64,000 nucleotides of DNA from Spongiibacter nanhainus (lineage in GTDB: Bacteria; Pseudomonadota; Gammaproteobacteria; Pseudomonadales; Spongiibacteraceae). The notes under the pieces were generated by a model. That model had not been told where the DNA came from. It did no database searches and worked only from the letters and a program-made list of their open reading frames with translations. Location: the NCBI RefSeq assembly GCF_016132545.1, contig NZ_CP066167.1, positions 1,515,001 through 1,579,000 of the forward strand, written 5' to 3'. Shown here one piece after another: positions 1 to 64,000 of the stretch (its first letter is position 1; every line of letters begins with the position of its first letter). The position numbers and the translations under genes are program-made.

Positions 1-870
1 CTGTAATACCGGGCCAATTGCCTTGGCGCCGCCAATGCGCTGGGTGATCTTGTAGGCGATGTTGCCGGCGTCCAGGTCGGGAAAGATATAGACATTGGCC
101 TGTCCGGCGACTGCTGAGCCGGGCGCCTTTTTATCGCCAATTGCCGGCAAAAAGGCGGCGTCAAACTGTATCTCGCCGTCGATGGCCAAATCCGGGGCGG
201 CCTCTTTGGCCAGCTCAAACGCGCGGCGGACTTTGTCGACTCGGGGGTGGCTTGCTGAGCCCCGAGTGGAGAAGGACAGCAGCGCAACTTTGGCAACCTC
301 GCCAGTTAATGCTCGGTGGCTGCGGGCGGTGGTCACCGCGATATCGGCCAGTGACTCGCTGTCCGGGTCGGGATTTACCGCGCAGTCGCCATAGCTCAGT
401 ACCCGGCCATCCTGTAACTCCATCATAAAAAAGCTGGACACCTGGCGGGCGCCGGGGGCCAGCCCCAGGCCTTGAATCCCTGCTCGTAGCACATCGGCGG
501 TGGTGGCTGTGGAGCCGGCGACGCCGCCATCGGCAAAGCCCAGTTTGATCAGCACCGCAGCCAGCAACACAGGATTCTCCAGTTGCTCCCTGGCCAGAGT
601 CTCCGTCATGCCTTTGCTGGCCCGCGCTTCAGTGAAGGCCGCGACGGCCTTGTCTCGCCAGCTATTGGCATCGTCCCGCCGGTTAAAAATCTCGACGCCC
701 GCAGGCGGCTCTGCACCGGGTGGCAGGTCCATTAGTACCGGGCTGACCAGCTGCTGCTCCGCCAAGTCAGCGGCGGCGCGCAGCACCCGCTCGTCATAGT
801 GTTCGGGGAGTAATATGCGCTTTGGTCGTGCCTTTGCCTGTTGGCGGAGTGTATCGATGATGCCTGTCAT
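1..870 (-). CDS. pta: Phosphate acetyltransferase (PTA/PTB domain), C-terminus cut by window edge
   Basis: The minus strand is open from an ATG at 870 to the window edge (290 codons, no stop), so the C-terminus is missing. The translation follows the catalytic domain of E. coli Pta: an N-terminal 'RILLPE' strand, 'KGMTETLAREQLENPVLL', 'YGDCAVNPDPD', 'LSFSTRGS' (with the conserved Ser-Arg pair of the CoA/phosphate site), 'AVAGQANVYIFPDLDAGN' and 'AIGPVLQ'. The enzyme interconverts acetyl-CoA and acetyl phosphate in the cytoplasm. The N-terminal P-loop region of long Pta proteins is absent, so this is the short, single-domain form of about 320 residues; roughly 30 residues lie outside the window. 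A phosphate butyryltransferase is possible from the fold, but the sequence is closer to Pta as I recall it. Confidence 0.85.
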   Translation of the reverse strand, partial: MTGIIDTLRQQAKARPKRILLPEHYDERVLRAAADLAEQQLVSPVLMDLPPGAEPPAGVEIFNRRDDANSWRDKAVAAFTEARASKGMTETLAREQLENPVLLAAVLIKLGFADGGVAGSTATTADVLRAGIQGLGLAPGARQVSSFFMMELQDGRVLSYGDCAVNPDPDSESLADIAVTTARSHRALTGEVAKVALLSFSTRGSASHPRVDKVRRAFELAKEAAPDLAIDGEIQFDAAFLPAIGDKKAPGSAVAGQANVYIFPDLDAGNIAYKITQRIGGAKAIGPVLQ

Positions 871-1179
871 GAAGTGCTCTGCGTTTCCGAGTTTGTTTTA
901 TGGGGGGGGCCAAGGGCTGACATTGTAGCTAAAACTGCTGCTTGTCGCTGTTGTGGCGAGGCTGGCGCGCTTTGACAGAGTTATCGGGCTTTATCCGGCT
1001 GCGACGATGTGGTAATTTAAAGGGTACAAATGTGTCTAAATGAGTGCGCGCCGTGACTTTTACCCGACCTCCATCGCGAGGAAGGGCGGCAATCAATGCA
1101 AAGTTAGCAATGCAAAGTTAGGCGTTTTTGTCTCGATTCCGACTATAAAAGTAATAGCTACATAGCAAGAGAGAATACT
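871..1179. promoter_or_regulatory. Divergent intergenic region (pta / monooxygenase)
   Basis: No gene is visible here. It must hold promoters for pta (leftward) and the monooxygenase (rightward). Two features stand out. A 10-bp sequence GGTACAAATG at 1023-1032 recurs in the TonB-receptor promoter. A 14-bp perfect tandem direct repeat (CAATGCAAAGTTAG) occupies 1094-1107 and 1108-1121, about 60-75 bases upstream of the monooxygenase start. An A/T-rich TATAAA lies at 1144-1149, but no well-spaced -35 box accompanies it. Either repeat could be an operator. Confidence 0.4.
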
Positions 1180-2682
1180 GTGGACAAGCAAACGAACAAT
1201 GCTGATCAGCAAGCAAGTAGCGAGGCCGGACTAGGCGAGAACTCGACAGATCTATTGATCATCGGCGCCGGGTTTTCCGGTCTGGCTATGGCTGCTCTGG
1301 CAAAGGACGCGGGTTTTAGCATCCGCATGCTGGAGAAGGGGAGCGATGTCGGTGGCGTGTGGCGGGAGAACACCTACCCCGGCGCGGCCTGTGATGTGCC
1401 TTGGTATCTGTATTCGTTCTCGTTTTTCCGCGAGTCGATATTCTCCCGGCCCTATCCCCAGCAGCCGGAAATACTGCAGTACCAGCAGGATTTAGCGCGA
1501 CATTACGATCTGTACTCACACACTGAATTTGGCGTAGAGGTAGAGCGGGCCCAGTGGCACGAAGACGAGCGCTATTGGGAAGTGGTGACCAAGGCCGGTG
1601 AGCGCTACGTTGCCAAGTCACTGGTCTCGGCAGTTGGGGTCTTGAGTCGGCCCGCCTGGCCGAATATTCCCGGCATGGAAACGTTCTCGGGTGAGATGTT
1701 TCACTCTGCGCAGTGGCGCCATGATGTTCTACTGGCGGGGAAACGTATCGGTGTTGTAGGCACCGGTGCCAGTGCCGTGCAGTTCGTCCCGGAGGTCGCC
1801 AAAGAGGCCGGAGAACTGACTGTTTTTCAGCGCAGCCCCCAGTATATTCTGCCCAGGTTGGACTCGCCTCATAGCGGCCTAAAGCGGAAGCTATTTAAGC
1901 GTTATCCCGCTTTGGTGGAGGTCTATCGCCAAGCCTGGTGGCGCTACGGCGAGTGGCTCACCAATACCTTCAAGGGCAAGAACTTGGTGTCTACCGTGAT
2001 CCGCGGTTGGTGCGCCTTGAAACGCTATATGGCGATCCGCGACCCGGAATTGCGTAAAAAATTAACGCCAGACTATGCGCCGGGCTGTAAGCGCATTCTC
2101 TTTGCCGACGATTACTACAAGGCCTTTGGCAGAGACAATGTACACCTGCATACCGACGGCATCGACCACATTGAGGAAGACGCCGTGGTGGACACCAAGG
2201 GTCAAAAGCATCCGGTGGATGTGCTGATTATGGGCACGGGGTTCAAGGCCACCGAGTTTTTGGCGCCGATGACGGTGACGGGGCGCAGTGGCCAAAGTTT
2301 ACACGAGCACTGGCAGCCCATCGCCAGAGCTTATCTCGGCATGACCGTCCCCAACTTCCCCAACTTTTTCATGATGTACGGCCCCAATACCAACCTGGGC
2401 AGTAACTCCATTACCTTTATGATCGAGTGCCAAGCCAATTACATTGTTCAGGCGCTGCAGCGCATTCGCGAGGGCGAAGAGCTGGAAGTGCGGGAAGAGG
2501 TGTATCGCAGTTACAACGAGGAAATGCAGGGCCGTCTGTCACGCTTGGTGTGGGCGCAGGGCTGTGGTACCTGGTACACCACTGGGGACGGACTTAACCC
2601 CACCAACTGGCCCGGCAAAACCCGGGAGTACTGGAATCGCACCGCCTCATTCCAACGTGAAGATTATCATCCGGCCGGATAG
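1180..2682 (+). CDS. Flavin-containing Baeyer-Villiger-type monooxygenase
   Basis: This 500-residue cytoplasmic flavoprotein monooxygenase uses FAD and NADPH. The FAD-binding GAGFSG is at residues 29-34, and the NADPH-site Rossmann motif GTGASA is near 194-199. Between them lies FSGEMFHSAQW (169-179), which fits the F-x-G-x3-H-x3-W fingerprint of type I Baeyer-Villiger monooxygenases. The 'MYGPNTNLGS' segment near the C-terminus is typical of the family. Such enzymes insert oxygen beside a ketone to give an ester or lactone. The substrate cannot be read from sequence; a steroid or terpenoid ketone is plausible given the steroid cluster 17 kb away. The start is GTG at 1180, with an AAGAGAGA ribosome-binding stretch just upstream. 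It faces the TonB receptor/TetR pair, and the two genes share a promoter motif. Confidence 0.85.
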   Translation: MDKQTNNADQQASSEAGLGENSTDLLIIGAGFSGLAMAALAKDAGFSIRMLEKGSDVGGVWRENTYPGAACDVPWYLYSFSFFRESIFSRPYPQQPEILQYQQDLARHYDLYSHTEFGVEVERAQWHEDERYWEVVTKAGERYVAKSLVSAVGVLSRPAWPNIPGMETFSGEMFHSAQWRHDVLLAGKRIGVVGTGASAVQFVPEVAKEAGELTVFQRSPQYILPRLDSPHSGLKRKLFKRYPALVEVYRQAWWRYGEWLTNTFKGKNLVSTVIRGWCALKRYMAIRDPELRKKLTPDYAPGCKRILFADDYYKAFGRDNVHLHTDGIDHIEEDAVVDTKGQKHPVDVLIMGTGFKATEFLAPMTVTGRSGQSLHEHWQPIARAYLGMTVPNFPNFFMMYGPNTNLGSNSITFMIECQANYIVQALQRIREGEELEVREEVYRSYNEEMQGRLSRLVWAQGCGTWYTTGDGLNPTNWPGKTREYWNRTASFQREDYHPAG

Positions 2683-2699
2683 CTGCGGCCGGCCTGACT

Positions 2700-3341
2700 T
2701 CACGACGGCGTGACGTATAAGTTCAGGTAGGCAACCATGGCACGGCCGGACTCCCGGCCGTATTGATCGTCGATGTAGCCGTGGTAAAGATTGGACACTC
2801 TGAATACAGAGGTGGCAATGTCCACCGCTAGAGAGGCGACATCCGGCTCAGTGGGCACCTGAATACCTCGCTCGTTGAGAAGATCGTTAAGTATCCCCCC
2901 CAACTTTTTGATGGAGTACTCGGTGGCCCGAAAGCTCTCATCGGTGACAGCGCCGCCGAGTATCAGCAGTCGCGATACCGGGTTGGCGTTGTGAAACTTA
3001 GCGCCCTCTGTATTGAGCCTTGTTACCACCTCTTCCCAGTGAAGGTCCTTGCTTTGCAGCTCCGCGTGGTTGACCAAGTAGGCCTCTAAGCGATCTAGGT
3101 AGGTCTTGGTGAGCTCATTGAGAATGGCATAGGGCGAGGGGAAGAACTTATAGATACTGCGCCGGGTGTAGCCCAATCGCTCGGCCAACACCGGAATCGA
3201 AAAACCTGTCAGTCCCTCTTCACCCAGCAATTTATCAGCTTCTTCCAAAACTGAATGATAGCGGCGCTCCCCAGCGCGACGCTGGGGTTGAACCGCTTGT
3301 GCCCTGGGGTTGAGGGGGCGGAGTGACGTTGTGCTACTCAA
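2700..3341 (-). CDS. TetR-family transcriptional regulator
   Basis: This 213-residue protein has an N-terminal TetR helix-turn-helix at about residues 27-75 ('GFSIPVLAERLGYTRRSIYKFF'-type segment), preceded by a basic, Arg-rich tail. The C-terminal helical domain, which would bind ligand and dimerise, is not recognisable by substrate. The gene begins only 4 bases after the TonB-receptor stop, so the two are co-transcribed. Its stop is 17 bases from the stop of the convergent monooxygenase gene. I infer that it senses a compound taken up by the receptor and/or processed by the monooxygenase and represses both. The shared GGTACAAATG motif in the two outer promoters is a candidate operator. Confidence 0.85.
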   Translation of the reverse strand: MSSTTSLRPLNPRAQAVQPQRRAGERRYHSVLEEADKLLGEEGLTGFSIPVLAERLGYTRRSIYKFFPSPYAILNELTKTYLDRLEAYLVNHAELQSKDLHWEEVVTRLNTEGAKFHNANPVSRLLILGGAVTDESFRATEYSIKKLGGILNDLLNERGIQVPTEPDVASLAVDIATSVFRVSNLYHGYIDDQYGRESGRAMVAYLNLYVTPS

Positions 3342-3345
3342 CAGC

Positions 3346-5712
3346 TTAAAAGCTCCATTTTACTTGTAATCCGTAAGCGCGCGGCGGCGCGATGGTGCGT
3401 TGTACACCGAAGTCGGTGACAAAGATGCCGTTGGTGTAGCGCTCATCCGTCAGGTTGTACACCGACAGGGTGGTGCGCAAGTCCCAGGCGAGGTAATCAT
3501 AACTGATACGGGCATCGATGGTGTCATACGCTTCTTGCATACTCAGCTTGCGATTGCCGGGCTCAAAGAAGAAGTCGTCAGTGTAGTAGTAGTCGGCAGC
3601 GGCTTCCAGGGTACCACCGGGCACACCCCAGGTTTTGCTCAGCGAGGCGGCAACGGTAAAGTCTGGTGAGCGGATAATCTGGCTGCCCGAGAAATCGTTG
3701 GTGTTGGAGAAAACACCGGCCTCGTTGTAGCCTGACGCGTTGCTAAAATCCTCGTAGCGGGCGTGCAGGTAGGAGATACCGCCGGTCAGTACCAAGTCAT
3801 CGATCAGTGACGGGAACAATTGCACCAGGCCATCGATCTCTGCACCGTAAATTTCTGAGGCACCAGCGTTTTGCAGAGCGACAACCCCGCCTTCAAAGAA
3901 GGACACAAACTGTTGCTGGAGGTTGTCTACTTCATAATAGAAAGCCGCGGCGTTAAAGCGCACTTGCCCCTGGCGGAAAGTGCTCTTCATCCCCATCTCG
4001 TAGGCGACAATTTCCTCGGGCTTAACGTAGTCAGCGGAATCGTAGATCGACACTGAATTGTAGGTACTGGCCTTGATAGCCTCCTGCCAGGACACAAACA
4101 GCATTACGTCGCTGTCGAAGGGGCGCATCTCAATAGACACTTTGGGGCTCAAGCTACGGGTGACATCGGTGGCGGGGTAGGGGTTGCCGTCACTGTCGGT
4201 GGCGTTGTTGGTGTTGTCTAGCAGGGGTAGCGTCGAGCCGTCGGTTAGCAGCAAACCGGATGTCGACTTTTCGATATAGCGCTCTTCATCCTGGTGGCGC
4301 AGGCCCAAAGTGACGTTTAGCCAATCGGTTACCGAAATCGTCGCCTGACCAAAGGCGGCTACCGAGTTGGTGCCGACCAGGCCCACCATGCGCAGCGGTC
4401 CGTTGGGTAGGGGGGCAATATCGCCGAGCAGTTCACCTAGCCCTAGCGGCAGGGACAGGCCCAGCAGTGTGCCATTGTTTACGTCGATGCCGCCCAAATA
4501 GAAATCCAGCGCCGCAAAACCGCTGATGCCGGCATAGTAATAGCCGCCCAGAATCCACTCCAGCCAGCTTGGTCCCGTCTCGCCATTAGACAATAGTTGG
4601 ATCTCAGCAGACTCGGACTCGATAAACTGATCTGGGGTATCGAAGGCCGACAGTGCCCGCGGGGAACCGTCAAAGTCACGGGAGCCGGCGGTATCCATTT
4701 TTTGCTTGCTGCCCAGTAGTTTTACGTCAAACCACGGCGCGTTGTAGAGCACACTGCCGTAGACCACGTCGTTAGGGTCAGTCTCGGTGTAAACGTTGTA
4801 GTCCAGAGCACCGCGATAGCCGGTTTGAGGTTCTACACCGGCGGTAGCAGCCAAGGCGGAGGGCTCAGTGGTGTAGGCGATGTTACTTCCGCCGCCTTCA
4901 AAGACCAGACGAGTGGCTGCCAGGCGGATATCCCAGTTCTCTCCGGGTTGCCAGCGAATCTTGGCCCGGACACCGGTGCTTTCGTCCCGGGGGATAGAGC
5001 GCGGTGGAGTTCCCACCGTGCCTTTGTAGTAGTTGTCAGACTCGGCGCGCACCGCCGAGATATTGAAGGCCAGGTCATCGGTGACCGGCACATTGGCGTA
5101 GAAACGCAGCATCTGTTTGTCAAAGCTGCCAACCCGGCCGGTAACGTCACCGTAGAAACTGTCGAACTCTGGCTCTTTGGTGTGGATGGAGATCGCGCCA
5201 CCGGTGGCGTTGCGACCAAACAGCGTGCCCTGGGGCCCCTTTAGAACCTCAATCCGTTCCACCGAGCCAAATTGCTGAGCCAGGTTGGAGGCGAAAGGAA
5301 AGTAAATGCCGTCGATATAGGTGGCGACGCTGGGGTCCGCACTGAGGAAGGCGTCGGTGCCGATACCACGCAGGAAGGTGATGACGTAGCTGACCTGGGT
5401 GGTGATGTTGAGCCCCGGGGTAATTTTCTGCAGGTCGGTCTGGTCTTCAATGCCCATGGCATCCAGCTGTTCGCCGCTGAAGGCCTGTATGGAGATGGGG
5501 ATGTCTTGAATGGACTGTTCCCGTTTTTGCGCCGTGACCACGACTTCTTCCAGCATTCTGTTGCGAGAGGTCGGCTTAGTCTCGACTGAGGCAGATGCAG
5601 AGGGGGCCGCCTGGCCAAGGGCGCTTGCCGAGGTACACAGGGCAATGGCGAAGGAGAGCCCCTGAAGGGACCGTAAACGCAGATTTTTCATAGATTCACG
5701 CACTGAATTCAA
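3346..5712 (-). CDS. TonB-dependent outer-membrane receptor
   Basis: This 788-residue receptor has an N-terminal signal peptide (hydrophobic core about 17-33, 'ALGQA' cleavage region), a TonB box ('EEVVVTA', about 55-61) and a plug domain ('IPISIQAFSGEQL', 'LRGIGT', 'VERIEVLKGPQGTLFGRNATGGAI'). A long beta-barrel follows and ends in the outer-membrane C-terminal Phe ('VKWSF'). It belongs to the broad group of receptors used by aromatic- and steroid-degrading Proteobacteria for hydrophobic or iron-bound substrates; the ligand is unknown. A second ATG at codon 8 (MKNLRLRS) would give a more conventional signal peptide and may be the true start. The gene is the first of a two-gene operon with the TetR regulator. 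Confidence 0.9.
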   Translation of the reverse strand: MNSVRESMKNLRLRSLQGLSFAIALCTSASALGQAAPSASASVETKPTSRNRMLEEVVVTAQKREQSIQDIPISIQAFSGEQLDAMGIEDQTDLQKITPGLNITTQVSYVITFLRGIGTDAFLSADPSVATYIDGIYFPFASNLAQQFGSVERIEVLKGPQGTLFGRNATGGAISIHTKEPEFDSFYGDVTGRVGSFDKQMLRFYANVPVTDDLAFNISAVRAESDNYYKGTVGTPPRSIPRDESTGVRAKIRWQPGENWDIRLAATRLVFEGGGSNIAYTTEPSALAATAGVEPQTGYRGALDYNVYTETDPNDVVYGSVLYNAPWFDVKLLGSKQKMDTAGSRDFDGSPRALSAFDTPDQFIESESAEIQLLSNGETGPSWLEWILGGYYYAGISGFAALDFYLGGIDVNNGTLLGLSLPLGLGELLGDIAPLPNGPLRMVGLVGTNSVAAFGQATISVTDWLNVTLGLRHQDEERYIEKSTSGLLLTDGSTLPLLDNTNNATDSDGNPYPATDVTRSLSPKVSIEMRPFDSDVMLFVSWQEAIKASTYNSVSIYDSADYVKPEEIVAYEMGMKSTFRQGQVRFNAAAFYYEVDNLQQQFVSFFEGGVVALQNAGASEIYGAEIDGLVQLFPSLIDDLVLTGGISYLHARYEDFSNASGYNEAGVFSNTNDFSGSQIIRSPDFTVAASLSKTWGVPGGTLEAAADYYYTDDFFFEPGNRKLSMQEAYDTIDARISYDYLAWDLRTTLSVYNLTDERYTNGIFVTDFGVQRTIAPPRAYGLQVKWSF

Positions 5713-5888
5713 GGAATTTATGGTAGTTATTTCGGTTTGTACTTATGTAGGGTTCATTTGTACCTCAGCGGGATTGGGGAGTCAACCGCCCCGCCAGGCC
5801 AGCACGCTAAAAGGTTCTCAGTAAGCGTGTTGTGTCACAGTTTTCTATGATAGAACATCTACGGTTTTAACAATAAGGATGGACCACC
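5713..5888. promoter_or_regulatory. Divergent promoter region (TonB receptor / DUF1993)
   Basis: This 176-base region lies between the leftward receptor gene and the rightward DUF1993 gene. Read on the minus strand it contains GGTACAAATG (5755-5764) and a second GTACAAA (5736-5742), 21 bases apart, about two helical turns on the same face. The 10-mer is identical to one upstream of the monooxygenase (1023-1032). This makes it a candidate operator for the neighbouring TetR protein. No clear -10/-35 pair was identified. Confidence 0.4.
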
Positions 5889-6410
5889 ATGAGCATTTCT
5901 TTGTATGAAATCAGTGTCGGCAGCTATGTGCAGATACTGGAAGGCACGCTAAACGTTCTCGCAAAGGGCGCCGAGTATTTTGCCGATCAGGGTATCGACG
6001 CCGATGCCCTGCTGGATGAGGGCTTGTGCGATGACATGTTGCCTTTGAGCTTTCAGTTGCGCTCCGTCGCCCATCATTCACTGGGCTGCATTCGAGGCCT
6101 GGAGGCCGGGCTATTCCAGCCACCCCCGGAGCAACCGACTCGTAGCTACAGCGAATACCAACAGTGGCTGGCGGAAGTAAAAAGCGAGTTGGAAGGGATC
6201 TCCGCCGACCATCTGGAGTCACTGATGGGCAAGCCGGTGTTGTTTAAAATGGGCGACTTTGAATTGCCCTTCACGGCAGAGAATTTCGTGCTGAGTTTCT
6301 CTCTGCCCAATTTTTATTTTCACGCCACCACGGCCTACAACCTGTTGCGGCAGCGGGGAGTGAAGCTTGGCAAGGCTGACTATTTGGGCCCCATGAAATT
6401 TAACACCTAA
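5889..6410 (+). CDS. DUF1993 family protein
   Basis: This 173-residue soluble protein begins 'MSISLYEISVGSYVQILEGT'-like and carries the 'LSFQLRSVAHHS' segment and the C-terminal 'FYFHATTAYNLLRQRGVKLGKADYLG' pattern of the DUF1993 family, a helical fold related to the DinB-like bundle. No enzymatic function is established for the family. The ATG follows an AAGGAT stretch. It is transcribed alone, with a hairpin terminator 40 bases after the stop, and is divergent from the TonB receptor. I see nothing that links it to a pathway. Confidence 0.8.
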   Translation: MSISLYEISVGSYVQILEGTLNVLAKGAEYFADQGIDADALLDEGLCDDMLPLSFQLRSVAHHSLGCIRGLEAGLFQPPPEQPTRSYSEYQQWLAEVKSELEGISADHLESLMGKPVLFKMGDFELPFTAENFVLSFSLPNFYFHATTAYNLLRQRGVKLGKADYLGPMKFNT

Positions 6411-6446
6411 TCAGGTTCATACCCCGTCGCAGATTCAACCGTTTTC

Positions 6447-6477
6447 GGCGCTCCACAGCGGAGCGCCACATTTTCTA
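6447..6477 (+). terminator. Rho-independent terminator after DUF1993 gene
   Basis: Perfect 8-bp stem GGCGCTCC (6447-6454) / GGAGCGCC (6460-6467) with a 5-base loop, followed by ACATTTTCT. It lies 37 bases after the DUF1993 stop. The T-tract is short, so efficiency is uncertain. Confidence 0.65.
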
Positions 6478-6584
6478 TTCTCGCCGACAGTCATCATACG
6501 TAGCTTTCCGCATGGTCTCTGCTGGGCAACACGGTAGCTTATTGGCCAAATACCGCGCTGCATTCTTTGAGCGTGTAAAACACC

Positions 6585-8408
6585 ATGAGCGAGGATTGTA
6601 CGGCCCGATGCCGTGCTACATATAGCGACTTGAATCAACACTTGACCAATACCAACAACCTGGCCCCAGCGGGGGGTATTGTGGAATCCGAGCTCAAAAC
6701 GACGGGTCATGTGCATGCGGTGGGGAATGAACTCGGCGGTATGATGGCGTTCTCGGACCTGTTCACCGCGCTTGCATACTTTTTTATCCCCGTAGTGCTG
6801 ACGCTATTTATTATTAAACACCGGGAGCTGAAATTTAAGCGCATCCTGGTGATGTTCATTCTGTTTATCCTCGCCTGTGGGCTCCAGCATTTTCTCCACT
6901 TTACCAGCCACTGGTATCCGACACCGCAGCTATTGAACGCGACTATGGCTTTTATGGCCGCGATCTCGGTGATTACAGCGGTGATGATCTTGCCGATACT
7001 GCGTCAAGTCAGCGCTTTTATACAAGAGCGAGGGGAGCTGGAGGAAAGGCTGGCTGCTCACAATGTGGAATTAGAGTCCGCGTTGAGCCTGGCGAATGAC
7101 CGCAAGCTGGCCTTTGAGCAAAGTGAAAGGGCCTTTCGCGCCATTATCTCTGGCGCACCCATCGGCACCGCCGTGGTGACACTGGACGGACGGTTTTCAC
7201 TGGTGAACAAGGCGCTGTGCGACATGTTCGGTTATGTTGCCCGCGAGTTGGAAAAGCTGACCTTTCAGGAGATTACTCACCCCGACGATCTGGATACTGA
7301 CCTCTTTCAGGTGCGCATGCTGTTAGATGGCGTAGCCAACAACTACCGGATGGAAAAGCGCTACATCCGCCGCGACGGTGCAGAAGTGCAAGCCCAGTTA
7401 GATGTAAGTCTGGTTCGAGATGAACAAGGCAATCCGGACTTCTTCGTATCGCAAATTCAGGATATTACCGCCAGCAAGCAGACCCAAAGCGCCCTTAAAG
7501 AGAGCCGCCATCGCTTCCTGAGCTTGCTCAAACACCTGCCTACGGCGGTGGTGGTGCACCGGTCGGACTCCAGCATTGAGTATGTTAATCCCGCCGCGGA
7601 GGACATGCTGGGCTTGACCGAAGATCAGCTGCTGGGTAAGTCGGCAGTCGACCCGGATTGGCATTTTCTCACCGAAGATGGCGACCAGATGCCCTTAGAT
7701 GACTACCCCATCATGAAGGTGTTATCCAGCAAACGCCCGCTATCCAACTATACAACTGGCGTAGTTCAGCGCAAAGATGCACAGGTGCGATGGATGTTAG
7801 TCAATGCGTTCCCGATAAAAACGGCTGCGGGGGCCTTGGATCAAGTCATTGTCAGCTTCATTGACATCACGGAGCACAAAAAACTACAGCAAGCCCTCAA
7901 GGAACAAGCGCAGACTGACCCCCTCACTGGTCTGTTTAACCGGCGCTATTTCCAAGAAACGGCGGCTAGAGAAGTGGCCCAGGCGCGGCGCGCCAATAGC
8001 CCCCTGTCCATCATTGAGTTGGATCTCGATCACTTTAAGCGAATCAACGATCGCTATGGTCACGCTGCGGGGGACAAAGTGTTAGTGGCGCAAAGCGATA
8101 TCATTCGCCAACTGTTAAGGGAGAACGATATTCCTTGCCGGGTTGGCGGTGAAGAGTTTGTGATTATTATGCCGGGCACTGACGCCCACGAGGCGGCATT
8201 TGCCGCCGAGCGCCTGCGCGCTAAGGTGATGTCGGCTGATATTCAGCTGGAGAACCAGCAAATACTGAGATGGACCACCTCATTGGGAGTGGCAAGCCTG
8301 GAGGATGGCGATATCTGTATTGAAGACGTTATCCAGAGGGCCGATCGGGCCCTCTATCAGGCCAAGGCCGATGGCCGTAATTGTGTGTCTGTCGCGGCGA
8401 CGGGTTAA
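6585..8408 (+). CDS. Diguanylate cyclase with ethylene-receptor-like membrane domain, two PAS domains and GGDEF
   Basis: This 607-residue membrane sensor is predicted to make cyclic di-GMP. Three membrane helices (about 57-78, 86-106, 118-140) match the ethylene-binding domain of plant ETR1. D58, Y65, I68-P69, I95, C98 and H102 fall at exactly the ETR1 spacing (D25, Y32, I35-P36, I62, C65, H69); the Cys and His bind the copper cofactor. A coiled-coil linker (about 145-180) leads to two PAS domains (about 180-300 and 305-430) and a GGDEF domain. That domain has metal Asp D480, active-site GGEEF (521-525) and an inhibitory RxxD site (REND, 512-515), so it should be active and product-inhibited. 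ATGs at codons 53 and 54 (6741, 6744) would remove a non-conserved 52-residue leader and may be the true start. No partner gene is adjacent. Confidence 0.88.
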   Translation: MSEDCTARCRATYSDLNQHLTNTNNLAPAGGIVESELKTTGHVHAVGNELGGMMAFSDLFTALAYFFIPVVLTLFIIKHRELKFKRILVMFILFILACGLQHFLHFTSHWYPTPQLLNATMAFMAAISVITAVMILPILRQVSAFIQERGELEERLAAHNVELESALSLANDRKLAFEQSERAFRAIISGAPIGTAVVTLDGRFSLVNKALCDMFGYVARELEKLTFQEITHPDDLDTDLFQVRMLLDGVANNYRMEKRYIRRDGAEVQAQLDVSLVRDEQGNPDFFVSQIQDITASKQTQSALKESRHRFLSLLKHLPTAVVVHRSDSSIEYVNPAAEDMLGLTEDQLLGKSAVDPDWHFLTEDGDQMPLDDYPIMKVLSSKRPLSNYTTGVVQRKDAQVRWMLVNAFPIKTAAGALDQVIVSFIDITEHKKLQQALKEQAQTDPLTGLFNRRYFQETAAREVAQARRANSPLSIIELDLDHFKRINDRYGHAAGDKVLVAQSDIIRQLLRENDIPCRVGGEEFVIIMPGTDAHEAAFAAERLRAKVMSADIQLENQQILRWTTSLGVASLEDGDICIEDVIQRADRALYQAKADGRNCVSVAATG

Positions 8409-8423
8409 CGTCCGGGTCGTGTT

Positions 8424-8450
8424 CCCTGCCGTTCAACAGCTGCGGCAGGG
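8424..8450. terminator. Hairpin between convergent genes
   Basis: Perfect 8-bp stem CCCTGCCG (8424-8431) / CGGCAGGG (8443-8450) with an 11-base loop, located just after the diguanylate cyclase stop and overlapping the last codons of the convergent LOG gene. The 3' flank on the plus strand is CTTTCCC, so it could terminate the cyclase transcript. The T-tract is weak. Confidence 0.45.
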
Positions 8451-9308
8451 CTTTCCCTCGAGATCATAGAATTCTGCTATTACCTGCCAAGCCTGCTCCG
8501 CCGTGTCCACGGTGGTCACCATGTTGACGTCTTCGGGGCTAATCACACCCTCATCTCGCAGAAACTCCAGGTTGATCGCCTTGCCCCAAAATTCGTGGCC
8601 GATCAGGATCACAGGAACCCGCTGAGACTTGCCGGTTTGAATGAGGGTTAGCGCTTCAAAGAGTTCATCGAAGGTGCCAAAGCCGCCCGGGCACACAATC
8701 AATGCCTTTGCGCGGAGCATAAAGTGCATTTTGCGTATCCCGAAATAGTGGAAACGGAAGCAAAACTCCGGGGTGATATAGCCATTGGGGCGTTGCTCAT
8801 GGGGCAACACAATGTTGAGCCCGATGGATTTTCCGCCTGCTTCGTGGGCACCGCGATTGGCGGCTTCCATGATACCCGGACCTCCACCAGTCACTACGTA
8901 GAGCTGCTCATCGGGTGGGCACTGCTCTGAGTGCTCGGTGATCAAGCGAGCCAGTTTGCGGGCCTCCTCGTAGTGGTGGCTGTTGCGCTTGTCCCGTTTG
9001 GCGCGACGAATCTCGGCGGGGTCGCCGCTTCGTTCAGCCTCAGCCAGCATTTGATCGGCCATATCCGGGGATGGGAAGCGAGCGCTGCCAAATATCACCA
9101 CCGTGGACTCGACGTTGTGCTCCTGGAGCGTCATCTCTGGCTTTTGCAGCTCCAAGTGAAAACGCAGCCCCCGCAGCTCCTCGCGCAAGAGAAAGTCCTG
9201 GTCGGTGTAAGCCAGCTTGTAGGCAGCGGGCATATCCTGATCGTGTTGAAGCGCTTCCTCTCTTGCAGATGGGAAATTGGCACGTTTCAGAGAATTCTTA
9301 GGGCTCAT
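8433..9308 (-). CDS. LOG family protein (nucleotide 5'-monophosphate phosphoribohydrolase-like)
   Basis: This 291-residue Rossmann-fold protein carries the LOG/lysine-decarboxylase-like signatures 'VVTGGGPGIMEAANRGA' and 'CPGGFGTFDELFEAL' (PGGxGTxxE). Family members cleave the N-glycosidic bond of nucleoside monophosphates; in plants and some bacteria this releases cytokinins. I chose the ATG at 9308 (MSPKNSLKR) because the upstream in-frame extension to 9734 would overlap the divergent DUF1295 gene and has no family similarity. The N-terminal 100 residues before the Rossmann core are longer than in minimal LOG proteins and match the long bacterial subtype. Cytoplasmic; substrate not determinable. 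Confidence 0.85.
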   Translation of the reverse strand: MSPKNSLKRANFPSAREEALQHDQDMPAAYKLAYTDQDFLLREELRGLRFHLELQKPEMTLQEHNVESTVVIFGSARFPSPDMADQMLAEAERSGDPAEIRRAKRDKRNSHHYEEARKLARLITEHSEQCPPDEQLYVVTGGGPGIMEAANRGAHEAGGKSIGLNIVLPHEQRPNGYITPEFCFRFHYFGIRKMHFMLRAKALIVCPGGFGTFDELFEALTLIQTGKSQRVPVILIGHEFWGKAINLEFLRDEGVISPEDVNMVTTVDTAEQAWQVIAEFYDLEGKPCRSC

Positions 9309-9515
9309 AATTCTTCCGCTATTGTAGGGTCTCGACGCGACTTCAGTGTGTCTCAAATCGATGCATATAAAGTATACGTGAGAATACCGCTGGCAGTTGC
9401 GCCCATCCAAAGCAGCGATAGTCGCGTATGCTGGGGATGATGGTGGGGTTCTGGGTCTCGCCCTGGCTCCCCAATTAGAATCCCCTGACCAATATCCAAG
9501 GAGGGCAACATTACA

Positions 9516-10343
9516 ATGCAGCGAGCGTGTCTTTGTATTGCGGTGGTATTGATCCCCCTCAGTCTGGCCTGGTTGATTGATGCCGAGCTGATGCTGCCGG
9601 TGGCCGTCGCTTTTGGCCTGCAGTGGTTGGCCTTTGTGCCGGCGTACTTGATGCGAAGTGAACATTTTTACGATTTGGTGGGCAGTGCCAGTTACGTGGT
9701 GGTTGCCGTTACCGCATGGATCGCGTTTGGGCAATATGATCTGCGCAGCGTGTTGCTGCTGACCATGGTGTCGCTATGGGCATTGCGGCTGGGGACTTTT
9801 CTGTTTTTGCGGATTCGGCAGCAGGGCGGCGACCGCCGTTTTGACAGTATCCGCCACGACCCGGGGGCATTCTTTGTTACCTGGACGCTCCAGGGCTTGT
9901 GGGTTTCTCTGACCCTGCTGCCAGCCCTGATCGTGTTTACATCGCCAGCCAAGACGGCGGGCCCGGTGTTTTATTGCGGTGCCATAGTGTGGGTACTGGG
10001 CTTTGTGGTCGAAGCACTGGCCGATGAGCAAAAGCGGCAGTTCAGGCTGGACAAGAAAAACCAAGGCCGCTTTATCTGCAGCGGTTTGTGGGCTTGGTCC
10101 CGCCATCCCAATTATTTTGGGGAGATTCTATTGTGGGCGGGGATCTGTATCGCTGCGGTGCCGGTGTTCAGCGGATGGAGCTGGCTGGGGCTGGTATCGC
10201 CCGTTTTTGTCACCCTGCTGCTAACCCGCATCAGTGGCGTGCCGCTCCTTGAAGCCAGTGCCGATCAGCGCTGGGGCGACGACCCAGACTATCAGGCCTA
10301 CAAGCAGTGCACGTCGGTGTTGGTATTGCGGCCACCCCGCTGA
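9516..10343 (+). CDS. DUF1295 membrane protein (steroid 5-alpha-reductase / methyltransferase-like fold)
   Basis: This 275-residue integral membrane protein has about seven hydrophobic helices. The C-terminal signature 'SGLWAWSRHPNYFGEILLWAG' places it in DUF1295, which shares the catalytic C-terminal region of steroid 5-alpha-reductases and isoprenylcysteine methyltransferases. A strong AAGGAGGG ribosome-binding site lies about 12 bases before the ATG. Bacterial DUF1295 proteins are mostly uncharacterised; reduction of a lipid or steroid enone is possible from the fold. The link to the steroid cluster is only proximity. It is transcribed alone, divergent from the LOG gene. Confidence 0.82.
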   Translation: MQRACLCIAVVLIPLSLAWLIDAELMLPVAVAFGLQWLAFVPAYLMRSEHFYDLVGSASYVVVAVTAWIAFGQYDLRSVLLLTMVSLWALRLGTFLFLRIRQQGGDRRFDSIRHDPGAFFVTWTLQGLWVSLTLLPALIVFTSPAKTAGPVFYCGAIVWVLGFVVEALADEQKRQFRLDKKNQGRFICSGLWAWSRHPNYFGEILLWAGICIAAVPVFSGWSWLGLVSPVFVTLLLTRISGVPLLEASADQRWGDDPDYQAYKQCTSVLVLRPPR

Positions 10344-10510
10344 GCCCTGTCGCTGCCACCCACGGTCAGGGCTTCCCCGGCCTGTGCGCTCGATATTTGT
10401 CGCGCTAACGACCTTAGTACTCCCCTCAGCAACACCCCTCCGAACTGCTATCCTGCCCCTGCGCCAGCAATGTTGACGCTGTATATTAGTTTGTCTGTCG
10501 CTTGCGCGGT

Positions 10511-10516
10511 TATAAT
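10511..10516 (+). promoter_or_regulatory. -10 box upstream of fabV
   Basis: A consensus TATAAT at 10511-10516, preceded by GCGGT, lies 103 bases before the fabV start. No good -35 hexamer sits at 16-18 bases; TTGTCT at 10491-10496 is too close (14 bases). A sigma-70 promoter is plausible but not certain. Confidence 0.35.
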
Positions 10517-10619
10517 GCCACTGAAACAGGGTTGGCCCGGCAGCCAGTGATGCTGTCCGCCACAATCAGACCGCCCTGGGTCGTGAGGCCCAGGCCAAAG
10601 GAAAGGAGCAGTTTAGCCC

Positions 10620-11813
10620 ATGGTGATCAAACCCCGAGTGCGCGGATTTATGTGTGTCACAACCCATCCAGTGGGTTGCGAGGCCAATGTCAGGCAGCAG
10701 ATCGACTACGTTAAAGCCCAGGGTGAAATAGCCGATGGTCCCAAGCGGGTACTGGTGATTGGCGCCTCCACTGGCTACGGCCTGGCCTCCCGCATCAGCG
10801 CCGCGTTTGGCGCCGGCGCTGCAACCTTGGGCATCTTCTTTGAAAAAGAAGGCACCGCGAAAAAGCCCGGCACGGCGGGTTGGTACAACTCGGCGGCCTT
10901 TCACAAGTTTGCTGAAGCACAAGGGCTCTACGCTGCCAGTATCAACGGTGACGCGTTCTCCGATGAGATCAAAGAAAAGGCGATCGCCGAGATTAAAGCT
11001 GAGCTGGGTCAGGTGGATTTGGTGGTCTATAGCCTGGCGTCTCCCCGTCGTCAGCACCCCAAAACCGGCCAAGTCTTTAACTCCACCTTGAAACCCATCG
11101 GTAAGGACGTGACCCAGCGCGGCATCAATACCGACAAAGAAGTGATTGAGGACGTGACCCTGCCCGCCGCCAGCGACGAAGAGATTGGCAACACCGTTGC
11201 GGTGATGGGGGGTGAAGACTGGCAAATGTGGATCGACGCCCTGGATGAGGCCGGTGTACTGGCCGAGGGCGCCAAAACCACCGCCTACACCTACCTGGGC
11301 GACAAGATTACCTGGGACATCTATTGGCACGGCACCATCGGCGCCGCCAAAAAAGACCTGGACAAGCGGGTCATCGACATTCGCCAGCGTTTGGCAGAGA
11401 AGGGCGGTGACGCTCGCGTATCAGTGCTCAAAGCGGTGGTAACCCAGGCCAGCTCGGCAATTCCTATTATGCCGCTGTATCTGTCACTGCTGTTTAAAGA
11501 GATGAAAGCCGCCGGTACCCACGAGGGTTGCATCGAGCAGGTCTACGGCCTGTTTAAAAATAGCCTCTATGGCTCGCAACCGGTGATGGATGATGAAGGG
11601 CGCCTGCGCGCCGACGGCAAAGAGTTGCTGCCGGAGATTCAGGAAGCGGTCACTGAGAAGTGGCAGCAGGTGACAACAGAAAACCTGCACCAACTGACCG
11701 ACTTTTCCGGTTACAAGCGGGAGTTTCTGAAGTTGTTCGGCTTTGAAGTGGACGGCGTGGACTACGACGCGGATGTCGATCCGGTCGTCCCCATCGCCAA
11801 TCTCGTCGAGTAA
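10620..11813 (+). CDS. fabV: Enoyl-[acyl-carrier-protein] reductase FabV (trans-2-enoyl-CoA reductase)
   Basis: This 397-residue NADH-dependent enoyl reductase performs the last step of the type II fatty-acid elongation cycle. It has the full FabV layout: '[15 protein letters not shown]' nucleotide-binding site (45-58), '[12 protein letters not shown]' (133-144), and the active site Tyr-x8-Lys with Y235, K244 and K245 at the numbering used for characterised FabV enzymes. The C-terminal '[17 protein letters not shown]' is also family-typical. FabV enzymes are generally less sensitive to triclosan than FabI. A GAAAGGAGC ribosome-binding site precedes the ATG. Single gene, followed by a perfect 16-bp inverted repeat. 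Confidence 0.97.
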
Positions 11814-11823
11814 TACCCCCTCC

Positions 11824-11867
11824 GCGCCATTGCCACAGCAGCATTTCTCGGGCTGTGGCAATGGCGC
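11824..11867 (+). terminator. Long perfect hairpin after fabV
   Basis: A perfect 16-bp inverted repeat (11824-11839 / 11852-11867) with a 12-base loop starts 10 bases after the fabV stop. It should form a very stable RNA stem but is followed by AACGCACTC, not a T-tract. It may terminate with help, protect the fabV 3' end, or act as a processing site. Confidence 0.55.
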
Positions 11868-12014
11868 AACGCACTCTTACCCACCTTTGTAGAGCTTGTT
11901 TCATAGCGCCGATAGAAATCGCCCAATCCCGGCAATTGTTGATCTGCATCAGCGCGGCCTCGTTTTATGTTGGGCAGGCTGGACCAATCAACAACGGCAA
12001 AGACCGGAGGCGTT

Positions 12015-12545
12015 ATGGGAACAGGCAGTCAGCGACTACAGCGCGATCACCAGGGCCTGACCGAAAAGTTGGCCACACTGCAGGATGAAATTGGTCTTTA
12101 CGACGACGAGCTACACGAGACCGACATCCACCGGGTGCTGGAAACCCTGGAGTTTATCAACAGCTATCCCCAGGCCTGCCACCACCCATTGGAAGAGGCG
12201 GCGATGGAGTATCTGCGGGACCAGGGTGTTGAATTGCCCCCGGAGTTTGACCACATACATCAGCAGCACCAGCAGTTGGAGCAATTCACGGCCCAGTTGC
12301 AGCAAACCTTTGAGGCGATTTTTCAGGACCATGTGGTGCCCCTGCACGTGATCCGGGAACAGCTGCGGGCCTACCTGGATCTGCAATTTGAGCATATGGA
12401 CCTGGAGGACCGGGAGTTGATCCCGCGTCTTGAGCAGCTCAGTGACGAAGATTGGCAGCAGATTCGCGGCCGCGTCACCGAAAAGCAGGAACAGCGCCTG
12501 CACTGGCAACGCGTCGGCGAGGCCAAGGCCACAGGGGGCAACTAG
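12015..12545 (+). CDS. Hemerythrin HHE cation-binding domain protein
   Basis: This 176-residue helical protein has His and acidic residues spaced as in hemerythrin-like di-iron bundles: 'QRDHQGL' near the start, 'ACHHPLEEAAMEYL', 'FDHIHQQHQQL', and 'QFEHMDLEDRELIP' near residue 130. Family members bind oxygen or nitric oxide or sense iron. The start at 12015 has GGAGG 4 bases upstream; an ATG 48 bases earlier (11967) lacks such a site. The C-terminal ~40 residues are charged and not part of the bundle. No functional partner is adjacent; the next gene is a MATE exporter on the same strand. Confidence 0.8.
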   Translation: MGTGSQRLQRDHQGLTEKLATLQDEIGLYDDELHETDIHRVLETLEFINSYPQACHHPLEEAAMEYLRDQGVELPPEFDHIHQQHQQLEQFTAQLQQTFEAIFQDHVVPLHVIREQLRAYLDLQFEHMDLEDRELIPRLEQLSDEDWQQIRGRVTEKQEQRLHWQRVGEAKATGGN

Positions 12546-12649
12546 CGAGAAGGCAATAACTCCGCGTTGTCGTCAAACCGTCAGCCGACGGTTTGCCTGC
12601 GGCAGTCGGCTGCGCTAGAGTGCGCCGCGTTTCTGTCGTTGAGCCGCCT

Positions 12650-14014
12650 ATGTCCACATCTCTTTCTCCGTCAGCCAAACCGTCGGAGTTACGCACCCAA
12701 CTGGCCATTGCCCTGCCCATTTTCGGTGGCCAGCTAGCCCAGTCCGCCAACGGCTTTGTCGACACGGTGATGGCGGGGCGGGTATCGGCACTGGATCTTG
12801 CTGCCGTGGCAGTGGGCGCCAGTATCTGGGTGCCGATTTTTCTGTTTTTAACCGGGGTGCTGATGAGTACCACCTCGGTTTTGTCCCGCCACCTGGGCGC
12901 TAAGCAATCCCATCGAGTCAATGCCATCATGCACCAGTGCCTGACCCTGGGCGTGCTCTGTGGGCTGGTGGCGTTTTTTCTGCTGCGCAACACCGGCCCA
13001 CTGCTGTCGTGGATGGATGTCGACCCGGCGATGCAGCCGATGGTGCGGGACTACCTTAGGGGCTTGAGTTGGGGGATGCCGGCCATTGCCGTGGTCTTGG
13101 CCCTGCGCAGCTATACCGAATCGATGAACCATACCCGGCCGGTGTTGTGGATCAGCGTGATTGGTCTGCTGGCCAATATCCCGGTGAACTACGTGCTGAT
13201 CTACGGCAAGCTGGGATTTCCGGCGCTGGGCGGTGTTGGTTGCGGTTGGGCCACGGCGGTGGTGATGTGGTTGATGACCCTGCTGATGGTGGCCTATGTG
13301 CACTACGACCGTGCCTACAGCAATGTAAGGCTGCATATTCGGCCCTGGACCTGGGAGCCAGCCACACTGCGCTATCTTTTTGCCTTGGGTTTACCGGTCG
13401 GGCTGGCCATCTTTTTTGAAGTCAGTATTTTCGCGGTGATCGCCCTGTTGCTGTCTCAGGAAGGGGCGGAGGTGGTGGCGGGCCACCAGCTCACCCTCAA
13501 CTTCACCTCGTTGATTTTTATGTTGCCACTGAGCTTTGCACTGGCGGCTACCGCACGCATTGGCTATGCCCGGGGGCGACAAAACCGCGATGAGGTCGGT
13601 ATCGCCATCCGTACTGCGTTCTATATTAGTGCCACGATTGGCGTGTCGGCGGGACTGCTGTTGGTAATCAGCCGTCACTGGATTCCTCACATCTACACCG
13701 ACAACGCCGGGGTTATCGAGCTGGCCAGTTATCTGTTGTTGTTCGCCGCCCTATACCAGATTTCCGACGCCTTGCAGGTGATGGCCAACGGCTGTCTGCG
13801 CGGCTTTGAAGACACCAAAGTGCCCATGGTGCTGACATTATTTGCCTATTGGGGTGTAGGATTGCCAGTAGGATACAGTTTGGCAATGACCGATTTTTGG
13901 CGCCCGGCGATGGGGCCCAGTGGTTTTTGGTTGGGCCTGTTTGCCGGCCTGAGCACCGCCGCCATATTACTGGGCGCAAGACTGCGCTGGCGCCTGCGTC
14001 AACCGCTGAGTTAG
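12650..14014 (+). CDS. MATE family multidrug/Na+ antiporter
   Basis: This inner-membrane exporter of about 454 residues has twelve predicted transmembrane helices in two MatE repeats. Features include 'IALPIFGGQLAQSANGFVDTVMAGRVSALDLAAVAVG' at the start of repeat one and 'GLPVGLAIFFEVSIFAVIALLL' at the start of repeat two. It resembles the NorM branch, which exports cationic drugs in exchange for Na+ or H+. The ATG at 12650 gives the normal short cytoplasmic tail; an upstream TTG (12593) would add 19 residues of low similarity. It is followed 23 bases later by the metallo-hydrolase gene and may be co-transcribed with it. Confidence 0.88.
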   Translation: MSTSLSPSAKPSELRTQLAIALPIFGGQLAQSANGFVDTVMAGRVSALDLAAVAVGASIWVPIFLFLTGVLMSTTSVLSRHLGAKQSHRVNAIMHQCLTLGVLCGLVAFFLLRNTGPLLSWMDVDPAMQPMVRDYLRGLSWGMPAIAVVLALRSYTESMNHTRPVLWISVIGLLANIPVNYVLIYGKLGFPALGGVGCGWATAVVMWLMTLLMVAYVHYDRAYSNVRLHIRPWTWEPATLRYLFALGLPVGLAIFFEVSIFAVIALLLSQEGAEVVAGHQLTLNFTSLIFMLPLSFALAATARIGYARGRQNRDEVGIAIRTAFYISATIGVSAGLLLVISRHWIPHIYTDNAGVIELASYLLLFAALYQISDALQVMANGCLRGFEDTKVPMVLTLFAYWGVGLPVGYSLAMTDFWRPAMGPSGFWLGLFAGLSTAAILLGARLRWRLRQPLS

Positions 14015-14037
14015 CGATTATTGAGAGAGGAACAGTC

Positions 14038-14871
14038 ATGGAAGCCGGTATTGTCCAACAGCTTCTGCCCGGCGTGCGGCGGCTTGTGGCGCCCAACCCG
14101 GGGCTGATGACCGGACCGGGCACCAACACCTATCTGTTGGGGGAGCGGGACATCACCGTGCTGGACCCGGGCCCGGCACTGGACGCCCATATCGACGCCA
14201 TTGACGCGGCCATCGTCCGCAGTGGCGGCCGCCTACAACGGGTGGTGGTGACCCATACCCACCCAGACCACTCTCCGGGAGCGGCGCTACTGGCAGAGCG
14301 CTACGGCGTGCCGCTGGTGGGGCAGTCCATTGCCAATGACGGCCACCAGGACGACAGCTTTCAGCCCGATGAGGAGCTGCAACACGATGTGGTAATCGAC
14401 GTGGAGGGCGTCGCGCTGCGGGCCATCCATACGCCGGGGCATGTCGACAATCACTTCTGCTACTTCCACGAGGCCAGCGGACTGCTGTTTACCGGCGACC
14501 ACATAATGCAGGGCTCGACGGTGGTGATCATCCCGCCCGCCGGGGATATGGCGGATTACATGGCGTCGTTGAGGGCCTTGCTGGACTATCCCATGGCCGC
14601 TTTGGCTCCGGGGCATGGCACGCTAATTGAATCTCCTCACCAAGAAGTCCAGCACTTGCTGGCTCATCGCCAGGGGCGGGAGGACAAAGTCCACGCGGCC
14701 CTGACACAGCTGGAGCGCGGTGACCTCGACGACTTGGTGACAGTGGCCTACGACGATGTCGATGCCAGTATTCACCCGATTGCCAAATTGTCGTTGTGGG
14801 CGCATTTGCTCAAGCTGCAAAAAGAGCAGCGTGCTGAGGAAAACGACGGTATCTGGGCGGTGATTGCATAG
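14038..14871 (+). CDS. Metallo-beta-lactamase-fold hydrolase (LACTB2-like)
   Basis: This 277-residue soluble hydrolase has the HxHxDH zinc motif intact (H73-T-H75-P-D77-H78), plus 'TPGHVDNHF' and 'FTGDH' for the remaining ligands, and 'PGHG' near residue 195. The C-terminal ~80 residues form the helical extension seen in LACTB2-type proteins. Those enzymes include endoribonucleases and thioester hydrolases, so the substrate cannot be assigned. The chosen ATG (14038) has GAGAGAGGAA upstream; an upstream in-frame extension overlaps the MATE gene and was discarded. Confidence 0.85.
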   Translation: MEAGIVQQLLPGVRRLVAPNPGLMTGPGTNTYLLGERDITVLDPGPALDAHIDAIDAAIVRSGGRLQRVVVTHTHPDHSPGAALLAERYGVPLVGQSIANDGHQDDSFQPDEELQHDVVIDVEGVALRAIHTPGHVDNHFCYFHEASGLLFTGDHIMQGSTVVIIPPAGDMADYMASLRALLDYPMAALAPGHGTLIESPHQEVQHLLAHRQGREDKVHAALTQLERGDLDDLVTVAYDDVDASIHPIAKLSLWAHLLKLQKEQRAEENDGIWAVIA

Positions 14872-14938
14872 CGGCGATAACAATTGGCGGTGCCCGGATC
14901 GGCCTTGAGATGCAACGCGAGACGCAACGGGAGAAGTT

Positions 14939-16060
14939 ATGCGCATTGGTATCCCCACAGAAGTAAAGTCACAGGAATATCGCGTTGCGGTGGTGCCGGA
15001 GGATGTGGCCACCCTTTGCCAGCAGTCCCACACGGTTTTGGTCCAGCGCGGCGCAGGGCAGGGCTCGGGCTTTGATGACGAAGCTTACCGCCGCGCTGGG
15101 GCTACAATCGTTGACTCTGCCCAGGCGCTGTTTGCCGAGGCTGAGCTAATCGTTAAGGTCAAAGAGCCCCAGCCGGGGGAATACGCGTTGCTGCGGCCTG
15201 AGCACACCTTATTCTGTTATTTGCACCTGGCGCCGGCTGTCGAGTTAACCGATGCCCTGGTCGCCAGCGGCGCCAGCTGCGTCGCCTACGAGACCATAAC
15301 TGATTCTGCCGGTCGCCTGCCGCTACTAATGCCAATGAGCGAAATAGCCGGTCGCCTGGCCACCCAGGCCGGGGCCCACTGCCTAGAGAAGGCCCAGGGC
15401 GGGGCCGGGGTGCTACTGGGTTCGGTGGCCGGCCTGCCACCGGCAAAGGTGCTGATTTTTGGCGGCGGCACCGTGGGGACCAACGCCGCCGAGGTAGCCG
15501 TGGGGATGGGCGCGTCAGTTACGGTGATCGACCCCAATGACAAGCGCCGCCAACAACTGCAAACGGAATTTGCCGGTGCGGATTTCACGGTTCTCGATGC
15601 CCCCGACCTGGCCAGCATGCTGCCAGAGACCGACCTGGTGATTGGCGCGGTGCTGCTGCCCGGCGCGGAATCGCCCAAAGTATTGCAACGCTCCCACCTC
15701 GGCGACTTAAAGCCCGGCTCAGTGCTGGTGGATGTGGCGGTGGATCAGGGCGGCTGTTTTGCCACCACAAGGCCGACCACTCACGGTGACCCCACCTTTG
15801 TGGAAGAGGGCATTGTGCACTACTGCGTTGCTAATATTCCCAGTGCGGTGGCCCGCACCGCCAGTCAAGCGTTGAGCAGTGCATCCCGGCCTTACTTGCA
15901 ACAACTGGCCAGTGGCCCCCTGGCCGAGGTATTGGCCAAGGATGCCCATTTGCTTGCCGGCTTGAATGTTGCGGCGGGCAAGGTGTGTTTTGATGCCGTC
16001 GCTTCCGCCCAGGGCCGAGACTATACACCGCCTGAGGACGTTCTCGCTTTGATCGCTTAA
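14939..16060 (+). CDS. ald: Alanine dehydrogenase
   Basis: This 373-residue enzyme interconverts L-alanine and pyruvate plus ammonia with NAD. It has the family's starting block 'MRIGIPTEVKSQEYRVAVVP' with substrate Arg15, catalytic Lys75 in 'VKVKEP' and His96 in 'YLHLAP'. The NAD-binding 'VLIFGGGTVGTNAAEVAVGMGA' lies at about 170-190. The length and numbering match characterised alanine dehydrogenases and rule out the longer transhydrogenase alpha subunit, a homologue encoded at the right end of this window. It lies in a run of same-strand genes with short gaps (67 and 37 bases). Confidence 0.93.
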   Translation: MRIGIPTEVKSQEYRVAVVPEDVATLCQQSHTVLVQRGAGQGSGFDDEAYRRAGATIVDSAQALFAEAELIVKVKEPQPGEYALLRPEHTLFCYLHLAPAVELTDALVASGASCVAYETITDSAGRLPLLMPMSEIAGRLATQAGAHCLEKAQGGAGVLLGSVAGLPPAKVLIFGGGTVGTNAAEVAVGMGASVTVIDPNDKRRQQLQTEFAGADFTVLDAPDLASMLPETDLVIGAVLLPGAESPKVLQRSHLGDLKPGSVLVDVAVDQGGCFATTRPTTHGDPTFVEEGIVHYCVANIPSAVARTASQALSSASRPYLQQLASGPLAEVLAKDAHLLAGLNVAAGKVCFDAVASAQGRDYTPPEDVLALIA

Positions 16061-16097
16061 ACTGGCGCTCGCAGATAATAAGCGGACGAACAACAGC

Positions 16098-16844
16098 ATG
16101 GAAATCCACCGGGTCAAAACCCGCCTTGTAAACAGCTACGTGATTGCCTACGCCGAGCGCATACTAGTGGTGGACGTTGCGGTAAAGTGCCACCGCCATG
16201 TGCTGGGCTATATCGAACAAGACCTGGGACGAGCCATTGACGACGTTGCCCTGGTTACCTGCACCCACGACGATCCGGATCATATGGGTGGGGTGTTGGC
16301 ACTGGCACAGCTGTGCGCTGCCGAGGTGGCGCTGCCCCTGGCCGCCGGGCGAGGGCACCGGAAGTTGTTTAACAACCCCACCGGGCCACTAAACCGCATT
16401 CGCACCAGTGCCAGGGAGTCACTGCGCCCCCGGGCCTGGAATATGTACATGAACCCGGCCCGGGACAGAGCCGCAGCCAAAGCGCCCCAGCTGGCGAAAG
16501 ACACCGCCAGCAGTTCAGAGCGGATTGAGCAGAGCACCAGCCACCGCCTCAAAGACGGCCATAGCCTGCCGGGTTTTGATGATTGGCAAGTGATCCACAC
16601 CCCCGGCCACACCTGGGATAGCTGTTGCTACTACCACCCCCAATCCAGGAGCCTGATATCCGGTGACACGTTGTTGGGTAGCGCCAAGATCAACCGCCTG
16701 GTCACCCCATCCATCTATTCCAGCCGGCGGCAAACCCTGCGCTCACTGGCAAAACTCGCGCAGCTAAAGATAAACACCGTCTACCCAGGGCACGGCAGCG
16801 TGATCTCGGGCAATGACCTGATTGGCCGCCACAACTTGCCTTGA
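16098..16844 (+). CDS. Metallo-beta-lactamase superfamily hydrolase with variant HxDxDH motif
   Basis: This 248-residue protein has the metallo-beta-lactamase fold: 'VTCTHDDPDHMGG' (residues 54-65), 'HTPGHTWDSCCYY', 'SGDTLLGS' and 'YPGHGSV'. The first zinc motif reads H57-D58-D59-P60-D61-H62, so the second His of HxHxDH is replaced by Asp; the other ligands look present. Such variants occur in hydrolases with altered metal binding. A ~70-residue insertion rich in Arg, Ala and Ser (about 85-155) separates the first two motifs. Substrate unknown. It is the last gene before the integron-type cassette. Confidence 0.75.
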   Translation: MEIHRVKTRLVNSYVIAYAERILVVDVAVKCHRHVLGYIEQDLGRAIDDVALVTCTHDDPDHMGGVLALAQLCAAEVALPLAAGRGHRKLFNNPTGPLNRIRTSARESLRPRAWNMYMNPARDRAAAKAPQLAKDTASSSERIEQSTSHRLKDGHSLPGFDDWQVIHTPGHTWDSCCYYHPQSRSLISGDTLLGSAKINRLVTPSIYSSRRQTLRSLAKLAQLKINTVYPGHGSVISGNDLIGRHNLP

Positions 16845-17133
16845 TTTGGCGATTTTGACCTTCCTCCAGTCTTTCGGCGTTTTTCAGAAGCCGCTGGCTC
16901 CCTATCTCGGCTTGAGTGGGGCTAACTGATTGATTTTTATATAGGCAGGTATATGATCAGGAGAAACGGAATTTAAAAAACATATAGGGAACGTGTCTTG
17001 ATATCCTCCAAAGCCTTTGTGCCTCTTCTTCGCCAACCTGCTGAAAGAACCGGGTTTTTTGGGCTTTCCTTCGTTTTTGTTTCCGTGATAGAGCGCCAAA
17101 GTGATATATGGCCCTAGTCTTCATAATAAAACT
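16845..17133. other. A+T-rich spacer upstream of the cassette
   Basis: This stretch holds no gene I can support. It becomes markedly A+T-rich from about 16920 and ends with CATAATAAAACT directly before the GTTAGGC core. That A-rich approach to the core resembles the crossover end of integron attI sites, but no integrase gene is present on either strand. Short minus-strand reading frames here encode basic low-complexity peptides with no family similarity. Confidence 0.4.
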
Positions 17134-17153
17134 GTTAGGCACCTTGTGCTGAT

Positions 17154-19175
17154 ATGACCGCCTATTTCTCTTCCTCAATTAAGACTTTCTGCCATATTAC
17201 GCCCGACGAAGTCTCTGCCCGGTTGCATGCGAAATATGCAGCTGACGGATTCTCATCACAATATACGACTCAAACCGAAGCCTGGAACAACACTATTCCG
17301 AGGCTGCAGGAAGAATTCCGTGCACTCATGCGCGAACATCCAACTGCGTCCAGTTGGAGGGTTCTGCTCGAGTATCCGCTGTATCGATTGCGGCGACGCA
17401 TTGATGTTTTGGTGCTTACTCCGGCTGCCTTGGTCGTTGTTGAGCTGAAGGTTGGAGAGTCAGAGTTTCGTTCAACCGATCGCCGCCAAGTTGAAGAATA
17501 TGCCCTCGATCTGAGGGATTTTCATGCGTCTAGTTCAGGCGTCAGTATCGTCCCACTGCTTTGGTGCACGGGCGCAAGCACTACGACATACGCACCCACC
17601 ACAAAACCTGGAGACGTTGCAGAAGTCGGCCTGGTCGGGAAAACCGGAGTGGCAAGAATTATCGGGCAGATCGGTTTGTCACAACCTGTGATTTCATACG
17701 AAATCAATGAATGGGAAACCGGCCAATATCGGCCCGTCCCAACAGTCGTTGATGCGGCAACTACCCTTTTCGCAGGTCATGGGGTACGCGAAATCGCACA
17801 AGCTGATGCGACGAATCTGGATGCATCGGCAAATCGCGTTGTGGAGATTATTAAAGAAACACAGAGAAATCGTTCGCGCTCATTAATCTTCCTAGCGGGT
17901 GTTCCTGGTTCAGGGAAAACATTGGCAGGATTGCAGGTAGTGCATAACGCCGTAGAGTCGGGGGTAGAGGACCGAGGCGATATTGTTTACTTGTCTGGGA
18001 ATACGCCATTGGTCGTCGTCCTACGTGAAGCACTGGCTCGTGACGAAGCTGGCCGAAGAAAGGCTCGTGGAGAAAGAGGCCAGCTTGCCGAGGCAAGGAA
18101 TTCGGTTCGTACTCGCATTCAACACATCATCGATTTTCTGCGGGAATACCTGACTAGCGATGATGGCTCCGCGCCACATGAACATGTCATCGTCTTCGAC
18201 GAGGCGCAAAGAGCGTGGGACGAAGACTACGGAAAGAAAAAATTCGGGCGTCCATCTTCGGAGCCGCGCTTGCTTCTCGAGATCATGGGGCGGCACCCAG
18301 ATTGGTGTTCCATCGTGGCGCTTGTTGGTGGGGGGCAGGAGATCAACGCGGGAGAAAACGGGATTGCGGAATGGGGAAAAGCTCTGCGAGAACTCGGCGC
18401 AGACGTACTTAAGAGTTGGTCAGTTTACGGCCCGCCGAATTTTGTTGAGGGATCAGAGGCAACGGCAAAGCTTGGGGCCGGTAGCCTTTCAGGTGTTGGA
18501 AGCGTCAAAGTTGATCGAGATCTCGAACTTACTGTTCCGCTGAGAAGTTTTCGGTCGCCTTTGCTCAGTCAATGGGTCGCTGCTGTACTGGATGGAGATG
18601 CCCCAAGTGCAGCAGGGCTCGCTGAACACCTTGGCGATTACCCAATTTTAGTAGTTCGATCGTTGGACTGTGCCCGCAACTGGCTGAAAGACGCTGCACG
18701 TGGTGAGAGAAGATTTGGATTGGTTGCCAGCTCGGGCGCGAGGCGTTTACGGGCTGACGGGCTTGGTGTCACGCTCAATGCAACCGATGGAAGCGCAATC
18801 GCTCAGTGGTATCTGAATGGCCGAGGAGATGTTCGTTCTTCTTTTGCGCTCGAAGTCCCGGCAAACGAATACACAACACAGGGGCTTGAACTAGATTTTG
18901 TTGGGTTGTGTTGGGGAGGAGATCTCGTATGGGATGGAGATTGCTGGCAGTACCGGCAGTTTCGTGGAAATGACTGGGCTAGCGTTAATGGCGACCGCCA
19001 ACGATTCGTCGCCAACTCATATCGGGTGCTAATGACCAGGGGGCGCGAAGGGCTGGTGATTTGGGTGCCCGAAGGATCCGAGGAGGACCCTACACGTGAG
19101 CCCGAAAACTTGGACTGGACAGCTCGCTTTTTAGTCAGTTGCGGGGCTAAGCAATGCTTAGAAGGAGATGCCTAA
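17154..19175 (+). CDS. Predicted PD-(D/E)xK nuclease fused to DUF2075/Schlafen-type helicase
   Basis: This 673-residue protein has an N-terminal segment with a PD-(D/E)xK-like pattern: 'RRIDVLVL' with D84, then 'VVVELKV' with E97 and K99, as in NERD-type nucleases. The C-terminal two-thirds is a DUF2075 superfamily 1-like ATPase: Walker A GVPGSGKT (249-256), Walker B VIVFDEAQ (345-352), a 'VGGGQEINAGENG' sensor motif (391-403), 'QGLELD' (576-581) and 'NSYRVLMTRGREG' (621-633). The combination suggests a nucleic-acid cleaving translocase, perhaps for defence or repair; this is inference. It is the only gene of an integron-type cassette and has no good Shine-Dalgarno site. No promoter is evident within the cassette, so expression may depend on upstream DNA. 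Confidence 0.8.
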   Translation: MTAYFSSSIKTFCHITPDEVSARLHAKYAADGFSSQYTTQTEAWNNTIPRLQEEFRALMREHPTASSWRVLLEYPLYRLRRRIDVLVLTPAALVVVELKVGESEFRSTDRRQVEEYALDLRDFHASSSGVSIVPLLWCTGASTTTYAPTTKPGDVAEVGLVGKTGVARIIGQIGLSQPVISYEINEWETGQYRPVPTVVDAATTLFAGHGVREIAQADATNLDASANRVVEIIKETQRNRSRSLIFLAGVPGSGKTLAGLQVVHNAVESGVEDRGDIVYLSGNTPLVVVLREALARDEAGRRKARGERGQLAEARNSVRTRIQHIIDFLREYLTSDDGSAPHEHVIVFDEAQRAWDEDYGKKKFGRPSSEPRLLLEIMGRHPDWCSIVALVGGGQEINAGENGIAEWGKALRELGADVLKSWSVYGPPNFVEGSEATAKLGAGSLSGVGSVKVDRDLELTVPLRSFRSPLLSQWVAAVLDGDAPSAAGLAEHLGDYPILVVRSLDCARNWLKDAARGERRFGLVASSGARRLRADGLGVTLNATDGSAIAQWYLNGRGDVRSSFALEVPANEYTTQGLELDFVGLCWGGDLVWDGDCWQYRQFRGNDWASVNGDRQRFVANSYRVLMTRGREGLVIWVPEGSEEDPTREPENLDWTARFLVSCGAKQCLEGDA

Positions 19176-19266
19176 CAATGCGCTGCAGCGGACGTTTGAC
19201 CCGTCACCTACTTTGCTGTCGCAAAGCAGGCGTCGCCTTAAGCGCCGCTGAGCTTAGGCGTTGAGC
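19170..19266 (+). other. attC recombination site (97 bp)
   Basis: R'' box GCCTAAC (19170-19176) and R' box GTTGAGC (19260-19266) fit RYYYAAC and GTTRRRY. Inside them, GCTGCAGCGG (19182-19191) pairs with CCGCTGAGC (19245-19253), leaving G19185 unpaired. That is the extrahelical base that defines strand choice in folded attC sites. The centre forms a second hairpin, CTTTGC-TGTC-GCAAAG (19211-19226). The size, box order and extrahelical base together make chance similarity unlikely. Confidence 0.82.
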
Positions 19267-19518
19267 TTGTAGAACTTCTCTGCCGTGAGTGTCGGCTTTG
19301 TGTCTTTCTGAGACAGTTACCCCGACCGTAGCAACTGCTTTTGCACAAATAGTGAGAGCCTCCTGCCTTAGCCTCCTTGCTTATTTCCCTCCCTGGAGTG
19401 CCATTATTCTTGTTGTTTTGCGTAAAAATCCCTCAAACAGATTACGCAATCTCCTTGTGGCGAGGGGTGGCGGTTTTTAGACTGCCAGTCTCTACAATAA
19501 TTATTCGGGTGCTGGAGA
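19267..19518. promoter_or_regulatory. Control region upstream of the steroid cluster
   Basis: No gene is seen here. The region contains two symmetrical elements. One is a TTGCGTAA (19418-19425) ... TTACGCAA (19442-19449) inverted repeat with 16 bases between the arms. The other is a 13-bp palindrome AGACTG-C-CAGTCT (19479-19491), directly followed by a -10-like TACAAT (19493-19498), 21 bases before the fadD3 start. Either could be an operator for the two Lrp/AsnC regulators encoded downstream. Confidence 0.45.
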
Positions 19519-21111
19519 ATGCTGAAAGACGATGTGGGCCAGGGCGCTCTGCCCCTCACTGCGCCGCGGTTGGCGGGCTGGGCTGCCCAGCAATACGGTG
19601 ACAAACTCGCCATCCGCGATGGCGATCAGGATCTGAGCTATAGCGACCTCAACCAGGCCAGGCGTCAGGCCGGTAAGGCCTTTATGGCGCTGGGTGTGGA
19701 AAAGGGCGATAGAGTGGCCATTTGGGCGCCCAACAGTGCCCAGTGGATCGTTGCGGCACTGGGGGCGCAATCTCTGGGCGCTATTGTGGTAACCCTGAAT
19801 ACCCGGCTATCCGGTGCCGAAGCGGCCGATATTCTCAGCCGGGCCGGGGTGTCTTACCTGTTAACCGTGGCCCAGTTGGAGCAGGGCGCTCCCTGTGGGT
19901 TGTTGGCAGAGGAATCCCTGCCGGCGCTGAAAGAGACGGTATTGCTGGAGGGCGCGGAAGACGGTGCCCGCAGCTGGCAGGATTTTCTGGCACTGGCTGA
20001 GGGGGCCGACTCTGCCGCATTCACCGCCGCCGAGCGGGCAGTACTGCCCAGCGACAGCGCCGATATGCTGTTTACCTCCGGCACTACCGGCAAGGCCAAA
20101 GGGGTGCTGTGCAGCCATGAGCAGAACTTCCGGGTATTTGTTACCTGGAGCGATACCGTCGGTCTGCGCAGTGACGACAACTATCTCATCATTAATCCCT
20201 TCTTCCACTCCTTTGGCTACAAAGCCGGCTGGCTGGCGGCGCTGATTAAAGGCGCGGCGATCTTCCCCATGGCGCGCTTTGATCGCAGTGCGTTAATGGC
20301 TGCCATAGAACAACACCGCATTACCATGCTGCCGGGGGCGCCGTCCCTCTACGATATGATTCTCAATGCCGAGGACCGGGACCAGTACGACCTGTCCAGC
20401 CTGCGCCTGGGGGTTACTGGGGCGGCATCGGTGCCGGTGCAGTTGGTCAAGGATATGTCCGAGGTGTTGGGTTTTGAGACTGTGGTCACCGCCTACGGTC
20501 TGACCGAGTCCACCGGGGTGGTCACTATCTGCCGTCCCGACGATGATCCCGAGACCATTGCCAATACCAGTGGCCGCGTCATCGACGGTGTGGAGCTGCG
20601 CTGCGTTGACCCCGAGAGTGGCAAAGAACGGCCCCGGGGCGAGGCCGGCGAAGTGTGGGTGCGGGGTTACAACGTGATGCAGGGCTACTTCGATATGCCC
20701 GACGCCACCGCAGAGGCCATTACCGATGATGGTTGGCTGCGCACCGGTGATATTGGCGTCATGGATGAGCGCGGCTACCTGCGTATTACCGATCGCCTTA
20801 AAGACATGTACATCATGAACGGCGAGAACGTCTATCCCGCCGAGGTGGAGCAGTGCCTGCGGCAGTTGCCGGGGGTAGCTCAGGTGGCCGTGGTGGGCAT
20901 TCCCCATAAGGCCCAGGGCGAAGTCGGCGCAGCCTTTGTGGTCCCGGCGTCCGGTGCCGAGCTGGATGAAGACGCCGTTAAACAGCACGCCAGCAACAAT
21001 CTGGCCCGCTACAAAGTGCCCAAGCACGTATTTCTGGTGGACAGCCTGCCTCTCAATGCCTCCGGCAAAGTGTTGAAAACGGTCCTGCGCGAGCAGGCCG
21101 CTCAGGCCTGA
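19519..21111 (+). CDS. fadD3: Acyl-CoA synthetase, FadD3-like (HIP:CoA ligase)
   Basis: This 530-residue AMP-forming ligase has the P-loop LFTSGTTGKAKGV (184-196), 'AYGLTEST', 'GWLRTGDIGVMDERGYLRITDR', and the C-terminal catalytic Lys in 'LNASGKVLK'. In characterised steroid degraders FadD3 activates the C/D-ring propionate HIP with CoA and ATP, opening the second half of steroid breakdown. The assignment to FadD3 rather than a generic fatty-acid ligase rests on the fifteen-gene context: ipdABC, echA20, fadA6, ipdE and ipdF follow on the same strand. It is the first gene of the cluster and has the symmetrical control elements upstream. The start at 19519 follows TGCTGGAGA. Confidence 0.8.
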   Translation: MLKDDVGQGALPLTAPRLAGWAAQQYGDKLAIRDGDQDLSYSDLNQARRQAGKAFMALGVEKGDRVAIWAPNSAQWIVAALGAQSLGAIVVTLNTRLSGAEAADILSRAGVSYLLTVAQLEQGAPCGLLAEESLPALKETVLLEGAEDGARSWQDFLALAEGADSAAFTAAERAVLPSDSADMLFTSGTTGKAKGVLCSHEQNFRVFVTWSDTVGLRSDDNYLIINPFFHSFGYKAGWLAALIKGAAIFPMARFDRSALMAAIEQHRITMLPGAPSLYDMILNAEDRDQYDLSSLRLGVTGAASVPVQLVKDMSEVLGFETVVTAYGLTESTGVVTICRPDDDPETIANTSGRVIDGVELRCVDPESGKERPRGEAGEVWVRGYNVMQGYFDMPDATAEAITDDGWLRTGDIGVMDERGYLRITDRLKDMYIMNGENVYPAEVEQCLRQLPGVAQVAVVGIPHKAQGEVGAAFVVPASGAELDEDAVKQHASNNLARYKVPKHVFLVDSLPLNASGKVLKTVLREQAAQA

Positions 21112-21139
21112 TTGCGGGTCGGAACATAAGGAAAGGGAT

Positions 21140-21643
21140 GTGAACAGCAACGCCTTACTACTGGACGACATTGACCAGAGCATTGTGCAGCAACTGCGGC
21201 GGGATGGTCGCACACCCTACAAGACTTTGGCCCGCCAGCTGGATCTAACTGAAGCGACGGTGCGGGCGAGAGTGAAGCGGCTGGAGGAATCCGACAGCCT
21301 GCGTGTGGTGGCGGTCAGTGACTACGAAGCGGTGGGCTTTGGTGTACTGCTGGCGGTGGGCGTCCAGGTTGAGGGCCGGCCTGCCGAAGACGTGGCGGCG
21401 GATCTGGCCGAGCTGGACGCGGTGTTTTCGGTGTGCCAAGTGGTCGGCGCCCGGGATATCGAGACCTTGGCTGTGGCCCGGGATCAGGATGACCTGGCGG
21501 CGCTGTTATCACGGCTGGCGGCGGTCCCCGGCGTGCGCAAGCTGGAACCCTCGGTCGCCCTCGACGTGCTGAAAAACCAATCCCACTGGGTGCCCTTTGA
21601 TCAGCCACTGCCTGTGGTTAACCCGCTCGCCGGGGAGGACTAA
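21140..21643 (+). CDS. Lrp/AsnC-family regulator, first of a tandem pair
   Basis: This 167-residue regulator has an N-terminal winged helix-turn-helix ('DDIDQSIVQQLRRDGRTPYKTLARQLDLTEATVRARVKRLEE', about 9-50) and a C-terminal RAM-type ligand/oligomer domain. It starts at GTG (21140), with AAGGAAAGG upstream, 28 bases after fadD3. The second regulator begins 2 bases after its stop, so the two are translationally linked. They are diverged paralogues and could form mixed oligomers. Actinobacterial HIP clusters use the TetR protein KstR2; here Lrp-type proteins occupy the cluster instead. I infer that they sense a HIP-pathway intermediate or CoA ester. Confidence 0.85.
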   Translation: MNSNALLLDDIDQSIVQQLRRDGRTPYKTLARQLDLTEATVRARVKRLEESDSLRVVAVSDYEAVGFGVLLAVGVQVEGRPAEDVAADLAELDAVFSVCQVVGARDIETLAVARDQDDLAALLSRLAAVPGVRKLEPSVALDVLKNQSHWVPFDQPLPVVNPLAGED

Positions 21644-21645
21644 GC

Positions 21646-22134
21646 ATGGTGCGGCGCAGTATGGATGAGCTGGACCGGGCCATTATGGAGGCGCTGTCGG
21701 TGGATGCCCGCACCAGCAACCGCCGTCTGGCGGCGCAGCTGGACGTGACTGAGGGTACGGTCCGGGCCCGCATCAAACGTATGGAAGACGAGGGCCAAAT
21801 TCATATCACCGCCCTCACCAATATCGATCTGCTGCGCAATCCCACCCTGGTGTACATCTGGATTGAAGTGGAGCGCAGTGAGCAGAGCGATTCGGTAGCT
21901 CGCCAGCTGGCGGCAGTGCCGGAAATCGGTTTTGTCGGCAAGATGCTGGGCCGCTTTGACCTGCTGGCCATCACCCTGGTGCAGAACAATGCCGAGCTGG
22001 CGGACTTCCTCCATCGCAACGTCAGCGGGGTGAAGGGAGTGCGCCGCACCGAGTGCTCGCTGGGGGTGAAGTTTGTGAAACACGACTACCGAATGAGCCG
22101 AATAGTCCATTCAGAGCAGGTGAGTGAGGGCTAA
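21646..22134 (+). CDS. Lrp/AsnC-family regulator, second of a tandem pair
   Basis: This 162-residue paralogue of the preceding protein has its helix-turn-helix at about 6-50 ('LDRAIMEALSVDARTSNRRLAAQLDVTEGTVRARIKRME') and a RAM-like domain with 'GKMLGRFDLLAITLVQNNAEL'. The ATG at 21646 is 2 bases past the previous stop. It is followed by a 139-base gap before ipdA, a likely second promoter and operator region. Its dimer- and effector-contact region differs from that of its neighbour, so ligand specificity may differ. Confidence 0.85.
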   Translation: MVRRSMDELDRAIMEALSVDARTSNRRLAAQLDVTEGTVRARIKRMEDEGQIHITALTNIDLLRNPTLVYIWIEVERSEQSDSVARQLAAVPEIGFVGKMLGRFDLLAITLVQNNAELADFLHRNVSGVKGVRRTECSLGVKFVKHDYRMSRIVHSEQVSEG

Positions 22135-22273
22135 GTGCGTAATAATTTCGCCCTGAAATTCATGATAGCGATAATTTGAAGAAGTGTTGTCGTCTTAATG
22201 CGTAAGTCTTGTTGGGGCCAATGAGCCCGAATGTGGCTGGTGCTGCTAAGGGCGACCGTGGCGAGGAGCATCC

Positions 22274-23149
22274 GTGAACAAGCAGATTGCACTGGAAAAT
22301 GTCGTCGACCAACTCTGTGATGGCATGACCATCGGCATTGGTGGCTGGGGGCCGCGGCGCAAGCCGATGGCGTTAATCCGGGAAATCCTGAAGTCCGATC
22401 TAAAGGATCTCACCATCGTTGCCTACGGCGGTGCCGACGTGGGCATGCTGTGCGCCGCCGGCAAGGTCAAGAAGGTGATTTTTGCCTTTGTGTCCCTGGA
22501 CTTTATCCCTCTGGAGCCCTATTTCCGACAGGCCCGCCAGAACGGCGAGGTCGAGGTGATGGAGATTGACGAGGGCATGATGCTGTTGGGCCTGCGGGCG
22601 GCAGCCTGGGGCTCCCCCTACATTCCCACCAAGATTGGTTTGGGCACCGACGTGGTCAAACTGAATCCTGAGCTGAAAGTCATCGACAGCCCCTACGACG
22701 ATAAAGAATGGGTGGCGATGCCAGCACTGAAACTGGATGCGGCCTTGATTCATGTGGATCGCGCCGATCAGCGCGGCGTTTGTCAGATCAAGGGCCCGGA
22801 TATATACATGGACGACTGGATGGCCCGGGCCGCGGACTTGAGCATCGTCAGCTGCGACGAGCTGGTCGACACCGAGTACTTTGCCCAGGGTGACGAGGCC
22901 CGCTATGTATTTTGGGAGCGCACCATGACCGGCAAGGTCGTGCATGTGCCCGGCGGCGCCCATCCCACCTCCTGCAATCCTCTGTACGGCTTTGATGTGC
23001 CCCACTTCCAGGAGTACAACGCCAGCGCTAAAGAGGGTGGCTTTGACAGCTACTACAGCAAGTACATTCAAGGGCGCAGCGAAGCCGAGTACCAGTCCGA
23101 AGTTGGTGGCCTGGATGCGATTCGCGCACTGCCACTGCCTCAGTATTGA
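22274..23149 (+). CDS. ipdA: COCHEA-CoA hydrolase alpha subunit, IpdA-like (CoA-transferase family)
   Basis: This 291-residue class I CoA-transferase-fold subunit has the 'IGIGGWGPRRKPMALIREIL' N-terminal block typical of IpdA and the same length as the Mycobacterium protein. IpdAB does not transfer CoA; it hydrolytically opens the last steroid ring (ring C) of COCHEA-CoA by a retro-Claisen reaction. Central blocks 'GADVGMLCAAGKVKKVIFAFVSLD' and 'HVDRADQRGVCQIKGPD' fit the family. The start is GTG (22274) after a GAGGAGC ribosome-binding site. ipdB follows after 29 bases. Confidence 0.88.
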   Translation: MNKQIALENVVDQLCDGMTIGIGGWGPRRKPMALIREILKSDLKDLTIVAYGGADVGMLCAAGKVKKVIFAFVSLDFIPLEPYFRQARQNGEVEVMEIDEGMMLLGLRAAAWGSPYIPTKIGLGTDVVKLNPELKVIDSPYDDKEWVAMPALKLDAALIHVDRADQRGVCQIKGPDIYMDDWMARAADLSIVSCDELVDTEYFAQGDEARYVFWERTMTGKVVHVPGGAHPTSCNPLYGFDVPHFQEYNASAKEGGFDSYYSKYIQGRSEAEYQSEVGGLDAIRALPLPQY

Positions 23150-23178
23150 TCGGCCAACGCAACTTTAGGGAGACAACC

Positions 23179-23979
23179 ATGGCAAGCCCCGCAAAAGAAT
23201 ACAGCCTGGCCGAGCTGATGATCTGTGCCAACGCCAGCGCCTACGACAACGACGGCGAAGTCCTTGTTACCGGCATCGGCGCGCTGCCCCGCATTGCCGC
23301 CAGCCTGGCGATGCTGACCAGCAACACCGATATCATGATGACCGACTCCGAGTCCTGGCTGCTGTCCAAGCCCAATCCCTTAAGCCGCGACGCCGACTAC
23401 CCGGTTGCCCGGGAAACCTGGATGGGCTTCAGCCGGATCTTCGACAACGTCTGGAGCGGCAAGCGTCACCTCACCGGCGGGCCGACTCAAATCGACCGCT
23501 TTGGCCAAGCCAATATTTCTGCATTGGGCAGCGACTACAACAAACCCAAAGTGCAGATGCTGGGTGTGCGTGGCTTCCCCGGTAACTCCATCTGCCACGC
23601 CAACAGCTACCTGGTGCCGGCCCACAGCAAGCGGGTATTTGTGGAAGGCGAGTGCGACGTGGTGTGTACCATCGGCTACAACCCGGACCGCCTGCCCAAA
23701 GGCTACAGCTTTGACGAGATCGATGTGCGGCAGATCTACACCAATCTCGGTGTGTTTGACTTCCGCGGCCCCAACCGTCAAATGCAGATTGTCAGTTTGC
23801 ACCCCGGCGTGACCGTCGAAGAGGTTCAGGACAACACCGGCTTCCCCGTTCATGTGCCGGAGAACATTGCCACTACCGCCGCACCCACTGAGGAGCAGCT
23901 GGCGGTGATCCAGCAGATCGACCCCAAGAATCTGCGTGCCAAGCAGATTAAGGATAACCCGCCGGGGGTACGTTCTTAA
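23179..23979 (+). CDS. ipdB: COCHEA-CoA hydrolase beta subunit, IpdB-like
   Basis: This 266-residue partner of IpdA has the beta-subunit CoA-transferase fold: 'VLVTGIGALPRIAASLAMLT', 'GGPTQIDRFGQANISALGSDY' and 'GVRGFPGNSICHANSY'. The ATG at 23179 is preceded by AGGGAGA; an in-frame ATG at 23146 overlaps ipdA and is less likely. The stop codon is immediately followed by the GTG of the ipdC-like gene (no gap), so the three proteins are probably made in fixed proportion. Role: ring C hydrolysis together with IpdA. Confidence 0.88.
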   Translation: MASPAKEYSLAELMICANASAYDNDGEVLVTGIGALPRIAASLAMLTSNTDIMMTDSESWLLSKPNPLSRDADYPVARETWMGFSRIFDNVWSGKRHLTGGPTQIDRFGQANISALGSDYNKPKVQMLGVRGFPGNSICHANSYLVPAHSKRVFVEGECDVVCTIGYNPDRLPKGYSFDEIDVRQIYTNLGVFDFRGPNRQMQIVSLHPGVTVEEVQDNTGFPVHVPENIATTAAPTEEQLAVIQQIDPKNLRAKQIKDNPPGVRS

Positions 23980-25065
23980 GTGGATACCCTGGATACCCGC
24001 ATCACCCGCCTATTGGGTTGTCGCTATCCCATTATTCAAACCGCAATGGGATGGGTGGCGGACCCGGCGCTGGTGGCTGCCACTGGCAATGCCGGCGGCT
24101 TTGGTTTTTTGGCCGGGGCCACGATTCCGCCGGAGCAGATGGAGGCGGATATCCTTAAGGTCAAGTCCCTGACCGACGCCAATTTTGGCGTGAACTTTCA
24201 TATGTACCAGCCCAATGCCAAAGACATTGTTGAGCTGGTGATCAAGCACGGCGTTAAGGCGGTGAGTTACTCCCGCTCGCCGGGCAAAGAGATGGTGGCG
24301 CGGCTTAAAGACAACGGCGTGGTGTGTATGCCTACGGTGGGTTTGCCCAAGCATGCCATTAAAGCGGTAGAGATGGGCGCCGACGCAGTAACCGTGCAAG
24401 GGGGCGAAGGGGGCGGCCACACCGGCGCGGTGCCCACGACTTTGCTATTGCCTCAAGTGGTCGACGCGGTGGGCGACAAAGTTCCGGTGCTGGGCGCCGG
24501 TGGCTTTAAAGATGGTCGCGGATTGGTGGCGGCATTGGCCTTTGGCGCCGACGGTATCGCCATGGGTACGCGCTTTTTGTTGACCAAAGAAAGCCCGGTC
24601 CCCGAGCAAACCAAGGCCCGCTATCTGAGCTGCAATAACCCGGCGGATATCGTGCGGTCCGAGGCGCTAGACGGTTTGCCCCAGCGCATGATTCTCAACG
24701 ATTTTCTCGCCGAGTTGGAGAAATCCGGCCCCCTTAAAAAGCTGCTGATTGCCCTGCGCAATGGCCTGGCCTTTCGGCAATTTACCGGTGCCAGTTTGCC
24801 GAGCCTGGTGAAGTCGGCATTGGCGATGAGTCGCAGCGGCGATCTGACCCTGGCGCAAGCCATGATGTCGGCCAACGCGCCGATGATTATTCAAAAAGCG
24901 ATGGTGGAAGGGCAGCCGGACATCGGCGTATTGCCCTCCGGCCAAGTGGCCGGCGTCATCGATACCTTACTGAGTTGCGATGAGCTGATCGCCGCTATTG
25001 TCACCGAAGCCAACCGTCGTTTGGACAGCTTGCAGAACGTGCGAGCGGGCCAAGGCAACGACTAA
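23980..25065 (+). CDS. ipdC: IpdC-like flavoprotein (nitronate monooxygenase family)
   Basis: This 361-residue FMN-binding TIM barrel of the 2-nitropropane dioxygenase/nitronate monooxygenase family has 'YPIIQTAMGWVADPALVAATGNAGGFGFL' at the start, 'VQGGEGGGHTGAVPT' as the FMN phosphate loop, and 'GAGGFKDGRGLVAALAFGADGIAMGTRFL'. In the characterised C/D-ring pathway, IpdC acts as an acyl-CoA oxidoreductase that prepares the indanone-carboxyl-CoA for ring cleavage by EchA20. Its position between ipdB and echA20 argues for this role rather than nitronate detoxification. It starts at GTG directly after the ipdB stop. Confidence 0.83.
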   Translation: MDTLDTRITRLLGCRYPIIQTAMGWVADPALVAATGNAGGFGFLAGATIPPEQMEADILKVKSLTDANFGVNFHMYQPNAKDIVELVIKHGVKAVSYSRSPGKEMVARLKDNGVVCMPTVGLPKHAIKAVEMGADAVTVQGGEGGGHTGAVPTTLLLPQVVDAVGDKVPVLGAGGFKDGRGLVAALAFGADGIAMGTRFLLTKESPVPEQTKARYLSCNNPADIVRSEALDGLPQRMILNDFLAELEKSGPLKKLLIALRNGLAFRQFTGASLPSLVKSALAMSRSGDLTLAQAMMSANAPMIIQKAMVEGQPDIGVLPSGQVAGVIDTLLSCDELIAAIVTEANRRLDSLQNVRAGQGND

Positions 25066-25097
25066 CACAGCGAAAATAACAGAGACGAGCCACTGCT

Positions 25098-25850
25098 ATG
25101 ACACTGCCATTTAACACTCAGGTTAACGACGGAATCGCCGAGATGGTGTTTAACCACCCGCCGGTGAACGCCTTCAATAGTGAAGGGTGGCTGGCGATTG
25201 CCGCCGAGTTAAACCGGCTGGGCGAGGACGACGCAGTCCGGGCAATTATTATCGCCGCCGAAGGCAAAGGCTTCTGCGCGGGCGTGGATATCAAAGAGCT
25301 GGCCACCAACCCGTCGATGATTACCCGGGTTAACAAGGGTAACTACGATACCTTCAAGGCGATTCACCGCAATTCCAAGCCTGTGATTGTGGCCGTTCAT
25401 GGCTTTGTGCTGGGCGGTGGTATCGGCATCAGCGGAGCTGCCGATATCGTGGTGGCCTCGGAGTGCGCCACCTTTGCGGTGCCGGAAGTGGACCGGGGCG
25501 CCATGGGCGGTGGTGCTCACTTGCAGCGCTTGTTCCCAGTGCAGAAAGTTCGCTACATGTATTTCACCGGTGAACCTATCGACGCCCAGGAAGCGTATCG
25601 ACTTGGCGCAATAGAAAAAGTCGTGCCCAGAGATCAGTTGCTGGATGCCGCCCGGGACATCGCCGCCAAGATCGCCGCCAAGTCGCCCCGCATGGTGCAG
25701 TTGGCCAAGGAATCCCTTAACGGCATTGAGGACGGCAACCTCGAGGATAAATATCGCTGGGAGCAGGGCTTTACCCAGGAGGCCTACGCCGATCCCGACT
25801 CCCAAGAGGCGAAGGATGCCTTTGTTGAAAAACGCGACGCCAAATTTTGA
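25098..25850 (+). CDS. echA20: EchA20-like ring-D-cleaving crotonase
   Basis: This 250-residue crotonase-superfamily enzyme has the two oxyanion-hole segments 'GKGFCAGVDIKEL' (about 55-67) and 'VHGFVLGGGIGISGAADIVVA' (about 100-120). EchA20 hydrolyses the five-membered ring D of the HIEC-CoA intermediate, giving COCHEA-CoA for IpdAB. Its length and context (directly after ipdC, before fadE31) match the Mycobacterium order echA20-ipdA-ipdB-ipdC, rearranged. A generic enoyl-CoA hydratase function is the alternative. The ATG is 32 bases after the ipdC stop. Confidence 0.8.
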   Translation: MTLPFNTQVNDGIAEMVFNHPPVNAFNSEGWLAIAAELNRLGEDDAVRAIIIAAEGKGFCAGVDIKELATNPSMITRVNKGNYDTFKAIHRNSKPVIVAVHGFVLGGGIGISGAADIVVASECATFAVPEVDRGAMGGGAHLQRLFPVQKVRYMYFTGEPIDAQEAYRLGAIEKVVPRDQLLDAARDIAAKIAAKSPRMVQLAKESLNGIEDGNLEDKYRWEQGFTQEAYADPDSQEAKDAFVEKRDAKF

Positions 25851-25917
25851 GCGCACAACAACACTAGGTTTTAACCAACGAGTCTCTCACCAACGAGCCC
25901 GTAACAACTGAGCCCTT

Positions 25918-27090
25918 ATGGAACTGACTTATACCGAAGAACAGCAGGCCTTTCGCCAGGAAATACGTACCTGGTTAAAAGCTAACGTGCCCAGTGAGCC
26001 GCTGAAATCCTTTGATACTGAAGAGGGCTTTCAACAGCACAGAGAGTGGGAAGCCAAACTCTATGAAGGCCGCTGGGGCATGATCACCTGGCCGGAAGAA
26101 ATGGGCGGCCGCGGCGCCGACCTGTTGCAGTGGCTGATTTTTGAAGAGGAATACTACGCTGCCAGAGCGCCGCTGCGGGTCAATCAAAACGGCATCTTTT
26201 TGCTGGGCCCAACGCTGATGGAGTACGGCACCGAGGAGCAGAAAAAACGCTTTCTCAATGGCATGGCCACCGGCAAAGACATTTGGTGCCAGGGCTGGTC
26301 CGAGCCCAATGCCGGTTCCGATATGGCGGCCATCCGCTCCCGGGCCGACCTCAGCGAAGACGGTAGCCACTACATTATCAATGGCCAAAAAACCTGGTCG
26401 ACCCGCGCGGTGTGGGCGGACTGGTGTTTTGGCATGTTCCGCACTGATCCCGAGTCCAGCCGCCACAAGGGACTGACTTTTATTCTGGTGCCCCTGGATA
26501 GCGAGGGCATTACGGTTCGTCCCATTCCGCAATTGGATGGCTTGCCGGGCTTTGCCGAGATCTTTTTCGACAACGTTAAAGTGCCAGTGGATTGCCGCTT
26601 GGGTGGCGAAGGGGAAGGCTGGTCGGTGGCCATGGCCACAGCGGGCTTTGAACGGGGTTTGATGCTGCGTTCACCGGCGCGCTTTCAGGAGACGGCCAAG
26701 CGTTTGGTTGAGCTATACAAAGCCAATCGGGAAGAGGCCGATCAAGATCCGGCCATTCGGGATGCTGTGATCCGTGCCTATCTGGATGCCGAGGCTTATG
26801 CCTTAACCACTTATCAAACCGCCTGCCGCTTGATGCAGGGCGGCAAGATTGGCGCCGAGGCCTCCACTAACAAAATTTTCTGGTCTGAGCTGGATCAGCG
26901 GATGCACGCCACGGCGTTGAAAATTCTCGGCGCCCGGGCCGAGTTGCTTCCCCATGCGCCCAATGCCGGCGACGTTGGCACCTGGTTGGACGGCTGGCTG
27001 TTCTCCCAGTCCGGACCGATCTACGCCGGGACCAATGAAATCCAGCGGAACATCATTGCCGAGCGTCTGCTTGGCATGCCGAGGAAATAA
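25918..27090 (+). CDS. fadE31: Acyl-CoA dehydrogenase, FadE31-like
   Basis: This 390-residue flavoprotein subunit has the N-terminal helical domain, 'WCQGWSEPNAGSDMAAIRS' in the FAD/substrate region, 'GFERGLMLRSPARFQETAKRLVELYK', and the C-terminal 'GPIYAGTNEIQRNIIAERLLG' block. The 'KSFDTEEGFQQHREWE' and 'LRSPARF' segments resemble actinobacterial FadE31 as I recall it. FadE31 is thought to work with FadE32 on the methyl-oxo-octanedioyl-CoA left after ring opening. The stop is 2 bases before the fadE32-like start, which supports an obligate heteromer, as is usual for steroid acyl-CoA dehydrogenases. Confidence 0.8.
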   Translation: MELTYTEEQQAFRQEIRTWLKANVPSEPLKSFDTEEGFQQHREWEAKLYEGRWGMITWPEEMGGRGADLLQWLIFEEEYYAARAPLRVNQNGIFLLGPTLMEYGTEEQKKRFLNGMATGKDIWCQGWSEPNAGSDMAAIRSRADLSEDGSHYIINGQKTWSTRAVWADWCFGMFRTDPESSRHKGLTFILVPLDSEGITVRPIPQLDGLPGFAEIFFDNVKVPVDCRLGGEGEGWSVAMATAGFERGLMLRSPARFQETAKRLVELYKANREEADQDPAIRDAVIRAYLDAEAYALTTYQTACRLMQGGKIGAEASTNKIFWSELDQRMHATALKILGARAELLPHAPNAGDVGTWLDGWLFSQSGPIYAGTNEIQRNIIAERLLGMPRK

Positions 27091-27092
27091 CC

Positions 27093-28139
27093 ATGGATTT
27101 TACCTTTAGCGAAGACCAGCTCCTGTTCCAGGAAACCGTGGCCGACTTTCTGCGCAAGGAGCATACCCCGGAGCGGATACGCCGCAGCTGGGAGGCGGGC
27201 AGTGAGGCGGACTCGCTGTGGCCCCAGTTTGTGGAAATGGGGCTGACCGCGCTAACCGTGCCGGAACAATTCGGCGGCATGGGCATGTCAGTACTGGACT
27301 TTGTGCTGCTGGCCCAGGAGGCCGGCTATGTCGCCCTGGCAGAGCCCTTAGTGCACAACGCGGTGGTGGCAACACCGCTGATCACCGCCATCGGTGGTGA
27401 ATTGGCAGAGCAGGTATTGCCCAGCATCGCCAGCGGTGAGGCCAAAGTGGCGGTGGGCTTATCCGCCAATGGTCTGGTTGAACAGGCCGACAGTGCCACG
27501 CTGTTAATCATGGAGCGCGATGGCAAGTTGTATGCCCTGTCGCCTGAGTCGGCAAGCCTGACTGCCAATCCCTCGGTGGATCCAGGCCGCAAACTGTTCA
27601 GCGTGGAATTTGATGCCGCGTCGGTAAACTGCCTTGCCGACGGCGCCCGAGCCGCTGAGCTGATTGAACTGGCGTTTAATCACGGTGCACTGGCCAATGC
27701 TGCTCAAGCCCTGGGGCTGGCCCAGCGCATGGTCGACTTGTCAGTGGCCTATACCAGTGAGCGCAAGCAATTTGGTGCACCCATCGGCAGCTTTCAGGCC
27801 GTGAAACACCACATGGCCAATGTTGCCTACCAGTTGGAATATGCCCGCACTCCAGTGTATCGGGCGGCCTATAGCTTGAGCACCGCTCATCCTAGATCTG
27901 CCGAGCATGTTAGCCACGCCAAATTAGTGGCCTGTGAGGTGGCTGAGTTAGCTGCCAAGAACAGTATTCAGGTACACGGCGCCATGGGCTACACCTGGGA
28001 AGTAGACCTGCATATTTTTATGAAGCGGGCCTGGGCACTGGCCGGCAGTTACGGCAGCGCGGGCCTGCATAAAGGCCGCGTTGCCGAAGCCATGTTAAGC
28101 GATGACGCCATCTTGGGCGCCGCCGGGACCTTCGCCTAA
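27093..28139 (+). CDS. fadE32: Acyl-CoA dehydrogenase, FadE32-like
   Basis: This 348-residue, shorter and more diverged acyl-CoA dehydrogenase subunit begins 'MDFTFSEDQLLFQETVADFL' and has 'VAYTSERKQFGAPIGSFQAVKHHMANV' plus the FAD-contact 'VHGAMGYTWEVDLHIFMKRAW' near the end. The size difference from its partner and the 2-base gap fit an alpha2beta2 FadE31-FadE32 complex, in which one subunit supplies the catalytic base and the other mainly FAD binding. The reaction would be alpha,beta-dehydrogenation of a late C/D-ring CoA ester. Confidence 0.78.
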   Translation: MDFTFSEDQLLFQETVADFLRKEHTPERIRRSWEAGSEADSLWPQFVEMGLTALTVPEQFGGMGMSVLDFVLLAQEAGYVALAEPLVHNAVVATPLITAIGGELAEQVLPSIASGEAKVAVGLSANGLVEQADSATLLIMERDGKLYALSPESASLTANPSVDPGRKLFSVEFDAASVNCLADGARAAELIELAFNHGALANAAQALGLAQRMVDLSVAYTSERKQFGAPIGSFQAVKHHMANVAYQLEYARTPVYRAAYSLSTAHPRSAEHVSHAKLVACEVAELAAKNSIQVHGAMGYTWEVDLHIFMKRAWALAGSYGSAGLHKGRVAEAMLSDDAILGAAGTFA

Positions 28140-28184
28140 CAGTCTGTTAAGTGGGTCAACACCGATAACGAGAGAGGACGAACA

Positions 28185-29333
28185 ATGCCTGAAGCCTACA
28201 TAGTGGATGCCCTGCGCAGCCCCACCGGCAAACGCAAGGGGGGCCTGGCCCATATACACGGTGCCGATCTGGGTGCCCACGTGCTCAAGTCGCTGGTGGA
28301 GCGCAATGGCATTCCCGACGCCGATTACGACGACGTGATCTTCGGTTGCGTTGATGCCATTGGTCCTCTGGCTGGGGACATCGCCCGCAGCTGCTGGCTG
28401 GCGGCTGGACTGGACGAGAGCGTGCCCGGTGTGACCATTGATCGCCAGTGTGGCTCCTCGCAACAGGCGGTGCACTTTGCCGCCCAAGCGGTGATGTCCG
28501 GTACCAGCGATGTGGTGGTGGCCGGTGGTGTACAGACCATGACTCAGATTCCTATCTCCTCGGCCATGACCGCTGCCGAGCCGCTGGGCTTCACTGATCC
28601 TTTTTCTGGCTCTGAAGGCTGGGTGGCGCGCTACGGTAGTGAGCCGCCAACACAGTTTAAGTCGGCGCAGATGATTGCCGATCACTGGGGCCTCAGCCGC
28701 AAAGATTTGGAAGTCTTTGCCCTGGAGTCAAATACCCGTGCCCTGAAGGCGATTGAAGAAGGGCGCTTTGAGCGGGAGATTGTGCCGCTGGCCGGAGTCA
28801 CTACTGACGAAACCCCTCGGCAGTCCAGCCTGGAGAAAATGGCGGAGCTGGATTACCTGTTCGGCTGCGACAAAGTCACTGCCGCCGTGTCCAGTCAAAC
28901 CTGTGACGGTGCCAGCGCCATGCTGGTGGTCAGCGAAGACGCCCTCAAGCGCTACAACCTGACGCCACGGGCGCGGGTTCACCATATCAGCGTGCGCGCC
29001 GCCGATCCCATTTGGATGCTGACCGCGCCGATCCCCGCCACCGAGTACGCCTTGAAAAAGGCCGGTATGAGTTTGGCGGATATTGATCTGGTGGAAATCA
29101 ACGAGGCCTTTGCCTCGGTCGTCATGGCCTGGCTCAAAGAGACCGGCTTCGACCACGCCAAAACCAACGTCAACGGTGGCGCCATTGCTTTGGGACATCC
29201 GCTGGGCGCTACTGGCACCAAACTGATGACGACCCTGTTGCACGAACTGGAGCGCACCGGCGGTCGCTATGGCCTGCAAACCATGTGCGAGGGCGGCGGT
29301 CAGGCCAACGTGACGATTATCGAGCGGCTATAA
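28185..29333 (+). CDS. fadA6: Acetyl-CoA acyltransferase, FadA6-like thiolase
   Basis: This 382-residue thiolase has the nucleophilic Cys in 'DRQCGSSQQAVHFAAQAVMSG', His in 'GGAIALGHPLGATG' and the second Cys in 'LQTMCEGGGQANVTIIERL'. The sequence follows actinobacterial FadA6 over most of its length, including 'HHISVRAADPIWMLTAPIPAT'. FadA6 thiolytically removes acetyl-CoA from the dioxo-decanedioyl-CoA released by IpdAB. The gene sits 45 bases after fadE32 and shares the operon with it. Confidence 0.85.
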   Translation: MPEAYIVDALRSPTGKRKGGLAHIHGADLGAHVLKSLVERNGIPDADYDDVIFGCVDAIGPLAGDIARSCWLAAGLDESVPGVTIDRQCGSSQQAVHFAAQAVMSGTSDVVVAGGVQTMTQIPISSAMTAAEPLGFTDPFSGSEGWVARYGSEPPTQFKSAQMIADHWGLSRKDLEVFALESNTRALKAIEEGRFEREIVPLAGVTTDETPRQSSLEKMAELDYLFGCDKVTAAVSSQTCDGASAMLVVSEDALKRYNLTPRARVHHISVRAADPIWMLTAPIPATEYALKKAGMSLADIDLVEINEAFASVVMAWLKETGFDHAKTNVNGGAIALGHPLGATGTKLMTTLLHELERTGGRYGLQTMCEGGGQANVTIIERL

Positions 29334-29424
29334 ACCACCCGAGCCAAGGTATCGGCAACAGAGCCAGCGAACGAACTAGCGAAAGAACCAGCGAAAGATT
29401 CATAGAGAGTATCGAGAGAGCACT

Positions 29425-30309
29425 ATGCCTATTTGCCAAGACAGAGTTGTGATTATCACCGGCGCCGGTGGCGGCCTCGGTGCGGCCCATGCCCGCAGTT
29501 TTGCTGCCGAGGGCGCTTCCGTGGTGGTCAACGACATCAATCGCGATGCCGCCCAGGCGGTGGTGGATGAGATTGTCGCCGCCGGTGGCAAGGCCATCGT
29601 CAACACCTCGGATATCACCAACTACCAGGACAGTCTCAACGCCGTAAAAGAGGCCATCGATGCCTTTGGTGACCTGCATGTGGTGCTGAACAATGCCGGT
29701 ATCAACCGCGACCGCATGTTTGCCTCCATGACCGAAGATGAGTGGGACGCCATTATGGCGGTTCACCTCAAGGGCCATTTCTGCATCAGCTCCCATGCCG
29801 TGCACTACTGGCGGGGTCAGTCCAAAGAAGGCAAGGCAGTGGATGCCCGTATCCTCAATACCACCTCTGGCGCCGGTTTACAGGGCAGCATTGGCCAGTC
29901 CAATTACGCGGCGGCAAAAGCGGGTATCGCAGCACTGACCCTGAACCAGGCTGCTGAGCTGGCCCGCTATGGCATCACCGCCAACGCGGTAGCACCCGCC
30001 GCTCGCACCAATATGACCACTGCGGTACCGGCCATGGCCGAGCGCATGGCCAAGCCCGACGACGGCAGCTTTGATTATTTTGCGCCGGAGAATGTTTCTT
30101 CGCTGCTGGTTTGGCTGGGCAGTGCCGAGTCCAGCCATGTTACCGGACGGGTATTCGAGGCCGAAGGCGGCAAAATCTCCCTGGCCGATGGCTGGCGTCT
30201 GGGGCCCGAGCTGGACAAGGGCGCCCGCTGGGAGCCCGCTGAGTTGAAGGCGGCAGTGGATGAGCTAATTGCTAAGGCGGTACCGCCGCAGAAAGTGTAT
30301 GGTACGTGA
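29425..30309 (+). CDS. Short-chain dehydrogenase/reductase of the HIP cluster
   Basis: This 294-residue classical SDR has NAD-binding 'TGAGGGLGAAHARSFA', 'LNNAGINRDRMF', and the catalytic Ser plus 'SNYAAAKAG' (Tyr-x3-Lys). Its ~45-residue C-terminal tail ('SLADGWRLGPELDKGARW') resembles a longer SDR encoded next to ipdABC in Mycobacterium. It is likely a hydroxyacyl-CoA dehydrogenase acting after FadE31/32, but the exact step is not established. The ATG at 29425 follows a repetitive stretch of 'agcgaac'/'cgagaga' sequence rather than a strong ribosome-binding site. Confidence 0.8.
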   Translation: MPICQDRVVIITGAGGGLGAAHARSFAAEGASVVVNDINRDAAQAVVDEIVAAGGKAIVNTSDITNYQDSLNAVKEAIDAFGDLHVVLNNAGINRDRMFASMTEDEWDAIMAVHLKGHFCISSHAVHYWRGQSKEGKAVDARILNTTSGAGLQGSIGQSNYAAAKAGIAALTLNQAAELARYGITANAVAPAARTNMTTAVPAMAERMAKPDDGSFDYFAPENVSSLLVWLGSAESSHVTGRVFEAEGGKISLADGWRLGPELDKGARWEPAELKAAVDELIAKAVPPQKVYGT

Positions 30310-30415
30310 TTTCTCGCTGCGGTGAGCAGGGAACCCAAGGCCGGTATGGGGCATCAAAGCTTCGATACCGGGCGCGGGTCTGCGCTTCGCAGCAATCTCT
30401 ATGGAGGAATCACTA

Positions 30416-30970
30416 ATGAAAAAAACATCCACAGTGAAGCAGTGTGTGCTGGCAGCAACACTGGTGAGTGCGACGGCTGCCGCCAACGCGGGGGGCATTG
30501 GCTTTCGCTTTGGTGACGACATCTTTGGTTTGTCGATCGCCGGCGATCTGAACAGCCAAACCAGTGCTCAGGTTGATTGGCTGCATCACGACGACGATGC
30601 CGATCTTCTCACTGCGGGTTTATTTGCCAATGGCAGCCGCGGTTCAGTACAGGGTCGCCTGGGGGCAAAAATTGTTGGTATTACGGCAGATGACCCGGAT
30701 TTTGACGGCGGCGCTCTGGCCCTTGGCGGTGATGTAAGCCTGCCATTAAACGACGTGCTGCGCTTGCGCGCTGGGCTGTACCTGGCACCGGATGTGACCA
30801 GCTTTAACGATGTAAAGGAATACCAGGAGTGGAATGCCGGGGTGGAAGTCGCGGTGTTTCAGAACTCGGCACTGCAATTCGGCTATAGCTATATTGAGCT
30901 GGAAGCCGAAGGCGGTGGCGAAATTGAATTTGAAGACGGCGTCTTCGTCCGCATGCAGTTGCGCTTGTAA
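30416..30970 (+). CDS. YfaZ-like outer-membrane beta-barrel protein
   Basis: This 184-residue secreted protein has a signal peptide (basic start 'MKKTSTVK', hydrophobic core, cleavage near 'ANA|GGIGF'). It then has alternating beta-strands and ends in an aromatic/hydrophobic strand 'GVFVRMQLRL'. The 'SAQVDWLHHDDDADLLTAGLFANG' segment matches the YfaZ family of small outer-membrane proteins with no known function. GGAGG lies 8 bases before the ATG. Its position between the two halves of the steroid cluster suggests a part in moving hydrophobic steroids across the outer membrane; this is inference. Confidence 0.75.
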   Translation: MKKTSTVKQCVLAATLVSATAAANAGGIGFRFGDDIFGLSIAGDLNSQTSAQVDWLHHDDDADLLTAGLFANGSRGSVQGRLGAKIVGITADDPDFDGGALALGGDVSLPLNDVLRLRAGLYLAPDVTSFNDVKEYQEWNAGVEVAVFQNSALQFGYSYIELEAEGGGEIEFEDGVFVRMQLRL

Positions 30971-31032
30971 CCCCGCGGTTACCCAAGAGCTCAACTGACA
31001 ACCGGAAGGCGGCGCCGTGACTCGGAGAGCGT

Positions 31033-32202
31033 ATGCAATTTGCGTTTACCGACGAACAGCAGATGATCTGCGATACCGCGTCGGCCTTTCTCACTACACA
31101 CTCCACCAGCGAGGCGGTGCGAGCCGCCATGCTCAGTGATGCCGGCTACACGCCGGAGATGTGGCAGCGCATCACCGGCGAAATGGTCTGGCAGGCTCTG
31201 CATATTCCCGAATCCTGCGAAGGCATGGGACTGGGCTACGTGGAGCTGGCGGCGCTGTTTGAGCAGTGTGGCCGCCATCTGCTGTGTGCGCCTTTCTTCT
31301 CCACCGTCGCCCTGGGTATCAACACCTTGCTGTTGTGCGCCAGTGATGATCAACGTGCCGAGCATTTACCGACGCTGGCCGCTGGCACCACGGCGACCCT
31401 GGCCCTCGGCGTAGCAGACTGCCAAGCCCCGGCAGACTTGCCAGGCAAGGTAAGGTCCACTGCCGACGGTATTGTGATCAACGGCGAGTATCGCTTTGTG
31501 GTGGACGGCCACAGTGCAGAAACGCTACTGCTGGTGGCGGTCGATGAACAGGGCGAGGTCGGGGTGTTTGTGACTCCCGGTGATGCCGCCGGTATTAGCC
31601 GCGCTACTGTGCCCACCCTAGATCAGACTCGCCGTATGGCGACGGTGACCGTGACTGATTTAGGCCTTCCAGCCTCGTCCCGGCTAAACAACAGCAACTG
31701 GGGACAGCTGCAAAAAGTGCTGGACCTGGCCCGTATCGCTCTGGCCGCCGAGCAGGCCGGCATCGCTCAGGCAGTGCTGGATGACGCGGTGGCCTACAGC
31801 CAGGAGCGCCAACAGTTTAATCGCCCCATTGCCAGCTTCCAGGCCATCAAACACAAAGCCGCTGACATGATGCTGCGCAGTGAAGTGGCCCGCTCGGCAA
31901 TTTACTACGCTGCCTGTATTGCCGATGAAGCGCTCAGCGGTGGTGAGCTGGCTGGCGAACTTGCAGAAGCGGCCAGTATCGCCAAGGCCTGGTGTAACGA
32001 AGCGGCCTTTGAAAATGCGGCCGAGGCCTTGCAGATTCACGGCGGGGTCGGCTTTACCTGGGAGTACGACATTCACCTGTATTTTAAGCGGGCCAAAGCC
32101 AGCCAAAGTTTGCTGGGCAGTAGTGATCGCCATCGGGAACAGATCGCCGGTCTGTTGTTGGGGAATCCCAGCCTTACCGCTAGCAGTGGGGAGGAGGCGT
32201 AA
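31033..32202 (+). CDS. ipdE2: Acyl-CoA dehydrogenase, IpdE2-like (FadE33-type subunit)
   Basis: This 389-residue diverged acyl-CoA dehydrogenase subunit begins 'MQFAFTDEQQMICDTASAFL', contains 'VAYSQERQQFNRPIASFQAIKHKAADM', and has 'IHGGVGFTWEYDIHLYFKRAKAS' close to its C-terminus. It overlaps the next gene by one base (TAATG), so the two are translationally coupled. That next gene is the IpdE1-like partner. IpdE1-IpdE2 (FadE30-FadE33) is an alpha2beta2 enzyme that dehydrogenates the propionyl side chain of 5-hydroxy-HIP-CoA. The subunit is longer than its mycobacterial counterpart, so the IpdE2 label is by position and pairing. Confidence 0.75.
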   Translation: MQFAFTDEQQMICDTASAFLTTHSTSEAVRAAMLSDAGYTPEMWQRITGEMVWQALHIPESCEGMGLGYVELAALFEQCGRHLLCAPFFSTVALGINTLLLCASDDQRAEHLPTLAAGTTATLALGVADCQAPADLPGKVRSTADGIVINGEYRFVVDGHSAETLLLVAVDEQGEVGVFVTPGDAAGISRATVPTLDQTRRMATVTVTDLGLPASSRLNNSNWGQLQKVLDLARIALAAEQAGIAQAVLDDAVAYSQERQQFNRPIASFQAIKHKAADMMLRSEVARSAIYYAACIADEALSGGELAGELAEAASIAKAWCNEAAFENAAEALQIHGGVGFTWEYDIHLYFKRAKASQSLLGSSDRHREQIAGLLLGNPSLTASSGEEA

Positions 32203-33386
32203 TGAAACTGACCTTTGAAGCTAAAGACGAAGCCTTCCGTACCGAGATTGCCGGCTGGTTGGCAGACAACCTCACTGGCGAATTTGAGCAACTCAAGTTT
32301 CGCGGTGGCCCCGGGGATGAGCACATGTTCCCCGAAGAGCGAAAGCGCTGGGAACAAAAACTCGCCGAAGGTGGCTGGACCTGTGTGGCCTGGCCCAAGC
32401 GCTACGGCGGAAGGGAACTGTCCATCGAGCAGCAGGTTATTTTCTACGAAGAGTACGCCCGCGCTGGCGCACCGGGGCGGATGGGGCATATCGGCGACGG
32501 CCTGGCCGGCCCCACCATCATTGCCTACGGCAGCGACCATCAAAAAGAGAAGTACCTGCCCGGTATTCTCGCTGGCACTGAATTCTGGTGTCAGGGCTAT
32601 TCTGAGCCTGGTGCCGGCTCCGATCTCGCCAATGTTAAAACCAAAGCCCGCTTCGACGAAGCTCGGGGCAAATGGATATTGAACGGACAAAAAGTGTGGA
32701 CTTCATTGGCTCACGAGTCCGACTACTGTTTTGTAATTGCCCGCACCGACCCAGATTCCGTGGCCCACAAGGGCCTGGGTTTTTTCCTGATCAAAATGGA
32801 TCAGCCCGGCATTACCGTGCGACCGATTGAGCAACTTACCGGCACCTCGGAATTTAACGAGGTGTTTTTCGACGACGCCGAGTGCGATGCTGAAGACATC
32901 GTCGGCGAGCCCGGTGAGGGTTGGAAGGTCGCCATGGGCCTGCTGGGCTATGAGCGGGGTGTCTCTACCCTGGGCCAGCAGATGGCCTTTCAAAATGAAC
33001 TGAACGATGTGATCGCCCTGGCTAAAGATAATGGCGCCGCCAGCGACCCGATGATTCGCCAGCGTATTGCCCAGGCCCATATCGGCCTAAAGCTAATGCG
33101 CTATAACAGTATGCGGATGCTATCTGGGGACAACAGCACTCTGCAAAAAGAGGCGCTGATTTACAAATTGTTCTGGGCTACCTGGCACCGGGATTTGGGC
33201 GAACTGGCCATGGATGTAATGGGGGCAGAGGCCAACGTGCTCGACGCGGCGCCCTACGAATTGAACCGTCTGCAATCCATGTTTTTGTTTACCCGCTCCG
33301 ACACCATTTACGGTGGCACCAACGAGATACAGAAGAACATTATTGCCGAGCGCGGTTTGGGTATGCCCAAGGAGCCTCGGCGATAA
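32202..33386 (+). CDS. ipdE1: Acyl-CoA dehydrogenase, IpdE1-like (FadE30-type subunit)
   Basis: This 394-residue subunit follows FadE30 closely in memory: 'WLADNLTGEFEQLK', 'FYEEYARAGAPGR', 'FWCQGYSEPGAGSDLANV', 'GQKVWTSLAH', 'GTSEFNEVFFDDA', 'GYERGVSTLGQQ' and 'FTRSDTIYGGTNEIQKNIIAERGLG'. The last motif precedes the C-terminal FAD-binding helix. With IpdE2 it would introduce the double bond in the HIP-CoA propionyl chain. The start overlaps the ipdE2 stop (TAATG), and ipdF follows 34 bases downstream. Confidence 0.85.
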   Translation: MKLTFEAKDEAFRTEIAGWLADNLTGEFEQLKFRGGPGDEHMFPEERKRWEQKLAEGGWTCVAWPKRYGGRELSIEQQVIFYEEYARAGAPGRMGHIGDGLAGPTIIAYGSDHQKEKYLPGILAGTEFWCQGYSEPGAGSDLANVKTKARFDEARGKWILNGQKVWTSLAHESDYCFVIARTDPDSVAHKGLGFFLIKMDQPGITVRPIEQLTGTSEFNEVFFDDAECDAEDIVGEPGEGWKVAMGLLGYERGVSTLGQQMAFQNELNDVIALAKDNGAASDPMIRQRIAQAHIGLKLMRYNSMRMLSGDNSTLQKEALIYKLFWATWHRDLGELAMDVMGAEANVLDAAPYELNRLQSMFLFTRSDTIYGGTNEIQKNIIAERGLGMPKEPRR

Positions 33387-33420
33387 GGCCGAGCACAACA
33401 CTTTTTTAATTGGAAGCAAT

Positions 33421-34212
33421 ATGAATATTCACCAGCCACAATATGTTCAAGGCCATAACCTGCTGAAGGATAAAACGGTGTTGGTCACCGCTGCCGCCGG
33501 TGCTGGCATTGGTTTTTCCGCCGCCAAGCGCTGCGTTGAAGAGGGCTGCCGGGCCATCGTGATCAGCGATATCCACGAAGGCCGGCTGGAAAAATCCGTT
33601 CAAGCTTTGAAAGATGAAACAGGTTTGGACGCCGTCTACGGTCAGATTTGCAACGTCGCTGAGGAAGCCGACGTACAATCGTTGACTGCCTTTGCAGAAG
33701 AAAAAACCGGCGGCATCGACGTGCTGATTAACAACGCCGGCCTGGGTACCACCAAGGCGCTGATCGATATGGAAGACGGTGAGTGGTTTAAGGTGATCGA
33801 CGTGACCTTAAACGGGACCATGCGCATGACCCGGGCAATGATGAAAACCATGAAGGCCAGAGGGCAGGGCGGGGTGATCGTCAACAATGCCTCTGTGCTG
33901 GGCTGGCGTGCACAAAAAGAACAGGCCCACTATGCCGCGGCCAAGGCCGGGGTAATGGCATTGACCCGCTGCGCGGCCTTGGAAGCTGCCGAATTTGGTG
34001 TTCGTATTAATGCCGTCTCGCCATCACTGGCGGTGCACGACATGCTGAAGAAATCTGCCCCCGAGGATTTATTGGCCGAGCTAGAGGGTCGTGAGGCCTA
34101 CGGCCGTGGCGCCGAAGTGTGGGAGGTCGCCAACGTCATGGTCTTCCTGGCTTCCGACTACTCCAGTTACATGACCGGCGAGATTGTCAGCTGTTCGTCG
34201 CAGCGTTCTTAG
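33421..34212 (+). CDS. ipdF: IpdF-like short-chain dehydrogenase
   Basis: This 263-residue SDR has NAD-binding 'VTAAAGAGIGFSAAKR' and 'INNAGLGTTKALIDMEDGEW', catalytic 'VNNASVLGWRAQKEQAHYAAAKAGVMALTR' (Ser, Tyr, Lys), and C-terminal 'VFLASDYSSYMTGEIVSCSS'. This pattern matches mycobacterial IpdF (Rv3559c) almost block for block as I recall it. IpdF oxidises the ring hydroxyl of 5-OH-HIC-CoA before IpdC and EchA20 act. The chosen ATG (33421) follows GGAAGCAAT; an upstream in-frame start would overlap ipdE1. Confidence 0.87.
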   Translation: MNIHQPQYVQGHNLLKDKTVLVTAAAGAGIGFSAAKRCVEEGCRAIVISDIHEGRLEKSVQALKDETGLDAVYGQICNVAEEADVQSLTAFAEEKTGGIDVLINNAGLGTTKALIDMEDGEWFKVIDVTLNGTMRMTRAMMKTMKARGQGGVIVNNASVLGWRAQKEQAHYAAAKAGVMALTRCAALEAAEFGVRINAVSPSLAVHDMLKKSAPEDLLAELEGREAYGRGAEVWEVANVMVFLASDYSSYMTGEIVSCSSQRS

Positions 34213-34252
34213 GCAATTCTCAAACACGCACTGATAACAACAGGATCTCATT

Positions 34253-35455
34253 ATGAAAGACGCCGTAATCGTTTCTACAGCCCGCACCGGGATGGCTAAA
34301 TCCTTCCGCGGCGCACTGAATGACACCGAAGCTCCAGCCATGGGTGGCCATGTGGTCAAGGCTGCCGTTGAGCGCGCTGGCGTCGATCCCTCGCAAATCG
34401 ACGACGTCATCATGGGCGCCGCTGCCCAACAGGGTACGCAAGCCTATAACCTGGGGCGCCTGTGTTCGGTTGCTGCCGGCTTGCCGGCGTCGGTGGCAGG
34501 CATGACCATGGACCGCCAGTGCAGCTCCGGCCTGATGACTATTGCCTGGGCCGCCAAGTCGGTGATGTGTAACGAGATGGATATTGCCGTCGCCGGTGGT
34601 CTGGAGTCGATCTCCCTGGTGCAAACCAAGCACAAAAACAGCTACCGCAACGTCTCCAAGGCCGTGACCGATATTGATCCCACGGCTTACATCCCCATGA
34701 TCGAAACCGCCGAAGTGGTCTCCGAGCGCTACGGCATCAGCCGGGAAGTGCAAGACGCCTACGCCCTGCAGAGCCAGCAACGGGTAGCCGCAGCCCAGCA
34801 GGCCGGCCTGTTTGCCGATGAGATCGCGCCCTTTGCCACCACCATGTCGGTGTTCAACAAAGAGACCAAAGAGAGCCACACCCAGGCGGTGACACTGGAT
34901 AAGGACGAGTGCAACCGCCCGTCCACCACCCTGGAGAGTTTGGCAAGCCTGGACCCAGTGTGGAAGGACGGTCAGTGGGTTAAGGAAGGGCGCTTCATTA
35001 CCGCCGGTAACGCCTCGCAACTGGCTGACGGCGCCTCCGCCTGCGTGGTCATGGACGGCAAGCTGGCCGAGCAGCAGGGCCTGAGCCCGCTGGGCGCCTA
35101 TCGTGGCCTGGCTGTTGCCGGTTGCAAGGCCGACGAGATGGGCATCGGCCCGGTGTTCGCGATCCCCAAACTGCTTAAGCGTCACGGCCTCAGCGTTGAT
35201 GACATTGGTCTGTGGGAGCTTAACGAAGCCTTCGCCTGCCAGGTGGTCTACTGCCGCGATCAGTTGGGCATCGACAACGACAAACTCAATGTTAACGGCG
35301 GCGGTATCTCCATTGGCCACCCCTTCGGCATGAGCGGTGCCCGTCTGGTGGGCCATGCCCTGCTGGAAGGCAAACGTCGTGGAGTGAAGTACGCGGTGGT
35401 CACCATGTGTATTGGTGGTGGTCAGGGCGCGGCGGCTTTGTTTGAGGTATTTTAA
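34253..35455 (+). CDS. Acetyl-CoA acyltransferase (second thiolase of the cluster)
   Basis: This 400-residue thiolase has 'MDRQCSSGLMTIAWAAKSVM' (nucleophile Cys), 'NGGGISIGHPFGMSGARL' (His) and 'VTMCIGGGQGAAALFEVF' (acid/base Cys). It is a FadA5/acetyl-CoA acetyltransferase-type enzyme, clearly different from the FadA6-like protein 6 kb upstream. As last gene of the run, 40 bases after ipdF, it could cleave the HIP propionyl side chain after IpdE and hydration, or a late intermediate. The assignment between these steps is open. Confidence 0.85.
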   Translation: MKDAVIVSTARTGMAKSFRGALNDTEAPAMGGHVVKAAVERAGVDPSQIDDVIMGAAAQQGTQAYNLGRLCSVAAGLPASVAGMTMDRQCSSGLMTIAWAAKSVMCNEMDIAVAGGLESISLVQTKHKNSYRNVSKAVTDIDPTAYIPMIETAEVVSERYGISREVQDAYALQSQQRVAAAQQAGLFADEIAPFATTMSVFNKETKESHTQAVTLDKDECNRPSTTLESLASLDPVWKDGQWVKEGRFITAGNASQLADGASACVVMDGKLAEQQGLSPLGAYRGLAVAGCKADEMGIGPVFAIPKLLKRHGLSVDDIGLWELNEAFACQVVYCRDQLGIDNDKLNVNGGGISIGHPFGMSGARLVGHALLEGKRRGVKYAVVTMCIGGGQGAAALFEVF

Positions 35456-35675
35456 GCGGAGCCAACTTAGCCCTCATATGCATATAACGGTTGTTTACGT
35501 TCTTGGGTCGTGAGCAACCGTTTCGACGCCTCGTGAGCTATCGCTCTGCTAATAAAGTAGGATTTATACGAGCAAGGCTTCGGGATGTGTGAGGCCCTGT
35601 ACAAAGCCAAGAAAAGTGCACATTTTTGAGTCCGCCGCGCGTTTTTAGTGATGGCTGGTAATAGTAATTTTTGAA

Positions 35676-36092
35676 TCACCGTTCGGTAAAGCCAACCTCA
35701 TTCGGAACATACTTGTTAAAATCTCGCAGCCACGGCAGAACTACTTCTTGAGTTTCTGAGTTTGATTTTGTGAATAATATTCTGGCCAGTTCATGCGACG
35801 GGTAAAACTCAACAATTGATATTTCCGACCACGGCAGAAGGATTTTATCAAAGTAAGGAGCCATCTTGTTGAATATAATAACTCCGCTGTCTGAGGCTCC
35901 GATAATTGACCGAAAAATCAAATTTTCAGTATATAGCCTGCCGTAAATACGCTCAGTGATCTTTGGAGTTGCATTGGATTCAAAGCCGCCGAATGCGGAC
36001 ACCCAAGTTTTGAATGCTGGCTTTCTAATATAGTTAAACGCGGCGACTAGAGTCGCCAAAGCGATTACGATTCCGAAAAATAATTCAGCCAT
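35676..36092 (-). CDS. Hypothetical membrane-anchored protein
   Basis: I do not recognise this 138-residue protein. It has an N-terminal membrane helix (about 3-20) and then a mostly soluble domain with several beta-strands ('SGVIIFNKMAPYFDKILLPWSEISIVEFY'-like), somewhat like PH-type or DUF-type small membrane-proximal domains. The gene is more A+T-rich than its neighbours. Its start overlaps the end of the DUF1513 gene by 8 bases on the same strand, which supports real translation and co-transcription. It could be a recent arrival; no function is proposed. Confidence 0.55.
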   Translation of the reverse strand: MAELFFGIVIALATLVAAFNYIRKPAFKTWVSAFGGFESNATPKITERIYGRLYTENLIFRSIIGASDSGVIIFNKMAPYFDKILLPWSEISIVEFYPSHELARILFTKSNSETQEVVLPWLRDFNKYVPNEVGFTER

Positions 36093-37275
36093 TTATCGGT
36101 TTATGTTCGCCCAGTTGCGTCACAACCATATGATTATCCCAATGCAGCCCCGCCGCATTAACCCGCTGCTCGCGCTGTTCTTGCAGCGTACTGCTGTCCA
36201 GCACCCGCATTTGTCCGCTGGAGCTGGAGAGGATAAATCGCGATTGGCTGGGATCGGTTGCCAGGCCGCATACGTCCCGCATGCTGTGTTGGCCAACGAA
36301 CTCACCGCTGTCGATATCCCAGAACACAGCCAGGTTGCCTCTTGGGCTGGTAAAGCCGACCCGGCGGCTGGTGTTGCTGATTGCCACGCTGCCCATATAG
36401 TCCTGCAGTCTTGCTAGCACTGGCTGGGGCTCGTGAAGGGCTCGGGCCGGTTCGCCGCGACGGTGGGTGATGGCCAGGGGCACCAAGTCGGTGTGATGGG
36501 TGGCTTCGCGCTGTACCTGAATCGCCACTGCTACGGTGCCGTCGTTAGCCACATCCAGGTGGCGGAGGCTGGCTTTGGGCTCAGCCACACGCACTTGGTC
36601 AACCAGTTCGCCGCTGTGCGTATCAATGTACACCAGTGAGGAATCCATGGTGTCCAGGTTCAATACCCGGCGACCGGTATCCGGTCGGGTTAGCAGGCCG
36701 CCGTTGGCGACGACCAGGGTTTTGCCGTCCGGCATCAGTCGCAGTTCGTGGGGGCCCACGCCGTAACTGTCGTATTCGCCCAGCAGTTGGTAGGTGTCGG
36801 CATCGCGGATTCCGATTTTGCCGACGCCGCCTTCAATATCGGCTTCTGTGGTAAACAACACTTTGCCGTCGGCACTAAAACATCCATGACCATAGAGGTG
36901 CCGGCCTTGGGCGCAGTGAAACTGGTTGACTAACTCGCCGCTGGCCAAGTCGACTTCGATACCCATGTAGCCGGGGCGGCGGGCAAAGAGCAGGGCGGAG
37001 TTGAGCCGCGTGGGATGCAACGCGGCGCCGTGGCCCCGGAAGTCGGTGGGAACGTGGCCATCAACGTGCCCAGCTCGATTGTGCCAAGCGGCGCCAAAAC
37101 CGTCGTTGCCGACAATGGCCGCCGAGAACCATACCTCGCCGGGCTCGGCGCTTTGCCGATCGGCAGAAAAGAGATTCTTGCCGGTTACCGCCGCGAGGGG
37201 CAGCAGCCCGGCTGCGGCCAGTCCGGCAAGGATGCTGCGGCGATGCAAGAGACGGGAAGGCGTGTGCTGGGTCAT
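36085..37275 (-). CDS. DUF1513 beta-propeller protein, exported
   Basis: This 396-residue protein begins with a twin-arginine-type leader ('LLHRRSILAGLAAAGLLPLAA', about residues 9-29), so it is probably periplasmic. The rest is a DUF1513 beta-propeller: 'RGHGAALHPTRLNSALLFARRPG', 'GHGCFSADGKVLFTTEAD', 'GVGPHELRLMPDGKTLVVANGG'. In other Proteobacteria DUF1513 genes sit with EfeO-like imelysin and iron-uptake genes; those partners are not adjacent here. Downstream it overlaps the 138-residue unknown; upstream is a DUF411 metal-binding protein on the same strand. Confidence 0.82.
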   Translation of the reverse strand: MTQHTPSRLLHRRSILAGLAAAGLLPLAAVTGKNLFSADRQSAEPGEVWFSAAIVGNDGFGAAWHNRAGHVDGHVPTDFRGHGAALHPTRLNSALLFARRPGYMGIEVDLASGELVNQFHCAQGRHLYGHGCFSADGKVLFTTEADIEGGVGKIGIRDADTYQLLGEYDSYGVGPHELRLMPDGKTLVVANGGLLTRPDTGRRVLNLDTMDSSLVYIDTHSGELVDQVRVAEPKASLRHLDVANDGTVAVAIQVQREATHHTDLVPLAITHRRGEPARALHEPQPVLARLQDYMGSVAISNTSRRVGFTSPRGNLAVFWDIDSGEFVGQHSMRDVCGLATDPSQSRFILSSSSGQMRVLDSSTLQEQREQRVNAAGLHWDNHMVVTQLGEHKPING

Positions 37276-37341
37276 AGTGGTTGAACCGTGCTTTTACAAA
37301 TCCCACTGCGTTGAACCGGGAACACCGCAGTTGAGACGCAA

Positions 37342-37809
37342 TCAGTGTGAATGGGTGTCGTTTTGTGGATGGCGACTAAACACCTCGCTGCTGCCATTGC
37401 GCTTGAGGAGTAGCACGGAGTAGTTGTCTACTCGGTCTCCCATCTCCATGCCAGGGGAGCCCACCGGCATGCCGGGCACAGTTAAACCCAGCGCGTCGGG
37501 TTTTTCCGCCAATAGGCGTTTGACGTCGGCGGCGGGCACGTGACCTTCAATTACGTAATCACCCACGGTGGCGGTGTGGCAGCTGGCGTAGCGGGGCGCA
37601 ATGCCCAGGGCGGCTTTAACGGTGTGCATATCGTTGCGGTTTCGCGCTTCTACTTCAAAGCCTTTGTCGCGCAGATGCTCGACCCATTCAGTGCAGCAGC
37701 CGCAGGTGGGCGATTTGCTGACGCGAATCAGGGTGTCGGCGGTGGCGGAAGTGGCCAGCAGTGCAAGGATCAGTGGCAGGCTGAATCGGAGTTGTTGTAA
37801 CAATTTCAC
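37342..37809 (-). CDS. DUF411 metal-binding (copper) protein, exported
   Basis: This 155-residue protein has a signal peptide ('LLALLATSATA') and the DUF411 signature: 'VSKSPTCGCCTEWVEHL' (Cys-x-Cys-Cys), 'MHTVKAALGIAPRYASCHTATVGDYVIEGHVPA' and 'DALGLTVPGMPVGSPGMEMG'. The Cys, His and Met positions suggest Cu(I)/Cu(II) binding in the periplasm. The start is GTG at 37809 with GGGAGA upstream; an upstream ATG (37848) would add 13 residues before the signal peptide. It is on the same strand as the DUF1513 gene, 66 bases apart. A short His-rich tail ends the protein. Confidence 0.85.
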   Translation of the reverse strand: MKLLQQLRFSLPLILALLATSATADTLIRVSKSPTCGCCTEWVEHLRDKGFEVEARNRNDMHTVKAALGIAPRYASCHTATVGDYVIEGHVPAADVKRLLAEKPDALGLTVPGMPVGSPGMEMGDRVDNYSVLLLKRNGSSEVFSRHPQNDTHSH

Positions 37810-37876
37810 GGTAGTCTCCCGGTTGGTGGCGGCTGAGTATACTGCCACTGAACTACGTTATAGCAAACGGTCTAGT

Positions 37877-39355
37877 TCAGGTGCCGCAAAAAGTCTGCTG
37901 CACCCGCTGCTGGGGCTCCGGCGGCCGTGCGTAGTGCATGTCTTGCTGCTCGTCGCTGGCAGTCACCTCGTCGACCAGACGGTGAAAAGGGGTAAAGTCC
38001 GCGCCCTGGATGGCGGCGGTGATCACTTCCTCGACCCGGTGGTTGCGGGGTATCACCAGTGGGTTGGCGCGGCGCATTTGCCCTTGTACCTGGTCGGCGG
38101 GACGTTTGTCCTGAGCGAGTCGCGCCTGCCAGCGGTTCAGCCAGTCGGAGTAGGCATCGCTGAATTCAAACAGCTCGGCAACACTGCGGTTAGCGGGGTA
38201 AGACTCATCGGCCAGTTCGGTAAGGCGACGAAAGGCCAGGGTAAAATCGGCATTGTTGTCGCTGAGTAAGTCGAGAAAAGCCTCATACAAATCCTGATCA
38301 TCTTCGCTGCAGTGCGCCAGCCCTAACTTGTCGGCCATACGTTTGCGGTAGGCGACAAAAAATCTATCGGGAAAGCTGTTGAGGGCGTCCTGGGCTTCTT
38401 CCACTGCGGCCTCTTCGTTGTCGTCAATGATAGGCAGCAGCGCCTGGGCCAGTTGTGCCAGGTTCCAGTGCGCCACTGCGGGTTGGTTCCCGAAGGCATA
38501 GCGGCCTTGCTGATCGATGGAGCTAAATACGGTGCCGGGGTGGTAGTCGTCCATAAAGGCGCAGGGACCGTAGTCGATAGTCTCACCGCTGAGCAGCATG
38601 TTGTCGGTGTTCATCACGCCGTGAATAAAGCCCAGGCTTTGCCAGTGAGCGACCAGTTCGGCCTGGCTTTGCATCACCGCGACAAGCAGGCTCACTATCG
38701 GCTTATCGCTGTTGGCCGCCTCGGGGTAGTGACGTTGGATCACATGCTCGGCCAGCGTACGCAGAGCATCGGTGTCGCGCTGCGCGGCAAAAAACTGCAT
38801 GGTGCCAACGCGGATGTGGCTTTTAGCTACCCGGCACAGCACCGCCCCGGGCAAAGGTCGCTCCCGGTATACGCTTTCACCGGTATACACCGCTCCCAAC
38901 GCCCGGGTGGTGGGCACGCCCAGTGCGTACATGGCCTCGCTGATGATGTATTCCCGAAGCACCGGCCCCAGGGGAGATTTGCCGTCGCCGCCCCGTGAGT
39001 AAGGGGTTCGCCCCGAGCCTTTCAGTTGTAAGTCAAAACGTTGGCCATGGCGGTCGATCAGCTCGCCCAGCAGCAGCGCACGGCCGTCTCCCAGTTGTGG
39101 GTTGTAACTGCCGAACTGGTGGCCGGCGTAGACGGTGGCAATGGGGTCGGCCCCTGGGGGAGTGCTGTTGCCCGCCAGCAACGCTACGCCTTCCTCCGAG
39201 GCCAGCCAATCGGGATCGAAGCCTAGCTGCTCTGCCAATGGTCGGTTAATGCGGATCAAACCCGGTGCCGGTACCTGCTCCGGCTGTTGCCGGTGGTATA
39301 GGTGTTCCGGCAAACGGGCATAGCTGTTGTCAAAGCGAAGTGTGGCTGCGCTCAT
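37877..39355 (-). CDS. selO: Protein adenylyltransferase SelO (YdiU family)
   Basis: This 492-residue pseudokinase transfers AMP from ATP to Ser/Thr/Tyr of proteins in redox homeostasis. Recognised blocks: 'NSYARLPEHLYHRQQPEQVPAPGLIRIN', 'YAGHQFGSYNPQLGDGRALLLGE', 'QLKGSGRTPYSRGGDGKSPLGPVLREYIISEAM', 'FIHGVMNTDNMLLSGETIDYGPCAFMDDY'. The C-terminus ends 'QTFCGT', with Cys at the place of the selenocysteine of animal SelO. The length is normal for the family. Transcribed alone; divergent from plsB. Confidence 0.95.
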   Translation of the reverse strand: MSAATLRFDNSYARLPEHLYHRQQPEQVPAPGLIRINRPLAEQLGFDPDWLASEEGVALLAGNSTPPGADPIATVYAGHQFGSYNPQLGDGRALLLGELIDRHGQRFDLQLKGSGRTPYSRGGDGKSPLGPVLREYIISEAMYALGVPTTRALGAVYTGESVYRERPLPGAVLCRVAKSHIRVGTMQFFAAQRDTDALRTLAEHVIQRHYPEAANSDKPIVSLLVAVMQSQAELVAHWQSLGFIHGVMNTDNMLLSGETIDYGPCAFMDDYHPGTVFSSIDQQGRYAFGNQPAVAHWNLAQLAQALLPIIDDNEEAAVEEAQDALNSFPDRFFVAYRKRMADKLGLAHCSEDDQDLYEAFLDLLSDNNADFTLAFRRLTELADESYPANRSVAELFEFSDAYSDWLNRWQARLAQDKRPADQVQGQMRRANPLVIPRNHRVEEVITAAIQGADFTPFHRLVDEVTASDEQQDMHYARPPEPQQRVQQTFCGT

Positions 39356-39584
39356 GGTGGCGACCGCCTGTGTTGGTTCGTGAGTGTGTTGGCCTGTGAA
39401 CAGGCCGATATTGGTATCGCTTTCTCAATTGTACAGAATCTTGCAGTGTGGCGCGGCCCGCCAATTCACGTGTGCCCGGAAACCGCGACCCGGGAGGTGT
39501 AAACGCGTTAAAATACTGCCAAAAGCGCGGTCGCATACATATCGACCGCCCGATAACGAATCTCTCTGCCTTGGAAACGCTTTC

Positions 39585-42056
39585 ATGCCCTGGTTTACCC
39601 GCTGGTATTTTCTGCTTTGTCGTCTGTTGGTTGCGCCCATCATTCGCCTGGTTCACCCCAGCCTGATTCAACTTGACGAGCAGCTGCCGGAACAGCTCGA
39701 TGGCAAGCCGGTGTGCTACGTGCTGCGGCGCCACAGCTGGACTGACCGCTTTTTGTTGGAGCGCCTGGCCCGGCAGCAGGGCTTGCCGGTGCTGAGCGCC
39801 CGACCCGGGGCTTTACCCGATCAGGAGCACGCCACCTGTTTGTACTTGCCGGTATTAAAAGGGGACAGTAAACGCAAGCAGCAACCCCTCCAGGCGCTGA
39901 TCGACAGCCTCGGTACGCGGGAGTCCCCGGAAGACTACCCGCTGCAAATTGTGCCGGTGTCTATCTTCTGGGGGCGGGACCCCGGCTCGGAAACCTCGTT
40001 CTGGCGTTTGCTGTTGGGTGACGGCGAGCGGGGCGGTGCGCTTCGCAAGTTGCTGGTGATGATCGCCCAGCGCAACAATGTGCTGGTCCACTTTGCCCAG
40101 CCTTTGGATTTCAACACTTTGGTGGCCCGCAAGCAGCAGGATGCCAGGGAGGCGGCGCGAACTCTGGCGCGGACGCTGTCTTTTTACTATAGCCGCCGCA
40201 AGGTGGCGACCCTGGGGCCGAGCCTGTTGTCCAGGGGGCAGATCATTTCTATGGTGATGCGCCGGCCGGCGGTGACTGCTGCCATTGACGAGCTGGTCGC
40301 CAGTGAGGGCGAGAGCCGGGCCAAGCTGGAGAAGTCGGCCCGCAAGATGGCCGACGAAGTGGCGGCCAACTTCGACTCGCGATTATTGCGGGTGCTGGAT
40401 CTGATTCTGACCTGGGTATTTCGCAAGTTGTTTACCGGTTTGCGGGTCCACCACGCCGACCGACTGCGCCGGGCAGCCAACGATCGTCAACTGGTCTACA
40501 TGCCCAGCCATCGCAGTCATTTTGACTACCTGCTGATTTCCTATGCGCTGTACAAGCAGGGCTTGGTGCCGCCTCATATCGCCGCCGGGATCAACCTGAA
40601 TTTTTGGCCGGTGGGTGGACTGCTGCGCCGTGGCGGGGCCTTTTATATCCGCCGCAAATTTGGTGGCGACAAGCTCTACAGCGCGGTATTTAAATCCTAC
40701 CTGGGGGTGATTCTGTCCCGGGGCTACCCCATGGAATTCTTCCCTGAGGGGGGGCGCAGCCGCACCGGGCGATTACTGCCGCCCAAGCTGGGCATGTTGA
40801 AAATGACCCTGGAATCCTGCCTGCAACAGCCCGGGCGCAAGGTTGCCATTGTGCCGATTTACGTGGGCTACGATAAATTGGTGGAGGGAGCGTCCTATGT
40901 GAAGGAGCTGCGCGGCGCAGGTAAAACCAAGGAGTCTGCGGGCAGTTTGTTAAAAGCCCGGCGTATCTTTAAAACCTCTTACGGTAGCCCCCATGTGGCC
41001 TTTGGTGCGCCCATCAGCCTGGAAGAGTGTCTCACTCGGGTGTGTGGCAACTGGCGGCAGCAGGCTCAGGCCGGCGACTTCGGTTTCTTGCCGGGGGCGA
41101 TTCAGCACATTGCCCAGGAGAATATGACCCGCATTAATGCGGCGGCGGTGGTCAATCCTATCGGTCTGGTGGCGATGATTCTGCTATCCAGCCCTCAGCG
41201 GGCGATGGCCGAGCAGGAGCTGCTGGCGCAAATTGACTACTTTATCGCGCTGCTGCAGCGTCGCCCCTACAGCGAGGACGTGGTGCTGCCCGAGGGCGAC
41301 GCCAGAGAAATCTTCGAGCAGGCCGCCCGCACCGCCGGTTTGTCCCGTATCGAGCACCCCTGGGGCCCGATTATCACCGCCACCGGTCGTGAAGCGGTGC
41401 TGCTGACCTACTACCGCAACTCGGTGATGCATGTGCTGGCCCTGCCCAGTTTGATTGCGCGTTTCTTCCGCCACGTTGAGCAAGTCCAGCAATCCTCACT
41501 GGTCGAGGCTTGCGCCGATATGCTGCCCTTTTTGCAGGGTGAGTTGTTCCTGCGGGTGGAGGCCGAAGATTTCAGTGCCGAAGTGGCCGAGCATATCGAC
41601 CAGCTGGTGGACCTGGAGTTATTGAAACGGGAGGGTGACACCCTCAGCCGGCCCGAGGTTGGCACCATGGCCTTTGCGGTGCTGACCGGTCTGGGGCGGA
41701 TTCTGCGGGAAACGCTGGAACGCTACACCATGAGCAGCCTGTTGCTGGCCCGCAACCCGGGGACGGAGGCCGCTCCCCGTCTCGATGTAGAGAATCAAAT
41801 TATCGAAATGGCCCAGCGCCTGGCCATCCTCAGCGGCCGAGAGGCCCCGGAGTACTTCGATAAAAACCTGTTTAAGGTCTATATCGATACCTTGATCAGT
41901 GAGGGCCTGTTGCAATCTGAACAGCGGGACGACGAGGCGTGGATCTGGAGCGATGGCCGTTTGTCTCAACACGCTCAGCGCTGGGTGAACTTGTTGGGCC
42001 CCGATGTGCAGCAAAGCATGTTGCAGCTTATTGCCCGACCGGATGCGCCGGTGTGA
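39585..42056 (+). CDS. plsB: Glycerol-3-phosphate 1-O-acyltransferase PlsB
   Basis: This 823-residue inner-membrane-associated acyltransferase starts phospholipid synthesis by acylating sn-1 of glycerol-3-phosphate. The catalytic HxxxxD box is H309-RSHF-D314, three residues from the E. coli position. Other blocks present are 'GGAFYIRRKFGGDKLY', 'EFFPEGGRSRTGRLLPPKLG' and 'VAIVPIYVGYDKLVEGASY'. The ATG at 39585 gives 'MPWFTRWYFLLCRLLVAPI', the expected amphipathic/hydrophobic start; an upstream in-frame GTG at 39384 would add 67 unrelated residues. Single gene. Confidence 0.96.
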   Translation: MPWFTRWYFLLCRLLVAPIIRLVHPSLIQLDEQLPEQLDGKPVCYVLRRHSWTDRFLLERLARQQGLPVLSARPGALPDQEHATCLYLPVLKGDSKRKQQPLQALIDSLGTRESPEDYPLQIVPVSIFWGRDPGSETSFWRLLLGDGERGGALRKLLVMIAQRNNVLVHFAQPLDFNTLVARKQQDAREAARTLARTLSFYYSRRKVATLGPSLLSRGQIISMVMRRPAVTAAIDELVASEGESRAKLEKSARKMADEVAANFDSRLLRVLDLILTWVFRKLFTGLRVHHADRLRRAANDRQLVYMPSHRSHFDYLLISYALYKQGLVPPHIAAGINLNFWPVGGLLRRGGAFYIRRKFGGDKLYSAVFKSYLGVILSRGYPMEFFPEGGRSRTGRLLPPKLGMLKMTLESCLQQPGRKVAIVPIYVGYDKLVEGASYVKELRGAGKTKESAGSLLKARRIFKTSYGSPHVAFGAPISLEECLTRVCGNWRQQAQAGDFGFLPGAIQHIAQENMTRINAAAVVNPIGLVAMILLSSPQRAMAEQELLAQIDYFIALLQRRPYSEDVVLPEGDAREIFEQAARTAGLSRIEHPWGPIITATGREAVLLTYYRNSVMHVLALPSLIARFFRHVEQVQQSSLVEACADMLPFLQGELFLRVEAEDFSAEVAEHIDQLVDLELLKREGDTLSRPEVGTMAFAVLTGLGRILRETLERYTMSSLLLARNPGTEAAPRLDVENQIIEMAQRLAILSGREAPEYFDKNLFKVYIDTLISEGLLQSEQRDDEAWIWSDGRLSQHAQRWVNLLGPDVQQSMLQLIARPDAPV

Positions 42057-42202
42057 TGGCTGGACTGTGGTCGTGACAGCGTGGTGGGGCGCGCGACACG
42101 CGGCGATTCTATCCTGCGCCTTATTGCCATAACTTTGTCTGGTGTCAAACACCCGGGTATTCGGTATAGTTCAGGGATGACTTTGGAAGAGCGTTACCTG
42201 TA

Positions 42203-42946
42203 ATGCGAGACTCCCTTCGATATTGGCAAAAGTGTTGGCAGCTCAGCGCCCTGTTTGCCTTGGTGACACTGGCCTTGCCGTCCCATGCCAATGACAGCAA
42301 GGGCGATCCGCGAGACCCCTGGGAGGGGTTTAACCGCGGTATTTTCGCCTTTAATGAGGCGGCGGATCGCTATGTTGCCACGCCGATAGCACGAGGCTAT
42401 AAGACGGTCACTCCCGGTTTTGTCGATACCAGCATAGATAACTTTTTCAATAATATTGGTGAGTTTAAAAACTTCACCAACAACCTTTTGCAAGGCAGCC
42501 TTGGTGATGCCGGCACAGATTTGAGTCGTTTTGTGGTCAACACCACTGTTGGTGTATTGGGTATTTTCGATGTTGCCTCCTATGTGGGCCTGGAGCGTGA
42601 AAACGAGGATTTTGGACAAACCCTGGCAGTGTGGGGGGTAGGCGATGGCCCCTACCTGATGCTGCCGGTGTTGGGGGCCAGTACCCTGAGGGACGGCGTA
42701 GGCCGGGGCGTGGATTCGCTGAGCTCGCCGCAGCGGGCCGTGGAGCCCGAAAGCGCCGATTATGGGCTGACCTTCCTTGAGTTGGTACAAAAACGGGCGG
42801 CCTTGTTGGGCGCTGAAGATCTGATCAGCGGCGATAAATACAGCTTTTTAAAGGATGCCTACTTTCAGCGCCGCGAGTTCTTAATTAACGACGGCGAGTT
42901 CCAAGACAGCTTTGGCGATGAGGACTTCGAATCCTTTGATTTCTGA
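42203..42946 (+). CDS. mlaA: MlaA-family phospholipid-transport protein without lipobox
   Basis: This 247-residue VacJ/MlaA family protein has the defining 'DPWEGFNRGIFAFNEAADRYVATPIARGYKTVTP', 'NFFNNIGEFKNFTNNLLQG', 'GVLGIFDVASYVGL' and 'DFGQTLAVWGVGDGPYLMLPVLGAST' segments. MlaA removes misplaced phospholipids from the outer leaflet of the outer membrane. E. coli MlaA is a lipoprotein, but here the signal peptide ends 'ALPSHA|ND' with no Cys after it, so it would be cut by signal peptidase I and not lipidated. The C-terminal acidic tail ends in 'ESFDF'. Single gene. Confidence 0.88.
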   Translation: MRDSLRYWQKCWQLSALFALVTLALPSHANDSKGDPRDPWEGFNRGIFAFNEAADRYVATPIARGYKTVTPGFVDTSIDNFFNNIGEFKNFTNNLLQGSLGDAGTDLSRFVVNTTVGVLGIFDVASYVGLERENEDFGQTLAVWGVGDGPYLMLPVLGASTLRDGVGRGVDSLSSPQRAVEPESADYGLTFLELVQKRAALLGAEDLISGDKYSFLKDAYFQRREFLINDGEFQDSFGDEDFESFDF

Positions 42947-43030
42947 CCCGGTCTCACGTCTTGTTCAGAACGTGAATCCTGCACAGCTACGGAGCTTGCG
43001 CACTGACTGTGTGGCGAGTAAAAAGGCGCC

Positions 43031-44212
43031 ATGACCACCTCCAACCGTCAGCGACTGTTGCTCGTGCAGCAAGTCGATCCAGTTCACGAGCAGTTTATTG
43101 GTGTCCTTCGCAGCCTGGGCGTCGAGCTGGTGGTGACCGACGACAAAAATGATGCGCTGACGATGTTCCGGGAAGAAGAGATCGATATGGTGATGATCGA
43201 TATCGATTTGCCGGACGAGCAGGGCATTTATCTGCTGGATCGCATGGCCGCCGACCCCCGCGAGCTGCCGCTGGTGGCGATCTCCCGCCGCAAGAACGCT
43301 GCCGATGTGGTCTCCGCCGTGCGTCATGGCGCAACCGACTACCTGATGTTGCCACCGGAGAGCAATGACGTGGTGCGCCACGTGTTGGATCGGGCGCTGG
43401 AGCGCTGTGCCCTCAAGCGGGAAAACCTTGCCTACCGCACCAAGTTGGAGAACGCCAACCGCGAATTGCTGGAGAGCCTGACCCATCTGCAGCAGGACCA
43501 GCAGGCTGGCAAACACGTGCAACAGGTACTACTGCCGGACACCCCCAAAGATATAAAGGGCTACCGTTTTTGCCACTTTATCCTGCCCTCGCTCTACCTC
43601 AGCGGTGATTTTGTTGACTATTTCCTGGTGGGCGATGATCACGCGGTGTTTTTTGTTGCCGATGTGTCCGGGCACGGCGCCAGTTCCGCCTTTGTCACGG
43701 TATTTCTTAAAAACCTGTTTGCCCGCAAGCGCAGTGACTTCCTCCATCGCGGCTCCACCGCAATCTTGTCACCGGCCAAAATGCTGGCCATTGCCAATCG
43801 CGAGCTGTTGGAGATGGGGATTGGTAAGCACGTCACATTGTGCGTGGGGGTCTTTGATCTAAAATGCCATCAGCTGTGTTACTCGGTGGCAGGGCATTTG
43901 CCGGCGCCGGTGCAGTCCCGCAAAGGCGAGGCGGTGTTCCTGACTGAGCACGATATGCCAGTCGGTTTGTTTGCCGATGCGACCTATACCGACCATATGA
44001 TCAGCTTTCCGGCAGGTACTGTCCTGACCTTGTTTTCGGATGGTATATTGGAAGTGCTAGACTACGAAACATTGGAACAAAAAGAGCAGGCGCTGTTGTC
44101 TATATTGAGTGATGGCCAGACTTCATCCCACGACTTGGTGTCGCGGTTTGGTTTGGACAACATCGACGAAGCGCCAGACGATATTGCAATACTGGTAGTA
44201 AGTAGGTTGTAG
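43031..44212 (+). CDS. Response regulator with PP2C (SpoIIE-type) phosphatase domain, HsbR-like
   Basis: This 393-residue cytoplasmic regulator has a receiver domain (about 8-120), a coiled linker and a SpoIIE/RsbU phosphatase domain (about 170-390) with metal motifs 'SGDFVDYF', 'VADVSGHGASSA' and 'LFSDGILEV'. The layout and the adjacent STAS gene match Pseudomonas HsbR-HsbA, which controls the anti-sigma factor FlgM and biofilm formation. The receiver is atypical: phospho-acceptor D57 is present, but the early acidic pair is replaced (Q-V) and the conserved Lys near 'DYLMLPP' is Leu. The STAS gene starts 5 bases after the stop. Confidence 0.85.
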   Translation: MTTSNRQRLLLVQQVDPVHEQFIGVLRSLGVELVVTDDKNDALTMFREEEIDMVMIDIDLPDEQGIYLLDRMAADPRELPLVAISRRKNAADVVSAVRHGATDYLMLPPESNDVVRHVLDRALERCALKRENLAYRTKLENANRELLESLTHLQQDQQAGKHVQQVLLPDTPKDIKGYRFCHFILPSLYLSGDFVDYFLVGDDHAVFFVADVSGHGASSAFVTVFLKNLFARKRSDFLHRGSTAILSPAKMLAIANRELLEMGIGKHVTLCVGVFDLKCHQLCYSVAGHLPAPVQSRKGEAVFLTEHDMPVGLFADATYTDHMISFPAGTVLTLFSDGILEVLDYETLEQKEQALLSILSDGQTSSHDLVSRFGLDNIDEAPDDIAILVVSRL

Positions 44213-44217
44213 GTATC

Positions 44218-44706
44218 ATGCAGCCAGGTAAGATTCTTGTCGCCGAACACGATGGCGCCTTTGTCATCAAATTGGTGGGCGACGTTCGTCTGACCCTGTG
44301 CACCACCTTGGACGAATTTTTTGACGAGATGTTTGCCAGCGAGGGTTTTGCCAGCGTGGTGGTGGACCTCGCCGATGCCGTCAATGTCGACAGCACCACA
44401 CTGGGCCTGCTGGCCAAGTTGGCGCTAAAGGCCAAGGAGCGCTTCTCCTTTGTGCCGGTCATCCTCTCCACCAACCCCAACATTACCCGCGTGCTGGACA
44501 GCATGGGCTTTGATCGGGTGTTTCGTATTCGTCAGGAGCCACTGGAAGACGACGAGGACCTGGGCGAACTGCCGGTGCTGCCGGAGAGTGAGGAGGGGGT
44601 TCATAAGCGGGTGCTTGAAGCCCACCGGGTGTTGATGGGGCTCAGCGAAGACAACCGCGCACAATTCCGTGAGCTGGTATCCCTGCTGGAAGGCCAGTGC
44701 TTCTAG
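44218..44706 (+). CDS. STAS-domain anti-anti-sigma factor, HsbA-like
   Basis: This 162-residue protein has an N-terminal STAS domain and 'NVDSTTLGLLAKLAL', where S59 is the likely phosphorylated Ser. The ~50-residue C-terminal extension ('EEGVHKRVLEAHRVLMGLSEDNRAQFRELVSLL') is also found in HsbA. The PP2C domain of the preceding gene should dephosphorylate it, switching its partner between an anti-sigma factor and another target (a diguanylate cyclase in Pseudomonas). The two genes form a two-gene operon. No sigma or anti-sigma gene is adjacent. Confidence 0.85.
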   Translation: MQPGKILVAEHDGAFVIKLVGDVRLTLCTTLDEFFDEMFASEGFASVVVDLADAVNVDSTTLGLLAKLALKAKERFSFVPVILSTNPNITRVLDSMGFDRVFRIRQEPLEDDEDLGELPVLPESEEGVHKRVLEAHRVLMGLSEDNRAQFRELVSLLEGQCF

Positions 44707-44727
44707 CGCCAGCCTGGCGCGGCGTAG

Positions 44728-45174
44728 TTACAGTCCCGCAGCCTTTGTGACCTCCAACTTCGCTCTAATAAAATCCGAGTGGGGCAGATAGATCAGGTCT
44801 GATACCTTGCGGATCACGTAGTCTTCATACTTGTCGATGCGGCCGTCTTCGGCAGCCACTTCCCACAGCGATTTGATCAACAGGTATTTCTCTTCATTGC
44901 TGCAGTTATCGTTGATGAAGCGCGTATAAGGATAGAGAGACGTGCCCTGGTGGCTGTGGTCTTCCACGTCCTTCATAAAACCTTCCATGTCATCCACGGA
45001 CACAGAAAAATGGCGGCTGAGCAAATCGCGGATTTTTTCCACCTCCGCCGGATCCTGGTCGTAGTCCGATTTACTGACCTCAATTAACAGCGCGCCGGCG
45101 GCTTTTTCCAGGGTCATGGTCTCAGCTTCGTCGGGCGTGTCGTTACCCAGCATTTTGCGCAGCAGTTCAAACAT
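44728..45174 (-). CDS. TerB-like acidic protein
   Basis: This 148-residue helical protein has the TerB/DjlA-type acidic repeats ('LEKAAGALLIEVSKSDYDQDPAEVEKIRDLL', 'SLWEVAAEDGRIDKYEDYVIRKVSDLIYLPHSDFIRAK'), which may bind divalent metal. It is a stand-alone TerB domain, with no sign of a tellurite-resistance operon. Its ATG overlaps the transaldolase stop by one base (TAATG), so the two are translationally coupled. An in-frame start 12 bases upstream is possible. Confidence 0.82.
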   Translation of the reverse strand: MFELLRKMLGNDTPDEAETMTLEKAAGALLIEVSKSDYDQDPAEVEKIRDLLSRHFSVSVDDMEGFMKDVEDHSHQGTSLYPYTRFINDNCSNEEKYLLIKSLWEVAAEDGRIDKYEDYVIRKVSDLIYLPHSDFIRAKLEVTKAAGL

Positions 45175-46121
45175 TAGGCCGACCACTCCTTGAGCAGGGT
45201 TTCCAGTTTGACCTGATCGGCGGCAAAGGTACGGATGCCCTCAGCCAGCTTTTCTGTGGCCATGGCGTCCTCATTGAGCGCCCAGCGAAAGTTGGATTCT
45301 CCCAAAGTCATTCGCGGAATGCTCTCAAACTGGGCGTCCGGTACCAGCCGGCGCGGCAGCTCGCCCTGGGCCTCGCTTAACTCCTCCAGCAGCGCCGGGC
45401 TAATGGTGAGGCGGTCACAGCCGGCTAGGGCCTCGATTTCGCCGATATTGCGGAAGCTGGCGCCCATCACAACGGTGTCGTAACCGTGCTGTTTGTAATA
45501 AGCGTAGATGGCCGTGACTGACTGTACGCCGGGGTCTTGTTCGGGGCGTTCAACCGTCATGCCTTTGGCTACATGCCAGTCCAGTATGCGGCCGACAAAG
45601 GGGGAGATGAGCGTGGCGCCGGCTTCGGCGCAGGCGGCGGCTTGGACCAAACTGAACAGTAATGTCAGGTTGCACTCTATGCCTTCCCGCTCCAGGACCT
45701 CTGCGGCTTGAATTCCCTCCCAGGTTGAGGCGATTTTGATCAGCAATTTATCCCGGGAAACGCCAGCCTTTTGATATTCGTCGACGATGGTGCGGGCTTC
45801 AGCAACGGTGGCGGCAGTATCGAAAGACAATCGTGCGTCCACTTCTGTAGAGACCTTACCGGGGACCAATTGGCAAATCTCAGTGCCGATGGCCACTGCC
45901 AGTTTTAAGCTCGCCATCTTTAACTCGGCGGCGGTATTGCCGCCGTTGTCCGCCACGACCCGGCTGATCAATTCCTGATATTGGGGCAGCTGGGCTGCCT
46001 TGAGCAGCAGCGACGGGTTGGTGGTGGCGTCGCGGGGAGAAAAACGGCGAATCGCTTCAATGTCGCCAGTGTCGGCGACAACGTCGGTCATGGTTTTCAG
46101 CTGCTCGAGTTTACTACTCAT
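45174..46121 (-). CDS. tal: Transaldolase
   Basis: This 315-residue class I transaldolase of the non-oxidative pentose-phosphate pathway transfers dihydroxyacetone from sedoheptulose-7-phosphate to glyceraldehyde-3-phosphate. The Schiff-base Lys is K129 in '[12 protein letters not shown]', with '[12 protein letters not shown]', '[29 protein letters not shown]' and '[19 protein letters not shown]' also conserved. The length fits the TalB group. It is the first gene of a two-gene unit with the TerB-like protein. Confidence 0.96.
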
Positions 46122-46203
46122 AAATGCGTGTCCGTTCCTGTATCTTCACTCTTGAGCGATTTTTGCTCTTATGTCTCGTTTGTGGTGATCCGAGACAACA
46201 CTA

Positions 46204-47307
46204 CTAGGCAGAAAGCTGGCCCAGGCTTTCAGTCTCGGCCCGGCGCTGGGCAGCGCGCTCCCTGGCCGCTTCGATAAAGCTTAAGGCGTTTTCCAGCGTT
46301 TCGATACCCGCGTCATCCCGGTGTGCGTGTTGTGACAGGTGGCGCCGAAACTGTTTGGCGCCTCCCAAACCATTGAACAAGCCCAGTGTGTGGCGGGTAA
46401 TATGGTGGAGTCGAGTGCCGGCTGTGAGTTCCTTCTCAATATAATCGTACAGACCTCTAATGGCATCCAGGCGGTCCGTGACCGGCGAGGCGCCGCCGTA
46501 AATCTGCTGATCTACGTCCGCTAATACCCAGGGAGTGTGGTAAGCACTGCGTCCCAGCATAATACCGTCAACATGTGACAAATGGTTCAGCCCAGCTCTT
46601 ACGTCTTCGATGCCGCCATTGATGATGACCTCCAGCTCCGGGAAATCATTTTTGAGACGGTAGACCATGGGGTAGTTCAGCGGCGGGATCTCTCGATTTT
46701 CTTTAGGGCTAAGTCCCTTTAGCCAGGCTTTTCTGGCGTGGACAATCACGGCGTCGCTACCGGCATCGGCCACCGCGCCGACAAAGTCACGCAGCGGGCC
46801 GTAACCCTCCTGGTCGTCAACGCCGATGCGGTGCTTGACCGTGACGGGCAGGGCAGTGGCGTCCTTCATTGCTTTGACGCCGTCGGCCACCATGCCGGGG
46901 CGGGTCATCAGGCAGGCGCCAAAAAAGCCATTCTGGACCCGGTCTGAGGGGCAGCCGCAGTTCAGGTTGATCTCCCGATATTGCCACTGCTCGGCCAGTT
47001 TCGCTGCCGTTGCCAGCGCATCGGGTTCATTGCCGCCCACCTGTAGGGCCAAGGGGTGTTCTTCTTCGGAATAATCCAGATGGCGGCGAACATCACCGTG
47101 CAGCAGTGCCCCGGTGGTGACCATCTCTGTGTAAAACACCGCGCGCTTGGTGAGCTGGCGCCAAAATACCCGACAATGTCTGTCAGACCAGTCCATCATG
47201 GGCGCGGCGCAAAAGCGGCGATCCAGCGGCGCTGCGGGCGCTCGGCCTGCTTCACCGCCGGTAGGCCCGGAAGGGGGGGTATTGGGAGCTTGGAGCTTAT
47301 CCGACAA
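46204..47307 (-). CDS. dusA: tRNA-dihydrouridine(20/20a) synthase DusA
   Basis: This FMN/NADPH-dependent enzyme reduces U20 and U20a in the tRNA D-loop. Recognised: 'CAAPMMDWSDRHCR', 'YTEMVTTGALLHGD', 'EEHPLALQVGGNEP', 'INLNCGCPSDRVQNGFFGACLM' (catalytic Cys in GACLM), 'IVHARKAWLKGLSPKENREIPPL' and 'INGGIEDV'. I chose TTG at 47307 (367 residues) because GAGG lies 9 bases upstream; the reading frame stays open to 47718, but that extension has no similarity. The start remains uncertain and the N-terminal 30 residues are rich in Pro and Gly. Confidence 0.9.
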   Translation of the reverse strand: MSDKLQAPNTPPSGPTGGEAGRAPAAPLDRRFCAAPMMDWSDRHCRVFWRQLTKRAVFYTEMVTTGALLHGDVRRHLDYSEEEHPLALQVGGNEPDALATAAKLAEQWQYREINLNCGCPSDRVQNGFFGACLMTRPGMVADGVKAMKDATALPVTVKHRIGVDDQEGYGPLRDFVGAVADAGSDAVIVHARKAWLKGLSPKENREIPPLNYPMVYRLKNDFPELEVIINGGIEDVRAGLNHLSHVDGIMLGRSAYHTPWVLADVDQQIYGGASPVTDRLDAIRGLYDYIEKELTAGTRLHHITRHTLGLFNGLGGAKQFRRHLSQHAHRDDAGIETLENALSFIEAARERAAQRRAETESLGQLSA

Positions 47308-47439
47308 GTATTGGTGCCTCGTTGAAGTAAACAGATTTAGGACTTTGCTGACGCTGAAACCGCAAAACCCACAGTTTATCAGCAAGCCAGGGGTAAGGTG
47401 TATTGGCGGTGTCCAAGCAATCTGTATGGGGCTAAATAA

Positions 47440-47599
47440 AGCGGATTTGTTAATGTGGTATTTTGTGCGTCGCATCAAAGAAATCGTTAGAGCAATTTGA
47501 GATAGTGACACTGAGCCAAGCAAGAGTACTTTCGGTAGCTCCTCCTGGGCACCGGAATTTGCCGCGACAGAAAGCTCCCTTCTCTGTCGCGGTTTTTTT
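47440..47599 (+). ncRNA. Candidate small RNA ending at a strong terminator
   Basis: A rightward terminator at 47562-47599 has no coding gene upstream on its strand (dusA is on the other strand and starts at 47307). This implies a short untranslated transcript, or an attenuated leader of gltX, starting somewhere in the 250 bases before. The 5' end given is a guess; no convincing promoter was found. Family unknown. Confidence 0.3.
47562..47599 (+). terminator. Strong Rho-independent terminator (orphan)
   Basis: Perfect 10-bp stem CCGCGACAGA (47562-47571) / TCTGTCGCGG (47583-47592), 11-base loop, then seven T residues (47593-47599). It reads rightward, 146 bases upstream of gltX. Confidence 0.85.
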
Positions 47600-47647
47600 A
47601 TGCCCGCAATTTGTTGGGGCTTTTCGCCGATTGGTGGCGGATTGCCG

Positions 47648-47676
47648 TGTAAAGCGCTGCGGTGGCGCCGTATAAT
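47648..47676 (+). promoter_or_regulatory. Probable gltX promoter
   Basis: Consensus -10 TATAAT at 47671-47676 with a weak -35 (TGTAAA, 47648-47653) at 17-base spacing, followed by a GC-rich ACGCGG discriminator of the kind found in stringently controlled promoters. The start point would be near 47683, about 60 bases before the gltX start. Confidence 0.55.
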
Positions 47677-47744
47677 ACGCGGCTTTGTTTCCCGCCTCGC
47701 TTGGGGCGGAATCCGCAATAGACTTAGCTACGGTGATGTCCTCT

Positions 47745-49241
47745 ATGACTGTAAGAACCCGCATTGCTCCCTCTCCCACGGGTGATCCCCACGTCGGAAC
47801 CGCCTATATTGCCCTGTTCAATTATTGCTTTGCCAAAAGCCATGGCGGTGAGTTTTTGCTGCGTATTGAGGACACCGATCAACAGCGCAGCACGGCGGCC
47901 TCCGAGCAGGCGATTTTTGACTCGCTGCGTTGGCTGGGTCTGGATTGGGACGAAGGGCCGGACGTGGGCGGCAATTGCGGACCCTACCGTCAAAGTGAAC
48001 GCAGTGATATTTACCGCCAGTACTGCGAGCAGCTTTTGTCTGAGGGCAAGGCCTTTCGCTGCTACCGCACCGCCGACGAGCTGAATGACCTGCGTGAGGC
48101 CCGCCGGGCGGCGGGGCAGCACACCGCGCTGAAGCCCTCAGACTTGAAGCTCCCCGACGACGAGGTAGCGCGTCGGGAGGCGGCGGGGGACCCCTATGTG
48201 ATCCGTATGGTGGTACCGGAAGAAGAGGGGCGCTGCGACATTGACGATATGCTGCGGGGCACCATCGAGCTGGACTGGGGGCAGGTGGACGCCCAGATTC
48301 TGTTGAAATCCGACGGTTTGCCCACTTACCACTTAGCCAATGTGGTGGACGATCACTTGATGGGTATTACCCATGTACTGCGGGGCGAGGAGTGGATCAA
48401 TTCCGCCCCCAAACACAAATTGCTTTACGAGTACTTTGGCTGGGAGATGCCGGTGCTGTGTCACCTGCCGCTGCTGCGCAACCCGGATAAGAGCAAGCTC
48501 AGTAAACGCAAAAACCCCACCAGTATCTGGTACTACCAGCGCATGGGCTTTTTGCCCGAGGCCTTGCTGAACTACCTGGGCCGCATGGGCTGGTCGATGC
48601 CGGATGAGCGCGAGAAGTTCGACTTGGCCACCATGCTTGAGCATTTCGACATTCAGCGGGTAAGCCTGGGCGGCCCTATTTTTGATGTCGAGAAATTGCG
48701 CTGGCTCAATGGCCTGTGGCTGCGGGAAGACCTCAGCGATGATGAGCTTATTCAACGACTTCAGACTTGGGCCCTCAACCGGGACAACCTGGAGCGGATG
48801 CTGCCCCATCTGAAGCAGCGGGTGGAGGTGTTTACCGATATCGCACCGCTGGCCAGCTTCCTATTGTCCGGTATGTTGCCACTGACCGAGGAGAGCTTTG
48901 CCGGCTGTAGTCTCGAGGAGGAAGAGCTGTTGACGGCATTGCAGTGTGCGGCCTGGCGACTGGAGGCGGAGCAGGACTGGCAACGAGACGTGCTGTTTGC
49001 CGATATCAAGGCACTGGCCACCGGTCTGGATATCAAGCTTAAGGACTTTATGCCGCCGTTGTTTGTGGCCATTGCCGGTACCACCTCATCGATTTCGGTG
49101 GTGGATGCCATGGAGCTGTTGGGACCGGAAATGAGCCGGGCGCGCTTGCGCCATGCCGTTGAAGTCCTGGGCGGAGTAGGGAAAAAACGCCTGAAGAAAA
49201 TGGAGAAACGCTACCAGTCTGCCCTGCAGGCAGCCCAGTAA
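47745..49241 (+). CDS. gltX: Glutamate--tRNA ligase
   Basis: This 498-residue class I aminoacyl-tRNA synthetase charges tRNA-Glu. The HIGH-type motif is in '[22 protein letters not shown]' and the KMSKS-type motif is KLSKR in '[15 protein letters not shown]'. '[11 protein letters not shown]' and '[27 protein letters not shown]' complete the catalytic core, followed by the helical anticodon-binding domain. The ATG at 47745 ([11 protein letters not shown]) matches Pseudomonas GltX; an ATG three codons earlier (47736) is possible. It precedes tRNA-Ala. Confidence 0.96.
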
Positions 49242-49284
49242 AACCCGGTGTGCGCAAAAAAATGTCCACGCTTTCAGGAAGTTG

Positions 49285-49313
49285 TTGACAAGCCAGGGGA
49301 CGGTCATTAATAT
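49285..49313 (+). promoter_or_regulatory. tRNA-Ala promoter
   Basis: Consensus -35 TTGACA (49285-49290), 17-base spacer, -10 TAATAT (49308-49313), then GCGCATC, a GC-rich discriminator as expected for a stringently controlled stable-RNA promoter. The tRNA begins 17 bases after the -10 box. Confidence 0.85.
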
Positions 49314-49329
49314 GCGCATCCTCCGATTC

Positions 49330-49405
<76 letters not shown>

Positions 49406-49414
49406 AATATAAAG

Positions 49415-49438
49415 AAACCGCCTAATGGCGGTTTTTTT
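49415..49438 (+). terminator. Terminator after tRNA-Ala
   Basis: Stem AAACCGCC (49415-49422) / GGCGGTTT (49427-49434) with TAAT loop and a continuing T-run to 49438. Classical Rho-independent terminator. Confidence 0.9.
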
Positions 49439-49532
49439 ATGCCTGCGATTTTGTTTTCCCTACTTGTATCTCTACGGTCAGCCCGCATATTGTTGATATC
49501 ACACTAATAATCCGTCGGTTGGAGAGTAGCAG

Positions 49533-49811
49533 GTGAGTACCATTTCCCTCAGTCAGGCCCATAACAAATCCCCACAGGAAGTCAGGGAGCTGGCTGAGCG
49601 CCTTGCCGTCACCCTGGAAGAGCGTTACCAAGTCCACTCCCAGTGGCGAGGCGAGAATGAAATTATCTTCAAGCGCCATGGCGTCAAAGGCCGTTTGCAG
49701 CTGGCCGAGGACGAGGTCCACCTTGAGTTAAAACTCAGTTTGCTGATGGCGCCCTTAAAATCCCGGATAGAAAGTGAGATTGCCCGGTCACTGGCAGAGA
49801 AACTTGCCTGA
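49533..49811 (+). CDS. Polyhydroxyalkanoic acid system family protein
   Basis: This 92-residue protein matches the small PHA_gran_rgn family: 'HNKSPQEVRELAERLAVTLEERYQVHSQWRGENEIIFKRHGVKGRLQLAEDEVHLELKLSLLMAPLKSRIESEI'. The family is linked by context to polyhydroxyalkanoate granules, but its activity is not established. It starts at GTG (49533) with GGAGAG upstream. No PHA synthase or phasin gene is in the window. Transcribed alone between tRNA-Ala and the Deg protease. Confidence 0.8.
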   Translation: MSTISLSQAHNKSPQEVRELAERLAVTLEERYQVHSQWRGENEIIFKRHGVKGRLQLAEDEVHLELKLSLLMAPLKSRIESEIARSLAEKLA

Positions 49812-49928
49812 TGGCGACAGTGCTCAGGAAAATACGCCAATTAGGGAAATTATTTTGCCACTTGTGACTCTAATAGACGGCTTTTATTACCAGTATTGAA
49901 GTCTGAGACGCGGGAGGACACAGGAACA

Positions 49929-51368
49929 ATGGTAGAAACAAAGGGTGAGCAGTTGGCAGTGCCTGCCAAGAAGCCGGCAAGCGGTGCGGGTGTCTCGTTG
50001 TGGCGACTGGTTTACGCTGCGTTTGTCATGTTGCTGGTATCGCTGTATGCGGCACCGGTCAGCGCGCTGTTGCCGCAAGCGGACAGTGATGGCAAAGCGC
50101 TGCCAAGCCTGGCGCCGATGCTGAAAAACGTGAATCCGGCGGTGGTGAATATCTCTACCTTTACCACCCGGCGGGTGGCGCAGAACCCCCTTCTCAACGA
50201 TCCCTTTTTTCGTCATTTTTTCAATGTGCCCGAGCAGCAGCGGCAGCCCCGGCAGCGCCGAACGCAAAGCGCTGGCTCCGGGGTGATTATCGATGCCAAA
50301 GCGGGCACGGTGCTGACCAATCACCACGTGATTGACGGTGCCGATGAGATCACTGTGGCGATGGAAGACGGTCGCAGCTACACCGCTGAGCTGATTGGGT
50401 CCGACCCAGATGTGGATATCGCGGTGTTGAAGATTGACGCAGATAACCTCCACAGCGTGTCCATGGCCAACTCCGACCAGCTCCAAGTCGGCGACTTTGT
50501 GGTCGCAATCGGTAACCCCTTTGGACTGGGTCAGACCGTGACCACCGGTATTGTGAGTGCCCTGGGGCGCACAGGCCTGGGGATCGAAGGCTACGAAAAC
50601 TTTATCCAAACCGACGCCTCCATTAACCCGGGCAACTCAGGTGGTGCCCTGGTCAACCTGCGAGGTGAGCTGGTAGGGATCAATACCGCCATTCTGGCCC
50701 CTTCAGGTGGCAACGTAGGCATCGGCTTTGCGATTCCCGTCAATATGGCCCGGGCCAGTATTGACCAGATTCTCGAACACGGCGAAGTCCGCCGTGGTCA
50801 GTTGGGCGTGGTTATTCAGGACCTAACTGCAGAACTGGCCGAAGCCTTTGATATCGACCGTCATCAGCGCGGCGCCGTAATCGCCGAGGTGCAAGAGGAT
50901 TCTGCGGCAGACAAGGCGGGCTTAAAGGCTGGCGACGTGGTAGTGGAAGTGGATGGCAAGGAGATTCTCAGCTCTGCTCAGCTGCGCAATGCCATTGGTC
51001 TGCGGCGTATTGGCGACAAAGTGGAGCTGAAAATTCTCAGAGATGGCAAGTCCCGCAAGGTTCGCGCTACATTGGGTGAGGCCTCTGCCGAGCTGGCAGT
51101 CGCCAACGGTGAGGTGCACCCCCTGCTAAGCGGTGTGGCACTGCAAACCGCCGACGATGAGAACGGTGTGGTGGTCAGTAAGGTCGACCCCGAGGCTCCC
51201 GCCGCGTCTCGTTTGCGTCCCGGTGACCTCATCGTGTCGGTAAACCAGCGTCGAGTGAAAAACGTAGAAGAGTTTCAAGCGGTGGCATCCCAGCGCGACG
51301 ATGCCATGTTGCTGCGGGTGGTAAGAGGCCGAATGGCTTCCTGGGTAGTGCTGAAGGCCCAGCCTTGA
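49929..51368 (+). CDS. Do-like serine protease (DegP/DegQ/MucD family)
   Basis: This 479-residue periplasmic protease/chaperone has a long, positively charged N-region then a hydrophobic segment (about 25-46, ending 'APVSA'). The trypsin-like domain has triad H133 ('TNHHVID'), D163 ('DVDIAVLK') and S237 ('NPGNSGGAL'); two PDZ domains (about 280-370 and 385-475) follow. It is closest in layout to DegQ/MucD, which degrade misfolded envelope proteins. The ATG at 49929 follows GGGAGGACA. The next gene, a lipoprotein, follows after 71 bases and may be co-transcribed. Confidence 0.92.
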   Translation: MVETKGEQLAVPAKKPASGAGVSLWRLVYAAFVMLLVSLYAAPVSALLPQADSDGKALPSLAPMLKNVNPAVVNISTFTTRRVAQNPLLNDPFFRHFFNVPEQQRQPRQRRTQSAGSGVIIDAKAGTVLTNHHVIDGADEITVAMEDGRSYTAELIGSDPDVDIAVLKIDADNLHSVSMANSDQLQVGDFVVAIGNPFGLGQTVTTGIVSALGRTGLGIEGYENFIQTDASINPGNSGGALVNLRGELVGINTAILAPSGGNVGIGFAIPVNMARASIDQILEHGEVRRGQLGVVIQDLTAELAEAFDIDRHQRGAVIAEVQEDSAADKAGLKAGDVVVEVDGKEILSSAQLRNAIGLRRIGDKVELKILRDGKSRKVRATLGEASAELAVANGEVHPLLSGVALQTADDENGVVVSKVDPEAPAASRLRPGDLIVSVNQRRVKNVEEFQAVASQRDDAMLLRVVRGRMASWVVLKAQP

Positions 51369-51439
51369 TAGCCCTGAGCAAGTGGGGCGGACAGGGTGCG
51401 GGTAAGATGCCGGTAAGGTACGGCAAGAGGAGAACAGTG

Positions 51440-52036
51440 ATGAAGTGGTGGCTTATAGTGGCGTCGGTGGTGCTGGTTGGCTGCGCCGGCGTGCCGGTCG
51501 ATACCGACTACAATACCGACTACGATTACGCCGCCGTAAGCAGCTATGCCTGGCTGCCCAGGCCGGAACCCGGGGACGACGTAAAGAGCGCCGAGCTATA
51601 CAACGATCTGAGTCATCAGCGGGTGAAGGCGGCGGTGGATCAACAGTTCCGCGCCCGCGGCTACGAACTGGTCGATAGCGCCGATGACGCCTCGGTGCTG
51701 GTCACCTACCACCTTGGTTTGGAAGACAAGACCCGGATCGACGACTTTGGCTCCTGGTATACCCACTTTGGCTACTACCCGTGCTACCACTGTGTTGGTC
51801 GCCCCGGATTTGGTACACCGTACTTCCATGACGATGATCTGTGGGTTCGTCAGTACCAGGAAAATACCCTGATTATCGATTTAGTTGACCCAAAAACCAA
51901 ACAACTGCTGTGGCGGGGCTCATCCAAACGCAACCAGCCACGCCTGGAAACCCCTGAAGAGCGGCGCCTGTTTGTGCTGGAGACCGTTGCCGCCATACTG
52001 GAACAGTTTCCGCCGGGCCGACAAGTCAGTAAATAG
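51440..52036 (+). CDS. DUF4136 lipoprotein
   Basis: This 198-residue protein has a signal peptide with lipobox 'VLVGC|AG' (Cys at about residue 16), so it is lipid-anchored in the envelope. The rest is DUF4136: 'DYDYAAVSSYAWLPRPE', 'QRVKAAVDQQFRARGYELVDSADDASVLVTYHLGLEDKTRID' and 'IDLVDPKTKQLLWRGSSKRNQ'. A Tyr/Cys/His-rich loop ('FGYYPCYHCVGRPGFG') is unusual and might bind metal. The ATG at 51440 has AAGAGGAGAA upstream; longer in-frame starts precede it but would disrupt the signal peptide. Function unknown. Confidence 0.83.
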   Translation: MKWWLIVASVVLVGCAGVPVDTDYNTDYDYAAVSSYAWLPRPEPGDDVKSAELYNDLSHQRVKAAVDQQFRARGYELVDSADDASVLVTYHLGLEDKTRIDDFGSWYTHFGYYPCYHCVGRPGFGTPYFHDDDLWVRQYQENTLIIDLVDPKTKQLLWRGSSKRNQPRLETPEERRLFVLETVAAILEQFPPGRQVSK

Positions 52037-52114
52037 CGGATCAGGCCCTTGCATGACAGGGGCCTTTCACCCACAATAGCGCCCCCGTGATTGACCCGGT
52101 CGGTCGCGTTCTGC

Positions 52115-52224
52115 GGTGGTCCTTCCGGTCCCCCCGCAACGATAGATAGCAAACCCCGCCAGGCCCGGAAGGGAGCAACGGTAGTTATCGACTCGTGTGC
52201 CGGGGTGTGGCTGGTTGGACCGCC
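52115..52224 (+). ncRNA. ffs: Signal recognition particle RNA (4.5S, small bacterial type)
   Basis: The conserved apical domain is plain: 'CCAGGCCCGGAAGGGAGCA' with the GGAA tetraloop and the asymmetric 'AGCA' internal loop, then 'CGTGTGCCGGGGTGTGGCTGG' closing the stem as in E. coli 4.5S RNA. The outer ends GGTGGTCC (52115-52122) and GGACCGCC (52217-52224) pair with one G-U. The RNA forms SRP with Ffh for co-translational membrane targeting. It lies directly upstream of dnaX, a common gammaproteobacterial neighbourhood. Confidence 0.95.
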
Positions 52225-52356
52225 TCCAATTTCCCCTTTCCTTTATCACTAGAATCAGCCTCCTGAATTGCCGCGCTACACCGCCGCATGCAGATGCCGG
52301 TTTATGTCGATTTGACGCTGTTGTATCCTTGCCGCTCCCGTTGGAGAGAGTCGTTA

Positions 52357-54177
52357 ATGACGTATCAGGTCCTGGCGCGTAAATGGCGTCCTAAAACCTT
52401 TCGCGAAATGGCAGGGCAGAACCACGTGCTCAAGGCGCTGGTCAATGCTCTGGACCACGACCGACTCCATCACGCCTATCTGTTTACCGGTACCCGCGGC
52501 GTGGGCAAGACCACCATTGCGCGGATTCTCGCCAAGTGTCTGAATTGCGAAACCGGTGTCAGCTCCGAGCCCTGCGGCCAGTGCCAAAACTGTGTCGCCA
52601 TCAGTGAGGGGCGCTTTGTCGATCTGATAGAGGTAGACGCGGCCTCCCGTACCAAAGTCGAAGATACCCGGGAGTTGCTGGACAATGTCCAATACACGCC
52701 TACCCAGGGGCGCTACAAGGTCTACCTCATCGACGAGGTGCACATGCTCAGCGCCAGCAGCTTTAATGCGCTGCTGAAAACCCTGGAAGAGCCACCGCCC
52801 CATGTGAAATTTCTGCTGGCGACCACCGACCCGCAGAAAATTCCTGCCACTATTCTGTCCCGCTGTCTGCAGTTCAGCCTTAAGAACCTGACGCCAGAGC
52901 GGGTGGTGGACTACCTGAAAACGATCCTCGAAAAGGAAATGATCACCTTTGACGAGGGCGCCCTGTGGCTGTTGGGGCGCGCCGCCGAGGGCAGTATGCG
53001 GGACGCCTTGTCCCTTACCGATCAGGCCATCGCCTTTGGTTCGGGCAAATTGGGTGAAGAAGACGTCCGGCAGATGCTGGGCACCATCGACCACGCGGCG
53101 GTGTACCGCCTGATAAAGGCCTTGGCCGCCAGAGACGGCGCGGGTCTGCTGAATTTGGTGGCAGAGCTGTCTGAGGCCGGTGTCGATTTTGCCGGCTTGG
53201 TGGCTGAGCTGTTAGTGGTATTGCACCGCATCGCCATTGCTCAGACTGTACCGGAGGGGCTGGACAACAGCCTGGGTGATCGGGAGCAGATATTGGAATT
53301 GGCGGCGACGCTCAGTGCGGAGGACGTCCAGTTTTACTACCAAATGACCTTGATGGGTCGCCGGGATTTGGGGCTCGCACCGGATTTGCGTGCCGGACTG
53401 GAGATGCTGCTGCTGAGATTGCTGGCCTTTAAACCCGAAGGGGTTGCGGCGCCGCCCACTGAGCCACTGAGCGCATCACCGGCAGGCGGGGAGGCTGCCC
53501 CTTCGACAAAAAAGCCATCGGCGCAAGTCCCGCCGGATAGGCCGCCGGAGCCGGCTGTGCCCGTTCCGCCGGAGCGGGCTGCGCCAACCAACTCAGCAGA
53601 AGCGCCGCCACCGCCGCCGGCTCCAGAAGTGGAGCAAGACAGCGATGATCGGGGCGCCGCTGCAGCGGTTCCCACTGAGCCGGTCGCTACACCACCTGCC
53701 CCAAACGTCGATACCCCAGCTCCCGAGCCAGAGCCAGCGCCTCCGCCCTACGCTGGGCCTGACCGGGCACCCTTGGCGCTGGACGAATTGAGCCCGGCCA
53801 GTTGGCGGGAACGCTTTGAGGAATTTGCCCTGCCCGGTATGCTGGGCAGTGTCGCCGCCCATTGCCAGATTCAGTCCCAGCAGGGCAACTGCATCGATTT
53901 TGTGATTGCCGAGGCCAACGCCACGCTGCTGAATGAGCGGCATATAGAGCGCCTTCAGGAGCGTCTCAGCGAGTATTTTGGTACGCCTTTGCAGGTTCGC
54001 GTCAATGAGGGCGAGTGTGGCGAGGAGACACCGGCACGTTGGAAGGAAAGGCAGCTGGCCGCCCAATTGGCGGCGGCCCAACAGGCCTTCTCCAGCGACC
54101 CCTCGGTACAGGCCCTGATCGAGACATTTGACGGGCAGCTGGACATGGACTCTGTCACCCTGGCTGAGAAGGGGTGA
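52357..54177 (+). CDS. dnaX: DNA polymerase III subunits tau and (by frameshift) gamma
   Basis: This 606-residue clamp-loader ATPase (tau form) has Walker A GTRGVGKT (45-52), zinc Cys C64, C73, C76 and C79, 'YLIDEVHMLS' as Walker B, and the 'ATTDPQKIPATILSRC' sensor. A Pro/Ala-rich linker (about 370-470) leads to the C-terminal tau domains that bind DnaB and the polymerase. In the linker the sequence A AAA AAG (53508-53514) is in exactly the frame that slips in E. coli dnaX. A -1 shift there reaches TAG at 53538-53540 and gives a 394-residue gamma form. The ATG at 52357 follows TTGGAGAGAG. ybaB and recR follow, the usual operon. Confidence 0.96.
   Translation: MTYQVLARKWRPKTFREMAGQNHVLKALVNALDHDRLHHAYLFTGTRGVGKTTIARILAKCLNCETGVSSEPCGQCQNCVAISEGRFVDLIEVDAASRTKVEDTRELLDNVQYTPTQGRYKVYLIDEVHMLSASSFNALLKTLEEPPPHVKFLLATTDPQKIPATILSRCLQFSLKNLTPERVVDYLKTILEKEMITFDEGALWLLGRAAEGSMRDALSLTDQAIAFGSGKLGEEDVRQMLGTIDHAAVYRLIKALAARDGAGLLNLVAELSEAGVDFAGLVAELLVVLHRIAIAQTVPEGLDNSLGDREQILELAATLSAEDVQFYYQMTLMGRRDLGLAPDLRAGLEMLLLRLLAFKPEGVAAPPTEPLSASPAGGEAAPSTKKPSAQVPPDRPPEPAVPVPPERAAPTNSAEAPPPPPAPEVEQDSDDRGAAAAVPTEPVATPPAPNVDTPAPEPEPAPPPYAGPDRAPLALDELSPASWRERFEEFALPGMLGSVAAHCQIQSQQGNCIDFVIAEANATLLNERHIERLQERLSEYFGTPLQVRVNEGECGEETPARWKERQLAAQLAAAQQAFSSDPSVQALIETFDGQLDMDSVTLAEKG
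53488..53540 (+). promoter_or_regulatory. Programmed -1 frameshift signal in dnaX
   Basis: The slippery heptamer A AAA AAG sits at 53508-53514 with codons ACA-AAA-AAG. A Shine-Dalgarno-like GGGGAGG (53488-53494) lies 13 bases upstream, where E. coli has its stimulatory AGGGAG. After a -1 slip the new frame reads eight codons (A-I-G-A-S-P-A-G) and stops at TAG (53538-53540). GC-rich inverted repeats just downstream can form stem-loops. This reproduces all parts of the E. coli gamma-producing signal. Confidence 0.8.
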
Positions 54178-54225
54178 TACCGGTGTGGCGCAAGCCCGCT
54201 TTTATCTAATGACAGGAACAGAGAT

Positions 54226-54549
54226 ATGAAAGCCGACCTTAATGAATTGATGAAAAAAGCCTCCGAAATGCAGGAGAAAATGCAGCAGGCCCAAGAAGAG
54301 CTGGCCAAGAAGGAAGTGACTGGCGAATCCGGTGCCGGGATGGTGAAGGTGGTGATGAACGGTCGCCACGATGTGCGTCGTGTCACTATCGACGACAGCC
54401 TGATGGGGGAGGACAAGGAAATGTTGGAGGACCTGGTGGCGGCAGCAGTGAACGATGCCGTGCGTAAGGTCGAGGCCAACAATCAGGACCAAATGAGCGG
54501 TATGTTGTCGGGCATGGGAATGCCGGGCGGCTTCAAGATGCCCTTTTAA
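54226..54549 (+). CDS. ybaB: YbaB/EbfC nucleoid-associated protein
   Basis: This 107-residue dimeric DNA-binding protein has '[53 protein letters not shown]' and the Met/Gly-rich C-terminal tail typical of the family. It sits between dnaX and recR as in most gammaproteobacteria, 48 bases after the dnaX stop and 20 bases before recR. The family coats DNA without strong sequence specificity and is linked to recombination and repair by this context. Confidence 0.95.
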
Positions 54550-54569
54550 GTGCATAGCGGATTATCTGA

Positions 54570-55175
54570 ATGAGCAGCCAGTACAGCCCGCTGATAGACG
54601 AATTGATTGAGGCGCTTCGATGCCTGCCAGGGGTGGGCCCTAAAAGTGCCCAGCGGATGAGTTTTCAGCTGCTGGAGCGCAACCGCAGCGGTGGTGCGCG
54701 GCTGGCTAAAGCTTTGGAAGCGGCCATCGACAAGGTTGGACACTGTCGTAGTTGCCGTACTTTAACGGAGCTGGATGAGTGTCTGGTATGCGCCAACCCC
54801 AAACGAGACCGGCGCACCATTTGTGTGGTGGAGTCGCCGGCCGACGTACTGGCTTTTGAGCAAAGCGGCGATTACCGCGGGGTTTACTTTGTGTTGATGG
54901 GACACCTGTCACCTATCGATGGCATCGGCCCCGCCGAGATCGGTATCGATCTGCTGGTGGAAAGAGTCAAAGCGCTGGCAGTGGAAGAATTGATCCTGGC
55001 CACCAACCCCACAGTAGAGGGGGAGGCCACAGCCTACTATATTAGTGAACAGATGCGTCAGTTGGGCGTGGCGGTCAGCCGCATCGCTCACGGCGTGCCC
55101 CTGGGCGGGGAGTTGGAATACGTCGATGCCGGTACGCTGGCCCATGCATTAAAAGGACGGCAACGTTTTGAGTGA
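54570..55175 (+). CDS. recR: Recombination mediator protein RecR
   Basis: This 201-residue RecFOR-pathway protein helps load RecA at gaps. It has the helix-hairpin-helix ('[20 protein letters not shown]'), the C4 zinc finger (CRSC...CLVC, about 57-72) and the Toprim domain ('[14 protein letters not shown]', '[20 protein letters not shown]'). Its last 8 bases overlap the start of rnd, which begins at TTG inside 'cgttttgagtga', so the two may be translationally coupled. Confidence 0.96.
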
Positions 55176-56304
55176 CAGCTCGCAATTGGATGAACAGATA
55201 GATTTCCACTACATCGATAGCGACCAGGCCTTAAGCGCCAGTTGCCAGCGCTGGCAGAGCGCCGATTTTATCGCTCTGGATACCGAGTTTATTCGCACCG
55301 ATACCTTTTATCCCATTGCTGGCTTACTGCAGGTTGGCTGCCTGGGTGAAACTGCCCTTATCGACCCACTGGAGATAGCGGATTGGTCGCCTTTTTTAGA
55401 CCTGCTGCGAGCGCCGTCAATTACCAAGGTTTTGCATTCCTGCAGTGAAGATTTTGAAGTCTTTCTGCGCCTGTTCGACTGTGTTCCAACGCCGGTGTTG
55501 GACACCCAAATCGGCGCCGCGCTGGCCGGCATGGGGGTTGGACTTAGCTATCAGAAGCTGGTGCTGGCGGTGCTGGATATTCACCTGGAAAAAGGCGAAA
55601 CCCGCTCGGATTGGTTGCAGCGCCCTCTGACCGACAACCAACAGCTGTATGCTGCCTTGGATGTCTTCTACCTACAGCAGATTTACCCGATGCTTGTGGC
55701 GCGCTTGGAAGAGCTTGGGCGCACTGATTGGTGGCAGCAGGAGGGCGATCTGCAAGTGGCGTCATCCTCGCCTACACCACCGGAGCTGTCTTACCAGCGT
55801 CTTAAGTCGCTGTGGAAGCTCACTCCCCGTCAGCAGTTGGCGGCGAGAATGTTATGTGAATGGCGGGAAACAGAAGCCCGTCGCAAAGATGTGCCTCGGG
55901 GACGCATTCTCAAAGATCCCATCTGTCAGGAAGTGGCCCGACGTATGCCGGATACCACCGGGGCACTGGCATCGGTAAAAGACTTGTCGCCGGGGGTGGT
56001 ACGGCGTAACGGCGACACCATCTTGTCGCTGATAGCGGCAGCCAAAGACGTCCCGGAGGATGAATTGCCGGTGCTGGCTGAACGCCCACTGAGCCGGGAG
56101 CAGTCCCAACTGGTCAAGTCATTGCGACGCTGCTGTGAAGAAGTGGCCAACGAGCTGGCGCTTCCGGTGGAAGTATTGACCAGAAAGCGGGAGTTGGAGG
56201 CGGTGATTCGCGATGGTGAATTACCCGCTGATGTGCCGCTTTGGCGTCGACAGTTGTTGACGCCGTGTCTCGAATCAGCGAACAGCTCAGCGGGCGGGGA
56301 GTAG
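55168..56304 (+). CDS. rnd: Ribonuclease D
   Basis: This 378-residue DEDDy 3'-5' exoribonuclease trims tRNA and other stable RNA 3' ends. Exo motifs: '[14 protein letters not shown]' (DxE), '[16 protein letters not shown]', and '[15 protein letters not shown]' (Tyr-x3-Asp). The C-terminal half carries the HRDC domain ('[33 protein letters not shown]'). The start is a TTG at 55168 overlapping recR; a better start was not found. The order rnd-ycgL-ycgN is typical of gammaproteobacteria. Confidence 0.93.
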
Positions 56305-56310
56305 CCAGGC

Positions 56311-56577
56311 GTGAAACAAATATGTGCGGTGTACCGCAGCCCGAAAAAAGAGGGCATGTACCTCTACGTGGATCACCACTTGGATTTGGCTGAGGTGCCC
56401 GAAGCCCTGTTGCTGCAGTTTGGCAAGCCTGAACGAGCGATGACCTTGGTGCTTCACCCCGAGCGCAAGTTGGCGCGAGCCGACGTAGTGAAAGTGATGG
56501 AGGCGATAGCAGAAAACGGCTACTACCTGCAGTTGCCACCCCAGCCTGAGGCCCCTTTGTCGCCCAGGGAGTCGTGA
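56311..56577 (+). CDS. ycgL: YcgL domain-containing protein
   Basis: This 88-residue protein matches the YcgL family: '[17 protein letters not shown]', '[49 protein letters not shown]'. The family has a small alpha/beta fold with no established activity, though it is nearly always encoded next to rnd. It starts at GTG (56311), 6 bases after rnd, and its stop overlaps the ycgN ribosome-binding site. Confidence 0.93.
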
Positions 56578-56579
56578 GG

Positions 56580-57029
56580 ATGATCGCCGCTGTGGCGCCT
56601 TTTTGGCGCAGCAAATCACTGGCTGAAATGAGCCCCCGCGAGTGGGAGCTGCTTTGTGATGGTTGCGGTAAGTGTTGCCTCCACAAGCTAGAGGACGAGG
56701 ACAGCGGCGAGGTATTTTATACCGATGTCGCCTGCCGGCTGCTGGATCTAGAAAGCTGTCAGTGCCGGGATTACCCCCGGCGTTTGGAGCGGGTACCCGA
56801 CTGCCTTCAGTTGCGTCCGTCGGATGTTCAGCAGTTTCACTGGTTGCCAGAATCCTGCGCCTATCGGCGTCTGTCAGAAGGGCGGGGCTTAGCCTCCTGG
56901 CACCCTCTGGTCAGCGGCGATGACAGCAGCGTACACAGCGCCGGTGTATCGGTTAGGCATCGCTGCGTGAGTGAAGCCCAGGTCGCCGACGAGGACCTGG
57001 AAGAACACATTATTAACTGGATTGAGTGA
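56580..57029 (+). CDS. ycgN: YcgN family cysteine-cluster protein (UPF0260)
   Basis: This 149-residue protein is rich in Cys arranged as '[14 protein letters not shown]', '[20 protein letters not shown]' and 'PDCLQLRP', as in UPF0260; metal or iron-sulphur binding is likely but unproven. The ATG at 56580 lies 2 bases after the ycgL stop; a GTG at 56574 overlapping that stop would add two residues. The stop overlaps the possible GTG start of the next gene (GTGA). Confidence 0.92.
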
Positions 57030-57430
57030 CAACGATGATAGACCCCAATGATTACCAGTTTTCCTGGCAGGTTTACTTGGGCGTTGGCTTATTGGCGATG
57101 CTGCTGTGGGTGGCTCTGCTGTGGGGGCTTAAGTCATTCTTTTTGCGACTATGGTTAATCCTGGCCGCTGCCGCGTTTTTGTTTATGCCGGTCAAGCATC
57201 CCGACGACGTTACCCTGTGGGTCCCGGCCAGTGTTGGGTCGGTGCTGAGTTGGATCACCGCCGGGCTCGATAGCGCTATGCCAGCCTTGGTCGCATTAGG
57301 CGGTGGTCAGGTGTTGGCACTAGTGATCGCCTTGCTGGTCGCCGTGGTGCTTAGCCGCCGGCAACCTCAAGCCGCCAACAGCGCGCCGGCCCAGCGCCGC
57401 GAGCCCGAGCTGGATAGCGGTAAGGGTTAA
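57026..57430 (+). CDS. Hypothetical small membrane protein
   Basis: I do not recognise a named family for this 134-residue protein. It has three hydrophobic helices (about 16-35, 38-55, 85-110), with a Pro-containing loop between the second and third, and a Pro/Ala/Arg-rich cytoplasmic tail. The start overlaps the ycgN stop (GTG at 57026, or ATG at 57035), so it is the last gene of the rnd-ycgL-ycgN operon. It ends 20 bases before the hairpin repeat array. Confidence 0.65.
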
Positions 57431-57451
57431 CAATCACGGCTCGTTGGCCGG

Positions 57452-57882
57452 GTAGGACGGACATCGCCTTTTATGTCCGTCGCAATATCGGTGGACAGAT
57501 ACAGCGTTGTCCACCCTACGCTCCAAGCCATCGTTTGCGATCACAGCCCGGTGGACGGACATCGCCTTTCATATCCGTTGCAATATCAGGGGACAGATAC
57601 AGCGTTGTCCACCCTACATTCCACGCCATCGTTTGTGATCACAGCCCGGTAGGACGGACATCGCCTTTTATGTCTGTCGCAATATCGGTGGACAGATACA
57701 GCGTTGTCCACCCTACACTCCACGCCATCGTTTGTGATCACAGCCCGGTAGGACGGACATCGCCTTTTATGTCCGTCGCAATATCGGTGGACAGATACAG
57801 CGTTGTCCACCCTACACTCCACGCCATCATTTGTGATCACAGGCGCGTAGGATGGACATCGATTTCTATGTCCGTCAACGTC
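57452..57882. repeat. Tandem array of about 99-bp REP/BIME-like hairpin repeats
   Basis: Four full units and one partial unit begin at about 57452, 57550, 57649, 57748 and 57847 (periods 98, 99, 99, 99). Each full unit holds two hairpins: ACGGACAT ... ATGTCCGT (loop of 8) and GTGGACA ... TGTCCAC (loop of 10). The outer ends GTAGG and CCTAC can also pair. The second unit carries GTGG in place of GTAGG and several base changes; the last is truncated and most diverged. The array lies between the converging rnd operon and pnt operon and probably affects 3'-end stability. No transposase gene is present in the window. Confidence 0.85.
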
Positions 57883-57890
57883 TCTCCCAC

Positions 57891-57920
57891 AAATAAAAAC
57901 GGGCACCGAAGTGCCCGTTT
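57891..57920 (-). terminator. Terminator of the pnt operon
   Basis: Read on the minus strand: stem AAACGGGCAC, TTCG tetraloop, GTGCCCGTTT, continuing TTATTT. It lies 31 bases after the pntB stop. On the plus strand the T-tract is only three bases, so termination is mainly leftward. Confidence 0.85.
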
Positions 57921-57950
57921 CTAATCGCTATGTCAGCAACACCGGTCTTC

Positions 57951-59315
57951 TTAATCGAAGGCCTTAATGATGCTGTTAAGCATTTCCTTGGCGTCGCCGA
58001 ACAACATGCGGGTGTTCTCTTTAAAGAACAGCGGGTTGTCGATGCCGGCAAAGCCGGAGGCCATGGAGCGCTTCATCACAAACACATTGCGGGCCATATC
58101 GACGTTGATGACCGGCATGCCGTAGATCGGGCTGCCTTCCATCTCCCGGGCCGCGGGGTTGACCACGTCGTTGGCACCGATGACGATCGCGACGTCGAAG
58201 GTGCTCATCCGCGGGTTGACCGCATCCATCTCCAACAGCAGGTCGTAGGACACGTCCGCTTCCGCCAGCAGCACGTTCATGTGGCCGGGCATCCGACCCG
58301 CCACCGGGTGGATGGCGTAGACCACTTCGGCGCCGTTCTTCTCGAGGATTTCCTGCAGCTCTTTCACCGCGTGCTGGGCCTGGGCCACCGCCATACCGTA
58401 GCCGGGCACCACCACCACACTGGTGGCCGCTTCCAGAACGTAGTAGGCGTCGTCTGCCGACATTGCCTTGGCCTCGCCCTCGATCTTGGCGGCACCGCCA
58501 CTGGACACGGCACTGAAGCCGCTGAACAGCACGTTGCTCAGAGAGCGGTTCATCGCCTTACACATGATCTGGGTGAGGATGATACCGCTGGCGCCAACCA
58601 GGGCACCGGCCACGATCAGAATGATGTTGTTGATGGCAAAACCCGCCGCACAGGCCGCCAGGCCCGAGTAGCTGTTCAGCAGTGAGATTACCACCGGCAT
58701 ATCGGCACCGCCGATGGGGATCACCAGCATGATGCCCAACAGTGCCGACAGTGCGATCACGATGTACAGGTAGAGGCTGACCTCTGGGTTGAGGCCAAAC
58801 AGCACCGCAAACACCACAATGCCAATGATCAGCGCGATGTTAAAAATGCGCTGACCGCCAAATACCAGGGGGCGACCGGGGATTTTCTCGCTGAGTTTGC
58901 CGTAGGCCACCAGTGAGCCGGTAAAGGTGACGCCACCGATCAGGATCGACAGCACAATGGTCACCAGCGAGAAGGCGCCAATGCCGGGGCCGTACAGGGC
59001 AGCCCAGCCCACCAGCAAACTGGCGATACCGCCAAAGCCGTTGAACAGTGCGACCATCTCCGGCATGGATGTCATCGCCACGCTGCGGGCCACCACGGCG
59101 CCAACGATGCCGCCGAGGATAAAGCCTACGGCGATCCACTTGTAGTCGATAATGCTGTGGTGGAGCAGGGTAATCACCACGGCGATCAGCATACCGATCG
59201 CCGACACCAGGTTACCCTTGCGGGCGGTGGCCGGCGAGCCCAGCATCTTTAAACCAAAAATAAACAGTACGGCCGCTGCCACATAGGACAGATTGACCAA
59301 CAGATCCATATTCAT
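57951..59315 (-). CDS. pntB: NAD(P) transhydrogenase subunit beta
   Basis: This 454-residue integral membrane subunit has eight or nine N-terminal helices (domain II) and the C-terminal NADP-binding domain III with 'VVPGYGMAVAQAQHAVKELQEIL', 'IHPVAGRMPGHMNVLLAEADVSYDLL', 'VIGANDVVNPAA' and 'FVMKRSMASGFAGIDNPLFF'. The complex couples proton entry to NADPH formation from NADH. It is the third gene of the operon and overlaps the preceding stop by one base (TAATG). Confidence 0.96.
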   Translation of the reverse strand: MNMDLLVNLSYVAAAVLFIFGLKMLGSPATARKGNLVSAIGMLIAVVITLLHHSIIDYKWIAVGFILGGIVGAVVARSVAMTSMPEMVALFNGFGGIASLLVGWAALYGPGIGAFSLVTIVLSILIGGVTFTGSLVAYGKLSEKIPGRPLVFGGQRIFNIALIIGIVVFAVLFGLNPEVSLYLYIVIALSALLGIMLVIPIGGADMPVVISLLNSYSGLAACAAGFAINNIILIVAGALVGASGIILTQIMCKAMNRSLSNVLFSGFSAVSSGGAAKIEGEAKAMSADDAYYVLEAATSVVVVPGYGMAVAQAQHAVKELQEILEKNGAEVVYAIHPVAGRMPGHMNVLLAEADVSYDLLLEMDAVNPRMSTFDVAIVIGANDVVNPAAREMEGSPIYGMPVINVDMARNVFVMKRSMASGFAGIDNPLFFKENTRMLFGDAKEMLNSIIKAFD

Positions 59316-59605
59316 TATTTAGACGCTCCCTCTTTCTTCTTGAACATCGCCAACATGCGGTCGGTCACCATGTAACCGCCGATCACGTTGATGGTGGCCA
59401 TGGCCACGGCGAGGGTACCCAGCACAGTGGCCAGGACGGTGTGCTCGGCGCCCGCCGAGGTGAGCGCGCCCACCAGGGTGATGCCCGAGATCGCGTTGGA
59501 GCCCGACATCAGCGGCGTGTGCAGCGTAGCGGGGACTTTGTTAATCAGCTCGAAGCCGAGAAATATCGATAGCACCAGGATGAATGCCAAAAAGACAATG
59601 TCCAT
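59315..59605 (-). CDS. pntAB: NAD(P) transhydrogenase subunit alpha, membrane part
   Basis: This 96-residue protein forms the membrane part of the alpha subunit. It has about three helices and includes 'TPLMSGSNAISGITLVGAL', the conserved loop of domain II. In E. coli this segment is fused to the NAD-binding domain; here it is a separate gene, the alpha-1/alpha-2/beta arrangement known from Rhodospirillum rubrum. It lies 10 bases after pntAA and overlaps pntB by one base. Confidence 0.93.
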   Translation of the reverse strand: MDIVFLAFILVLSIFLGFELINKVPATLHTPLMSGSNAISGITLVGALTSAGAEHTVLATVLGTLAVAMATINVIGGYMVTDRMLAMFKKKEGASK

Positions 59606-59615
59606 CTCAGCCTCC

Positions 59616-60749
59616 TTATTTGATCAAGTTTTTGATGGTGTCGTTCACAATCTCGCCACCGTGGGTGATGATGCAGCCCTGGAGGATGTCGTTGTCGAAG
59701 TCGACTTTGAACGCTTTGCCTTCCTGATCCCAGCCTTCATCGACCAGGTTAAACAGGTTGGAGGAGTACATCTGGCTGGCATCCCGGCTGACGTAGTTGG
59801 GCCAGTTGCCGGTGCCGATAATGGTGACGCCATCGACGTCGACAGTTTCACCGGCGACGGTGCCTTCGACGTTACCGCCACTCTCGGCGGCCATATCGAC
59901 AATGACGCTGCCGGGTTTCATGGCGGCGACCATATCTTTGGTAACCACCACCGGCGCCTTGCGGCCAAAGACCTGGGCAGTGGTGATCACAATGTCGGAC
60001 TCGGCGATCTGCTTCTTCTGGCCTTCCAACTGCAGCTGGCGCTGCTCCTCGGTCAGTTCCACCGCGTAGCCGTCTTTGGTCTGGCCGGTTTCACCCAGAT
60101 CGATCTCCAGGAATTTACCGCCCAGTGACTGGACCTGCTCGGCCACCACCGGACGGGTATCAAAGGCGACCACTTTGGCGCCGAGGCGCTTGGCGGTGGC
60201 GATGGCCTGAAGACCGGCGACACCGGCACCGATGACAAACACGGTGGCGGGTTTCAGGGTCCCGGCCGGCGTCATCATCATTGGCAAAATGCGGGGCAGC
60301 TTGGTGGCCGCCAGCAGTACCATTACGTAGCCGGCCAAACTGGCCTGGGAGCTCAGGGCGTCCATCTTTTGGCTGCGGGTACTGCGGGGGATCATTTCCA
60401 TGCTGATGGCGGTAATGCCGCGATCCCGGAATGCCTTGATCAAGTCGTGTTCGTTGAAGGGGTCCAGGTAGCTGATGTGGATACAGCCCTGTTTGAGTTG
60501 CGCGACTTCTCCAACGTCGGGTTTGCGGATGCGCAGCACGATGTCGGCAGCGGAGAGAATCGCGCTGCGATCGGCGATCACTTCGGCACCGGCGTCGGTG
60601 TACTCTTGGTCAGCGTAACCGCTGCCGGCCCCCAGGCCCGCTTCGATCTGCACTGTGGCCCCCGCGCGCACCAATTTCTTGGCGTCGGACGGGATTATCG
60701 CGACCCGATCCTCCCCCGCCGCGAGTTCTTTTGGAATTCCTATGAGCAT
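59616..60749 (-). CDS. pntAA: NAD(P) transhydrogenase subunit alpha, NAD-binding part
   Basis: This 377-residue soluble domain I is homologous to alanine dehydrogenase (compare the ald gene at 14939). It has 'MLIGIPKELAAGEDRVAIIPSDAKKL', 'MIPRSTRSQKMDALSSQASLAGYVMVLLAA', the NAD motif 'VFVIGAGVAGLQAIATAKRLGAKVVAFDTRP' and 'GYAVELTEEQRQLQLEGQKKQIAESDIVITTA'. As the first gene of the pnt operon it is preceded by a 455-base gap, where its promoter must lie. The complex supplies NADPH for lipid and storage-polymer synthesis. Confidence 0.96.
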   Translation of the reverse strand: MLIGIPKELAAGEDRVAIIPSDAKKLVRAGATVQIEAGLGAGSGYADQEYTDAGAEVIADRSAILSAADIVLRIRKPDVGEVAQLKQGCIHISYLDPFNEHDLIKAFRDRGITAISMEMIPRSTRSQKMDALSSQASLAGYVMVLLAATKLPRILPMMMTPAGTLKPATVFVIGAGVAGLQAIATAKRLGAKVVAFDTRPVVAEQVQSLGGKFLEIDLGETGQTKDGYAVELTEEQRQLQLEGQKKQIAESDIVITTAQVFGRKAPVVVTKDMVAAMKPGSVIVDMAAESGGNVEGTVAGETVDVDGVTIIGTGNWPNYVSRDASQMYSSNLFNLVDEGWDQEGKAFKVDFDNDILQGCIITHGGEIVNDTIKNLIK

Positions 60750-61204
60750 GTTGAAAATCCATTGTTGATTTTAGTGTTTTTCGTCCCCTGCCCAAGCGAG
60801 CAAAATGGCAGTGCGCTCGCAATAGCCCGGGAACAAACCGCCCATTTTATTACAATCGAGGCCATTTATCGAACCGGGATGTGTCGGGAAATTAGGGCGC
60901 AGTGCCGGAAAATGCTATAAAAGTTGCGAATAGGGTCATGTGCGCAATCAATGGTTACCGGCTGGCCTCGCTTTCCGAGGTAAATTGATAAGTTATTGGC
61001 GCGTCGAGTTTTTCTAGAAAAGTTGAGGTAACCAATCGTCGCAAGCTGTTTTAGGCAGATTTACCTATGGTGGTTGCTATTGGCTACCGCCTAGACTGCT
61101 CGAACTACGTCTTTGACAGGTGTAAATCAGGCGCAAACTGCCCGCTCGGTGTGTATCTTGGTCGGCGACATTGGCTCCAAAACCACTCGGTATTGCCATG
61201 AAAA
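60750..61204. other. Divergent intergenic region (pnt operon / histidine kinase)
   Basis: I see no gene in these 455 bases. They must carry two divergent promoters. An inverted pair TGGTTACC (60952-60959) / GGTAACCA (61027-61034), 67 bases apart, is the only symmetrical element I noticed; its meaning is unclear. No RNA gene or repeat was recognised. Confidence 0.4.
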
Positions 61205-63583
61205 ATGAATAAGTCTTATTGGATAGCCTTTGCGTTTCTGAGTATCGGCTATTTTGTAGCTGGGAAGGCCGCCTTGTTGCTGGCAATTCCCCCGGGCTAC
61301 GCCACCGCCATATGGCCGTCGGCGGGCTTGGCCCTGGCAGTGTTATATGTGCGTGGCGCCAAACTCTGGCCAGCAGTTGTGCTGGGGTCAGCGGCTGTGA
61401 ATACCGACTTGGCCGCGCTTGCACAAGAGGGCTGGGGCGCCTTGGCAGTGCCGCTGTTGATTGGCCTGGGAGCGGCACTGCAGGCCCTGGTTGGGCGTGA
61501 AGCTGTGCTGCGCAGTGTCGGTTCTCCTCTTCGTCTGGACGATGTGAGAAGCGTCCTGATATTTGTGTTTGTCGCCGGCGGTGTGGCGTCAACGATCAGT
61601 GCCACAGTGGGTATCGGCGCCCTTGTCGCCACCGGCAAAATGGCCATGGAGAGTGCCCCCTACAATTGGTTTACCTGGTGGGTGGGGGATGGCCTGGGGG
61701 TGATGATTTTTGCCACCTTGATCTTTGTCTATGTCGGTGAGCCCAAGGCTTTGTGGTTGAGTCGGCGCCGTGTACTTCCCCCCGCTCTATGTATCACCGC
61801 ACTGGTGATGGTGGCTATTTACGTCGTTGGCAGCCGCTGGGAGCAGGATCGTCAGCAGGCGGAATTCGATCGCCTAAGTGTTCAAGTTTACCAGCGGATC
61901 CAGGATCATTTTGACCGCTATATGGATAGTTTGCGGGCAGTTAAAGGCTTGTTCGAGACCTCGCATTACATCACACGTGAGGAGTTTCGCCATTTCTCCA
62001 GCGATATAATCGAGCGCCAAAGTGGCTTTCAGGGACTTGCTTTCAACCGAGTAGTTCACAGCGATCAGCGGCCAGAGTTTGAGCGACAATTGAGCGAGGC
62101 TTTGGGGGAAACCCGGGTTATCACCCAGCGTGACAACAACGGCGTATTGGTGGCGGCGTCGCCCCGCCGCGACTATGTGGCCATTGACTACCTTGAGCCC
62201 CTGTCGGGAAACCGAGCGGCCTATGGCTACGACATCAGCTCCGCCGCCTCGCCTCGCCGTGCGTTGATCGCTGCAGAGGCCCGCAATGGTCCAGCAGCCA
62301 CTGATCCTCTGCGCTTAGTCCAAGAGACCGAGAGTCGCTTGGGAGTAGCGGTTTACCTGCCAGTGCGCCGGCGCCTGGAAGGGGATGGGCCGGTGCGGTT
62401 AGTGGGGTATGTTGCCGGTGTCTTCAGGCTCCATGACCTGATGATGGCCGTCGTCCCTGAAAACACGCTTCAGGGAATGCAGCTTGAGGTGTGGCAACAC
62501 AGTGACGGCGAAGATAACGGTTCGACAGGGCAGCGGCTGTTTATCCGGGGCAAGCCAAGCGGTGAAAATGGCGCAGACATACGGCTCAATTTTTCCAACA
62601 GCTGGCCAGTTACCTTTGCGGATCGGCATTGGCATTTGGTGGTGGGGGCTAACTCGCGGTTTGAGCTATCGGCACAATCCATCATGCCCTGGGCGGTGCT
62701 GGCAACAGGCATGCTGTTTACCGGTTTAGTGGGCATGACCTTGCTGGTGCTGACTGGCCAGTATTTTCGTGCCCGGGAAGTGGGGCGGGAGCTCAATCGC
62801 CGAATAATAGAGTTGAAGGAAACCCAAGAGCAGTTAATTGAGTCAGAAAAAATGGCGTCGATGAGTGGCTTGGTGGCGGGCTTTGCCCATGAGCTCAATA
62901 CGCCATTGGGCGTGGCTCTAACTGCTGAAACAACATTAGCCAGAAGCCTGGAGGACCTTGAAGAGCAAGTCGAGGAAGAGTCAGCTCGGGGGCTTGTCGG
63001 CCGCATGCGTGAAGCCAGTCAGATGTCGCTCAGTAATATCCAGCGGGCGGCCAAATTGGTGACAAATTTTAAAGCCATGGCGGTAGATAAGGACGATGCC
63101 GAGGTCTCGGAGATCGATTTGTGTGAATACCTCCATAGTTTCTATCAGCATACAGAAACCCGCGCTCAGGATTTGGGTCACCGGGTGAGCCTAAACTGTC
63201 CGAATGGCTTAAGGGTGCGTACCGTCGTGCGGGGTTTGACTCAGGTGATTGCCAACTTGTTGGAGAACAGCCTGACCCACGCGTTTTCCGAATACCAGCA
63301 GGGACACATCGAGCTAAGCGCCGAAGCCGTGGGGGACGACGTCGTTATTCGCGTCGCCGATGATGGTGTGGGTATTGGCGATGAAGCCTTGGGCAAAGTG
63401 TTTGAACCGTTTTATACCACCCGGCGTGGCAAGGGCGGCACCGGGCTGGGGCTACATCTGGTGTATAACATCGTCCATCATCAGCTCGGTGGCCGGGTGC
63501 GCGTCATTTCCGGGAGCGCCCGCCGCGGCTGTTGCGTGGAGGTGGTGATACCCCGCGCGGCTAGCGGGGCTCCAGGCCACTGA
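61205..63583 (+). CDS. Membrane sensor histidine kinase (MASE1-CHASE-HisKA-HATPase)
   Basis: This 792-residue kinase has an N-terminal MASE1 membrane domain (about 1-200, eight helices, 'IAIPPGYATAIWPSAGLALAVL'-like block). A periplasmic CHASE domain follows (about 230-430: 'RIQDHFDRYMDSLRAVKGLFETSHYITREEFRHF', 'GFQGLAFNRVV', 'AYGYDISSAASPRRAL'), then another helix (about 498-520). The kinase core has phospho-acceptor His in 'GFAHELNTPLG' and the ATPase boxes 'NLLENSLTHAF', 'ADDGVGIG' and 'KGGTGLGLHLVYNIV'. The combination of MASE1 and CHASE in one kinase is less common. No response-regulator gene is adjacent, so it is an orphan kinase; the signal is unknown. Its last 23 bases overlap the convergent TetR-type gene. 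Confidence 0.9.
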   Translation: MNKSYWIAFAFLSIGYFVAGKAALLLAIPPGYATAIWPSAGLALAVLYVRGAKLWPAVVLGSAAVNTDLAALAQEGWGALAVPLLIGLGAALQALVGREAVLRSVGSPLRLDDVRSVLIFVFVAGGVASTISATVGIGALVATGKMAMESAPYNWFTWWVGDGLGVMIFATLIFVYVGEPKALWLSRRRVLPPALCITALVMVAIYVVGSRWEQDRQQAEFDRLSVQVYQRIQDHFDRYMDSLRAVKGLFETSHYITREEFRHFSSDIIERQSGFQGLAFNRVVHSDQRPEFERQLSEALGETRVITQRDNNGVLVAASPRRDYVAIDYLEPLSGNRAAYGYDISSAASPRRALIAAEARNGPAATDPLRLVQETESRLGVAVYLPVRRRLEGDGPVRLVGYVAGVFRLHDLMMAVVPENTLQGMQLEVWQHSDGEDNGSTGQRLFIRGKPSGENGADIRLNFSNSWPVTFADRHWHLVVGANSRFELSAQSIMPWAVLATGMLFTGLVGMTLLVLTGQYFRAREVGRELNRRIIELKETQEQLIESEKMASMSGLVAGFAHELNTPLGVALTAETTLARSLEDLEEQVEEESARGLVGRMREASQMSLSNIQRAAKLVTNFKAMAVDKDDAEVSEIDLCEYLHSFYQHTETRAQDLGHRVSLNCPNGLRVRTVVRGLTQVIANLLENSLTHAFSEYQQGHIELSAEAVGDDVVIRVADDGVGIGDEALGKVFEPFYTTRRGKGGTGLGLHLVYNIVHHQLGGRVRVISGSARRGCCVEVVIPRAASGAPGH

Positions 63584-64000
63584 ATAAGCAGTTGAGCGAG
63601 AACTTTATATCCGCTGCACCGTTAGGATAGGCCTGGGGGGCAGATAACAGTTGGTGGATGATGCCCATGATATGGGTATGGATATGCACTGCAGTTTGAA
63701 AGTCGGGCAGGGCGGGGCAGATAAAACCGCGCCGCTTGCCTATTTCCACCAGCCGTTTTAATCGATCAATATTGCCTTCCCGGTTGCGGATAATTCGCTC
63801 CCGCAAAATTTCCGATTCGCCGCACAAAGCATAGCGAATCATCACTCGCGATACCTGTTCGGCAGATTTGCTTTCAGCAATATGTTGTAAGGAGCTGAGA
63901 ATGGCCTGCTGGATTTTTTCGGCGTCAATGTCGTCGGGGTTATTCTCCAGCAGCCCGTTCATGGCGCTTTCCATCGGCATGATCAACCTCTGGTTTAAGG
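63561..64000 (-). CDS. TetR-family regulator, N-terminus cut by window edge
   Basis: The minus strand is open from the stop at 63561 to the window edge. The visible ~146 residues are the C-terminal helical domain of a TetR-type regulator: 'AEKIQQAILSSLQHIAESKSAEQVSRVMIRYALCGESEILRERIIRNREGNIDRLKRLVEIGKRRGFI'. They end with the dimerisation helices ('HTHIMGIIHQLLSAPQAYPNGAADIKFSLNCLFSGL'). The DNA-binding domain would lie beyond 64000. Possible internal starts (TTG 63986, ATG 63980) are not credible, since the family needs a helix-turn-helix. The gene overlaps the 3' end of the kinase by 23 bases. Confidence 0.75.
   Translation of the reverse strand, partial: LNQRLIMPMESAMNGLLENNPDDIDAEKIQQAILSSLQHIAESKSAEQVSRVMIRYALCGESEILRERIIRNREGNIDRLKRLVEIGKRRGFICPALPDFQTAVHIHTHIMGIIHQLLSAPQAYPNGAADIKFSLNCLFSGLEPR

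Follow-up and report, generated by a model that had tools for sequence, protein, structure and literature searches.

An integron-type gene cassette standing alone in a chromosome raises the question of how it came to its site and what served it there. We addressed this question for a stretch of 64,000 nucleotides (the window), which corresponds to G000:C1:1515001-1579000 of a complete 4.08-Mb chromosome. Positions given without further label are those of the window.

A solitary gene cassette in the window

The segment at 17135..19260 on the forward strand (2126 bp) is a genuine solitary integron-type gene cassette, with G|TT at both ends and an attC model match. Its left recombination core, GTTAGGC (17134..17140, +; crossover G|TT), is the exact reverse complement of the first attC box, GCCTAAC, at 19170-19176. 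The attC site (19170..19266, +), supported by its fold and by a covariance model, comprises R'' (19170-19176), L'' (19182-19191), L' (19245-19253) and R' (19260-19266), the last reading GTTGAGC. The inner arms GCT-G-CAGCGG (19182-19191) and CCGCTGAGC (19245-19253) form a 9-bp helix from which the single G at 19185 is extrahelical; TTAGGC at 19254-19259 is able to pair with R'' in an alternative fold. The only open reading frame (17154-19175) starts 20 bases past the G of the left core and 13 bases past the end of the core, and its TAA lies within the first attC box. A sequence-only reading of the locus had pointed out the complementary cores, the GTTGAGC end, the single extrahelical G and the position of the reading frame, and the letters bear out each of these.

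The bottom strand of 19170-19266 folded better than shuffled sequences (z -2.58; 3/200), with a z of -1.98 for the top strand. We then used a covariance model of 16 attC sites, all from other genomes, with the window site left out. The L''/L' helix of these sites had 94.5% of cells paired and all 8 of its 8 pairs showed changes on both sides, and the covariation score of the alignment was reached by 0 of 500 shuffles. On the 64-kb window the sole match at E ≤ 10 was exactly 19170-19266 on the forward strand (20.8 bits, E 0.013); the long central loop keeps the score modest. The attC-model check proposed by that reading thus gave this site and nothing else, and its report that no integrase or second attC lay nearby also held: neither a second attC by the covariance model nor an intI gene was found in the 64-kb window. 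The single integron integrase gene of the genome is located at 3996193-3997134 of the chromosome (TIGR02249, 391 bits), about 2.46 Mb from the window in coordinates. The locus accordingly has what is expected of an integron gene cassette (a reading frame and one attC, with G|TT crossovers in matching cores), of an attC site (paired L''/L' with an extrahelical base, and a structure-model match) and of a CALIN or single-attC element (an attC in a neighbourhood without intI); it is not a complete integron with intI in cis.

The cassette gene (17154..19175, +) encodes 673 amino acids with a nuclease-like N-terminus and a Schlafen group 3 helicase. The product matched PF09848 (E 1.4e-66) and, over its full length, the PADLOC family PDC-S41 (717 bits), which makes it a candidate defence protein; residues 63-121 gave a weak Cas4-like match. 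The cargo is thus predicted to be a PDC-S41 helicase-nuclease and may serve in phage defence. A homologue was present in 1 of 17 congeners (38% identity), which speaks against the fixed chromosomal synteny that would have undone the cassette reading, and a related-locus search of public genome contigs found no close relatives of the gene.

The left flank is a probable copy of an integron Pc and attI region

The cassette is preceded by an element of about 255 bp, here called L (16880..17133, +), a probable copy of an integron Pc and attI region with no adjoining intI. L was delimited by an identity profile and by model R1, which was built from 30 L sequences, the window copy among them, and which matched G000:C1:1531880-1532136 (window 16880-17136). 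In the alignment of the 30 copies, pairwise identity was about 0.35 to the left of window ~16875-16880, rose there to 0.53 and stayed high up to the cassette junction, which is exactly the right edge of L. The best-conserved part is the attI-proximal core CGCCAAAGTGATATATGGCCCTAGTCTTCATAATAAAACT (17095..17133, +, left edge approximate), in which mean pairwise identity was 0.77-0.88 and at which the genus copies end. A sequence ending ...CATAATAAAACT|GTT is present to the left of the junction in most congeners.

L contains a probable cassette promoter Pc, TTGATT - 16 - TATGAT, at 16930..16957 (+), located by a consensus scan and by column conservation. The scan returned one site, where 0.6 was expected in shuffles. 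TTGA and TATGAT occupy columns that are invariant or ≥90% conserved in the 30 copies; the last 40 bases are likewise among the most conserved columns. TTGA...TATGAT is a plausible promoter, which would read into the first cassette. A leader-RNA role for L was also considered and rejected, as no RNA structure in L was well supported (9 weak pairs); an Rfam scan of the locus gave no match.

In five congeners (G001, G004, G007, G015 and G016) L is found directly upstream of an intI gene and points away from it, in the position of Pc and attI. The five L-linked IntI proteins form one clade, 81-98% identical to G001 IntI, and a partial L adjoins a sixth, broken, related intI in G010. Judged by this association, L is the putative attI/Pc region of one integrase lineage. 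The IntI of G000 is about 44% identical to this clade, and no L match was found beside the G000 intI gene itself. Since the resident IntI belongs to another clade, the window copy may or may not still be active; the cassette was placed in G000 either by an L-type IntI since lost or by the resident divergent IntI. No intI match was obtained in G002, G008 and G017, which nevertheless carry L platforms; activity there must therefore be past or imported.

Probable cassette turnover at L copies without an integrase

With a 107-bp query, about 50 L copies (E < 1e-4) were detected in 14 of the 18 genomes of the genus, eight of them in G007. Thirty copies were examined. No clear intI was found within 2 kb upstream at 27 of them, one of which (L107) has just a 28-residue intI match (E 0.007). 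The first reading frame started 2-78 bp past the junction at all 30. By the covariance model, whose 16 sites were drawn from these loci and others, an attC lay downstream at 26 of the 30 copies, and 60 of 60 matches were on the L strand; among the four copies without attC, L104 reaches a contig end and L107 has only a distant match. A simple attC heuristic, since superseded by the model, had given 34 sense and 2 antisense matches in the 30 regions (background 0.12 per 2.5 kb). Of 29 first-cassette products at L sites, at least six matched defence families at E ≤ 1e-10, namely PDC-S41, AbiTii, TIR/Pycsar, HNH effector, AbiU and PDC-S21; by this count, first cassettes often encode candidate phage defences.

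Comparison of species provided evidence that such sites have been used. At one orthologous integrase-less platform the downstream sequences of G008 and G004 are 97% identical, and a 684-bp cassette is extra in G008 exactly at AAAACT|GTT. At a second integrase-less platform, unrelated cassettes are enclosed by flanks of 96-97% identity, which reach the junction on one side and resume at GTTGAGG on the other. Cassette content thus differs between species exactly at the junction, which, at the level of genome comparison, shows that integrase-less L copies have been used. Cassettes also recur between sites: one is present at two G008 platforms (97.7% identical), and the G001 array that includes intI has a cassette matching one at a G007 platform without integrase (87%).

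The eight G007 copies, seven integrase-less and one intI-linked, form one clade in a tree of L sequences. This suggests spread of L within that genome; gene conversion would look alike. Inverted repeats TGTYGATTCACCCATAA.TTGACC enclose four G007 platforms, and a fifth has the left one alone; two of the platforms are flanked by perfect 4-bp repeats (GGCT and CGTG). The whole G007 genome contains only ten TGTYGATTCACCCATAA.TTGACC sites at ≤2 mismatches, of which platforms account for at least six. Two such sites likewise enclose the intI-bearing G001 integron, where no matching flanking repeat was seen. These repeats resemble the ends of IS21- or Tn402/Tn7-type elements. At loci L079, L081, L083, L084, L085, L099 and L160, the platforms inside the repeats were also seen to have related repeats internally. 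G000 has no such site at ≤2 mismatches, and the window platform is not an inverted-repeat-bounded unit; repeat-bounded spread is therefore suggested for its relatives at most.

One AMP-binding gene was also observed to have L elements no more than about 6 kb away, at differing positions, in seven genomes: that of the window (14939-21111), G001, G003, G004, G008, G016 and G017. The complete integron of G001 adjoins a dehydrogenase gene neighbouring that AMP-binding gene.

Across the order, L was detected by model R1 in 31 of the 294 genomes searched; these belong to eight families and 10 of 118 genera, and the copy number per genome reached at least six. In the other families L is likewise followed by a cassette gene and often by attC, and seldom adjoins intI. 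Only one other genome of a class-wide sample matched L, and that weakly.

The right flank recurs at the ends of integron arrays

The sequence to the right of the cassette, R (19260..19401, +; 142 bp, beginning GTTGAGC), was recognized by homology to other loci of G000 as an array-end sequence and the right half of the platform. Homologues lie at 1037107-1037254 and 3991176-3991325 of the chromosome, each directly after an attC, and a truncated copy lies at 2352977-2353041 after half an attC. The copy at 3991176-3991325 is the distal end of the intI-bearing array (L008), so that the same R element closes this array and the window cassette. Six attC sites were identified in that array upstream of intI by the covariance model, one of which is similar to the window attC in both arms (about 85-86%).

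By homology, then, the two window flanks are, as far as can be judged, the halves of an integron attachment platform, L on the left and R on the right, which recurs across the genus and, for L, across the order. The claim of a solitary chromosomal cassette therefore stands as to its attC and its exact boundaries and is incomplete as to the gap, since the insertion was not into random sequence. The uninterrupted site predicted for relatives, AAAACT-GTTGAGC, agrees with the L and R halves; no empty platform with L joined to R without a cassette was found in 294 genomes, among which the search gave two 2-mismatch matches (G159 and G286).

Several further observations were made at related loci. 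Beside a fumarase-like gene of G000 lies another cassette site without integrase, which again ends in R (L012 1490-2110; L024 6251-6331 and 9322-9403). The truncated R copy (L032 ~1490-1565) appears to be a decayed platform near a transposase-like gene, with half of attC and half of R deleted. The intI array (L008 14736-19600, G000:C1 ~3991236-3996100) probably holds, judged by eye, a ParD/ParE-like toxin-antitoxin cassette near its distal end. In G009 (L027 380-460; L100) the R core runs straight into the final ~40 bases of L, and a new cassette follows; this is apparently a recombinant platform. In arrays L102, L088 and L100 the last attC is followed by GTTGAGGCTGTA and then in some by a transposase-like reading frame (MPKFKPYDYNQ..., apparently truncated in two), which suggests insertion of an IS near array ends.

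Origin of the locus

We propose, with a probability of about 0.8, that the locus is an integron platform minus its integrase, consisting of a copied attI/Pc region (L), one captured cassette and the array-end sequence R. The copied attI with its Pc would have captured the cassette, leaving R on the far side; an IntI encoded elsewhere would move cassettes in and out at AAAACT|GTT in trans; and the promoter inside L would transcribe the captured gene. The L copies would have spread as units and would not be remnants of intI deletion. The interspecies comparison supports probable capture at attI-type sites and turnover. The wider idea of a distributed integron, in which one integrase serves many scattered attI-Pc pads, each expressing its own first cassette, and in which the pads spread as integrase-less, inverted-repeat-bounded mobile units, is tentative, and we would put it at somewhat below even odds.

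The evidence was also weighed against three other accounts. Each L copy might be what remains of a whole integron that reached its locus and later lost intI, in which case entire integrons would have been dispersed. CALINs have been proposed to arise by loss of intI (PMC8618304; PMC9024848), several L-bearing genomes have no intI, and the intI-bearing G001 integron also appears to be bounded by inverted repeats. Yet 27 of the 30 L copies retain no clear intI remnant within 2 kb, homology ends at the same left edge, and G007 holds seven closely related integrase-less copies alongside one linked to intI, so that we consider degradation unlikely. Insertion by IntI into an ordinary secondary site of the attG type, a documented source of stray cassettes (cited in PMC12444791; PMC8618304), is very improbable here. 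A 255-bp element that recurs in the genus and the order forms the left flank, and a 142-bp repeat forms the right; such long shared flanks are unexpected because attG sites are short, degenerate sequences. Scarcely credible, in our view, is the account of L as a non-integron regulatory repeat (a promoter or leader RNA) merely upstream of horizontally acquired genes: L does have a conserved promoter-like hexamer pair, but its right edge coincides exactly with the IntI crossover, cassettes with attC follow it, it takes the place of attI beside intI genes, and no RNA structure in it is well supported. The integrase-less platform remains the preferred reading.

Comparison with known systems

Integrons typically have one attI near the integrase (PMC9024848). 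On dispersed, orphan or multiple attI we found nothing relevant in the open-access literature, and an earlier description is possible. CALINs and stray cassettes have been attributed to intI loss, off-target insertion or rearrangement (PMC8618304); an integrase-less attI-Pc family would be a fourth origin for stray arrays. Scattered attI-Pc copies would also free cassette expression from the limit set by a single promoter. If the distributed integron were true, many genes would occupy the first, strongly expressed position simultaneously, and many CALINs of the order would be working platforms and not wrecks. IntegronFinder 2.0 by default takes two attC sites as the minimum for a CALIN and detects attI of class 1 only (PMC9024848). 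With a single attC and an attI outside class 1, the window locus would therefore be missed by these defaults, and L offers a concrete example of a non-class-1 attI family, a kind of site not sought by annotation tools.

The locus resembles a chromosomal integron in its Pc-like promoter, attI-like junction and attC cassette, and L is the probable attI/Pc region of such integrons in congeners; it differs in having no adjoining integrase and in that the attI/Pc segment occurs in many copies per genome. With CALINs it shares attC cassettes without a nearby intI, whereas here a conserved attI-Pc element heads the array. As at attG secondary sites, the cassette is integrated outside the main integron, but attG sites are dispersed ordinary sequences and L is long, conserved and furnished with a promoter-like pair. 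Inverted repeats enclose several platforms of G007 and G001, as in integron mobilization units and MITE-flanked integrons; the window platform, in contrast, stands without such repeats, with L on its left and R on its right.
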